In this document: positions 1-37,687 of the stretch, piece after piece
Numbering within the stretch: the first letter of the stretch is position 1
Layout: each line of letters opens with the position of its first letter
Origin: Halorussus amylolyticus
GTDB taxonomy: Archaea > Halobacteriota > Halobacteria > Halobacteriales > Haladaptataceae
Length of the DNA stretch: 37,687 nucleotides
NCBI RefSeq assembly: GCF_004143485.2
Contig: NZ_ML974134.1
Location: forward strand, 1 to 37,687
Direction of reading: 5' to 3'
Translations under genes and position numbers: made by a program
Notes under the pieces: generated by a model
Seen by the model: only the letters and a program-made list of their open reading frames with translations
Told to the model about the DNA's origin: nothing
Database searches by the model: none

Positions 1-12
1 CCCCCCCCCCCC
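1..12. other. Homopolymer C run at contig end
   Basis: Twelve C residues open the window and a mirror-like G/C homopolymer block closes it. This looks like low-quality sequence at the ends of an assembled contig, not biology. The first gene begins 49 bases in and appears complete. Confidence 0.75.
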
Positions 13-49
13 GCCGGGGTTTTTACCGCGCGCCCCGACACGTTTCGAC

Positions 50-832
50 ATGGCCGACGTTCTGGAGAACAAACGCGCCGCCACGCGGTTTCGAATCCTC
101 GCCGAAATCGCGGAGCGCCAGCCTGCAGTGAGTCAGGGCGAAATCGCCGATGCGGTCGGAGTGACGAGCCAAGCCGTCAGCGAGTACATCCGCGCGCTGG
201 TCGAGGACGGACTGGTCGAGAAGGAGGGCCGTTCCCGGTACAGCATCACGAAGGAGGGCGTCGATTGGCTCCTCCAGTCCGCGGTGGACGTGCGCCGGTT
301 CGCCGACCACGTGACCGACGACATCCTCGGGAGCGTCCAGGAGGAGGCCGCCATCGCCACCGCGGACGTATCCGAGGGCGAGGCCGTGACCCTCACGCTG
401 AAGGCCGGTCTCCTCCATGCGACCCCGGGCGAGGAGGGTCCCGCGACCGGCGTGGCGACCACCGACGCAGAGGCCGGAGCGGACGTGGGCGTGACCGGAT
501 TCGAGGGCATCATCGACTTCGACCCCGGAACCGTCACCGTGTTTCAGGTCCCGCCGGTCCGGTCGGGCGGTGCGAGCGAGGCCGACGCCGACGCGCTCGC
601 GTCGGCGTGCGCGGCGGCCGATATCGTGGCGGCCACCGGGGTCGAGGCGGTGGTGGCGCTCCGGCGAATCGACCGCGAACCCGCGACGACGTTCGCGGCG
701 GGCGAGATGTCGGCCGCCGCGGCCGACCGGGGACTCGACGTGGTGGTCGTCGCCACCGCCGACATCGTGGGTCGCGTGACCGACGCGCTCCGGGACGGGA
801 ACGTCGCCTACGAAGTGAGCGACCTGAGCTAG
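50..832 (+). CDS. COG1777-type HTH transcriptional regulator
   Basis: The 260-residue protein begins with a MarR/Lrp-like winged helix-turn-helix (about residues 12-75). The segment SQGEIADAVGVTSQAVSEYI is the recognition region, and SRYSITKEG is the wing. The remaining 180 residues are an acidic alpha/beta domain of the kind found in archaeal COG1777 (DUF7839-like) proteins; its ligand or role is not known to me. Family knowledge suggests a DNA-binding regulator with a C-terminal sensor domain. The gene ends 6 bases from the convergent J-domain gene. The start at 50 gives the full HTH, so the gene looks complete despite being at the contig edge. Target genes cannot be inferred. Confidence 0.8.
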   Translation: MADVLENKRAATRFRILAEIAERQPAVSQGEIADAVGVTSQAVSEYIRALVEDGLVEKEGRSRYSITKEGVDWLLQSAVDVRRFADHVTDDILGSVQEEAAIATADVSEGEAVTLTLKAGLLHATPGEEGPATGVATTDAEAGADVGVTGFEGIIDFDPGTVTVFQVPPVRSGGASEADADALASACAAADIVAATGVEAVVALRRIDREPATTFAAGEMSAAAADRGLDVVVVATADIVGRVTDALRDGNVAYEVSDLS

Positions 833-838
833 TCCGTT

Positions 839-1408
839 TCAGTTGGCCCGCTTCCTCGCGGTGGTGTACGCTTCCCTGACCTGCTGGAAGTCCTCGCGGT
901 CGCCGCCGTGGTCGGGGTGGACCTCCTTGACCTTCCGGCGGTACGCGCGCTTGATTTCCGGGAGAGTCGCGCCCCGCGAAATTCCCAGAATCGCGAACGC
1001 GGCCTCGGTCGGGTCCACTCGGTCTCTCTCGTCGTCCACGTCGGGCGTCTCGAACGGGAGGCGGTCGCCGAGGTGGACGCCCGGCATCTCGTGTTCGACG
1101 AGGACGGCGCTCGTCGGCGATTGCTCGATTCGAAAGTACGCTCTGGCGTCGAAGGTAATCGCCACGTCGCGTTCGGGGAGGTAGAACGCGACGTGCTGGC
1201 CCTCCACGAAGTGGTCCTCGGCGAACGCCTCGCCGATGTCCGTGAGATACTGGCGAATCTCGATACGGCGACGCCCCTCCCCGGAGGCCTGCGTCGTCCG
1301 CGACTGCGGTGTCGGATACAACCGCGCGCCGACTGCGAAAATCGCACCGATGAGAACCCCGACCGCGGCCGACAACCACAGACCGAGGACCAGCCATTCG
1401 GGCAGCAC
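839..1408 (-). CDS. Membrane-anchored J-domain protein
   Basis: The 189-residue protein has one N-terminal transmembrane segment (about residues 5-28, LVLGLWLSAAVGVLIGAIFA) and a C-terminal J domain (about 136-189). The HPD triad that stimulates DnaK ATPase is at 164-166. The middle, about residues 45-125, is an acidic alpha/beta region I do not recognise. There is no Gly/Phe region and no zinc centre, so it is not a canonical DnaJ; the complete dnaJ is at 31437. The likely role, by inference, is to recruit DnaK to the inner face of the membrane. The J domain is C-terminal, the reverse of canonical DnaJ. The gene is convergent with the COG1777 gene and divergent from the DUF7344 gene at 1555. 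Confidence 0.8.
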   Translation of the reverse strand: MLPEWLVLGLWLSAAVGVLIGAIFAVGARLYPTPQSRTTQASGEGRRRIEIRQYLTDIGEAFAEDHFVEGQHVAFYLPERDVAITFDARAYFRIEQSPTSAVLVEHEMPGVHLGDRLPFETPDVDDERDRVDPTEAAFAILGISRGATLPEIKRAYRRKVKEVHPDHGGDREDFQQVREAYTTARKRAN

Positions 1409-1522
1409 ACCCCGGTGTACGAACCGTACGGTAAAGAACCCCTCGACAGGTATTTTTTACCTATAAATTATAGTTGAAATAATAGCAACATTAATGGTCG
1501 CTGGCCGAAATGAATTGAACGG

Positions 1523-1528
1523 TATATG
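1523..1528 (+). promoter_or_regulatory. TATA-type box for the DUF7344 gene at 1555
   Basis: TATATG lies 27-32 bases before the ATG at 1555, the spacing expected for a leaderless haloarchaeal transcript. It lies in an AT-rich stretch that separates divergent genes, and it favours the ATG at 1555 over the upstream TTG at 1540. Confidence 0.5.
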
Positions 1529-1554
1529 TCAGGTCGAGATTGTCGCCCCGAAAA

Positions 1555-2094
1555 ATGACAGTACAGGACCAAGATTCGGACCCCGACCGGGAACTCGAAC
1601 CCAGCGAGATACACAACGTCCTCCGGAACGACCGGCGGCGACGCGCGCTCCAGCACCTTCGGAACACCGACGGCGCGCTGTCGGTGGACACGCTGGCCGA
1701 GCACATCGCGACGGTCGAGACCGGCGAATCTCCGCCGCCCCGTGACGTGCGCAAGAGCGTGTACGTATCACTTCATCAGACGCATCTTCCGAAGCTACAC
1801 GAACTCGAAATCGTCGAGTACGACCAGCGCGAACAGCAACTCGAACTTCGCGACCGCGCCGAAGAAATCGAGGTGTACATGGAGGTCGTTCCGGAGGGTG
1901 ACATCTCGTGGTCGACGTACTATCTGGGCGTCGGCGTGCTGGGTCTGGTCACGCTGTCGGCGGTCCGGTTCGAACTCCTTTTTGTCTCGTCGTTCGGTAT
2001 CGAGTTTTGGGCGTGGTACTTTTTAGTGCTGTTCTCGCTGTCGGCGACGTATCACGCCTACAGCGAGCGCAAACGTCGGGTGTTGGGGTCGTAG
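1555..2094 (+). CDS. DUF7344-type winged-helix protein with two membrane helices
   Basis: The 179-residue protein begins at the ATG at 1555; a TTG at 1540 would add five residues but fits the promoter less well. Residues about 15-105 form the haloarchaeal DUF7344 winged-helix fold, marked by IHNVLRNDRRRRALQHL, by VSLHQTHLPKL and by VEYD in the wing. Two transmembrane segments follow (about 121-143 and 147-165), with a basic tail. It is probably a membrane-tethered DNA-binding regulator with the HTH in the cytoplasm, but the signal and targets are unknown. It is one of three DUF7344 genes in this window (also at 12463 and 17961) and the only one with membrane helices. Confidence 0.8.
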   Translation: MTVQDQDSDPDRELEPSEIHNVLRNDRRRRALQHLRNTDGALSVDTLAEHIATVETGESPPPRDVRKSVYVSLHQTHLPKLHELEIVEYDQREQQLELRDRAEEIEVYMEVVPEGDISWSTYYLGVGVLGLVTLSAVRFELLFVSSFGIEFWAWYFLVLFSLSATYHAYSERKRRVLGS

Positions 2095-2118
2095 CGCGAC
2101 TCCGAAAAACCGCGTCTC

Positions 2119-2877
2119 TCAGCCGATGTACCGCAGTTCCTCGTCGGTCGCCATTCCCGACTGCTGGCTCTCCATCTCCTGAATTTTGCCCACCACGTCC
2201 TCCATCTCGTCGGCGCGCTCTTCGAGCGCGTCGAACTCGACGTCGAAGCCCAGCGCGTCTTCGAGGACTTCGAGGACGGCACGGGCGCTCTTGGGGTCCA
2301 CGAGGTAGCCGCTGGTCTCGCCCATCAGGCAGGCCGCTCGCACCCCGCGGCGCTCGCCGAGACCGAGCAGGAGACCGCTGGTGCCGACGATGCCGCCCGC
2401 GGGTTCGTCCTCGCGGAACTCGACGCCGACTTCCTCCAGTTCATCGACGAACTCGGTGTCGGTCGCCGCGCCGAGGACCGAGTACTCGTCGATGAGTTCG
2501 CCGGTCGGCACGCCGCCGAGCGCGTAGATGGCTTGCGCGCCGAACGCCTCGGCCACGTCGAGGAAGGCGTCGGTCAGCCGGTAGTGGCCCGCGTTGTCGT
2601 TGGCCTGATGGTCGCCGGTCAGCACCAGCAGGTCGCGGTCTTCGAGTTCGACGGCGTGAATCTCCGCACACACGAGTTCGGTGGTGCCGTCGTCGCCCAC
2701 GGTAATCTGAGGCGGGAAGTGTTCGGAGTACACCCGCCGGACGACTTCGCTCTCTTTCTCTTCGAGAAGGTGTTCGGCCGCGAGTTTCCCGACGTGACCG
2801 ACGCCCGGAAGTCCCTCCACGAGGACGGGGTCGCGGAGTTCGGGGTCGGCGACGACCTCGATGTCCAGTTCGTCCAT
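2119..2877 (-). CDS. PAC2 family protein (proteasome assembly chaperone-like)
   Basis: The 252-residue protein belongs to the archaeal PAC2/COG2047 family. It has the typical N-terminal VLVEGLPGVGHVGKLAAEHL, a central GDHQANDNAGHYRLTDAFLD region, GGVPTGE, a GTSGLLLG turn and an acidic helical C-terminus. The family is named for similarity to the eukaryotic 20S proteasome assembly chaperone PAC2; its archaeal role is not settled to my knowledge. It is the last gene of the minus-strand operon, 5 bases after nop10. A paralogue lies at 20572-21318. Confidence 0.88.
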   Translation of the reverse strand: MDELDIEVVADPELRDPVLVEGLPGVGHVGKLAAEHLLEEKESEVVRRVYSEHFPPQITVGDDGTTELVCAEIHAVELEDRDLLVLTGDHQANDNAGHYRLTDAFLDVAEAFGAQAIYALGGVPTGELIDEYSVLGAATDTEFVDELEEVGVEFREDEPAGGIVGTSGLLLGLGERRGVRAACLMGETSGYLVDPKSARAVLEVLEDALGFDVEFDALEERADEMEDVVGKIQEMESQQSGMATDEELRYIG

Positions 2878-2882
2878 GTGGC

Positions 2883-3065
2883 TTACTCGCGGGCGCGCCG
2901 CTTAAGTGCCCGTCGGTACTCTCCGTGGGGGTCCTCGGGGTTGAACGGTGCGGGCGCGCTGTTTTCGGCGTCGGCTCCGCAGTCGGGACAGGTCGAAGAC
3001 AGCGTGTACACCGGGCGGTCGTGTTCGGCCTTCCACGCCGAACACACCAAAATATCGGATTTCAT
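2883..3065 (-). CDS. nop10: Nop10, H/ACA RNP subunit
   Basis: The 60-residue protein is the small Nop10 subunit of archaeal H/ACA ribonucleoproteins, which bind the pseudouridine synthase Cbf5 and guide RNA to modify rRNA. Family features are the N-terminal ribbon, the PDCG motif and FNPEDPHGEYRRALKRR at the C-terminus, which matches the FxPEDPxGEYRRxLK signature. Most archaeal Nop10 proteins have two CxxC pairs. Here only Cys8 and Cys26/Cys29 are present, and Trp11 is where the second Cys of the first pair would be, so zinc binding may be altered. It sits between aIF2-alpha and PAC2, one base after the aIF2-alpha stop, in a conserved archaeal operon. Confidence 0.93.
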   Translation of the reverse strand: MKSDILVCSAWKAEHDRPVYTLSSTCPDCGADAENSAPAPFNPEDPHGEYRRALKRRARE

Positions 3066-3866
3066 CTACTCGTCGTCGGTCTGGCGCTCGCGGTGGAACG
3101 ACGCGGTGCCGCCGGTTGCCTCGATGGCCGACTCGGCGCGGGCCGCGCTCTCTTCGAGTTGGGCCTCGGCGGTCTTGTAGTTGGGCGCTTTCACGCGGAT
3201 GCGGTACTCGGGCGCGCCCACGTAGGTCACTTCGAGGTCGATTTCGTCGGGGATGTCGCCGTTCCCTTCGGCGGCTTGGAGCGCCTCCTTCACGTCATCC
3301 ACGCCGCCGGGTGACGCGCTTTCGAGGTCGACGTACCCCGTGACGGTGACGTACGGCACCGAGACGTTCTCTCGGGCGGTCTCGACGATGCGCTCGCTCT
3401 CGTCGTCGGTGAGGTCGGTCCCGTCGAGCGCCTCGGAGCCGTGGATGGCGGCCTGTTCGAACCCCTCGTAGAGGCTGCCGAACGCGCCGATGAGCTCGTT
3501 GGCGACCGAGGCGTACTTGTCGTCGTCCACGTCCTCGCCGAACGCCAGCGTCATCCAGTTGTCGGCCTTCTGCTCGTTCTTCCAGTCCTGAATCTTGTCG
3601 GAGCGCTGGTGGTCGTTGACGTCCTTGTACGAGAGGTCTATCTGCTGGGCGCTCTCGTCCACGTCGAGGACCTTGCAGACGACGGTCTGGCCCTCGCTGA
3701 CGTGGTCGCGGACGTTCTTAATCCACCCGCTCGCGACCTCGCTGACGTGGATAAGCCCGCGCTTGTCCTCGTACTCCGAGAGGTCGACGAACACACCGAA
3801 GTCCTCGATTTCGTCCACTTTCCCGACGACGAGTTCGCCGGGTTCGGGCCATCCACTGTATTTCAT
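3066..3866 (-). CDS. Translation initiation factor aIF2 subunit alpha
   Basis: The 266-residue protein is the alpha subunit of the aIF2 heterotrimer, which delivers initiator Met-tRNA to the small ribosomal subunit. It starts [17 protein letters not shown], followed by an S1/OB domain (about residues 10-85) with [20 protein letters not shown] and a helical domain to about 175. A C-terminal alpha/beta domain, with [20 protein letters not shown], binds the gamma subunit. I chose the ATG at 3866 because it gives the normal family length; the open frame continues 29 codons upstream through S27e coding sequence. The start overlaps the S27e stop (ATGA), which suggests translational coupling. Confidence 0.95.
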
Positions 3867-4036
3867 CGGGCTTGAACGGTTTCGGTCACTTCGCCTTCGA
3901 TGTCGGCTTTCCCGCCGGTCGGTCGGGCGAGCGTCGCGCCGCAGACCGCGCATGCGACCTCGGTCGCGGCCTTCTCGAAGACGGTCTGTTCGTTGTCACA
4001 GTCCGGACACTGAACGGTGAAGAAATTTCCTGCCAT
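3863..4036 (-). CDS. rps27e: Ribosomal protein S27e
   Basis: This is the 57-residue small-subunit zinc-ribbon protein. Cysteines 10, 13, 29 and 32 form the expected C-x2-C...C-x2-C zinc site ([12 protein letters not shown] and CAVCGATL). The start is at MAGNFF, two bases downstream of the L44e stop, and the stop overlaps the aIF2-alpha start by four bases. It is part of the translation operon rpl44e-rps27e-aIF2alpha-nop10-PAC2. The reading frame runs further upstream, but that stretch lies inside L44e and is not coding. Confidence 0.95.
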
Positions 4037-4038
4037 GT

Positions 4039-4320
4039 TTACTCCTGGAACTCCAGTCGGCCAGCGCGCCATCCCTCGCGGAGGTGGGCCTTGCCGCACT
4101 CGCTGCATCGGTACTTGAGGTTGGTCTTCTTGGTCGGTTTGTCCCCGCCGGGCACCTTCGAGAACCGACCGCGGTTGCCGATACCCTTGCTCCCCTCGCG
4201 CTGCTTGCGCTGGTCCCACTTCATGCCGGTCGAGCGTCCGGTTCGGACCTTCTCGACTTCGTGTTGCTCGTGGGCTTTGCAGTGGGGGCAGTACGTGTTG
4301 AAACGTCGTGGCATCTGCAT
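4039..4320 (-). CDS. rpl44e: Ribosomal protein L44e
   Basis: The 93-residue large-subunit protein starts [14 protein letters not shown], as in other haloarchaeal L44e proteins, and ends [16 protein letters not shown]. Cys11, Cys14, Cys72 and Cys75 form the zinc site. The motif [18 protein letters not shown] is typical of the family. It is the first gene of the minus-strand operon. A TTTTAAGG box at 4355-4362, about 35 bases upstream on the minus strand, is a reasonable promoter. Confidence 0.96.
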
Positions 4321-4352
4321 AGATATCTACCTTGGCGTGGTGTAGGGCGACG

Positions 4353-4362
4353 GGCCTTAAAA
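4353..4362 (-). promoter_or_regulatory. Probable TATA box of the rpl44e operon
   Basis: Read on the minus strand, GGTTTTAAGG lies about 33-42 bases before the L44e ATG. That would give a short leader, common for haloarchaeal ribosomal operons. It is the only A/T-rich hexamer in an otherwise GC-rich gap. Confidence 0.45.
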
Positions 4363-4495
4363 CCCGTTTGGTTCACGACGGTACCGAGTCGGGGGACTCG
4401 TCTCTCCGACCCGGACCCGTCGGCGCGAAACGGTTCGTCTCGCCACCGGCGTTCACTTTTACTTTCACTACGCGTGGAACGATTTTAATACGCCG

Positions 4496-5416
4496 ATGGA
4501 CGAACGATTCGATACGACCGCGGACCGGGCGCTCGTGGTGGTGTCGCACCGGCCCGTGGTCTTGGAGGAGACCATGCACGCTCGATGCTCGAACGAACCA
4601 GACCGTCACGAAACGAGACGAGACCGGCCAACGCCTCGGGGAGGAGGCGCGACCGGCGTCGTCGAACTCCTGGCCGACGCGCCCTCGGGCGCGCCGGTCC
4701 AGCGCGTCCGAAACTACCATCTCACGAACCGCGAGGCGGTTCCCCGACCAGCGGACTTCCTGACCGCGATGGAGCACACCGGCGGTGCGCTGTGTGTCAG
4801 GTGGGCCGGACCGCCGGGAGACTGCTTCGTCCGGTACGCCGACCCCGGGTGGGAGCGCACCGAACACGACCGATTCCGCGGGCGAACGCGAGTCGAGCGC
4901 GTCGAAGCCGACCGAGTTCGGTCGTGGCTTCGAGACAGTCGCCCCGAACTGGTCGCGTACGGCGACGCTCGCGGGTCGTTCGACGCGTCCGGGCAACCTC
5001 GCGCGCGTCCGGACCCGCGACCGAACGAGTCCGCCGCGACCGGCGCGCCGGGCGCGGCGGACGGCGGGATGGCGACCGAGACCGTCGTCCGAGTCCGACG
5101 GCCCGCCGACCTGTGCGCCGACGACGCGCTCGACGCCGCCGACGCCGAGGCTGTCGCCGCCGCGCTTCCGACCCGTCCCGACCGACTCGCGTTCTGGCTC
5201 CCGCTCGCGCTGGCCGAGGAAAGCGTCCTCGTCCCGACCGCCGGGAGCGACCGCGTGTTCGTCGCCGAACCCGTCCCCGACCGAGACACCGACCGCGCCC
5301 GGTACGTCCGGCAGGGTCGGCGCGGCGGGTGGATTCCGAAGACCGAGGCCAGAGTGTACGAACTGGCCGCGCGTGCGCCCGAGAACGCGGCCGAGGAGCG
5401 CCGCGAGTCCGCATAA
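4496..5416 (+). CDS. Conserved-looking protein of unknown function
   Basis: I do not recognise this 306-residue, Arg- and Asp-rich protein. It has no membrane segment or signal peptide and only scattered cysteines. The central part (about residues 60-155, with VRNYHLTNREAVPRPADFLT and RWAGPPGDCFVRYADPGW) and the C-terminal part (about 215-300, with LAFWLPLALAEES and GGWIPKTEARVYELA) look folded. They are separated by a low-complexity Ala/Pro/Arg linker (about 165-195). Codon usage is GC3-rich, as in its neighbours. The start is uncertain: the ATG at 4496 lies only 6 bases from a TTTTAATA box, so GTG codons at 4535-4541 or the ATG at 4574 are alternatives. Its stop overlaps the start of the next gene, so the two are probably co-translated. 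Confidence 0.65.
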   Translation: MDERFDTTADRALVVVSHRPVVLEETMHARCSNEPDRHETRRDRPTPRGGGATGVVELLADAPSGAPVQRVRNYHLTNREAVPRPADFLTAMEHTGGALCVRWAGPPGDCFVRYADPGWERTEHDRFRGRTRVERVEADRVRSWLRDSRPELVAYGDARGSFDASGQPRARPDPRPNESAATGAPGAADGGMATETVVRVRRPADLCADDALDAADAEAVAAALPTRPDRLAFWLPLALAEESVLVPTAGSDRVFVAEPVPDRDTDRARYVRQGRRGGWIPKTEARVYELAARAPENAAEERRESA

Positions 5417-5820
5417 TGCCGGTCCAGCATCGCTTCGAGTGTGTCGCCTGCGGCCACCGAATCCGGGCCACCGGCGAGGATAGCGACGCGGCCCGCCAGC
5501 GCGCCCGCGAGCGCGGGGTCACCCACGTCAACGACGTCCACGCCGACCGCCTCGCGAACTCGACTCGGTGGCCCGACCGCCTCGCGCCCGGCGACCTGCT
5601 CTCGGGTGACGCGACCTACGGCACGCTCCACGGTTGGCTCGCGCCCGCCGACGACCTGCTGGTATGTGCCGACTGCGGCTACTACTTCGGTCGGGTCGAG
5701 TCGGCCGACGACCGCACGCCGGTCGGCGAGGCCGGACTGGTGTGTTCGACCTGCTACGAGCGTCGAGTAGACGACCGCGCCGATTCGGTCGCCCGCGCCA
5801 TCGACACTTTCCTTCGATAG
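5416..5820 (+). CDS. Zinc-ribbon protein of unknown function
   Basis: The 134-residue protein has three CxxC pairs: Cys9/Cys12 (FECVACGH), Cys84/Cys87 (LVCADCGYYFG) and Cys110/Cys113 (LVCSTCYERR). The last two could make one zinc ribbon. A helical region rich in Arg and Ala (about 25-50) lies between the first and second pairs. No catalytic motif is visible. The ATG overlaps the last base of the upstream TAA, which points to translational coupling with the gene at 4496. The longer open frame upstream is an artefact of high GC. Nucleic-acid or protein binding would be typical of such ribbons, but this is inference. Confidence 0.72.
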   Translation: MPVQHRFECVACGHRIRATGEDSDAARQRARERGVTHVNDVHADRLANSTRWPDRLAPGDLLSGDATYGTLHGWLAPADDLLVCADCGYYFGRVESADDRTPVGEAGLVCSTCYERRVDDRADSVARAIDTFLR

Positions 5821-5846
5821 TGTGCATTAATTTATTTTTAGAACAA

Positions 5847-5854
5847 TATTTAAG
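5847..5854 (+). promoter_or_regulatory. TATA box for the Tat-exported hydrolase
   Basis: TATTTAAG lies 26-33 bases before the ATG at 5880, inside a markedly AT-rich 40-base stretch that contrasts with the GC-rich surroundings. The spacing fits a leaderless transcript. Confidence 0.6.
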
Positions 5855-5879
5855 TTAAAATAGTGCGTACGTACACGAG

Positions 5880-6785
5880 ATGCCACTCAACCGACGGCAG
5901 TTTCTGAAGCACAGTGTGACGACCACCGCGGGTGCGGTCGCGCTCGCGAGTGCGACGGGGACGGCGGCGGCTTCCGACGTGCCCCTGCTCTCGACGCGCG
6001 ACCACTTCGACGACGACGCGAACCTCGTCTCGGGCGAGGGGACGTTCAGCTACGACACCAGCGGCGGCGTTCCCGGCGTCGATACCGGGTGTGTCGGCGA
6101 CGTCACCGTGTTCGCCCACGGGTGGGACAAAAAGAGCGGCGACGACGACGCCGAGCAGGGCGCTCACGACAAGATTTCGCTCGCGGAGAGCCAACTCACC
6201 GCCAACGGCTACGGCGGGACGGTCGTCGGCTACACGTGGGACTCCGACAAGGGCGGCGGCATCGACTACGGTTGGGGCACGGCGAAGGAAATCGCCCAGC
6301 AGAACGGGGCGAAACTGGCGCAGTTCGCGGTCGATTTCAAACAGCAGTGTCCGAACGCGCAACTCCGATTCGTCTGTCACTCGCTCGGCGCGCAGGTCGT
6401 GTTGAGCGCGCTCCGGTCGCTCGACGCCTCCTCGTGGTGGAACGACCAGGGTCACGACGTGTACTCGACGCACTTCCTCGGCGCGGCTCAGGACAACGAA
6501 GCGCCGACGACCGAGTGGATGGACACCTACGACGCCATCTCGAACCAGACGACCGCGGCGTTCAATTACCACAGCCACGACGACGACGTGCTGTCGTGGG
6601 TGTACAACACCATCGAGTTCGACCAGGCGCTCGGCGAGACCGGCTACGAATCGGGCAACACTCCCGCGCCCAACTACGTCGAGAACGACGTGACCTCGGA
6701 AGTCGGCACCGACCACTCGGGATACCTCGACAACGTCTCCGGCGACGTGGTCGCCCACATGTCGAACGTTCCGTCCTACGTCTGA
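5880..6785 (+). CDS. Tat-exported alpha/beta hydrolase (lipase/esterase-like)
   Basis: The 301-residue protein has a twin-arginine signal (NRRQFLKHS, then a hydrophobic segment ending near TAAASD, about residue 32), so it should be exported folded. The mature part is an alpha/beta hydrolase: VTVFAHGWDKK (residues 75-85) supplies the HG oxyanion strand, and FVCHSLGAQVV (164-174) is the nucleophile elbow. The nucleophile is probably Ser168, in a C-H-S-L-G variant of GxSxG. Asp235 or a neighbour (HSHDDDVLSW) and His279 (DHSGY) are plausible triad partners. The substrate is unknown; lipase, esterase or amidase are all possible. An inverted-repeat element begins at the last base of the stop codon. 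Confidence 0.82.
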   Translation: MPLNRRQFLKHSVTTTAGAVALASATGTAAASDVPLLSTRDHFDDDANLVSGEGTFSYDTSGGVPGVDTGCVGDVTVFAHGWDKKSGDDDAEQGAHDKISLAESQLTANGYGGTVVGYTWDSDKGGGIDYGWGTAKEIAQQNGAKLAQFAVDFKQQCPNAQLRFVCHSLGAQVVLSALRSLDASSWWNDQGHDVYSTHFLGAAQDNEAPTTEWMDTYDAISNQTTAAFNYHSHDDDVLSWVYNTIEFDQALGETGYESGNTPAPNYVENDVTSEVGTDHSGYLDNVSGDVVAHMSNVPSYV

Positions 6786-6893
6786 TAGTGATTGCTGTGA
6801 TTCTGTACCGGTAGGTAGTCACAGATTGACGGATTCACCCCTCGACACCCCGGAATTTCTGGAGAGTGCTAGAATACTCACAGCAATCACTAT
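6785..6893. mobile_element. MITE-like element with perfect 16-bp inverted termini
   Basis: ATAGTGATTGCTGTGA at 6785-6800 is repeated exactly, in reverse complement, at 6878-6893. After a 3-base gap, TTCT/AGAA extends the match. The 109-base segment has no meaningful open reading frame. If the termini are read as starting at GTGATTGCTGTGA, both ends are flanked by TA, which would fit TA-targeting (IS630/mariner-like) transposition, but TA is also part of the repeat. It may be a miniature inverted-repeat element or the collapsed ends of an insertion sequence. The 77-base spacer makes a simple terminator unlikely. Confidence 0.6.
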
Positions 6894-6941
6894 GAGGCTC
6901 CACCGGGCGTCGAACCCCGCCGCTACCCGTTCCCGAAGCGC

Positions 6942-6948
6942 TTTTACC
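6942..6948 (+). promoter_or_regulatory. TATA-like box for the HAH_0734-type gene
   Basis: TTTTACC lies 23-29 bases before the ATG at 6971, a spacing suited to a leaderless start. It is downstream of the MITE-like element, so the element did not remove this promoter. Confidence 0.45.
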
Positions 6949-6970
6949 CGGTCCTTCCGAACTCACGCGC

Positions 6971-7240
6971 ATGAAGCGACTCATCATCCACGGCGACCCG
7001 GGTATCCGGAAGAACGCCATCATCGAGTACGACGGCGACGAGCGCGTCTGCTTCTCGATTAGCCGACAGGGCGACTGGCACGGTCCCGACGACCCTCAGT
7101 TGTGGTGTGTCATCGGAACCGAGGACGAGCGCGAGGACTTCGCGAAGCGAACCTACGTCCCCCATTGGCTCGAAACCGAGTCCATCGACGCCGAGGCGGT
7201 CGAAATCATCAAGCGCGCCGACGAAGTCGCGGTGTCGTAA
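6971..7240 (+). CDS. HAH_0734 family small protein
   Basis: The 89-residue protein matches the haloarchaeal HAH_0734 family. It opens MKRLIIHGDPGIRKNAIIEY and contains CFSISRQGDWHGPDDPQLWC and a helical C-terminus. The family is conserved in Halobacteria and, as I recall, often sits near the rpl44e/rps27e operon; here it is about 2.7 kb away. No function is established to my knowledge. There is no signal peptide or membrane segment, so it should be cytoplasmic. It has its own TATA-like box. Confidence 0.82.
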   Translation: MKRLIIHGDPGIRKNAIIEYDGDERVCFSISRQGDWHGPDDPQLWCVIGTEDEREDFAKRTYVPHWLETESIDAEAVEIIKRADEVAVS

Positions 7241-7398
7241 CTCCGTTCTCTCCGCTTCAAGCCGCTCTCCGTTCGAGTCGCTCCGCTGTCGTCTCCTTCT
7301 CGCCCAGTCGGTGACTCGCGCCGACAGAAATCGTACATCGCGTTCAGCGCCGACTGCCGTCAGTCGCCGAGAACAGAATCCGTCGCAGAGTTACAGAA

Positions 7399-8262
7399 TT
7401 ACAGCAGACCCGTCTTCTGGAGCTTCATGAGGTCCTCGGTGTCGAGGGTCTCGCCCTCCTTGAACTGCTGGTAGATCTCCTCGGCTTCCTCTTTGGCCTC
7501 CTCGCGCTGCTTTTCCTTCTCGGACTTGCGCTCTTTCTCCTCCTTCTTGTCGAGTTCGCGCAGGCGCTTCTGGACGCGGACGAAGTCCTCGTGGTGCTGG
7601 TCGGCGGCCTCCTGGGCCTCCACGAAGCTCTCGTGCATCTCGTCGGCCTCGTCGCGGATGTCGTCGGCCTCCCGATAGGCCTCTATCATGTCGTTGTGGT
7701 GCTCTTGGGCCTTGTCGGCGAGTTCGGTCACCTTCTCGTGGTGACGGGAGGCTTCGGCGCGGACCTCCTCGGCTTCCTCGACGAGTCCTTCGAGGTCCTC
7801 GCTGTCGTTGAGCTTGTCCTTGCGCTGCTGGTACTCCTCGCGCTTGGCCTCGATTTTCTCGATGAGTTCGCGCTCGTCTTCGGTCGAGAGGACCTCGGTC
7901 TGCTGTTTGAACTCGAGGTCTTCGATTTCACTCTCGAGCTCTTCGAGGTCCTTTCCCTCGCCGAGTTCGAGGTCGGACTTCTTCTGCTCGACCTTGTCGA
8001 ACAGCTCGTTGGCCTTCGCGTTCAGCTCGTTGCGCTTCTCTTTGTGCTCCTGAACCTGCTCGTTCAGCTCGTCGCGCTTCTCGCGGTGTTCCTGGGCCTC
8101 GTCGACCTTCTCTCGGGTCTTGGCGTTCAGGTCGTCGCGGTTCGACGCGCGCTTGCTGGCCTTCTGGTTCAGCTCGTTTCGTCGGTCTCGGAGCTGTCCC
8201 GCGAGTTTGATTAGTTCGCCTTTCGACTTGTTCTGGAGTTCCTCTTCTGTTACACTTACCAT
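7399..8262 (-). CDS. Archaeal coiled-coil protein (COG1340-like)
   Basis: The 287-residue protein is almost entirely charged heptad-type helix from about residue 5 to 270 (for example RDRRNELNQKASKRASNRDD and EKEKQREEAKEEAEEIYQQF), with a short C-terminal tail DTEDLMKLQKTGLL. It has no enzymatic motif, signal peptide or membrane segment. It fits the archaeal COG1340 coiled-coil proteins, which are sometimes mislabelled phosphoserine phosphatases. A structural or scaffold role is possible but unproven. Glu, Lys and Gln content is high compared with its neighbours, as expected for a coiled coil. Confidence 0.82.
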   Translation of the reverse strand: MVSVTEEELQNKSKGELIKLAGQLRDRRNELNQKASKRASNRDDLNAKTREKVDEAQEHREKRDELNEQVQEHKEKRNELNAKANELFDKVEQKKSDLELGEGKDLEELESEIEDLEFKQQTEVLSTEDERELIEKIEAKREEYQQRKDKLNDSEDLEGLVEEAEEVRAEASRHHEKVTELADKAQEHHNDMIEAYREADDIRDEADEMHESFVEAQEAADQHHEDFVRVQKRLRELDKKEEKERKSEKEKQREEAKEEAEEIYQQFKEGETLDTEDLMKLQKTGLL

Positions 8263-8522
8263 GCTTAGTTAAACCTCGATTCCATGCCCGCCACGGCGTC
8301 CGGGAGCCGAGTCCCGAAAGCAGACGCTGGTCGGCAACTCGTAATCGACCGGTGACAATAGTCCCTTGTCATTTGTCGCACGATGCTCGCCGAACGCCTG
8401 TGGCGTTCTGGTACCTGCAATTATTCGCCGCGGATATTTAAATGTTTTGTTCGGTTAACGCGTGGAACCGGTTCACACGGCTTCTACCTCCCGTGTAAAG
8501 GATTCCCACACTTCAGCAGGGG
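8263..8522. other. Intergenic region with possible IS200/IS605-type end remnant
   Basis: No gene is visible in these 260 bases. An AT-rich box (ATATTTAAATG) lies around 8434-8445. On the minus strand, from about 8517 to 8480, the order GTGGGAATCC, a short spacer, then GGGAGGTAGAAG resembles the 3' boundary seen after tnpB genes of haloarchaeal IS200/IS605-type elements, but no tnpB frame accompanies it. The resemblance is from memory and weak. Confidence 0.25.
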
Positions 8523-10397
8523 TTATAAAGGATACTCGTTCGAGACCGACCCGTCGGCCCACTCGAACGCGAGTTCGACCGATTCGGCGTCGTCCGGAAC
8601 TCGGAGCGTTCCGGCGGTCTCCCGTCCGAAGGCCCCGACCGACACGTCCGCACCGCCGTTCCGGTCGCCCGCGGTCCACGAGATGGTGCCCGACACCGAC
8701 TCCGGCGTGTCGTCCACCACGACTAGCTCTCTGCTCGTCCCGACTTCGGGGTACGCGTCGAGGACGACCTGCACGGGTTCGAGAGAGGCCGCGACGGCAT
8801 CGTAGCCCAATTTCTCGGTTCCGTCGGCCGCCAGCACGCCCATGCCAGCGCCCGCGTCGGTGTCTCGGAGCGCGTCGGCGACCAGCACTTCGGTCCCCTT
8901 CCTTCGGAGGGTCTCGGTCACCGTCTTGAGGACGCGGGCCTGATACGCCTGGGAGGTCTCGACTTCGCTCGCTCCGTCTCCGCCACCGGTCGAGACGTTC
9001 GCGTCGTGAGCTATCGCGTCGAATCCGGCGACTGCTTCGGGATTCTCGACCGCGAGCGCGCCCGCGCCGAAGCCGCCGACCACGCCCGTCGAGTCGTAGC
9101 GGTCGAGGAGCCATTCGGCGTCTCCGGCGGTTCCGTAGTCCCACCCGGGGTAGAGGTGAGACGCGTCGGCGTCGATTCCGGGCGCTCCCGAGACGGGGAC
9201 TACGAGCGCGTCGTCGGGCAAGGCTTCGGCGACTTTCTGGTCGGTCCCGTCGTCGTAGTTCGCACGCCACGCGCGCCACCGAACCTTGTACCGGGCGAGA
9301 CGCGAGGGACCGATTCCAGCGAGGTGGTCGGTCGGGTCGGCGTGGACGCCGAAGGCGGCCACGCAGGGGTGGCGCTCGATTTCCGAGGCGAGCGCCCCGG
9401 CGAGTGCGGTCGCGCGGTCGGTGTCGTACTCGCCCGGTCCGACCACCGGGAGGTCCTGCCAGACCAGCACGCCCGCGTCGGCCGCGGCCTCGTAGAATGC
9501 GGGGGACGGGACGTGGCCGTACGCCCGGACGACGTTCGCGTTCGCGTTGCCCGCCCGCTCTACGTCCCACGTCGGGTCGCCGGTGGGCAACAGCGAGAAG
9601 CCGCGGGCCGGGACGCGCTGGCCGTTGACGACGAGACCGTTGTCCGTGTCGGCGACCTCGCAGATGCCCGTTTCGACGACTCGCTCGGAGTCGCCGAGTT
9701 TCGCCCGAACGGCGTACTTGTGCTGGGGACCGTCGCCAGCGGGCCACCAGTAGGCGGGGTCCCGGAGTTCGAGCGTCTTCTCGACTACGACGCGCTCGCC
9801 GCTCTCGGCGTCCACGCGAGCGCGCTCCATCACGCCGCCCCCACGAAACCCCTGTGGACGGACCGAAAAGGAGATGCGCTCGTCCACGTCCGCACCCGCC
9901 TCGACCGCGAGTTTCGCGTCGATGACCGCGCCGTCGTCGGTCGTCCGCGGGGTCAGCGACAGGGTGTCGAGGAACGTCTCGGGGTGGGTTTCGAGGTCCG
10001 CGTCCCACCAGATACCGGGGACCGCGCGCTCGTCGGGGACACGGTCGGTGGCGTAGACGCCGCCGAAGCGGTCGGGACCGCGACACTCGACTACCAGTTC
10101 GTTTTCGGCTTCGAGGTCGAGTTCGTACCGGGCGGGGACGAAGTAGGCGTCGTGGTCGCCCAACAGGTCGCCGTTGAGCCAGATTCGCGCGCGGGCGAAC
10201 AGCCCTCGGAGTTCGAGCGTGGCGCGTTCGTCGTCGTCTCGGGGGTCCGAAAACCGGGTCCGGTAGGCTACCACGTCCGCGCCAGCGAACCGCTCGGGGC
10301 GACCCGGGACCTCGACCGGGTGCCAGTCGTCGGGGGAGGGAGGTTCGTCCCCCGCGGGCGAGTCCACCACTGCGCCCGTCCAGTCGGTCAGAGACAT
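8523..10397 (-). CDS. GH2-like (beta-mannosidase-type) protein, probably catalytically inactive
   Basis: The 624-residue protein has the glycoside hydrolase family 2 layout. A jelly-roll sugar-binding domain comes first (about residues 25-135, with LELRGLFARARIWLNGDLLG). An Ig-like domain follows (about 145-250), then a barrel-like domain (about 255-480, with ANANVVRAYGHVPSPAFYEA and VLVWQDLPVV). In active GH2 enzymes the strand after HP carries an Asn-Glu acid/base pair, and a later SEFG-type motif carries the nucleophile. Here these positions read HPCVAAFGVHADPT (343-356) and VVGGFGAGA (439-447), with no suitable Glu. I chose the ATG at 10397; 52 upstream in-frame codons overlap a promoter region. 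There is no signal peptide, so it should be cytoplasmic. Binding rather than hydrolysis is an inference. Confidence 0.72.
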   Translation of the reverse strand: MSLTDWTGAVVDSPAGDEPPSPDDWHPVEVPGRPERFAGADVVAYRTRFSDPRDDDERATLELRGLFARARIWLNGDLLGDHDAYFVPARYELDLEAENELVVECRGPDRFGGVYATDRVPDERAVPGIWWDADLETHPETFLDTLSLTPRTTDDGAVIDAKLAVEAGADVDERISFSVRPQGFRGGGVMERARVDAESGERVVVEKTLELRDPAYWWPAGDGPQHKYAVRAKLGDSERVVETGICEVADTDNGLVVNGQRVPARGFSLLPTGDPTWDVERAGNANANVVRAYGHVPSPAFYEAAADAGVLVWQDLPVVGPGEYDTDRATALAGALASEIERHPCVAAFGVHADPTDHLAGIGPSRLARYKVRWRAWRANYDDGTDQKVAEALPDDALVVPVSGAPGIDADASHLYPGWDYGTAGDAEWLLDRYDSTGVVGGFGAGALAVENPEAVAGFDAIAHDANVSTGGGDGASEVETSQAYQARVLKTVTETLRRKGTEVLVADALRDTDAGAGMGVLAADGTEKLGYDAVAASLEPVQVVLDAYPEVGTSRELVVVDDTPESVSGTISWTAGDRNGGADVSVGAFGRETAGTLRVPDDAESVELAFEWADGSVSNEYPL

Positions 10398-10478
10398 ACT
10401 GAGCCAACTACACCCCGGCGTGATATGTTTTGCGTCCCGCCGGGAACCACTTTCACTTTCACCCCGCCCTTGGCTCAA

Positions 10479-10486
10479 TTTAAGTA
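10479..10486 (+). promoter_or_regulatory. TATA box with upstream ACTTTCAC element
   Basis: TTTAAGTA lies 24-31 bases before the ATG at 10510. About 18 bases further upstream is CACTTTCACTTTCACC. A similar ACTTTCAC element precedes the TTTTAATA box near the gene at 4496, so the two promoters share an architecture. Confidence 0.5.
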
Positions 10487-10509
10487 GGATGGCGGGACCA
10501 ACCTCGCGT

Positions 10510-10662
10510 ATGCTCGAAGACCTGCGATGTGTCTGTGACGCCCCGGGGTGCAAGCGCGCTCTCGGCGAGACGCAGTTGATGCTTCGAATGGAGACGCCCG
10601 CGGGCGAGCGACGCGCCTACGAGTGCGCCTGCGGCGCGGTCACGGTGACGGTGGTCCGGTAA
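10510..10662 (+). CDS. Small Cys-rich putative zinc-binding protein
   Basis: The 50-residue protein has Cys at 7, 9, 14, 39 and 41 (RCVCDAPGCKRAL and YECACGAVTV), consistent with a compact zinc knuckle of the kind common among haloarchaeal micro-proteins. I know no function for it. The ATG at 10510 is set by the TATA box 24-31 bases upstream; a longer frame from 10420 runs through that promoter and is unlikely. It is divergent from the GH2-like gene and is followed by the first copy of the tandem-repeat/hairpin element. Confidence 0.65.
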   Translation: MLEDLRCVCDAPGCKRALGETQLMLRMETPAGERRAYECACGAVTVTVVR

Positions 10663-10693
10663 GCGCGCTCGACGGGTCGGCGGTTTCGCGCTC

Positions 10694-10798
10694 GGTGACA
10701 CAAACCACGGGAAACGGCCGGTGACACAATCTCCGGAAACAGCAGACTGACCAAACCACAGATTACGGCCGACCGACCAATCTACCGTGGGTGGGAAT
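10694..10798 (+). repeat. Tandem 26-base repeats, copy 1
   Basis: Units begin at 10694, 10720, 10746 and 10772, exactly 26 bases apart. The first two open GGTGACACAA; the third and fourth are degenerate (ACTGACCAAA and ACCGACCAAT). Most carry a GGAAA-like core and end GGCC. The last unit runs into GGGTGGGAATG, where the hairpin begins. There are no variable spacers, so this is not a CRISPR array. The same arrangement with 27-base units precedes copy 2 at 27029. Confidence 0.75.
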
Positions 10799-10913
10799 GA
10801 AAGGGGCCGCCCGGTCGCGCTTGCATGGTCGCTTGCTCGGCCACTATCTCGGCCGGGTGTTGCTGAGAGGCCGAGATATGCCGAGCAACGACCGCGACCG
10901 GGCGGGGGCTTTC
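10799..10913 (+). ncRNA. Structured hairpin element, copy 1 (candidate ncRNA)
   Basis: The segment folds as one long arm. The outer stem pairs GAAAG with CTTTC, then CGCCCGGTCGC with GCGACCGGGCG, flanking a purine-rich internal loop. An 8-base bulge follows on the 5' side. GGTCG then pairs with CGACC, TTGCTCGGC with GCCGAGCAA, and TATCTCGGCC with GGCCGAGATA, closing a 14-base loop. A second copy at 27135-27252 keeps the outer stem sequence but replaces the inner stems with compensatory changes. No protein-coding frame is plausible. Transcription is not shown; a DNA cruciform is the alternative. Confidence 0.65.
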
Positions 10914-11024
10914 GGTGCGTTCTCTGTGGTTGGTTTCGTTGTTCGTAGCGACCGGGCGGGGGCTTTCTGGCTGTTGTTGGTACTGGGTCTTTTGCGGTTT
11001 GTAGCGATTGGGCGAGGTTGCTAG
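10894..11024 (+). repeat. Repeated 3' arm of hairpin copy 1
   Basis: The 20-base arm GCGACCGGGCGGGGGCTTTC at 10894-10913 recurs exactly at 10948-10967. A degraded form (GCGATTGGGCGAGG) starts at 11004. Spacings are 54 and 56 bases, with G/T-rich linkers. The exact second copy could pair with the same 5' arm, so two alternative hairpins are possible. Copy 2 at 27135 has a single 3' arm. Confidence 0.7.
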
Positions 11025-11131
11025 CTACCTTCGGTTCTATTTGTTACTGTTCGCAACAACCACCTTTCCAAACATGCTCCGACATTTTCGAAAGGCGACC
11101 CTGAAGTGGCCCCCACCCCGAACCCACGCGT

Positions 11132-11557
11132 ATGACCGAATCCATAAAAGAGATAATCCACGCACGCGGTCACGAGAACGTCTCGGCCGCCCACGCCAGC
11201 ACCTTCGAGGTCACGACCGACGACTACCTCACGCCAGCGGGCGACTGCATCCTCGCCGTTGAGGCCGACCGTGCGCCCGCCGACTTCGACCCCGATTTCG
11301 TCGCGGCGTGCCAGAACGGCGATGCGACCATCACCGCCGCGTTCGAGGCCGACGGCCACCGCGAGACCGTGACCGGGCGCGGCGACCCCGACCTCACCTT
11401 CGAGAGCGACCGGAGTGCGGTCGGCCGGACGAGCGACTACGTGGACGACCGGACGATTCTGCTCGGCGCAGAGTTCGCCGCGGAGGGGTTCGACCGCGAC
11501 CTCGTGGCGGCGCTCGCGGAGGGTGCAGACCTGACGGTGACGCTGACCGTCGAGTAG
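11132..11557 (+). CDS. DUF371 family protein
   Basis: The 141-residue protein matches the archaeal DUF371/COG2090 family. It has IKEIIHARGHENVSAAHAST near the start, then FEVTTDDYLTPAGDCILAV. The middle is acidic, and a C-terminal strand carries LTVTLTVE. No biochemical function is known to me. It is a soluble beta-rich protein with no signal peptide. It lies 43 bases upstream of the endonuclease III gene on the same strand, but that gene has its own TATA-like box, so the two need not be co-transcribed. Confidence 0.88.
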   Translation: MTESIKEIIHARGHENVSAAHASTFEVTTDDYLTPAGDCILAVEADRAPADFDPDFVAACQNGDATITAAFEADGHRETVTGRGDPDLTFESDRSAVGRTSDYVDDRTILLGAEFAAEGFDRDLVAALAEGADLTVTLTVE

Positions 11558-11570
11558 CCCGCGAGTAAGC

Positions 11571-11575
11571 TTTAC
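11571..11575 (+). promoter_or_regulatory. TATA-like box for the endonuclease III homologue
   Basis: GCTTTACT lies around 11569-11576, with the TTTAC core about 26-30 bases before the ATG at 11601. It gives an independent leaderless start after the DUF371 stop. Confidence 0.4.
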
Positions 11576-11600
11576 TCCGGTCGCGCCCTCACCGATTGTC

Positions 11601-12452
11601 ATGGACGACCCCGAACCCGCCGAGAACATCAGCGGCGGCACCTCCGCGCCGAGCGCGTTCGCCGAGTTCACGTCGGGCGAACCGGCCACCCGTGCCGAGG
11701 CGGTCGTGGACCGCCTCGGCGACCGCTACTGGCAGAAGACGTACGGCGGGCAGGACGCCTTCGAGTGTCTGGTCCGTACGGTCCTGAGCCAGAACACCAG
11801 CGACGTGGCGAGTCAGCCAGCACACGACGCGCTGATGGACCGATACGGTGGCGAGGACGCCGACTCCGGCGGCGAGGATACCGACTCCGGTGGCGGGACC
11901 GAGCGCGACCTCGCGGTCGCGCTCGCGGGCGCGGACCACAACGAACTCGCCGACACCATCCGGCCCGCGGGTCTCTACAATCAGAAGACGACCGTGCTGA
12001 TGACCGTCGCCGAGCGAGTCCTCGACGGCCACGGGAGCGCCGAGGCGTTCGACCGGTTCGTTCGCGAGGGCGACCCCGCCGAGGTCCGCGACTCCCTGCT
12101 CGACCTGAAGGGCGTCGGGCCGAAGACCGCCGACTGCGTGCTGTTGTTCGCGGGCGGCCAGTCGGGCGTCTTCCCGGTCGATACCCACGTCCACCGAATC
12201 TTCCGGCGACTCGGCATCGCGCCCGCCGACGCCGACCACGAGGAAGTCCGGGCCGTGCTGGAGCGCGACGTCCCGGCCGGAAAATGCGGTTTTGGGCATA
12301 CAGCGACGATTCAGTTCGGTCGGGAGTACTGCACCGCGAGAAAGCCCGCGTGTCTGGACGGCGTCGAGGGGTGCCCGATGTCGGACCTCTGCGACCGCGT
12401 GGGCGTGGACGTAGAATCTGGTACCGTCACGGACCCCGCAGACGCAGACTGA
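11601..12452 (+). CDS. nth: Endonuclease III-like DNA glycosylase/AP lyase
   Basis: The 283-residue protein is an HhH-GPD base-excision repair enzyme for oxidised pyrimidines. The helix-hairpin-helix is LLDLKGVGPKTADCVLLFA. Lys175 is the Schiff-base lysine, and Asp194 in VDTHVHRIFRR is the catalytic aspartate. Cysteines 244, 251, 258 and 264 form the [4Fe-4S] site, but the spacing is C-x6-C-x6-C-x5-C where classical Nth has C-x6-C-x2-C-x5-C. A low-complexity acidic insert with the unit GEDADSG/GEDTDSG lies at about 84-99. About 40 N-terminal residues precede the fold. The overall fold and both catalytic residues are intact, so activity is expected. The neighbour on the 3' side is convergent. 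Confidence 0.9.
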   Translation: MDDPEPAENISGGTSAPSAFAEFTSGEPATRAEAVVDRLGDRYWQKTYGGQDAFECLVRTVLSQNTSDVASQPAHDALMDRYGGEDADSGGEDTDSGGGTERDLAVALAGADHNELADTIRPAGLYNQKTTVLMTVAERVLDGHGSAEAFDRFVREGDPAEVRDSLLDLKGVGPKTADCVLLFAGGQSGVFPVDTHVHRIFRRLGIAPADADHEEVRAVLERDVPAGKCGFGHTATIQFGREYCTARKPACLDGVEGCPMSDLCDRVGVDVESGTVTDPADAD

Positions 12453-12462
12453 AAAACGGGTC

Positions 12463-12825
12463 TTACTGCAAGTCGTCTCCTACGACCAATTTCAGAAACG
12501 GCGCGAGCAGGTCGTCGCCGCAGTCCCGAAGTTCGACCGTCTCCCGGTCGGGGTCGTACCGGACGACGCCGGTGTCGGCCAGCAGGGGCAGGTGGCGGTG
12601 GTGGAGGTCGCCCCGAATGTCGCGGTGCTGGTCGGCGGTCGCGGTCCGCTCCCAGAGCGCAATCTGGTCGGCGAGGTCGTCGAGACTGGTGGCCCCGACG
12701 GTGGTCGCGAGGTAGTGGAATGCGTAGCGCCGACGGTCGTTCGCGAGCAGTTCGAAGACGGTCGTCGGCGAAAGCTCGCAAGCGTCGATTTCGTGCGTGC
12801 CGGAGTTCCTGATATCCGTTCTCAT
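12463..12825 (-). CDS. DUF7344-type winged-helix regulator
   Basis: The 120-residue soluble protein is built almost wholly of the DUF7344 fold. TTVFELLANDRRRYAFHYL is the opening helix, DLHHRHLPLLADTGVVRYD covers the recognition helix and wing, and an acidic tail follows. It is likely a DNA-binding regulator. No ligand-binding domain is present. A perfect 12-base inverted repeat (CCGTACTCCGCC and its complement) begins 9 bases upstream of the start codon and could be an autoregulatory operator. It is convergent with the endonuclease III gene. Confidence 0.8.
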   Translation of the reverse strand: MRTDIRNSGTHEIDACELSPTTVFELLANDRRRYAFHYLATTVGATSLDDLADQIALWERTATADQHRDIRGDLHHRHLPLLADTGVVRYDPDRETVELRDCGDDLLAPFLKLVVGDDLQ

Positions 12826-12833
12826 GTTCGTCT

Positions 12834-12895
12834 CCGTACTCCGCCAATGCGATGCGCACCGACTCGCCTCTCGCTTCGACTTCGGCGGAGTACGG
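12834..12895. promoter_or_regulatory. Inverted repeat upstream of the DUF7344 gene
   Basis: CCGTACTCCGCC at 12834-12845 and GGCGGAGTACGG at 12884-12895 are exact reverse complements, separated by 38 bases. The near arm is 9 bases from the ATG of the minus-strand regulator gene, so a dimeric operator, or a leader stem-loop in the transcript, is possible. Confidence 0.45.
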
Positions 12896-13011
12896 TCGTG
12901 TCCCCACAGGAAGAGTATTTAAATTTTCTGTAATTGTTGAACCTCCGTCTCGCGGCGAAGCGCGACCCAACGACTCGGCTAATCCGGTGACGGAGCGGGG
13001 TGGCACGAGGG

Positions 13012-13018
13012 TTTTTAA
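13012..13018 (+). promoter_or_regulatory. TATA-like box for the DUF373 gene
   Basis: TTTTTAA lies 31-37 bases before the ATG at 13049, flanked by GC-rich sequence (GGG before and CCCCC after). It would give a short leader. Confidence 0.4.
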
Positions 13019-13048
13019 CCCCCGACCGTCTGGATTCGGATACGCGAC

Positions 13049-14191
13049 ATGAGTACGCTGGTGGTGTGCGTCGATAGGGACGACGACATCGGTACCAAGA
13101 CGGGCCTCGAAACCCCCGTCGAGGGGTGGGAGGCGGTCCGGTCGCTGGTGACCGAGGTCGGACTCGCCGACCCCGAAGACGCCAGCGTCAACTGTCTGCT
13201 CGAATCCCTGCGCGTGGCCCGTGACCTGCGCGACGGCGACGAGGAAGTGACCGTCGCGGTCATCTCGGGCGCGGCCGACACGATGGTCGGCCGCGACCGC
13301 GCGGTCGCCGACCAGACCGACCGGCTAATCGCGGAGTACGACCCCGACTCGGCGATAGTGGTCATCGACAGCGCGCAGGACGAGCGACTGGTCCCAATCA
13401 TCGAGAGCCGAGTGCAGGTCGATGCGGTGGACCGCGTGGTGGTCCGGCAGGCCCGCGACATCGAATCCACCTACTACCTCATCAAGCAGTTCCTCGCCGA
13501 CGAGGAACTGCGTCAGACCGTCCTCGTCCCGGTCGGGGTCGCGCTCCTCGCGTTCCCAATCCTGCTGATGGCGTTCGGGCAGGCCATCGCGGTCTCGACG
13601 ATTACGGCGGTCATCGGACTGTTCGTTCTCTACAAGGGACTCGGCGTGGACGAGTACGTGGCCGACCTCCCTGGCGAGGTCAGGGACGCGCTCTACTCGG
13701 GGCGGGTCTCTATCGTGACCTACGTGGTCGCGGCCGGTCTCGCGCTCGTCGGAGTGTTCGCGGGGGCCCTCGAAGTATCGGAGATGTCCATCCCGGTCGA
13801 GGGCGTGTTGATGCCCGCGATGGCGTTCGCGTTCGCGAGCGTGCCGTGGCTGGCGGCCGCCGCGATGGCGGCCTCGACCGGCCGACTTTTGGACGAGGCC
13901 ATCCGAAACGACCGGGTCCGAAACGCCTACCTGAACCTCCCGTTCGGCGTCCTCGCGGTCGGACTGGTGGTCCGGGGGTTCTCGGCGTACTTCCTCCAGC
14001 GCGAGGGGTATCTCGACCCGATACTGATTCCGCGAATCGAGGTCGGCAATCTCTCGGTGCAGAACATGGAACTGCTCCCCGGCACGCGACTCGCGGTGTT
14101 CGTGGTCGCTGGCGTCGTGGTGAGCCTGCTCGGCGTTCGGCTCTCGTCGTACGTCACCGGCACGACGTTCGAAGACGAACTCCCGGAGTGA
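13049..14191 (+). CDS. DUF373 family membrane protein
   Basis: The 380-residue protein belongs to the archaeal DUF373/COG2237 family. A soluble alpha/beta domain (about 1-150) opens with MSTLVVCVDRDDDIGTKTG and contains VAVISGAADTMVGRDRA and AIVVIDSAQDE. Five or six transmembrane segments follow (about 155-350, for example VLVPVGVALLAFPILLMAF). The N-terminal domain resembles nucleotide-binding folds, but no Walker or P-loop motif is visible. The function is not known to me. It ends about 110 bases before dph6 on the same strand. Confidence 0.87.
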   Translation: MSTLVVCVDRDDDIGTKTGLETPVEGWEAVRSLVTEVGLADPEDASVNCLLESLRVARDLRDGDEEVTVAVISGAADTMVGRDRAVADQTDRLIAEYDPDSAIVVIDSAQDERLVPIIESRVQVDAVDRVVVRQARDIESTYYLIKQFLADEELRQTVLVPVGVALLAFPILLMAFGQAIAVSTITAVIGLFVLYKGLGVDEYVADLPGEVRDALYSGRVSIVTYVVAAGLALVGVFAGALEVSEMSIPVEGVLMPAMAFAFASVPWLAAAAMAASTGRLLDEAIRNDRVRNAYLNLPFGVLAVGLVVRGFSAYFLQREGYLDPILIPRIEVGNLSVQNMELLPGTRLAVFVVAGVVVSLLGVRLSSYVTGTTFEDELPE

Positions 14192-14274
14192 CCGGAGTTC
14201 GAAGCGCGGACGGACTCCCGAGGCGACGCCGAACCTCGGAGCAACGCCGAACGCCCGAGCGAGACCGCGGAGCA

Positions 14275-14280
14275 TTTATC
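14275..14280 (+). promoter_or_regulatory. TATA-like box for dph6
   Basis: CATTTATC, with core TTTATC at 14275-14280, lies 23-28 bases before the ATG at 14303. It is the only A/T-rich stretch in the 111-base gap after the DUF373 gene. Confidence 0.45.
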
Positions 14281-14302
14281 CGCCGCCCCCTGATTCGCGG
14301 GC

Positions 14303-15031
14303 ATGACCGACCACTCCGGCCGGTGGGTGAGCCTCTTTTCGGGCGGCAAGGACTCGTCGTGGGCGCTGTATCGCGCCCTCGAATCGGGTCTCGACGTGGC
14401 CCGACTCGTCACCGTCCACCCCGAAGGCGACTCGTATATGTACCACGTTCCGGCGACCGAACTCGCGGGCCTCGCGGCCGAGAGCGTCGGTATCGAACTC
14501 GTGGAGGTCGAACCCGACGACTTCGAGGCCGAGTCGGCCGACGAATCGGGCGCGCAGGGCGACGCCGAACTCCGTCCGCTCGAAGCCGCGCTCGGAGAAG
14601 TGGACGCCGACCTCCCTGGCGGCCTCGCGGGCGTGACCGCGGGCGCGGTCGAGAGCGAGTACCAGACCTCGCGCATCGAGGCGATGTGCGACCGACTCGA
14701 CGCCGACCTGTTCGCGCCCCTCTGGCAGGAAGACCCCCGGGAACTCGCCGACGCGATGCTCGACGCGGGCTTCGAAATCAGCATCGTCCGGGTCGCGGCG
14801 TACGGTCTCGACGAGTCGTGGCTCGGCCGCACCCTCGATGCCGAGGCGCTCGCTGAACTCGAAGCGCTCAACGAGAGCCACGGCGTCCACATTCTCGGCG
14901 AGGGCGGGGAGTTCGAGACGCTCGTGACCGACGGGCCGCACATGGACCGTGCCATCGAATTGGAATACGGTACCGAGTGGGACGGGTCGCGGGGAACGAT
15001 TCGCGTCGAAGACGCTCGATTGGTCGAATAG
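14303..15031 (+). CDS. dph6: Diphthine--ammonia ligase (Dph6-like ATP pyrophosphatase)
   Basis: The 242-residue protein has the PP-loop of the adenine-nucleotide alpha hydrolase family, SLFSGGKDSSWALY (SGGKDSS at 13-19). It also has the family-specific GEGGEFETLVTDGP (from about 199). Dph6 amidates diphthine on elongation factor 2, the last step of diphthamide synthesis in archaea and eukaryotes. The length is normal for archaeal Dph6. An acidic low-complexity insert (about 72-95, EAESADESGAQGD) is a haloarchaeal trait. It is cytoplasmic with its own TATA-like box. Other PP-loop ATPases are possible but less likely, given the C-terminal motif. Confidence 0.85.
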   Translation: MTDHSGRWVSLFSGGKDSSWALYRALESGLDVARLVTVHPEGDSYMYHVPATELAGLAAESVGIELVEVEPDDFEAESADESGAQGDAELRPLEAALGEVDADLPGGLAGVTAGAVESEYQTSRIEAMCDRLDADLFAPLWQEDPRELADAMLDAGFEISIVRVAAYGLDESWLGRTLDAEALAELEALNESHGVHILGEGGEFETLVTDGPHMDRAIELEYGTEWDGSRGTIRVEDARLVE

Positions 15032-15049
15032 GTCAAATTCACCGCGAGA

Positions 15050-15072
15050 TATAGATTATTCGGGAATCTATA
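15050..15072. promoter_or_regulatory. Perfect 8-bp inverted repeat upstream of chitinase
   Basis: TATAGATT at 15050-15057 and AATCTATA at 15065-15072 are exact reverse complements with a 7-base centre. The structure sits between the dph6 stop and the chitinase TATA box, 63 bases before the chitinase ATG. It could be an operator for inducible expression or part of the dph6 terminator. Confidence 0.4.
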
Positions 15073-15100
15073 AATCAACTCTAGTATCATAGGTAAGAAT

Positions 15101-15109
15101 TTTATTTAG
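15101..15109 (+). promoter_or_regulatory. TATA box for the GH18 chitinase
   Basis: TTTATTTAG lies 26-34 bases before the ATG at 15135 in a strongly AT-rich stretch. It supports the ATG at 15135 over the TTG at 15120. Confidence 0.55.
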
Positions 15110-15134
15110 CCTGCTATCCTTGGTAACCGCACCC

Positions 15135-16796
15135 ATGTCAGATAACGACGAGCAAACGTCGGGTGACACACTTTCGACGCCGCGAGCGAACGCATCGGAC
15201 CGACCGACAGACGCATCGAGACGAACGGGCGCGTCGAGACGGACGTTCCTCAAGGGAACTGGCGCGCTGGCGGCCGTCGGAGCCTTCGGGTCGTTCGGAG
15301 CGCAGGCCCACGGCGAGTACCCGAATCGGGTCGTGGGCTACTACCCCTCGTGGGCGAGCGACTACGGTCCCGAGGACGTACCGTTCGACCAGCTCACGCA
15401 CTTCAACTTCGCCTTCCTCGAACCCGAATCCGACGGGACCGTCGTCCTGAGCGACCCCGACGACGACGACCTGCTTCAAGAACTGGCCGATTACGACGAC
15501 GAGGAAACGGTGTTTCAGCTCGCCATCAGCGGCGGGTGGTACCCACAGGAGTTCTCCGACGCGGCGGCCACCGAGGAGAACCGCAAGCGATTCGCCCGGA
15601 CTGCGGTGGACCACGTGGAGACGTACGGCTTCGACGGTCTCGACATCGACTGGGAGTTCCCGGACGGGACGACCCGCGAGTCCGACCCCGAGAACTTCAC
15701 GCTCCTGCTGGAGGAGATTCGCAACGAACTCGACGACCGATTCGGCTCGTGGACCCACCTGACCATCGCGGCCTCACCCAACGCCAACATCGCCGACGAC
15801 GCCTACGAGGTGGAAACCATCAGCGACTACCTCGACCACGTCAACGTGATGACGTACGACTACCACGGCGACTGGAGTTCCGAGACCAACTTCAACGCGC
15901 CGTTCGACTCCCCGCCGGAGGACCCCAACGGTCGGGAGGACTTCAACGCCAGCCACTCGATGAACCACTGGGCCGACAAGCCGATTTCGAACGACAAGCT
16001 CGTGATGGGCCTGCCGTTCTACGGCCGGTCGTACTCGGGCGTCGCCGACACCAACGAGGGCCTGTTCAATTCGTTCGACTCCTCGACCTCCGCGACGTAC
16101 GCGGACATCAGCCAGAACATCGAACCCCAGTCGGACTACGAGTACCACTGGCACCACGACGCGAAGGTGCCGTGGGTGTACTCCGCGGCCGACGAGACCT
16201 TCGTCGCCTACGACGACGAGGCCTCGATTTCGAACAAGTGCCGCTTCGTCACCGACAACGGCTTTGGCGGCGTCATGTGCTGGGAACTCTCCCAAGACTC
16301 GACCAACACCCTCATCGCCCGAATGCACGACGAGATGCACGGCGACTACTCGAACACGAAGTTCCGGCTGCAGGACCACACGGTCACGACCGGCGACCAC
16401 TGGGTCCGAGACGGTCCCGGCACGTCGAGCGAACACATCGACACCGCGCCCGAAGGTACGACGGGGACCGTCCTCGACGGTCCGGTCGAGAGCGACGGCT
16501 ACGCGTGGTACCGAATCTCGTACGACGACGGGATTTCGGACGGCTGGTCGGCCGCGAACGCGCTGGAAGCCGCCGCGTTCGACGCCGACCACCCGGCGGT
16601 CACGAACGCCGACCTCTGGGTCCGAGACGGTCCCGGAACGTCGAACGAGCACATCGACACCGCACCCGAGGGAACCGGCGGAACCGTTCTCGACGGCCCG
16701 GTCGAGAGCGACGGCTACACCTGGTGGCGGGTGGACTACGACGACGGCGTCTCGACCGGGTGGTCGGCGGGCGAGTATCTCGACCAGTCGTACTGA
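15135..16796 (+). CDS. Tat-exported GH18 chitinase with two C-terminal SH3-like repeats
   Basis: The 553-residue protein starts with a 30-residue hydrophilic leader and a twin-arginine signal (SRRTFLKGTG, residues 34-43) ending near AQAHG. The GH18 barrel covers about 60-405. VVGYYPSWASDYG is strand 1, and the active-site DGLDIDWEFP runs from 167 to 176 with Glu174 as the acid. MTYDYHG at 239-245 and the late GGVMCWELSQDS strand are also present. Two 70-residue repeats follow (about 414-484 and 485-553), each with LWVRDGPGTS or HWVRDGPGTS and ending GWSA; they resemble SH3b-type or cell-surface modules. The enzyme should hydrolyse chitin outside the cell and release N-acetylglucosamine oligomers. 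No chitin-uptake genes are nearby. Confidence 0.9.
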   Translation: MSDNDEQTSGDTLSTPRANASDRPTDASRRTGASRRTFLKGTGALAAVGAFGSFGAQAHGEYPNRVVGYYPSWASDYGPEDVPFDQLTHFNFAFLEPESDGTVVLSDPDDDDLLQELADYDDEETVFQLAISGGWYPQEFSDAAATEENRKRFARTAVDHVETYGFDGLDIDWEFPDGTTRESDPENFTLLLEEIRNELDDRFGSWTHLTIAASPNANIADDAYEVETISDYLDHVNVMTYDYHGDWSSETNFNAPFDSPPEDPNGREDFNASHSMNHWADKPISNDKLVMGLPFYGRSYSGVADTNEGLFNSFDSSTSATYADISQNIEPQSDYEYHWHHDAKVPWVYSAADETFVAYDDEASISNKCRFVTDNGFGGVMCWELSQDSTNTLIARMHDEMHGDYSNTKFRLQDHTVTTGDHWVRDGPGTSSEHIDTAPEGTTGTVLDGPVESDGYAWYRISYDDGISDGWSAANALEAAAFDADHPAVTNADLWVRDGPGTSNEHIDTAPEGTGGTVLDGPVESDGYTWWRVDYDDGVSTGWSAGEYLDQSY

Positions 16797-16800
16797 GTCG

Positions 16801-17769
16801 TCACTCGCCGTTCAGAATCTGGGTGTGCGCGCCGATGAGCGCGCCCGCGAGGTCCATATTTTCGACGTGCGTCTTCTCGTCGATGATGGAGTCGCGGATG
16901 TCGCAGTCCCGGATGGTCGCGTGCGGGAAGACGATGGAGTTGTTGACGCTGGAGTTCACCAACTCCGCCCCGGGCATGACGTGGACGTTCTCGCCGACGG
17001 TGGTGTTCTCGACCGTGGCGTCGTCTGCGATGCGGTTCTCGCCGTCGAGTTTCCACCCGACCGCCTCCAGATAGCTCTCGGGCGTGCCGATGTCGAACCA
17101 CGCCTCGTCGAATGTGTAGGCGTACACCGACTCGCGCGACTGGAGCCACTGGACGAACCAGCCGGGTTCGTCGGGGTTGTTGCCGCTTTCGAGGTACTCG
17201 TCGAGCAGGGGAATCGTCTCGGCGGTGTAGGCGTAGCACGCGATGGAGACCAGCGTGCTCTTGGGGTCGTCGGGCTTCTCTTGGAAGTCCACGACCTCGT
17301 CATCGTCGAGTTCGACCAGTCCGTAGGATTTGGCGCGTTCCCGAGACCCCACGTCGTAGGCCGCGAGCGTCGGCGAGTCCTTCGTTTCGAAGAAGTCGAT
17401 GAAGTCGCTGACGCCGAAGCTGATGAGATTGTCGCCCGCGATGACGAGCGTGTCGTCGGTGACGTTCTCGCGGTCGAACAGTTGGGCCAGCGCACCCACC
17501 ACGCCGAACTTCTCGTCTTCCTCGGTGGTGTCCTCGACGGTGAGCGTGGGCTTGTCGAACTCGCTCGCGGCGAGGTGGTCGCGGAAGTCCTCGGCGAACC
17601 GCTCGTTGGTCGAGACGAACACCTCGTCGATTCGGTCGTCGGCCTCCAACTCGGCGAAAATCTGGTCGATGACGGTCGAGTCGCCGACCGGGAGGAACAT
17701 CTTCGGGCGATGTTTGGTTATCGGCCAGAGCCGCGTCGCGTACCCGCCCGCAAGAACGACGGCTTTCAT
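16801..17769 (-). CDS. Sugar-phosphate nucleotidyltransferase (RmlA/GlmU-like)
   Basis: The 322-residue protein opens MKAVVLAGGYATRLWPITKH, with RPKMFLPV just after, which is the nucleotide-binding signature of NDP-sugar pyrophosphorylases. VIAGDNLI carries the metal-binding Asp. The C-terminal 75 residues (RIADDATVENTTVGENVHV onward) form part of a left-handed beta-helix. It would make an NDP-sugar, probably for glycans of S-layer glycoproteins or lipids. The sugar cannot be told from sequence, and dTDP-glucose or UDP-sugar are equally possible. I chose the ATG at 17769, the only one giving the canonical N-terminus. It is convergent with the chitinase, 4 bases apart. A tandem array lies upstream. 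Confidence 0.87.
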   Translation of the reverse strand: MKAVVLAGGYATRLWPITKHRPKMFLPVGDSTVIDQIFAELEADDRIDEVFVSTNERFAEDFRDHLAASEFDKPTLTVEDTTEEDEKFGVVGALAQLFDRENVTDDTLVIAGDNLISFGVSDFIDFFETKDSPTLAAYDVGSRERAKSYGLVELDDDEVVDFQEKPDDPKSTLVSIACYAYTAETIPLLDEYLESGNNPDEPGWFVQWLQSRESVYAYTFDEAWFDIGTPESYLEAVGWKLDGENRIADDATVENTTVGENVHVMPGAELVNSSVNNSIVFPHATIRDCDIRDSIIDEKTHVENMDLAGALIGAHTQILNGE

Positions 17770-17859
17770 GCCACGGGAATCGACCCCCCGCGGTAAGTCC
17801 TTTTTCATTTACCGATTTCGAACGGCCGAGTGCCCCGCGTTTCGAGTGTCCCCTCACTC

Positions 17860-17950
17860 GGCATGCGGCCCATCGCTGTCGGGCATGCGACCCCACGTCG
17901 CCCGGCACGCGACTCCACCGTTGTCCGGCATACGACCCACCGTTTTCCGA
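17860..17950 (-). repeat. Tandem 22-23-base repeats upstream of the nucleotidyltransferase
   Basis: On the + strand, units begin at 17860, 17882, 17904, 17927 and (partly) 17949. The shared core is CGGCATGCGACC with variants such as CGGCACGCGACT and CGGCATACGACC, followed by C-rich and TTGT-like ends. The array fills the gap between the nucleotidyltransferase start and the next gene's stop. There are no spacers. It may bind a regulator or reflect slipped duplication. Relative to the minus-strand gene the nearest unit is about 91 bases upstream. Confidence 0.7.
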
Positions 17951-17960
17951 CGCGCCGAAG

Positions 17961-18359
17961 CTACTGGCGGATGGACCGTATCCACTCGGTGACGGCCGGG
18001 CCGCCTCGGTACCGAACCGTCTCGCTTCGGGCGTCGTACTCGACGAAGCCGTGGTCGTCGAGTTTCGGAAGGTGGACGTGGTGGAGTCGCACCGCCAGTC
18101 GCTCGCGGTCCTCGTCGCGTGTGCCCTCGCCGAGGACGTGGCGGATGAGGTTCGAAAACGTCGCGATGCCGTCGTCGGTCTCCACGAGGTGCGTGAGAAC
18201 GAGTCGGCGCTGACGGCTGGCGAGACACTCGAACAGCGCGTCGAGTTCGGTTGCCGTCATCGAATAGTCGTCGGCGAGCGTCACCGCTTCGTCGGCCGCT
18301 GTCCCGTCTCCCCCGTGCGTTCCCCCTCGTCCGTCCGTCGGTGCTTGTTCCTCGCTCAT
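17961..18359 (-). CDS. DUF7344-type winged-helix regulator
   Basis: The 132-residue protein begins at MSEEQAPTDG (ATG at 18359). Twenty further in-frame codons upstream include the short gap to the Bat-like gene and are less likely. After an acidic, Gly-rich N-terminus (1-33) comes the DUF7344 fold: TELDALFECLASRQRRLVLT, LAVRLHHVHLPKLDDHGFVE and YDARSETVRYRG. It is soluble. It starts 60 bases downstream of the Bat-like regulator stop on the same strand, so the two may be co-transcribed. It is the third DUF7344 gene in the window. Confidence 0.8.
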   Translation of the reverse strand: MSEEQAPTDGRGGTHGGDGTAADEAVTLADDYSMTATELDALFECLASRQRRLVLTHLVETDDGIATFSNLIRHVLGEGTRDEDRERLAVRLHHVHLPKLDDHGFVEYDARSETVRYRGGPAVTEWIRSIRQ

Positions 18360-18419
18360 CGTTGCGCCCCGTCGATACGTAGTTCCGAACCCACGGCAAA
18401 GAACAGTGACCCTAAACAC

Positions 18420-20135
18420 CTAGGGACGATTTCGGTCGCGGTCGAAGAACGTGGTCAGGAGCTCGCGCTGGGCCGCGCGGAGATGCTCGTGGAGGGTCGG
18501 AGACGCGATGTCGAGCGACTCGGCGATTTCCTCGGCGGTGCTGTCGCGGGGCCACTCGTAGTAGCCCGAGAAGTACGACGCCCGGAGCGCGGTCCGCTGG
18601 GCGTCGGTGAGGCGGTCGGTCAGTTCCTGTCGGAACTCGTGGGCCGTCTGGACCTCGCGCTCGCGCTCGTGCTTGGCCGCGAGTTCGACCCCCGGAAACA
18701 CCGACTGGACGTGTTCCACCACTTCTCGCACGTCGGCGTCCGTCGGGAGTTCCGCCACGATTCGGCCCTCACCGTTCGAAGCGACCGCCTCGACGGTGTT
18801 CGCGCCGTACTCCGAGAGGGTGAGAACGACCGACGACCCCGACAACGCGAACTCGATGAGCGCTCGGTCGCAGTGTTCGCTCACGACCCGAACGTCCTCG
18901 ACAGCGTCCCACTCGGCCGCGAAGTCGAGGACCGATTGCGCGTCCGCGTCCGACACCGAATCGTAACGCAGGAGACTTCCGTCCGGTCCCACCGCCACGC
19001 CTTCGAGCCGGGAGGGACACCCTAACTCCTCGGACGCCGCGATGTAGAACGAGTTGGAGTCCGCCAGTCGAAACTCCAACTCGGTTATCGTATCGGAGAG
19101 CGCAAGCTGGCGGTGTTTGACCGCGTTGATGGCGAAGCCGATGACCTCGCCGAGGAGTTCGAACGCGTCGGTCTCGCGCTCGCTGAACGCCGAACACCGG
19201 TCGGACCCGACCGCGAGGACGCCGTAGGTGGCGTTGCCGTACTGGATGGGGACCGCGATACCCGACCGGAGTCCGGAGTCGAGGAGCGCCGTCCGGCGCT
19301 CCTCGGGGAGCGAATCGTCGGCCGCGGCGTTCGGAACGACCACCGTCTCGCCGGTGTGGTACGCCCTCGGAACGGGTTCGTCGCTCTCCGAACTCGGGTC
19401 GGCAATCGAGATGGTCTTCCGGAGGTCTCCTGAGAGTTCCGAGCCGATGGCGTACCGTTGTTCGGTCGCCGACGAGTCGGGATGGCCGACCCACGCCACC
19501 TGATACAGCTCCGACCCCACGAGGCGGTCGCAGACCGCCTGCTCTATCTCCTCGCGGTTCGGCTCGGCGATGAGTTCGCGGATGACCTCGCGGGCGACCT
19601 CGTTGATTCGATTCACCGTGGCGAGTTCGTCGCGCTGGGATTCGAGCGTTCGCTCGCGCACCTTTCGGTCGGTCACGTCCCGACAGACGGTGACTGTCCC
19701 TGCGAGGTCGCCGTCGGGCGCGTAGTACGGCGTCCGAGTCGATTCGAACACGCGCTCGCCGTCGGCGACTTCGAGCGTCTCCTCGCACGTGTGAGTCCGC
19801 TCGGTCTCCCGGACCGCGCGCTCGCGTCGGCGAATCTCGGCTCCCGTCTCCTCGCCGAACAGTTCCTCGTCGGTCTCGCCGACGACCGCCTCCTTGTCCC
19901 GGCCGAGGTACTCGGCGGTCGCTTCGTTGACGAACTGGTAGCGACCCTCGCGGTCCTTGACCATGATGGCGTCCGTACTGCTCTCGATGATGGCGGTGAG
20001 CTGTTGGACCTGCCGCCGGAGCGCCTCGGTGTCGAGGCCGGAATCGGGGCTGGGACCTGTGTCGGAGTCGGCGTTAGAGCCGCCTTCGGCGTCGGACTCG
20101 ACGCCGAAGGCGGCCTGAGAATCGTCCGTCTTCAC
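18420..20135 (-). CDS. Bat-like PAS/GAF/HTH_10 transcriptional regulator
   Basis: The 571-residue protein has the architecture of the haloarchaeal bacterio-opsin activator (Bat) family. An acidic N-terminal tail is followed by a PAS domain (about 41-155, AIIESSTDAIMVKDREGRY). A GAF domain follows (about 185-345, SGIAVPIQYGNATYGVLAVG), then a Bat linker domain and a C-terminal HTH_10 (about 507-563, LTDAQRTALRASYFSGYYEW then STAEEIAESLDIASPTLHEH). Such proteins sense redox, light or small molecules and act on specific promoters. No haem- or flavin-binding signature is evident, so the signal is unknown. Upstream, 55 bases separate it from the divergent HTH/Zn-ribbon gene. Confidence 0.87.
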   Translation of the reverse strand: MKTDDSQAAFGVESDAEGGSNADSDTGPSPDSGLDTEALRRQVQQLTAIIESSTDAIMVKDREGRYQFVNEATAEYLGRDKEAVVGETDEELFGEETGAEIRRRERAVRETERTHTCEETLEVADGERVFESTRTPYYAPDGDLAGTVTVCRDVTDRKVRERTLESQRDELATVNRINEVAREVIRELIAEPNREEIEQAVCDRLVGSELYQVAWVGHPDSSATEQRYAIGSELSGDLRKTISIADPSSESDEPVPRAYHTGETVVVPNAAADDSLPEERRTALLDSGLRSGIAVPIQYGNATYGVLAVGSDRCSAFSERETDAFELLGEVIGFAINAVKHRQLALSDTITELEFRLADSNSFYIAASEELGCPSRLEGVAVGPDGSLLRYDSVSDADAQSVLDFAAEWDAVEDVRVVSEHCDRALIEFALSGSSVVLTLSEYGANTVEAVASNGEGRIVAELPTDADVREVVEHVQSVFPGVELAAKHEREREVQTAHEFRQELTDRLTDAQRTALRASYFSGYYEWPRDSTAEEIAESLDIASPTLHEHLRAAQRELLTTFFDRDRNRP

Positions 20136-20162
20136 GGGTGGTGATTGCTATTCTCACCCACA

Positions 20163-20170
20163 CGTAAAAG
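20163..20170. promoter_or_regulatory. A/T box in the divergent promoter region (Bat-like / HTH-Zn)
   Basis: GTAAAAG on the + strand (CTTTTAC on the minus strand) lies about 28-35 bases from the Bat-like ATG and 21-28 bases from the ATG at 20191. It is the only obvious TATA-type element in the 55-base gap, so it may serve either or both divergent genes. Confidence 0.35.
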
Positions 20171-20190
20171 TTCGCCGGTGAGAAAGGGTT

Positions 20191-20514
20191 ATGTCCGACG
20201 AAAAGCGACTCATCACTATGCGCGAGGCCGACGAAACCACCCGCGAGCGCATCGCCGACCACCTCCGAGACACCGCCGCCTCCCCGGCCGCGCTTGCCGC
20301 CGAGTTCGACGTGACGCCGGGAACCGCGGTCGAACACGTCCGACACGTCGCCCGGTCGCTGTCGGACGCCGACGACCAACTGCTGGTCGCGCCGCCGGAG
20401 TGTCGCGACTGCGGCTTCGACCGATTCGACGACCCCGCGAACCGGCCGTCGCGGTGCCCCGACTGCAAGAGCGAGTCGGTGGCCGACCCCGAATTTCGAA
20501 TCGCGGACGCGTAG
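20191..20514 (+). CDS. HTH/Zn-ribbon predicted transcriptional regulator (COG3357-like)
   Basis: The 107-residue protein has an N-terminal winged helix (about 15-60, RERIADHLRDTAASPAALAA then VEHVRHVARSLSD) and a C-terminal zinc ribbon with Cys71, Cys74, Cys89 and Cys92 (PPECRDCGFDRF and SRCPDCKSE). This matches the archaeal COG3357 HTH-plus-ribbon proteins. The ATG at 20191 is used; the second Met, ten residues in, is an alternative start. It is divergent from the Bat-like gene and convergent with the second PAC2 gene. Targets are unknown. Confidence 0.83.
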   Translation: MSDEKRLITMREADETTRERIADHLRDTAASPAALAAEFDVTPGTAVEHVRHVARSLSDADDQLLVAPPECRDCGFDRFDDPANRPSRCPDCKSESVADPEFRIADA

Positions 20515-20517
20515 GCT

Positions 20518-20542
20518 CTCGCGGCGAAGCCGACGCCGCGAG
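20518..20542. terminator. Hairpin between convergent genes
   Basis: CTCGCGGCG at 20518-20526 pairs exactly with CGCCGCGAG at 20534-20542 across a 7-base loop. It sits just after the HTH/Zn-ribbon stop and 30 bases before the PAC2 stop on the other strand, a good place for a shared terminator. No long T-run follows on either strand. Confidence 0.4.
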
Positions 20543-20551
20543 CAACGGCCC

Positions 20552-20589
20552 GCTACTGGAATATCCGGACGCTACTGGAACATCCGAAG
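20552..20589. repeat. 19-base tandem duplication at the PAC2 3' end
   Basis: GCTACTGGAATATCCGGAC (20552-20570) is followed directly by GCTACTGGAACATCCGAAG (20571-20589), 16 of 19 bases identical. The second unit holds the last codons and stop of the minus-strand PAC2 gene, so the first unit is a downstream copy that repeats a stop codon. Confidence 0.7.
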
Positions 20590-21318
20590 CGGCTGGGCCT
20601 GCGAACTCTCGTCGGGTTCGGCCTCCTGCATGCGCTGGGCCAACTGCTCTTTCTGCTCGCTGATGTCCTCTGCGCGCTCCACGAGGTCGGTCGTGTTCAC
20701 TTCGGCGCCGGTCAGCGGCGCGACTCCGTGTTCGATGAGGATTCGCGCGGCCTCTGGGTCGGGGAACTGCGGGTCGCTCTGGACGACCAGCCCCACGGCG
20801 TCGACGCCGCGGGCGCTGGCCTCGTAGAGGAGCGCACCTGTAGGACCGCTAATCGCCCCGCGCTCGCTCGGCGCGTCGATGCCCTGTTCGTCGAGTCGCT
20901 CGCCTCCGGTCCCGGTGGCGACCCCGTAGAGCGACGGAATCTGGTCGGCTTCCTTCTGGTGGGGAAGCCCGCTCATGTAAATCGGCGTGGCGTCGTTGTC
21001 GGCGAGCCACTCGGTGACGCAGGCCGCGAAGTCCGACGCCGCCGACGCCGACACCGGCACGTCGCTCTGGAGGACGAGCAGGTCGCGCTCGGCGTCGGCG
21101 TAGAGCCGAACCGGGGGCCGGACGTCGCGGCTCCCACCCTCGTACACCGAAATCTGGGGGAGACCGTCGCAGTCGAGGCTCGCGTAGTAGGTCATGTCGA
21201 ACACCTCGACCAACTGGTCGGCCGCGAGTTTGCCGACCAGTCCGACGCCCGGCAGTCCCTCGACCATCGTCGGTCGGTCCAACTCCACGTCGTCTGCGTG
21301 TACGGTGACGCGCGCCAT
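20572..21318 (-). CDS. PAC2 family protein (second paralogue)
   Basis: The 248-residue protein has the PAC2 signature TMVEGLPGVGLVGKLAADQL, then YEGGSRDVRPPVRLYADAER, MSGLPHQKEAD, GPTGALLYEA and a charged C-terminal helix (LVERAEDISEQKEQLAQRMQ). It is related to, but clearly diverged from, the copy at 2119-2877. The start MARVTVHADD (21318) is typical; 77 upstream in-frame codons run into the neighbouring gene region and are rejected. The role is presumed protein assembly or quality control, by family name only. Its 3' end carries a 19-base tandem duplication. Confidence 0.86.
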   Translation of the reverse strand: MARVTVHADDVELDRPTMVEGLPGVGLVGKLAADQLVEVFDMTYYASLDCDGLPQISVYEGGSRDVRPPVRLYADAERDLLVLQSDVPVSASAASDFAACVTEWLADNDATPIYMSGLPHQKEADQIPSLYGVATGTGGERLDEQGIDAPSERGAISGPTGALLYEASARGVDAVGLVVQSDPQFPDPEAARILIEHGVAPLTGAEVNTTDLVERAEDISEQKEQLAQRMQEAEPDESSQAQPLRMFQ

Positions 21319-21404
21319 ACCCGATATTGTATCAGCGAGCGCATAAAGACCGGGGGCGGCGTCTCGGGAGGTTCGTCGCTCGCCGATGCGTCTCGAACGG
21401 TCGG

Positions 21405-21764
21405 TCACCGCTCGTTGATTGGTTCGCGGGTCTCGCAGTGCGGGCACCTGTTCCGACGGCGGCCGAGTTCCCGACCGCAGACTCGACAGGTGACTCCTTC
21501 GTCCGGAATACCCGTCTCGACTCCGTTCGCGCCGCCCCGGAGCGACCACCCGGCTCGGACCGCCAGCACCGCTCCGACGACGACTACGCCGCCTGCGATG
21601 AGAGGTGCGTAGGGCGTGGTTCCGGTCCGAATCGCCGCGGCCGATTCGTGGAGGGCGTCACCGCCGAACACCCCGGTACCCGGCACGGCGACGATTGCGA
21701 CGAACAGCAACACTCGAACAATCGTCCGGTCGCTCGGTCCGTCGCGTCCGCGCCGTGCGCTCAT
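21405..21764 (-). CDS. Membrane protein with C-terminal zinc ribbon
   Basis: The 119-residue protein has two transmembrane segments (about 14-35, VRVLLFVAIVAVPG, and 53-72, APLIAGGVVVVGAVLAV). It ends in a zinc ribbon with Cys93, Cys96, Cys107 and Cys110 (VTCRVCGREL and NRCPHCETRE). The ATG at 21764 (MSARRGRDG) is preferred over one seven codons upstream because a TTTTATATT box lies 21-29 bases before it. Function is unknown; many such haloarchaeal proteins are unassigned. Confidence 0.72.
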   Translation of the reverse strand: MSARRGRDGPSDRTIVRVLLFVAIVAVPGTGVFGGDALHESAAAIRTGTTPYAPLIAGGVVVVGAVLAVRAGWSLRGGANGVETGIPDEGVTCRVCGRELGRRRNRCPHCETREPINER

Positions 21765-21784
21765 ATGCGCGCCGACACACGACA

Positions 21785-21793
21785 AATATAAAA
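21785..21793 (-). promoter_or_regulatory. TATA box for the zinc-ribbon membrane protein
   Basis: On the minus strand, TTTTATATT lies 21-29 bases before the ATG at 21764. It fixes that ATG as the leaderless start, because the alternative ATG at 21785 would overlap the box. Confidence 0.55.
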
Positions 21794-21815
21794 CAATTAC
21801 GTTGCGGCGATTCGG

Positions 21816-22079
21816 CTACTCCTCGGCCTCGGAGTCGGACGTGTACGCGAGTTCGAGTCGAAGCCTCGCGGTACAGGAGATTTTCTCCACGTCGAAATCG
21901 ACGCCTTCGACCTGCTCGTCGAGGTAGCCGTTACACCGGCCGTGCTGGACGACGTTCTCGATGGTCGCCGGGGACCCGCACTCCGGGCAGTCGAGGTAGT
22001 GGCTCCCCTGGCTCTCGTGGAGCGTGTCTGGTCCGAGTTCCATGCGTGCGGCCTCCTCCCAGTCCATGTCGTTGTCCAT
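21816..22079 (-). CDS. Small zinc-finger-like protein
   Basis: The 87-residue acidic protein carries a CPECGS knuckle (Cys31, Cys34) and two further cysteines (Cys49 in GRCNGYLDE and Cys69 in ISCTAR) that could complete a zinc site. It begins MDNDMDWEEAARMELGP and ends with an acidic tail. I do not recognise a named function. It is divergent from the RNA methyltransferase gene with an 84-base gap between starts. Confidence 0.68.
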   Translation of the reverse strand: MDNDMDWEEAARMELGPDTLHESQGSHYLDCPECGSPATIENVVQHGRCNGYLDEQVEGVDFDVEKISCTARLRLELAYTSDSEAEE

Positions 22080-22163
22080 GAAACGAACGTCGGCGGCCGA
22101 ACGGGTAACGCCTGCGGCCGACTTCCGAAACCCACAAACGCGGCTCGCCCGAATCTCCCGTCA

Positions 22164-23072
22164 ATGGAGACACTGGAGCGGTACGAACCCCTCATCGAGG
22201 ACTTCGACGCCTTCCTCGACGCCTGCGGGCGCTCGCTCCCGTCGGTCGTCCGGGTCAACACCATCAAGGCGACCGTCGAGCGCGCGAAGCGGGCGCTGGA
22301 CGAGCAGGGCGTCGGGTGGACGGACCGCGAGTGGTCGGACACCGTACTGGAACTGGACACCACGAATCCGGGAAGCACGTGGGCGTCGTTCCACGGCTGG
22401 ATTCACGGTCAGGAGGAAGTGTCGGCGATTCCCACCGAGATTCTCGACCCCGAACCCGGCGAAAAGGTCTGGGACGCCTGCGCCGCGCCGGGGAGCAAGA
22501 CCACCCAACTCGCGGCGCTGATGGACGACGAGGGGCTCGTCGTGGCGAACGACAACAATCTCGGTCGGCTGTCGGCTCTGCGATTCAACACCGAGCGACT
22601 CGGCGTGACGAACACCGCGGTCACGAATCAGGACGCCCGGAACTTCTCGCTCAAACCGTTCGATTTCCCGGCGTTCGACCGGGCGCTCGTGGACGTGCCC
22701 TGCTCGTGTGAGGGGACGATTCGGAAGAACCCGACCACGCTCGACGAGTGGACCATGAGCCACGTCCGGAGCGTGGCGGGCGTCCAGAAGGGCATCCTCC
22801 GACGCGCGATACAGGCCACCCGCGAGGGCGGCACGGTCGTCTACTCGACCTGCACCTTCGCGCCCGAGGAGAACGAGGCCGTAGTGGACCACGCGCTCGC
22901 CGCCGAGGACTGCCGACTCGTGGAATTCGACGTGGGTCTCGATTCGCGGCCCGGCGTCACCGAGTGGGACGGCGACGAGTACGACGAGAGTCTGGCGAAG
23001 GCCAAACGATTCTACCCCCACCACAACGACACGGGCGGGTTCTTCTGCGCGAAACTGGAGGTCGAAGCATGA
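22164..23072 (+). CDS. NSUN/RsmF-type RNA m5C methyltransferase
   Basis: The 302-residue protein is a NOL1/NOP2/Sun family enzyme that methylates cytosine C5 in rRNA or tRNA using SAM. VWDACAAPGSKTTQLAALM (103-121) is the SAM site. VDVPCSCEGT holds Cys180, the motif IV cysteine, and VYSTCTFAPEENE holds Cys230, the motif VI catalytic cysteine. Both cysteines are intact. The RNA target is not certain. The start METLERYEPL (22164) is chosen on family alignment; the frame stays open 74 codons upstream only because of GC bias. The stop overlaps the next gene's ATG (ATGA), which predicts coupled translation with a PUA-like partner. Confidence 0.92.
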   Translation: METLERYEPLIEDFDAFLDACGRSLPSVVRVNTIKATVERAKRALDEQGVGWTDREWSDTVLELDTTNPGSTWASFHGWIHGQEEVSAIPTEILDPEPGEKVWDACAAPGSKTTQLAALMDDEGLVVANDNNLGRLSALRFNTERLGVTNTAVTNQDARNFSLKPFDFPAFDRALVDVPCSCEGTIRKNPTTLDEWTMSHVRSVAGVQKGILRRAIQATREGGTVVYSTCTFAPEENEAVVDHALAAEDCRLVEFDVGLDSRPGVTEWDGDEYDESLAKAKRFYPHHNDTGGFFCAKLEVEA

Positions 23073-23584
23073 GCCACGAGACGCCGACGAACGACGGTCA
23101 GCGGTTCGACCGCCTGCCCGAGACGCCCGCCGACCGGGAGGTCGAGGGCCGGGCCAGCAGACAGGAGGTCGTGGAGTGGTGGGACCAGCGGTTCGGAATC
23201 CCGCCCGAGACGTTCGAGGGGTACAGCTTCTGGGAGAAAGGAAAAGGGAAGATTTGGATTCTCCGTGGCGACCTCGGCTCCCCGATTCGAATCGAGGCGC
23301 TCGGGATGGCGTTCCTCCGGACCCGTCAGGAACACTGGAAGCCGACCACGAACGCGGTCCAGCGATTCGGTCGCCGGGCGAGTAAGAACGTCGTCGAACT
23401 CACCCGCGAGCAGGCCCGCACCTTTGCCCGCGGCGAGACCCAAGAACTCGACTGGGACGGCGACTGGGGATATCTGGTCGCGACGCACGAACTCGCGGGC
23501 GAGGCCGAACCCCTCGGCGTCGGCCTGTTCGTCCACGGAGAGTTGCAGAGTCCGGTGCCGAAGGGGCGACAGCGCGACCTCTAA
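23069..23584 (+). CDS. PUA-like protein (DUF7122), probable partner of the RNA methyltransferase
   Basis: The 171-residue protein starts in a 4-base overlap with the m5C methyltransferase stop. Its middle reads KGKIWILRGDLGSPIRIEAL, then GMAFLRTRQEHWKPTTNAVQ, then VVELTREQARTFARGE. This pattern resembles the C-terminal PUA-like domain fused to bacterial RsmF-type enzymes (a Gly-x-x-Leu start, KxRFxPSxAxA, then a YLRGE-like strand). The simplest reading is that the RNA-binding half of the enzyme is encoded separately here. It has no catalytic motif. It ends in a 4-base overlap with the convergent Bax1 gene. Confidence 0.78.
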   Translation: MSHETPTNDGQRFDRLPETPADREVEGRASRQEVVEWWDQRFGIPPETFEGYSFWEKGKGKIWILRGDLGSPIRIEALGMAFLRTRQEHWKPTTNAVQRFGRRASKNVVELTREQARTFARGETQELDWDGDWGYLVATHELAGEAEPLGVGLFVHGELQSPVPKGRQRDL

Positions 23585-25107
23585 TCCTTCTCCCGAACCG
23601 TCCCGCCAGTCAGTCCCTCCCAGTCGACCGCGTAGCCGAGTTTTGCCAGCACCGCGCTCGCGTCCTCGACACCCCACTCGGCCAGCGTCTCCTCGGCTTC
23701 CGAAAATGCCATCCCTGCCTCGATTTCGCCCCGGAGGTCGTCCAGCACTTCGGGCCGGACTAAGGTCCGGCCCACGCGCTCGTGGTCGGGAAACGTCGCG
23801 TTCTCGACGGCGTCCTCGCTCACGCCGTACTCGCCCGCGAGCGATTCGAGCGAAATCGCGCCGGCTTCCGGCGCGATTTCGTCCGGAAGCCCCGCCGCAC
23901 TCTCGGCGACCAGTTCGTCCTCGTAGCGCCGGAGGGCGTCGCGAACGTCCTTGAGTCGAATCGTCCCGGAGTACGGAACCGCGCGGTGGTCGCGGGCCGC
24001 AATCTTCTCGCCGACGCCGAGGCTCTCGTCCACCGCGACCACCATCTCGACGTCCTCGACGGTTTCGAGCTGCGAGAGCTTCTTTGCGACGTACTCGGGC
24101 GTCCAGAATCCCATCACTTCGAAGAAGACGCGGAAGTCGGCGTGCCGATAATCGAACGCGAAGTCGGGAATCATGACCCGCGCACCCGTTTCGAGGGGTT
24201 CGGGTTCGCGCACGAGGTCCCAGTCGAGGTCGAGCGACCCGAACCGGGCGGCGAAGTCGGCTTCGACGCCGCTGTCGAAGGTCACCGTCGCGACCGGTTC
24301 GGTCCCCGGCGCGACCACGGGGTCGTCGTCGGACAGCGAGAGCGTGCGCTCGGTGCCGTAGTCGTCGATAGTCGCCGAGAGCGTCCATTCGTCGGCTTTC
24401 ACCACCGTTCGGAGGAGTCGCGCGAATCTGGTGCCGTACCGCCGGGTCGAGCGAAAGAGGGCGTCGGGTCCGGTAACGACGACCTCTCGGTCGGAGACGC
24501 CGCGCCTACCGCGGTCGTCCGTCTTGCGAATCTCGTACATCAGCCGAAGTCGCTTAACTGCCGAGACGAGCGCCTTGGGGTCCGACGTTCGAATCCGAAC
24601 CTCGGTCGCGTCGAAGAGGGCGGTCATCGCGAGTGACAGATTGTACTGGGCGAGGAGGTCGTCGGGACTCCACCGCGAATCGAACTCTGCGAGAATCTGG
24701 CGCTCGTCCAAATCGGCGTACAGCGCGTCGGCGACCGCCTCCGAATCGACGCCGAGGCGCTCGCCCGCGCGGGCGAGCGCCTCGGCGCGCTCGGCTTCGG
24801 CGACGACGCCCACCGCTTGGGCCTCCTCGAAGGCCGCCTTTCGAGCGCGCTCGGGTTCGACGGGCGCGCGAGTCTCGAAGACGGCCTCGCGTTCGAGAAG
24901 CTTGGCGAACCCCCGGACCAGCTTGAAGTGGTCGGCTTCGGGTTCCAACTCCCGGAGCGCGGCGTCGAGCGTCTCCTTGGATTCGCCGACGTGACCCTGA
25001 AAGGTGCCGAGGACCCGCGCCGCGAGCGGGCGGTGGCTCCGGTCGGCGAACTGCGGATGGTAGCCGCCCCCGGCGCGCGAGACCCGCAACAGGTCCTTGG
25101 TCAGCAT
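23581..25107 (-). CDS. bax1: Bax1-like nuclease (DUF790)
   Basis: The 508-residue protein is the archaeal DUF790 family, whose characterised members (Bax1) bind the XPB helicase and cut DNA near bubbles in nucleotide excision repair. The N-terminus MLTKDLLRVSRAGGGYHPQF is typical. The PD-(D/E)xK-type nuclease core is visible at VMIPDFAFDY (Pro314-Asp315) and FFEVMGFWTPEYVAKKL (Glu330, Lys342/343). A charged C-terminal region follows. The XPB homologue is the next gene upstream on the same strand (25585-26922), but a short + strand lipoprotein gene lies between them. The length is normal for the family. Confidence 0.88.
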   Translation of the reverse strand: MLTKDLLRVSRAGGGYHPQFADRSHRPLAARVLGTFQGHVGESKETLDAALRELEPEADHFKLVRGFAKLLEREAVFETRAPVEPERARKAAFEEAQAVGVVAEAERAEALARAGERLGVDSEAVADALYADLDERQILAEFDSRWSPDDLLAQYNLSLAMTALFDATEVRIRTSDPKALVSAVKRLRLMYEIRKTDDRGRRGVSDREVVVTGPDALFRSTRRYGTRFARLLRTVVKADEWTLSATIDDYGTERTLSLSDDDPVVAPGTEPVATVTFDSGVEADFAARFGSLDLDWDLVREPEPLETGARVMIPDFAFDYRHADFRVFFEVMGFWTPEYVAKKLSQLETVEDVEMVVAVDESLGVGEKIAARDHRAVPYSGTIRLKDVRDALRRYEDELVAESAAGLPDEIAPEAGAISLESLAGEYGVSEDAVENATFPDHERVGRTLVRPEVLDDLRGEIEAGMAFSEAEETLAEWGVEDASAVLAKLGYAVDWEGLTGGTVREKD

Positions 25108-25183
25108 ACCCGGTTCTCGGGGCGGAGCCTACAAAAGCGGTCGGAAGCAGAAGACTCATTCCGGTGGACTGGGACGGAGACCT

Positions 25184-25552
25184 ATGCGCAGACGTGACAC
25201 CCTGCGGAAATGTGTCGGGGTCGTGACGGTCGGCGGACTGGGTGCCCTCGCTGGCTGTACCGGGGGCGGCGACGCCGACGACGGCGGGGAAGCGAACCTC
25301 GCCGTCGAGGGGTTCGACCACGGCGCGGACGATTCGGGCGAATTAGTCGTCACCGTCACCGTCGAAAACGACGGCGACGCCGAGGGGTCGGGGACGCTGT
25401 ACGTCGAGGTCGAAGCGGGCGAGGACATCACGCGAGAGAGTCAGGAAGTGACCGTGGCTCCCGGCGGGTCCGAGACGTACGACCTCAAGTTCCCGTTCGA
25501 CTACGAGCGGTTCCGAGACCAGGGGAGCATCAGCCTCGACCTCCGAACCTGA
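25184..25552 (+). CDS. Putative Tat lipoprotein
   Basis: The 122-residue protein begins with a basic, twin-arginine-like signal (MRRRDTLRKC), a hydrophobic stretch and a lipobox LAGC at Cys25. An acidic Gly/Asp linker follows, then one beta-sandwich-like domain (about 40-120, LVVTVTVENDGDAEGSGTLY and TVAPGGSETYDLKFPFDYER) resembling CARDB or FxLYD domains. It is probably anchored outside the membrane. The start at 25184 gives a standard signal. It is convergent with the XPB gene and divergent from Bax1, so it interrupts the usual Bax1/XPB pair. Confidence 0.75.
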   Translation: MRRRDTLRKCVGVVTVGGLGALAGCTGGGDADDGGEANLAVEGFDHGADDSGELVVTVTVENDGDAEGSGTLYVEVEAGEDITRESQEVTVAPGGSETYDLKFPFDYERFRDQGSISLDLRT

Positions 25553-25584
25553 CCGGAGCTACCGGTGACGGTGGCTGAGTCGAA

Positions 25585-26922
25585 CTACCGACGGCGCTCG
25601 GCGACTCGTTCCTCGGCTGTTTCGGCGCTCACGACCTCGTACAGCAGGGCGGCCCGGTCGTCGCTTTTCGGACGGAGAATCCGGCCGAGTCGCTGAGTGA
25701 ACTCGCGTTCGCTCCCGCTTCCCGAGAGAACGACCGCCACGTTCGCGTCGGGCACGTCCACGCCCTCGTCCAGCACGTTCGAGGTCACGATTCGGGAGTA
25801 GGTTCCGTCGCGGAATCGCTCCAGAATCTCGCGGCGCTCGGCGGTCGGGGTCTGATGGGTGAGCGCGGGGAGCAGGAACCGCTCCGAGAGCCGATACACG
25901 AGGTCGTTGTGCGCGGTGAAGACGATGATTCGGTCGTCGCGGTGGTCGTCGAGAATCGCTTCGAGCGTCTCGACTTTGGCGTCACTGTTCATCATGACCT
26001 CGCGAGCGCGCTGTTTGGCGAGGAGGGCTTCGCGCGCCTTCGGGTCGGACCCCGACCGCTTGACCAACTCCTGATAGTCGCTCCCGCTCTGCATACTGAT
26101 GTTCGAGCGCGCGAGGTAGTCGATGAACACCTGATTTTCGGCGTCGTAGCGCTCGCGCTCGTCGGCCGTGAGTTCGACTTCGAGGCGCTTGATGTCGTAG
26201 GGCGCGAGGTGCTCGCCCGCCAATTCCTCGGGAGCGATGGCGTACGCCTTCTCGCCCACGAGGTCGGCGACCACCTCGTGTGCGCCGTCCGGGCGCTCGA
26301 ACGTCGCGGTCAGGCCCATTCGGGCAGGGGCCGCGAGCAGACGCGCGATGTCGCGGTACCCCTCGCCGCCGAGGTGGTGGACCTCGTCGAAGATGACGAG
26401 ACCGAATCGGTCGCCGAGTTCGTCGGCCCGGAGGTATGCCGAGTCGTACGTCGAGACGGTGAGGGGTTCGACGGTCTGCTCGCCGCCGCCCATCTGGCCG
26501 ACCGGAATGCCGAACTCGGATTCGAGTTCGGCCCGCCACTGCTCCAGCAGGTCTATCGTCGGAACGACGACGAGCGTCGCGGTCTGAAGACTCTCGATGG
26601 CTTTCAGTCCGATGACGGTCTTGCCGCTCCCTGTCGGGAGTTCGAGGACCCCCTGCCGGTTCGCGTCCTCCCACGCCGAGAGCGCGTCTCGCTGATACGC
26701 CCGGAGTTCGTAACTCGACGCGACTCCCGGGAGGTCGGGCGCGTCGAGGACCGAATCCTCGTATCGGACTCCCTCCTCGTCCAGATGCTCGCGGAGCGCG
26801 GCGTACCTGAACGCGGGCGCTCGTCGGGTCTTCGACCGAGCGTCTGCCTCGGTGTAGGGCAGGTCGCGGTCGGTCTCGACCCGGAGGGTTCCGCCTTCGA
26901 ACGCGAGCGTCGTGTCGGGCAC
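25585..26922 (-). CDS. xpb: XPB/Rad25-type DNA helicase
   Basis: The 445-residue superfamily 2 helicase has LPTGSGKT (95-102, Lys101 in Walker A), FDEVHH (178-183) and GLTATFERP (203-211). Later come FTAHND, SNVLDEGVDVPD and QRLGRILRP (motif VI). An N-terminal damage-recognition-like region (about 1-75) precedes the helicase domain. Archaeal XPB works with Bax1 in opening damaged DNA for excision repair; Bax1 is the next gene on the same strand after the interposed lipoprotein. The reading frame is intact. The gap upstream carries the second tandem-repeat/hairpin element. Confidence 0.92.
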   Translation of the reverse strand: MPDTTLAFEGGTLRVETDRDLPYTEADARSKTRRAPAFRYAALREHLDEEGVRYEDSVLDAPDLPGVASSYELRAYQRDALSAWEDANRQGVLELPTGSGKTVIGLKAIESLQTATLVVVPTIDLLEQWRAELESEFGIPVGQMGGGEQTVEPLTVSTYDSAYLRADELGDRFGLVIFDEVHHLGGEGYRDIARLLAAPARMGLTATFERPDGAHEVVADLVGEKAYAIAPEELAGEHLAPYDIKRLEVELTADERERYDAENQVFIDYLARSNISMQSGSDYQELVKRSGSDPKAREALLAKQRAREVMMNSDAKVETLEAILDDHRDDRIIVFTAHNDLVYRLSERFLLPALTHQTPTAERREILERFRDGTYSRIVTSNVLDEGVDVPDANVAVVLSGSGSEREFTQRLGRILRPKSDDRAALLYEVVSAETAEERVAERRR

Positions 26923-26986
26923 GGCTTACCTCCCCGTCGGTCCCGGCAGGACATAAACGGACTGCTACCGTGAGCGTCGGGCGAGT

Positions 26987-27019
26987 GCGGTGGGTCGGCC
27001 GGTCCGGCCGACCCACCGC
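26987..27019. repeat. Perfect 33-base palindrome upstream of XPB
   Basis: GCGGTGGGTCGGCCGG at 26987-27002 pairs exactly with its complement at 27004-27019 around a central T. As RNA it would be a 16-pair hairpin, although the tightest loop would open two pairs. It lies 65 bases upstream of the XPB start and just before the 27-base repeat array, whose units also end GGCC. Confidence 0.75.
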
Positions 27020-27028
27020 GAATCGGCC

Positions 27029-27134
27029 GGTGACGCTTTCTATCGGAACTCAGGCGGTGACGCTTTCCACCGAGAAACACCCGGTGACACCCTCTACAGG
27101 AAATCGGCCGGTGACGCCAACCCCGGGTGGGACT
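27029..27134 (+). repeat. Tandem 27-base repeats, copy 2
   Basis: Units begin at 27029, 27056, 27083 and 27110, exactly 27 bases apart, each opening GGTGAC. The first two share GGTGACGCTTTC; all but the last contain a GGAA or GAAA core, and the third ends AATCGGCC. The last unit runs through CCCCGGGTGGGACTG into hairpin copy 2. The arrangement mirrors copy 1 at 10694. Confidence 0.8.
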
Positions 27135-27252
27135 GAAAGGGGCCGTCCGGTCGCGCAACGCTTGGTCGTCTCTGCGGGCAACTATTCGCGCCGACGCGGT
27201 GCGGAAAGGCGCGAATATCCCACAGAGCGACCGCGACCGGGCGGGGGCTTTC
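27135..27252 (+). ncRNA. Structured hairpin element, copy 2 (candidate ncRNA)
   Basis: The outer stem is nearly identical to copy 1: GAAAG with CTTTC, then CGTCCGGTCGC with GCGACCGGGCG, with one G-T pair. A 9-base 5' bulge follows. Then GGTCG pairs with CGACC, CTCTGCGGG with CCCACAGAG (one C-A mismatch), and TATTCGCGCC with GGCGCGAATA, closing a 15-base loop. Compared with copy 1, four pairs in the inner 10-base stem and five in the 9-base stem change on both sides and stay paired. Single-base bulge and internal-loop positions are also kept. Confidence 0.68.
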
Positions 27253-27449
27253 GAGGCGTTCTTCGAGGTAGATCTCACGGCTCAGACCACGTAACGCGTT
27301 TCGAGGGTATCTCGTTCTGAACCGGTCCAAAAGAACCGCGAGAAAACAGCTCTCGATGTCTCTACCAGCACAATCCGAGCCACGAAGACGACTCCACGCA
27401 GTCGGGCACGTCGGTTAAGTTTCCGGACGGCCTACCCCGACCAAGGACC
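27253..27449. other. Intergenic stretch after hairpin copy 2
   Basis: No gene is visible. A TTAAGTTT stretch around 27413-27420 is a possible promoter for the gene at 27450, about 30-37 bases upstream. The rest shows no repeat or clear hairpin. Confidence 0.4.
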
Positions 27450-27905
27450 ATGGGGGACCAAGACCGACGCCGGACCGCGAGACTCGTGGACCGAATCATC
27501 GAGGAGGTCGCGGCGTGGCCGCACGTCAACACCAACGAACACCGGTTCGAGGGCCGGGAGTTCACCCTCGGGCCGCGGGAGGTGGGCCACGTTCATCGGT
27601 GGGGAATCGTTGACGTGCCGTTCACAAAGCGCCTCCGGGACCAACTCATCTCGGAGGGCAAGACCGGCGAGCACCACGTCGTCCCCGAATCGGGGTGGAC
27701 CACGCTCTACGTCGAGGGCGACGAGGACGTGGAGCACGCGACGTGGTTGTTGCGTCTCTCGTACCTCTACCACGTCACGACGCTCAAGCGGACGCCCGTC
27801 GGGGCCGAGAAGTTCGCGGACGTGGACGTTGACGAGGAACTGGCGGAGTTGGGTGTTAGCGACGAAGTGACGACGGCGTTCGAGCGGCGGGGCCGCGACG
27901 AGTGA
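27450..27905 (+). CDS. DUF5519 (luciferase-domain-named) family protein
   Basis: The 151-residue protein resembles the DUF5519 family, called 'luciferase family' in databases without evidence of light emission. Marks are WPHVNTNEHRFEGREFTLGP, GREVGHVHRWG-like GPREVGHVHRW, DVPFTKRLRDQLISEGKTGE and HHVVPESGWTTLYVEG. DVEHATWLLRLSYLYH, near the C-terminus, is helical. The His-rich segments (GHVHRW, EHHVVPESGW) could bind a metal or nucleotide, but no reaction is known. It is cytoplasmic and lies 44 bases upstream of grpE, which has its own TATA box. Confidence 0.72.
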   Translation: MGDQDRRRTARLVDRIIEEVAAWPHVNTNEHRFEGREFTLGPREVGHVHRWGIVDVPFTKRLRDQLISEGKTGEHHVVPESGWTTLYVEGDEDVEHATWLLRLSYLYHVTTLKRTPVGAEKFADVDVDEELAELGVSDEVTTAFERRGRDE

Positions 27906-27918
27906 CCTGTTTCTGAAT

Positions 27919-27926
27919 GCTTAAAC
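27919..27926 (+). promoter_or_regulatory. TATA box for grpE
   Basis: GCTTAAAC lies 24-31 bases before the ATG at 27950. It argues for a leaderless start at MTDEEATEQV rather than the in-frame ATG at 27917, which overlaps the box. Confidence 0.6.
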
Positions 27927-27949
27927 ACGCCCAACCACTCCTACCAAGT

Positions 27950-28603
27950 ATGACCGACGAGGAAGCCACCGAGCAGGTTCGAGCGGACGCCGAACCGGCG
28001 GCCGACGACGCTGACGCCGGGACTGAATCGGCTGTCGAAACCGACGACGCCCTCGGCCCGAAGAGCACCTCGCTCGTCGCCAAGGTCGCGCTCGAAGACG
28101 ACTCGCTCGCCGACGACCTCGAAGCCCACCTCGCGGACCTCGAAGCCGAGGCCGCGAGCGCGGCGGACGCCCGCGAGCGCGCGGAGGAGTTAGAGTCCAA
28201 ACTCAAGCGCAACCGGGCCGACTTCCAGAACTACAAGAAGCGCGCGAAAAAGCGCCAAGAACAGATGGAGGCTCGCGCGACCGAGGACCTCGTCGAGCGC
28301 CTGCTCGACGTTCGGGATAACCTCGTGCGCGCGCTCGACTCGGACCACGACGACGTCGAGAGCATTCGGGAGGGCGTCGAAATGACGCTCAAAGAGCTAG
28401 ACCGGGTGTTCGCCGACGAGGACGTCTCGGAAATCGACCCCGAACCCGGCACCGAGACCGACCCCCAGCGCCACGAGGTGATGATGCGAGTCGAGAGCGA
28501 CCAACCCGAGGGCACCGTCGCGGACGTGTACCAACCGGGGTACGAGATGGGCGAGAAAGTCCTGCGGGCCGCGCAGGTCACCGTCAGCGACGGCGGCGAG
28601 TAG
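27950..28603 (+). CDS. grpE: GrpE nucleotide exchange factor
   Basis: The 217-residue protein is the co-chaperone that releases ADP from DnaK. An acidic, disordered N-terminus (1-55) precedes a long coiled coil (about 60-110, HLADLEAEAASAADARERAE). The conserved core follows: KRNRADFQNYKKRAKKRQEQ, then DVRDNLVRALDS and a C-terminal beta domain with HEVMMRVESDQPEGTVADVY and QPGYEMGEKVLRAAQVTVS. The length is normal for haloarchaea. The gene starts the grpE-dnaK-dnaJ cluster, separated from dnaK by a minus-strand UspA gene. Confidence 0.94.
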   Translation: MTDEEATEQVRADAEPAADDADAGTESAVETDDALGPKSTSLVAKVALEDDSLADDLEAHLADLEAEAASAADARERAEELESKLKRNRADFQNYKKRAKKRQEQMEARATEDLVERLLDVRDNLVRALDSDHDDVESIREGVEMTLKELDRVFADEDVSEIDPEPGTETDPQRHEVMMRVESDQPEGTVADVYQPGYEMGEKVLRAAQVTVSDGGE

Positions 28604-28605
28604 CG

Positions 28606-29115
28606 TCACTCCGACGGATAGCTCTGGGGAGTCTGCTGTCCGTGCGGAGACGGACCTCTGCGCTCGGAGACTTTGGTGGGGCTTCGATGTCGAACGATGA
28701 CCACGTCGTACGCCCCGTCGGTCGCGATACTCTGGCCGACGGTCGCCATCGACGAAACGAAGTGTCCGGCGTTGTCGCTCCCGACGAACACCATCCGGGC
28801 GTCTTCGTTCTTCGCGATGTTCCGGACGCGCTTCGCGATGGTTCCCGACGGCGCGTACCGGTCCACAATTTCGTACTGGAATTCGGCTTTCGGGCACAGA
28901 CTCGTCACACCCTCGTGGAGGTCCGTCACGAGCGACTCCATGTCGAGTGCCTCGTTCGGCCCAATCCATCCGCGCTCTCTCGCGTAGTCGGTGTTCCCGC
29001 TCGGAATCACGCTCACCGCGAGTACGTCTTCGTCGAATACGGTCGCGAACTCGGCCGCACGAAGGAGCGCTGCTTCCGATAGGTCCGACCCGTCGAACGG
29101 AACGAACAGCGTCAT
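28606..29115 (-). CDS. Universal stress protein (UspA family)
   Basis: The 169-residue protein begins [20 protein letters not shown], the usual UspA opening. [20 protein letters not shown] stands near the nucleotide-binding loop, and DVVIVRH is the final strand. A hydrophilic 20-residue tail follows. The ATP-binding G-x2-G-x9-G-(S/T) pattern is only partly kept, so nucleotide binding is uncertain. The ATG at 29115 is favoured by a CATATTTATC box about 23-32 bases before it. It lies between grpE and dnaK on the opposite strand, sharing the upstream gap with dnaK. Confidence 0.85.
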
Positions 29116-29137
29116 ACCAAGAATATTTGGCATCTTC

Positions 29138-29147
29138 GATAAATATG
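29138..29147 (-). promoter_or_regulatory. TATA box for the UspA-type gene
   Basis: CATATTTATC on the minus strand lies 23-32 bases before the ATG at 29115. An in-frame ATG at 29133 would sit too close to the box. Confidence 0.55.
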
Positions 29148-29417
29148 TTCCGAGTTCTTTTTAGAAATCGGAGCAAACGCGAAATAGAGGCCGTATCGCA
29201 GTGCGAATCGCTCTCCGGCGCGGACGTGTCGGTCGCCCTCGACTCGTGGTCCTCGACTCGCGGGCCGGGTGGCGAGAGGGTGTCGCGACCTTCACCCAGC
29301 GAAAAGTCGAATTGCGGTCGGATATATAAGTATGGTATCCTGTGTCGAACCGGATCTGGAAAACCGCAAGCGGGCGGCCACCCCTCTCTGCGAAGCGAAA
29401 CGCCGAGACTAGCAAGG
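29148..29417. other. UspA-dnaK divergent intergenic region
   Basis: No gene is apparent in the 335-base gap between the two starts. The frame that reads through from 28947 to dnaK has no family match and is not credible. A strong TATATAAG box at 29323-29330, 121-128 bases before dnaK, could serve a longer heat-responsive transcript. A nearer box is listed separately. No inverted repeat resembling a CIRCE element is visible. Confidence 0.45.
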
Positions 29418-29424
29418 CTTAAAG
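29418..29424 (+). promoter_or_regulatory. Proximal TATA-like box for dnaK
   Basis: CTTAAAG lies 27-33 bases before the ATG at 29451, the expected spacing for a leaderless transcript. A second, better-matched box is at 29323-29330, so dnaK may have two promoters. Confidence 0.5.
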
Positions 29425-29450
29425 GTCAGAACGCGCAACGTTCGAACAAG

Positions 29451-31376
29451 ATGGCGAGTAACAAGATTCTGGGAATCGACCTCGGAACCACGAACAGCGC
29501 GTTCGCGGTCATGGAGGGCGGCGACCCGGAGATTATCGTCAACGGCGAGGGCGACCGCACCACGCCCTCGGTCGTCGCATTCTCCGACGACGGCGAGCGT
29601 CTCATCGGCAAGCCCGCGAAGAACCAAGCCGTCCAGAACCCCGAGCGCACGCTTCAGTCCATCAAGCGCCACATGGGCGAGGACGACTACACCGTCGAAA
29701 TCGAGGGCGAGGAGTACACGCCCGAGCAGATTTCGGCGATGATACTCCAGAAAATCAAGCGCGACGCCGAGGAGTACCTCGGCGACGACGTGGAGAAGGC
29801 GGTCATCACGGTCCCCGCGTACTTCAACGACAAACAGCGCCAGGCCACGAAGGACGCCGGAGAAATCGCTGGCTTCGACGTCGAGCGCATCGTCAACGAG
29901 CCGACCGCGGCGTCGATGGCGTACGGTCTCGACGACGAATCCGACCAGACGGTTCTCGTCTACGACCTCGGGGGCGGCACCTTCGACGTGTCCATCCTCG
30001 ATTTGGGCGGCGGTGTCTACGAGGTCGTCGCCACCAACGGTGACAACGACCTCGGGGGCGACGACTGGGACGAGGCCATCATCGACTACCTCGCTGAGGA
30101 GTTCGAGAACGACCACGGCATCGACCTCCGAGAGGACCGTCAGGCGCTCCAGCGCCTGAAGGACGCGGCCGAGGAGGCCAAAATCGAACTCTCCTCGCGG
30201 AAGGAGGCCGACGTCAATCTCCCGTTCATCACGGCGACCGACTCAGGTCCGGTCCACCTCGAAGACAGTATCACCCGCGCGAAGTTCGAGTCGCTGACTT
30301 CGGACCTCATCGACCGCACGGTCGAACCGACCCAGCAGGCGCTCTCGGACGCGGGCTACGACGAGAACGACATCGACGAGGTCATTCTCGTCGGCGGTTC
30401 GACCCGGATGCCACAGGTCGGCGAGAAGGTCGAGGAACTCACCGGTCAGGAGCCGAAGAAGAACGTCAACCCCGACGAGGCCGTCGCGCTGGGCGCGGCG
30501 ATTCAGGGCGGCGTCCTCTCGGGCGACGTGGACGACATCGTACTGCTCGACGTGACGCCGCTCTCGCTCGGTATCGAGGTCAAGGGCGGCCTGTTCGAGC
30601 GACTCATCGACAAGAACACCACGATTCCGACCGAGGAGAGCAAGGTGTTCACCACGGCCGCGGACAATCAGACCTCCGTGCAGGTTCGCGTCTTCCAGGG
30701 CGAGCGCGAAATCGCCAACGAGAACGAGCTCCTCGGCGAATTCCAACTGACGGGCATCCCGCCCGCACCCGCCGGAACGCCCCAAATCGAGGTCGGCTTC
30801 AACATCGACGAGAACGGCATCGTCAACGTGACCGCCGAGGACCAAGGCTCGGGCAACTCCGAGGAAATCACCATCGAGGGCGGCGCAGGTCTCTCGGACG
30901 ACCAAATCGAGGAGATGCAGGAGGAAGCCGAGAAACACCGCGAGGAGGACGAGAAGCGCCGCGAGCGCATCGAGGCCAGAAACGAGGCCGAGAGCGCGGT
31001 CCAGCGCGCCGAGACCCTGCTCGAAGAGAACGAGGAGAACGTCGACGACGACCTCGAGGCCGAAATCGACGCCGAAATCGAGGACGTGCAGGCAGTCCTC
31101 GAAGACGAGGACGCCACCACCGAGGAACTCGAAGACGCCACCGAGAGCCTGAGTCAGGCGCTTCAGGAAATCGGCAAGCAGATGTACCAACAGCAGGCCC
31201 AAGCCGGTGCGGGCGGCGCGGGCGCTGGACCGGGCGGTGCAGGCCCCGGCGGCGCGGCGGGTGCCGGACCGGGCGGCATGGGCGGCCAGGCCGGACCCGG
31301 CGGCAACGGCGCGGGCGACGAGGAGTACGTGGACGCCGACTTCGAAGACGTAGAGGACGACGAGGACGACCAGTAG
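29451..31376 (+). CDS. dnaK: Hsp70 chaperone DnaK
   Basis: The 641-residue ATP-dependent chaperone starts [20 protein letters not shown]. It carries the second phosphate loop ([19 protein letters not shown]), [12 protein letters not shown], and [12 protein letters not shown] in the ATPase domain, then the substrate-binding domain with [16 protein letters not shown]. The last 35 residues before the acidic end are Gly/Ala-rich, a haloarchaeal version of the variable tail, and the end reads [16 protein letters not shown]. The ATG at 29451 is the family-consistent start, with two TATA-type boxes upstream. It is followed by dnaJ after 60 bases. Confidence 0.97.
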
Positions 31377-31436
31377 TTCGGCCCGTCGTCGCAACGCACC
31401 CTTGAAGTAACTCCGTCGTTTACCGACTGACAACGA

Positions 31437-32591
31437 ATGAGCGAGGACTTCTACGACGTACTCGGCGTGAGCAGGGACGCCGACGAGGACGAGATAAAAT
31501 CGGCCTACCGCGACAAGGCGACCGAGTACCACCCCGACGTAAGCGACGACCCCGACGCCGAGGAGAAGTTCAAGAAGATACAGAAGGCCAAGGAAGTCCT
31601 GACCGACGACCAGAAGCGTCAGGCCTACGACCAGATGGGCCACGACCGCTTCGAGCAGACCGAAAAGCGCGGCGGTTTCGACGGCGGCCCCGGCGGCGCG
31701 GGCGGCATGGGCGGCCAAGGTCCCTTCGGCGGGATGGGCGGACAGGGCGGCATGGGCGACATCTTCGAGCAGTTCTTCGGCGGCGGCGGTCGCGGCCAGT
31801 CGAACCGCCCGCAGAAGGGCAACGACCTCCGAACCCACCTCACCGTCGACCTCGAAGACGCCTACGAGGGCGTCCAGAAGCAGGTCAGCATCAGACGACC
31901 CGAGCGGTGTGACACCTGCGACGGCGACGGCCACCCGCCGGGAACCGACTCGAACACCTGCCGGGAGTGCAACGGTCGCGGGCAGGTCACCCAGGTCCAG
32001 CAGACGCCCCTCGGCCGAGTCCAGCAGACTCAGACCTGCCGGAGATGCGGCGGCGAGGGCGAAATCTACTCCGAGACGTGCGACGACTGCGGCGGCGACG
32101 GCGTGGTCCAGCGCGAGGCGACCCTCTCGGTCGAGGTACCCGCTGGCATTCAGACCGGCCAGACGCTCCAGATGGAGCGCGAGGGCGCGCCCGGACCCAA
32201 CGGCGGCCCGAACGGCGACCTCCTCATCGAGGTCGAAGTCGAGGACCACCCAGACTTCGAGCGCGACGGCGACGACCTCCACCACCAGCACGCCATCTCG
32301 TTCCCGCAGGCGACGTTCGGCGACACCGTGGAAGTTCCGACCGTCGATGGCTCGGTCGAGATGGACGTGCCCGCCGGAACCCAGAGCGGCGAGCAGTTCC
32401 GCCTCAAGGGCAAGGGGATGCCTCGTCTCCGGCGGCGCGGCCACGGGGACCTCTACGTGCAGGTGCAGGTGGTCACGCCCGAGAGCCTGAACGACGAACA
32501 GCGCGAGGCGCTCGAACAGTTCGCGGAGGCGGGCGGCGAGGAAGTCAACGTCGAGCAGGGCTTCTTCGAGAAAATCAAGAACTCACTATAA
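31437..32591 (+). CDS. dnaJ: Hsp40 co-chaperone DnaJ
   Basis: The 384-residue protein has the full canonical layout. The J domain (about 4-68) has HPD at 32-34. A Gly/Phe-rich region (about 78-125) follows, then a Cys-rich domain with four CxxCxGxG repeats (CDTCDGDG, CRECNGRG, CRRCGGEG, CDDCGGDG). The C-terminal substrate domains include HHQHAISFPQATFGDTVEVP. It stimulates DnaK and delivers clients. It lies 60 bases after dnaK and is probably co-transcribed. A perfect 13-pair hairpin follows its stop by about 27 bases. Confidence 0.97.
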   Translation: MSEDFYDVLGVSRDADEDEIKSAYRDKATEYHPDVSDDPDAEEKFKKIQKAKEVLTDDQKRQAYDQMGHDRFEQTEKRGGFDGGPGGAGGMGGQGPFGGMGGQGGMGDIFEQFFGGGGRGQSNRPQKGNDLRTHLTVDLEDAYEGVQKQVSIRRPERCDTCDGDGHPPGTDSNTCRECNGRGQVTQVQQTPLGRVQQTQTCRRCGGEGEIYSETCDDCGGDGVVQREATLSVEVPAGIQTGQTLQMEREGAPGPNGGPNGDLLIEVEVEDHPDFERDGDDLHHQHAISFPQATFGDTVEVPTVDGSVEMDVPAGTQSGEQFRLKGKGMPRLRRRGHGDLYVQVQVVTPESLNDEQREALEQFAEAGGEEVNVEQGFFEKIKNSL

Positions 32592-32617
32592 CCCACCTTT
32601 TTCCGCCTCGGGTTCTC

Positions 32618-32646
32618 GAAGACCGCGAACTCCGTTCGCGGTCTTC
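32618..32646 (+). terminator. 13-pair hairpin after dnaJ
   Basis: GAAGACCGCGAAC at 32618-32630 pairs exactly with GTTCGCGGTCTTC at 32634-32646 across a 3-base loop. It begins 27 bases after the dnaJ stop. A CAAAAATC stretch follows about 16 bases later, and there is no T-run, so intrinsic termination is uncertain. Confidence 0.5.
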
Positions 32647-32811
32647 GGCCACCGCTCGGCGCAAAAATCTGGACCAAAAAGGCCGCTCGCTGACGCTCGC
32701 GGTACAAAAACTGGTGCGCGCGCTTCGCGCGCTGCGCTCTGTTCGTGTGGCTCGAAAACAGCTTTCGGCTCGAAACGCCCGCCTCGTTCGAACGATACTG
32801 ACCGAAACGCA

Positions 32812-32841
32812 CCGGAGCGAGGCGCTCGCGCCTCGCTCCGG
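32812..32841 (-). terminator. 13-pair hairpin after the membrane-protein gene
   Basis: CCGGAGCGAGGCG (32812-32824) pairs exactly with its complement at 32829-32841 across a CTCG loop. It begins 4 bases beyond the stop of the minus-strand gene at 32846. With the dnaJ hairpin it frames a 254-base convergent gap rich in further short CG palindromes (for example GCGCGCGCTTCGCGCGC near 32717-32733). Confidence 0.5.
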
Positions 32842-32845
32842 CGCG

Positions 32846-33703
32846 CTATCGCCGCGGCAGATGCTCGTCGAGCGCTGCGGTCACGCCGTCCAAATCCTCA
32901 ATTTCGTCGAGGTCGCGGCGAACGTCGCGCAAGCCTCGCGCCGACCACCCCGCGCGGTGGAGTACCAGTGCGTCGTCGGTCACCGAGTACGAGTCGAACG
33001 CCGACCACGACACGATTCGCTTGTGAACGGGCATCGCGACCAGCAGTCCGGCGTCGGTCACCGCGAACGTCCGCTCGGTGGTCGCACCTATCAGGCCCGC
33101 GCCCAAGGGTACGAGGAGATTGAACAACCACTGCAGGGAGCCGTACTCGGTGGCGAACGAGACGAGGAGACCAATCATCCCCCCGCCCATCAGAACGACG
33201 ACAGCCCAATTCGTGATTCGGCGGTCGCGTTCCGGCCCACGGGCGCGGAACCGGGCCGACTCCTCGGCGTCGGCGAGGACGGCCTTCACGTGTCGGTTCT
33301 GTGCCGCGACCGCGAGGCCCGTGCCGACGGCCGCGCCCGCGAGCATCCCGAGCATTGCCACGCCGACCGAGGCTGACGACCCGACTCCGCCCCCGATGGA
33401 ACCGAACATGAGCGCGGCCCCGAAGCCGAACCCGACGATGGGGGCGAGCCACACCCACCGGGTCGAGCCGAGTCGAACCGCGAGCGACTCGTCGCGCGCG
33501 ACCCACCCGACCGCGGCCGTGACCCCGACCGTCGTTCCGAGCACGGCGAAAAACAGCGCGGCGGCGTCGGTCGTGACGCCGACCGCGAGACCGAGCGTGA
33601 CCGCGGGAACGACCAGCGCCGCGACGTACAGACCCGCGAGGAGGCCGAAGAACGCGTCGGTGGATTCGGTCGTCGCGTCCCGTGACTCGGGTGTCGATTG
33701 CAT
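32846..33703 (-). CDS. Polytopic membrane protein with C-terminal PH-like region
   Basis: The 285-residue protein has five or six transmembrane segments (about residues 18-215, for example LLAGLYVAALVVPAVTLGLA and TNWAVVVLMGGGMIGLLVSF). The C-terminal soluble part (about 216-285) reads TTERTFAVTDAGLLVAMPVH, then WSAFDSYSVTDDALVLHRAG, which resembles bacterial/archaeal PH-like (bPH2/YcxB-type) domains. The gene starts at the ATG at 33703; 127 in-frame codons upstream overlap the CPBP gene and are rejected. Function is unknown. It is 62 bases after the CPBP gene and probably in the same operon. Confidence 0.7.
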   Translation of the reverse strand: MQSTPESRDATTESTDAFFGLLAGLYVAALVVPAVTLGLAVGVTTDAAALFFAVLGTTVGVTAAVGWVARDESLAVRLGSTRWVWLAPIVGFGFGAALMFGSIGGGVGSSASVGVAMLGMLAGAAVGTGLAVAAQNRHVKAVLADAEESARFRARGPERDRRITNWAVVVLMGGGMIGLLVSFATEYGSLQWLFNLLVPLGAGLIGATTERTFAVTDAGLLVAMPVHKRIVSWSAFDSYSVTDDALVLHRAGWSARGLRDVRRDLDEIEDLDGVTAALDEHLPRR

Positions 33704-33765
33704 TCGCTCGTACGTTTCGTGTCGGGTCGCAAAAACGTTCGGTCGCCGAGCAGACGCGTCGGCAC

Positions 33766-34710
33766 TCACGCCCACTCGATTTCGAGGCCCTCGTGAACCC
33801 CGAACTCCAGCGCGTTCACGAGGTAGTGGGCGACGACCACGACCAGCAGACTCCCCGTGAGGACGAACGCCGCGGCCAGCACGAACCCGAGCATCCCGGT
33901 CACCACCACGCCGCCGGGCCCCTGCGCGCCATGACCGACCGCGAACGCGACGGTCGAGAGTCCGGCCAACAGCCACGGCGAGAGACCGAATCCCGCGGCG
34001 AACACGCCGACGAGCGCCGCCCGAAACAGAAGCTCCTCGAACACCGCAATCGTCGGGAGGACGACCCCGAGCAGAATCGCCCACCCCGAGAGCGTGTCGG
34101 GCGCGAGCTCCTCGCGGAGGCCCTCGGAGTACTCGATGCCGGTCGCCTCGAGGACCTCGGTACTCAGTTCGTTAGCGACGTAGAGCGCGACCCCGAGGAC
34201 CGAACCGACCGCGACCGCCGGGAGACCCGCGTTCCACGGGTCGCCGACCGCCACGCCGAGGTCCGCGAGCGGAATCGAGCCGAAGAGCGCCGCGCCCACG
34301 AGTATCACGCCGAAGAAGCCCTGACTCACCGCGACGTTCGCCAGCAACGCCCCGGTGGTCATCGACTCCAGCGACGGGCCGCTCGCCGGGTCGGCGTCCT
34401 CCTCGGCGGCGTTTTCGCCCCACGGCGTTTCGTCGTCGCGCCACGGGGTCTCGGACTCGTCGTCGGGAGCCTCGCCTTCCCGGCCGGTATCGACGGCGCG
34501 CCCGACCCCGCTTGCGCGGCGCTCGACGCGGGCGGCACCCGTGGCAGGAATTGCCCCGTCGGCTTCGGCGTCCGTCGCTGGTCTGCTCTCGCCGCTCTCG
34601 CCCTCGGCATCGGCGAACATCGCCTGCGAGGCGCGGGCCAAGAGGATGAGCAGGCCGAGGACCAGCAGGGTGACGGCGGCGAACGACTCGTACTCCGGCG
34701 CGGGAGACAT
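33766..34710 (-). CDS. CPBP family intramembrane protease homologue
   Basis: The 314-residue protein has one N-terminal membrane helix (about 10-27), an acidic, disordered linker (about 32-115) and a multi-helix membrane domain. The CPBP/Abi motifs are present: FEELLFRA with Glu225-Glu226 and Arg230, His260 in AVGHGAQG, and HYLVNAL with His295 and Asn299. Homologues are glutamic or metal-type intramembrane proteases, some linked to prenylated-protein processing (Rce1). The substrate here is unknown. The ATG at 34710 is chosen because the upstream frame runs into a tandem array. Confidence 0.88.
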   Translation of the reverse strand: MSPAPEYESFAAVTLLVLGLLILLARASQAMFADAEGESGESRPATDAEADGAIPATGAARVERRASGVGRAVDTGREGEAPDDESETPWRDDETPWGENAAEEDADPASGPSLESMTTGALLANVAVSQGFFGVILVGAALFGSIPLADLGVAVGDPWNAGLPAVAVGSVLGVALYVANELSTEVLEATGIEYSEGLREELAPDTLSGWAILLGVVLPTIAVFEELLFRAALVGVFAAGFGLSPWLLAGLSTVAFAVGHGAQGPGGVVVTGMLGFVLAAAFVLTGSLLVVVVAHYLVNALEFGVHEGLEIEWA

Positions 34711-34779
34711 CGAGTGGACGTACGAACCCCGCCGGGAAAAATCGGTGGCTTCTCTCCTCCTTGGGGTGGACGCGGACCG

Positions 34780-34851
34780 GTACCGGACACCGGCCGAGTA
34801 TCGGACGCCCGGTGAGAACTGGACACCGCCTGAGTACCGGACAATGGACAG
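34780..34851 (+). repeat. 18-base tandem array upstream of the acyl-CoA synthetase
   Basis: Four units start at 34780, 34798, 34816 and 34834: GTACCGGACACCGGCCGA, GTATCGGACGCCCGGTGA, GAACTGGACACCGCCTGA and a more diverged GTACCGGACAATGGACAG. A fifth partial unit may follow. The array is 60 bases before the ATG at 34911. It is 18-periodic, so it stays open in one frame, but the peptide is low-complexity and not credible. Confidence 0.72.
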
Positions 34852-34910
34852 GACCACTGGTGAGCAAATTACTTGTCTCACCCCCTCAATTTCTGCCACA
34901 CGGAGCTATC

Positions 34911-36890
34911 ATGGATACACTCGAAGACGTAGACGAGGTGGTTCACGAACCCGGCGAGGAGTTCGTGGAATCGACGAACGTGTATCGGTTCATGCAGGAG
35001 CACGGCATCGACGACTACGACGAACTCATCGAGCGGACGACCGGCGACGTGGAGTGGTTCTGGGACGAGATAATCGACTACCTCGACATCGACTTCTACG
35101 AGGACTACGACGAGGTCCGCGACGATAGCGAGGGACCCCAGTTCTCGGAGTGGTACCCCGGCGGCGAACTCAACATCGCGCACAACGTGGTGGACCGCCA
35201 CGCCCGGCCCGACAGTGAGACCCGAAACAAGGAGGCGTGCATCTGGGAGGGCGAGGACGGCGAGGTTCGGGAGATTACGTTCCACGAACTCCGCCGCGAG
35301 TCGAACATGGTCGCCAACGCGCTCGAAGAACGGGGCGTCGGGAAGGGCGACGCGGTCGGCCTCTACATGCCGATGGTCCCCGAAGTCATCTCCATCCTCT
35401 ACGGCGCGTTCAAGGTCGGAGCCATCGTCGTCCCCATCTTTTCTGGCTTCGGCGTCGAGGCGACCGCGACCCGCATCGAGGACCCCGAGTGCTCGGTCCT
35501 CTTTACGGCAGACGGCTTCTACCGCCGGGGGAGCGAGGTGTATCTCAAGGATACCGCCGACGAGGCCATCGAGCAGGCGGGCTACGTCGAACACACCGTC
35601 GTCTACGATAGATTCGGCAGTAGCGAGGAAGACATCTCTTGGCACGACGACCGCGACGAGTGGTGGGCCGAGGCGGTCGAGACCCAGTCCGACGAGTACG
35701 ACACCGTGGCGATGGACTCGCGCGACGAGTCGATGATTCTGTACACCTCCGGCACCACCGGCAAGCCGAAGGGCACGGTCCAGACCCACGCCGGGCAGTT
35801 AGTCCAGTGCGCGAAGGAGATTTACTTCGGCTTCGACCACAAGCCGAGCGACCGCTTCTTCTGGGTGAGCGACATCGGGTGGATGATGGGACCGTGGACG
35901 CTCATCGGCAACCACGCGTTCGGCGGCACCGTCTTCATGTACGAGGGTGCGCCCGACTACCCCGACCCGGACCGCTTCTGGTCGATGATAGACCGCCACG
36001 CCATCTCGACGTTCGGTATCTCGCCGACCGCGATTCGCGCGCTCCGGAAGTACGGCGACGAGTGGCTGGAGGGCCACGACCTCTCGACCGTCCGACTGCT
36101 CGGTTCGACCGGCGAACCGTGGGACCCCGAGAGCTGGCAGTGGTTCTACGAGAACGTCGGCGGGAGCGAAGCCCCAATCATCAACATCTCGGGCGGTACC
36201 GAAATCTGCGGCTGTTTCCTGATGCCGATGCCCATCCAGTCGCTCAAGCCCTGTACGCTCGGCGGGCCGGGACTCGGGATGGACATCGACATCGTGGACT
36301 CGCAGGGCGAGTCCATCGCCGACACTCACGAACGGGGCTTCCTCGTCGCACGGGACTCCGCGCCGTCGATGACGAAGGGCCTCTGGCAGGACGACCAGCG
36401 ATACCTCGCCGAGTACTGGTCGTCGTTCGAGGACCCGCCGCTGTGGGACCACGGCGACTGGGCGCAGAAGGACGAGGACGGCTTCTGGTTCCTCCACGGC
36501 CGGGCTGACGACGCCATCAACGTGGCCGGGCGGAAGGTCGGTCCCGCCGAAGTCGAGGGCGCGCTCATCGACCACTCGGCAGTCAATCAGGCCGCCGCGG
36601 TCGGCGTGCCCGACGACACCACCGGACAGGCCGTGGTCGCGTACGTCATCCTCGAAGGCGACTACGACGCGGACGACGACCTCCGCGAGGAACTCCGCGA
36701 GCAGGTCGGCGCGGAACTCGGCAAGCCGTTCCGACCCCGCGAAATCCTGTTCGTCTCCGAGTTCCCCAAGACCCAGTCGGGCAAAATCATCCGGCGGGCC
36801 ATCGAAGCGACCTACACCGGCGAGGATTTGGGCGACATGAGCAGCATCGAGAACCCCGCCGCGTTAGCGGACTTGGAAGACGCCCAGTAA
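34911..36890 (+). CDS. Acetyl/propionyl-CoA synthetase-type AMP-forming ligase
   Basis: The 659-residue ANL-superfamily enzyme activates a short-chain carboxylate with ATP and CoA. It carries the phosphate-binding loop YTSGTTGKPKGT (about 277-288), the motif GDWAQKDEDGFWFLHGRADD with INVAGRKVGPAEVE, and the catalytic lysine in KTQSGKIIRR (Lys625). The N-terminal region (about 20-120, with WFWDEIIDYLDIDFYEDYDE) is the acetyl-CoA-synthetase type. Acetate or propionate are the likeliest substrates, but motifs alone do not settle it. The upstream open frame to 34761 runs through an 18-base tandem array and is rejected. It is divergent from the CPBP gene. Confidence 0.9.
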   Translation: MDTLEDVDEVVHEPGEEFVESTNVYRFMQEHGIDDYDELIERTTGDVEWFWDEIIDYLDIDFYEDYDEVRDDSEGPQFSEWYPGGELNIAHNVVDRHARPDSETRNKEACIWEGEDGEVREITFHELRRESNMVANALEERGVGKGDAVGLYMPMVPEVISILYGAFKVGAIVVPIFSGFGVEATATRIEDPECSVLFTADGFYRRGSEVYLKDTADEAIEQAGYVEHTVVYDRFGSSEEDISWHDDRDEWWAEAVETQSDEYDTVAMDSRDESMILYTSGTTGKPKGTVQTHAGQLVQCAKEIYFGFDHKPSDRFFWVSDIGWMMGPWTLIGNHAFGGTVFMYEGAPDYPDPDRFWSMIDRHAISTFGISPTAIRALRKYGDEWLEGHDLSTVRLLGSTGEPWDPESWQWFYENVGGSEAPIINISGGTEICGCFLMPMPIQSLKPCTLGGPGLGMDIDIVDSQGESIADTHERGFLVARDSAPSMTKGLWQDDQRYLAEYWSSFEDPPLWDHGDWAQKDEDGFWFLHGRADDAINVAGRKVGPAEVEGALIDHSAVNQAAAVGVPDDTTGQAVVAYVILEGDYDADDDLREELREQVGAELGKPFRPREILFVSEFPKTQSGKIIRRAIEATYTGEDLGDMSSIENPAALADLEDAQ

Positions 36891-36896
36891 CCGAAC

Positions 36897-37310
36897 TCAG
36901 GCGCACAGCATTCCGGTTTCGACCGTCCCGTTCGATTCTATCCATATTTCCGTCGTACACAGGTCGTCCGGTCCCTCCACGTTGAACGACTCGGGCTCGC
37001 GGTCGCCGACGGTCACGACGAGTCGGTAGTAGTGACCGTACGCCGTCGCGTTCTCCCACGAGATTCGCTCGTCGGGTTCGACGCGAACCGTCTCCGAGAC
37101 CGTCACGTTCGAACCGTTCGCCGACGTAACTTCGACGTGTATTCGGTGGGTTTCGTTGTCGTTGTTCGAGATGTGGAGGTCGTCCATCGCCGAGTGCGAC
37201 CTGTCGTCGCTCAGAAACGTGACACCGGCTACGCCGAAGACGACGAGTCCGAAGAGTGCGAGGCCCGCGAACCAGATTGCGAGACCCTTGAAGAACGTCG
37301 AGTCGGCCAT
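36897..37310 (-). CDS. Small membrane-anchored protein, extracellular domain
   Basis: The 137-residue protein has one N-terminal membrane helix (about 9-33, GLAIWFAGLALFGLVVFGVA), then an acidic soluble domain (about 36-137). That domain reads like a beta-sandwich, with IHVEVTSANGSNVTVSETVR and AYGHYYRLVVTVGDREPESF, and ends with paired cysteines (DDLCTTEIW and the C-terminal MLCA). It has several possible N-glycosylation sequons (NET, NGS, NVT, NAT, NGT). I do not recognise a named family. It is convergent with the acyl-CoA synthetase, 6 bases apart. Confidence 0.72.
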   Translation of the reverse strand: MADSTFFKGLAIWFAGLALFGLVVFGVAGVTFLSDDRSHSAMDDLHISNNDNETHRIHVEVTSANGSNVTVSETVRVEPDERISWENATAYGHYYRLVVTVGDREPESFNVEGPDDLCTTEIWIESNGTVETGMLCA

Positions 37311-37373
37311 TTCACGTTTCTCTCCTTGCTGGAGTAGTAAGCCTTCTGTGATTTTGGCATCCCAGGAAATCGC

Positions 37374-37631
37374 TCAAACGACTTCGCTCGGCCGAACGAC
37401 CGTCTTTTCGGGCGCATCTCCGACCGCGACCGCGAAATCTCCGGTCGCGCCCTCGTCGGGAAGCAGCATCGCCGCGCCCGCGAGCAGGGGCGCGAGGACG
37501 CCCGCGACCACGGTTCCGGGGTCGGCGAGCGAAGCGCGGACCGCCACCTCGTCGCCGGGTTCGAGATTCCAGTCGTCAGCCACCTCTCGGGCCGCCTTCA
37601 GAAGCCCCCTGTGCGAATAGTCGCGGTCGCG
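37374..37631 (-). CDS. Partial adenylate-forming-enzyme-like fragment
   Basis: The coding strand runs off the contig end. Readable residues include RDYSHRGLLKAAREVADDWN, then LEPGDEVAVRASLADPGTVV and AGVLAPLLAGAAMLLPDE, ending KTVVRPSEVV. The pattern of a Y-x-E/HRxLL helix, GLxPGDxVA strand and GVLAPLLAGAxxLLP helix is that of the N-terminal part of AMP-dependent acyl-CoA ligases, but the protein stops about 50 residues later. It is therefore a short or degraded relative, or a haloarchaeal stand-alone domain. The apparent start at 37583 is only an internal GTG. The 5' part is missing. Confidence 0.6.
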   Translation of the reverse strand, partial: RDRDYSHRGLLKAAREVADDWNLEPGDEVAVRASLADPGTVVAGVLAPLLAGAAMLLPDEGATGDFAVAVGDAPEKTVVRPSEVV

Positions 37632-37687
37632 GGGGGGGGGGGGGGGGGCCGCCCCCCCCCCCCGCCGGGGGGGTGGGGGGAGGGGGA
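37631..37687. other. G/C homopolymer block at contig end
   Basis: Long runs of G and C with almost no A or T close the window, unlike any other stretch here. They cut into an open reading frame. This is best explained as low-quality sequence or a polyG artefact, mirrored by the C run at position 1. Confidence 0.8.

Follow-up and report, generated by a model that had tools for sequence, protein, structure and literature searches.

The window, a 37,687-nucleotide stretch of Halorussus amylolyticus DNA, contains two copies of a repeat of about 100–135 bases that lies between genes across the salt-loving archaea. Its copies combine conserved ends with alternative interiors, are selected for the fold of the plus strand and constrained copy by copy, are lost by deletion, and follow outer-stem dialects. 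We read it as a family of intergenic hairpin repeats dispersed through haloarchaeal genomes, similar in kind to REP/BIME, BOX, SMR (small mobile repeat) and PATE (palindrome-associated transposable element) sequences, recognised as a folded single strand, a reading that we hold with evenly divided confidence. The marks of this general kind are found, namely many copies, intergenic position, a palindromic build and a copy number that varies between lineages, and copy number, genome-specific dialects and deletion loss look like those of a dispersed repeat family, so that the structured part of a mobile element, which the earlier note had also considered, may still apply.

The exact 16-mer at the start of the element returned 47 copies in the genome of the window by sequence search, while a covariance model built from 37 of these found at least 85, a family size (about 85 copies in the same genome) that the earlier note had missed. 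The element is present in 17 of 18 Halorussus genomes and, with copy counts per genome being lower bounds, ranges between congeners from 0 (G009) and 1 (G013) up to at least 88 copies; G006 has at least 93 at an E-value of 1e-6. Among 391 Halobacteria genomes, 190 contain the 18-base motif with which the element starts, and these represent 62 of 86 genera; its reversed form, used as a control, has zero matches in the same set. Identical, equally spaced copies at 5480 and 31642 on contig C7 and at 5472 and 31634 on contig C16 of the window's genome (G000) reflect a duplicated stretch within the assembly.

Both copies claimed by the earlier note are present, at 10799–10913 and 27135–27252 (all window features described here are on the plus strand unless stated), and they share the outer stem. 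Copy 1, a class II hairpin as judged from its fold, its covariation and a covariance-model score of 142 bits, consists of P1a (GAAAG/CTTTC, 10799–10803/10909–10913), a GGG/GGG internal loop (10804–10806/10906–10908), P1b (10807–10818/10894–10905), a variable 5′ bulge (10819–10826), P2 (10827–10831/10889–10893), P3 (10833–10841/10880–10888), P4 (10845–10854/10869–10878) and an apical loop (10855–10868). Copy 2, also class II by its fold and a score of 128.7 bits, has the corresponding P1a at 27135–27139/27248–27252, GGG/GGG loop at 27140–27142/27245–27247, P1b at 27143–27154/27233–27244, P2 at 27164–27168/27228–27232, P3 at 27170–27178/27219–27227 and P4 at 27183–27192/27208–27217. A pair-by-pair reading of both folds reproduces the nine two-sided changes claimed between them, four in the 10-pair stem and five in the 9-pair stem, the latter with one C-A mismatch. 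The fold energies are −78.7 kcal/mol for copy 1 and −73.8 kcal/mol for copy 2 (z of −5.5 and −4.2), values reached by no shuffle.

The conserved block begins nine bases further upstream than the earlier note had placed it, with the unpaired GGTGGGAnT at 10790 and 27126. This leader is GGTGGGAAT in copy 1 (10790–10798, conserved and unpaired) and GGTGGGACT in copy 2 (27126–27134). The window segment GGTGGGAYTGAAAG (10790–10803), which includes it, may resemble how type I-B CRISPR repeats of haloarchaea end at the 3′ side (GTGGGATTGAAGC). The flanking repeat units had also been overlooked, both the 27-bp units upstream of copy 2 and the 54–56-bp units downstream of copy 1. Ahead of copy 1, four recognisable degenerate units with a consensus of about GGCCGGTGACACAAACCACGGAAA can be read from the sequence at 10693–10789, and the same units precede most copies in the H. 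amylolyticus genome. Behind it, degenerate 54–56-bp units repeat the 3′ end of the hairpin (10914–11019), which recurs as GCGACCGGGCGGGGGCTTTC at 10948–10967 and, decayed, again at 11004–11017. Copy 2 is preceded by four degenerate 27-bp units (CCGGTGACGC..., 27020–27125), and just upstream of this array lies a perfect 16-bp inverted repeat (26987–27019, no strand assigned); similar strong GC hairpins precede the unit arrays of loci L001, L013 and L015.

Across the family, two interior architectures are enclosed by identical ends (GGTGGGANTGAAAGGGG...GGGGCTTTC). All copies have in common the leader GGTGGGANT, the GAAAG/CTTTC base, the GGG/GGG internal loop and an outer stem of 10–13 bp. The class II interior, found in the window copies, in Haladaptatus and in one Haloarcula, combines a bulge on one side with two stems and carries TATC/GATA at the base of its apical stem. 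The class I interior (GCAAGCACCGCAG...GAGGAGCGCAGCGAG) is that of most genera and of three copies in the window's genome (L003, L005 and L016), and it contains the conserved unpaired motifs AAGCACCGCAG and GAGGAGCGCAGCGAG. One to several degenerate units lie upstream of the elements, and in Halorussus partial copies of the hairpin 3′ end recur downstream every 54–56 bp. A second element stands head to head with the first in 37 of 103 class loci, mostly 24–30 bp apart and often with a palindromic spacer. Some Halorussus copies (L007, L013, L021, L029 and L093) are followed by a further 3′ module, AGAAGCnAGCnACT...TATGAGAACCGC, and then by CCGCA(A/C)C repeated in runs. Several elements (L009, L025, L034, L044, L261, L147 and L207) have different small hairpin repeats inserted in them, among these TCGGAAGAC...GTCTTCCGA, GGTCACG...GTGACC and AAAATC..GATTTT, an arrangement that recalls SMRs inside PATEs.

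The earlier note had concluded from two copies that the fold, not the sequence, is selected, and the larger set bears this out, with covariation in 20 of 41 class II pairs and 19 of 22 class I pairs. In the class II alignment of 37 copies from the window's genome, 97.2% of the cells pair and 153 cells carry two-sided changes; none of 500 shuffles and no slid control came near. Homologues are many and they covary, the opposite of what the note had named beforehand as counting against its view. The GAAAG/CTTTC base is nearly invariant, a single pair departing in 2 of 97 copies, and its pairing is therefore without support from covariation.

The two strands are not equivalent. The outer stems of 145 copies contain 30 G-T and 7 A-C combinations (p 2e-4). 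With all columns taken as aligned, 97 Halorussus copies have 50 G-T against 40 A-C, and 32 of the 40 A-C cells fall in the junction column 45/147, whose two bases probably do not pair in the copies concerned; without this column, which we dropped after the data had been seen, the counts are 50 against 8. Counted as distinct position-by-genome events with no column dropped, they are 35 against 10, from a covariance-model alignment that leans slightly to G-U. The excess of G-T over A-C indicates that the plus strand keeps its capacity to fold on its own, so that the folded single plus strand seems to be what is conserved, and this excess fits a folded RNA or a folded single-stranded DNA (ssDNA) of the same polarity alike. 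A double-stranded cruciform kept by palindrome correction predicts no strand asymmetry, so the DNA cruciform that the earlier note had proposed is disfavoured by these counts.

Constraint on individual copies was estimated from two genomes that are about 95% identical (G004 and G014), in which five orthologous pairs were compared. The elements differ at 21 of 620 positions (3.4%) and their noncoding flanks, taken as 60–80 bases, at 124 of 680 (18%; p 7e-19), whereas nearby, mostly coding DNA differs by 4.7%. Elements are thus about five-fold more conserved than their flanks, but the true constraint may be weaker, because requiring the model to find a copy in both species favours intact pairs; in one of the five pairs, flanks and element are equally conserved. 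Copies are frequently lost, and several have no partner in the other genome. Read base by base, one such loss is a microhomology deletion in which the hairpin has gone from between two GCT triplets and the stub GAAAGGGGCCGGTCGCTTTC (GGTGGGACTGAAAGGGGCCGGTCGC|TTTC) has stayed behind; similar stubs are seen at L103, L151 and L182. Two presence/absence loci were read for the target-site duplication that a MITE would leave on insertion: one is a hairpin deletion and the other has replaced flanks.

The outer stem also changes in concert. Its majority form is CCGCCCGGTCGC in 26 of 37 copies of the window's genome and CCGCCCGCTCGC in 28 of 40 copies of G006, so that the dialects differ by a single flipped base pair, in some 70% of the copies. 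The inner-stem types of P3 and P4 stay diverse and are drawn from a pool common to the two genomes. The dialects suggest that outer stems are homogenised, or that a trans factor specific to each genome selects them.

All of the 184 copies placed relative to genes fall outside those predicted with our own gene caller, which rejects a coding explanation and with it the match to coding sequence that the earlier note had named as a competing account of the pairing. The copies are intergenic and occur in both orientations; sense and antisense copies relative to genes number 18 to 5 in the window's genome and 35 to 30 in the whole class, and about half of all copies are found downstream of a gene encoded on the opposite strand. 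A cis-regulatory 5′ element or terminator was rejected on this random orientation across the class.

The serious alternative, possible if rather doubtful, is the one that the earlier note had raised first, a structured ncRNA family whose copies would be transcribed by read-through or from weak promoters and whose folded RNA would be trans-acting, for instance as the partner of a haloarchaeal RNA-binding protein. The G-U excess on the plus strand, the unpaired class I motifs, the constraint on each copy and the sense bias in the window's genome all agree with it, and a T-rich stretch just 3′ of the hairpin in Halorussus would also fit an RNA 3′ end. The ncRNA reading is nevertheless not borne out by the genomic context. 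A TATA-like site 45–16 bases upstream was found, with a strict pattern, at 0 of 204 copies and at 39 of 367 gene starts, which is moderate evidence against a dedicated promoter since the strict pattern is insensitive. The class-wide random orientation, the position of about half of the copies behind an oppositely oriented gene and the span of copy number between congeners also speak against it. Because promoter signal and consistent gene orientation are both missing, folded ssDNA is modestly favoured over RNA as the active form.

One reading of such a form, which we consider unlikely, is a functional site consisting of one DNA strand folded in one polarity and recognised only when single-stranded, with a founding copy beside plasmid single-strand-binding (SSB) genes and dozens of constrained chromosomal copies. 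In archaea it would play the part that ssDNA promoters, single-strand origins or attC-like recombination sites play elsewhere. A blast search with a class I locus matched 12 plasmids, 10 of which carry the element antisense to an OB-fold (SSB-like) gene and about 500 bp upstream of it; in Haladaptatus salinisoli a class II element is likewise about 500 bp upstream of such a gene. The noncoding stretch of about 500 nt between gene and element is strongly conserved across genera, contains large GC palindromes and is absent from Rfam. The plasmid loci (L233–L238, L240 and L242–L245) share one backbone and therefore count as a single observation. This fixed locus holds class I mostly and class II once, so that one interior can replace the other at that site.

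A further reading, less likely again, takes the element as an ssDNA signal for DNA transfer or replication, resembling Frpo/ssi or single-strand origins, in which the folded strand would recruit a polymerase or primase while the DNA is single-stranded. The plasmid copy beside the SSB gene would then show the original role, and the chromosomal copies would be derivatives. The recurrent position near SSB-like genes, the conserved stretch between them and a strand asymmetry that fits ssDNA point towards it; against it, the plasmid loci are not independent, the element is antisense to the SSB-like gene and the chromosomal strand pattern is unrelated to position. An orientation set by the replication strand was itself rejected, as strands show no clustering on two chromosomes. 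The eleven copies on contig 2 of G006, a 342-kb plasmid, are ordered ++++------- (p about 0.01, seen after the fact), an order that might reflect replication direction. Very improbable are neutral, functionless palindromes whose symmetry is maintained by template switching during replication or by gene conversion: each genome does have homogenised outer stems, and palindrome correction can yield two-sided changes without selection, but correction would erase the GGG/GGG loop, the asymmetric 5′ bulge and the 3-versus-1 internal loop, and neither the G-T/A-C asymmetry nor the five-fold conservation over flanks would be expected.

For the dispersed-repeat family that we prefer, the handle would be the leader, the GAAAG/CTTTC base, the GGG/GGG loop and the outer stem, which is near-uniform per genome. 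A trans-acting factor may recognise this handle on the folded single-stranded plus strand, and the copies, as a non-autonomous repeat, could multiply in a genome or undergo conversion among themselves. They would persist while the fold is intact and be removed by deletions that run from one short direct repeat to another at the hairpin. We infer active mobility from copy number and dialects, having seen no clean insertion matched by an intact empty site. The Y1 transposase (PF01797; TnpA/RAYT) was found neither in the window's genome nor in G001, G002, G003 and G016, despite 39–88 copies, and counts of Y1 and TnpB do not follow copy number (rho 0.18 and 0.19), so both were rejected as mobiliser. 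TnpB genes (in G000, G006 and G017) generally do not adjoin copies; one G006 copy (658106–658240) precedes a same-strand TnpB domain by about 1 kb. The constraint on each copy exceeds what a purely selfish repeat needs, and this, like the missing clean insertion, the missing mobilising enzyme and the T-rich stretch, counts against the reading we prefer.

About half of the sampled haloarchaeal genomes carry the element, some with 80–90 copies. Its repeat-like spread together with fold-level constraint on each copy raises the question of what role a folded single strand has between archaeal genes, and the sites could be flagged in genome annotation.

The family, which the earlier note did not recognise, is absent from Rfam, as the window and 13 class I loci gave no match and a relaxed E-value yielded nothing relevant. 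A tRNA or tmRNA identity was rejected, none being found, and so was a viral origin, the exact start motif being confined to two viral contigs, both of which lack the 3′ end; matches to the start motif in unrelated bacteria also lack the 3′ end and are due to chance. The papers searched, for words of its sequence, for repeats of haloarchaea and for structured RNAs of archaea, and outside the subscription literature and ISfinder, contain no description of it, and it is apparently undescribed and unnamed.

REP/BIME elements are dispersed intergenic hairpins of bacteria associated with RAYT, a Y1 transposase. The present element is likewise a dispersed intergenic hairpin, and strand-specific recognition of ssDNA would yield the asymmetry observed; however, it is much longer, has two classes and occurs at about 85 copies in a genome with no Y1/RAYT gene. 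BOX elements of Streptococcus pneumoniae are modular dispersed repeats with stable hairpins and variable unit numbers, similar in modular hairpin build and variable repeat units but different in sequence and lineage. Integron attC sites have a conserved base, an unpaired spacer and a variable terminal hairpin, with one strand folded and structure kept over sequence. All of these features recur here, whereas R′/R″ boxes and cassette arrays were not seen in the present family.

The nearest described elements, with clear differences, are the SMRs and PATEs of Haloquadratum (PMC3119063). SMRs of Haloquadratum walsbyi are commonly more than 95% identical and lie mainly inside other mobile elements (PMC3119063), whereas the copies described here are highly diverged in their stems, intergenic and joined by one set of ends across many genera. 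The likeness to SMRs, which rests on their published description rather than on sequence, lies in a size of about 80–110 bp, a noncoding nature, inverted terminal repeats, tens of copies per genome, a haloarchaeal host and unexplained mobilisation (PMC3119063). PATEs are IS605-related, with separate near-terminal palindromes related to IS605 ends (PMC3119063), whereas the present element is wholly one hairpin, generally lies apart from TnpB and occurs in a genome without Y1 transposase. With PATEs it shares a noncoding, palindromic and heterogeneous make-up, core deletions that leave end-only stubs, and other small repeats carried inside (PMC3119063).
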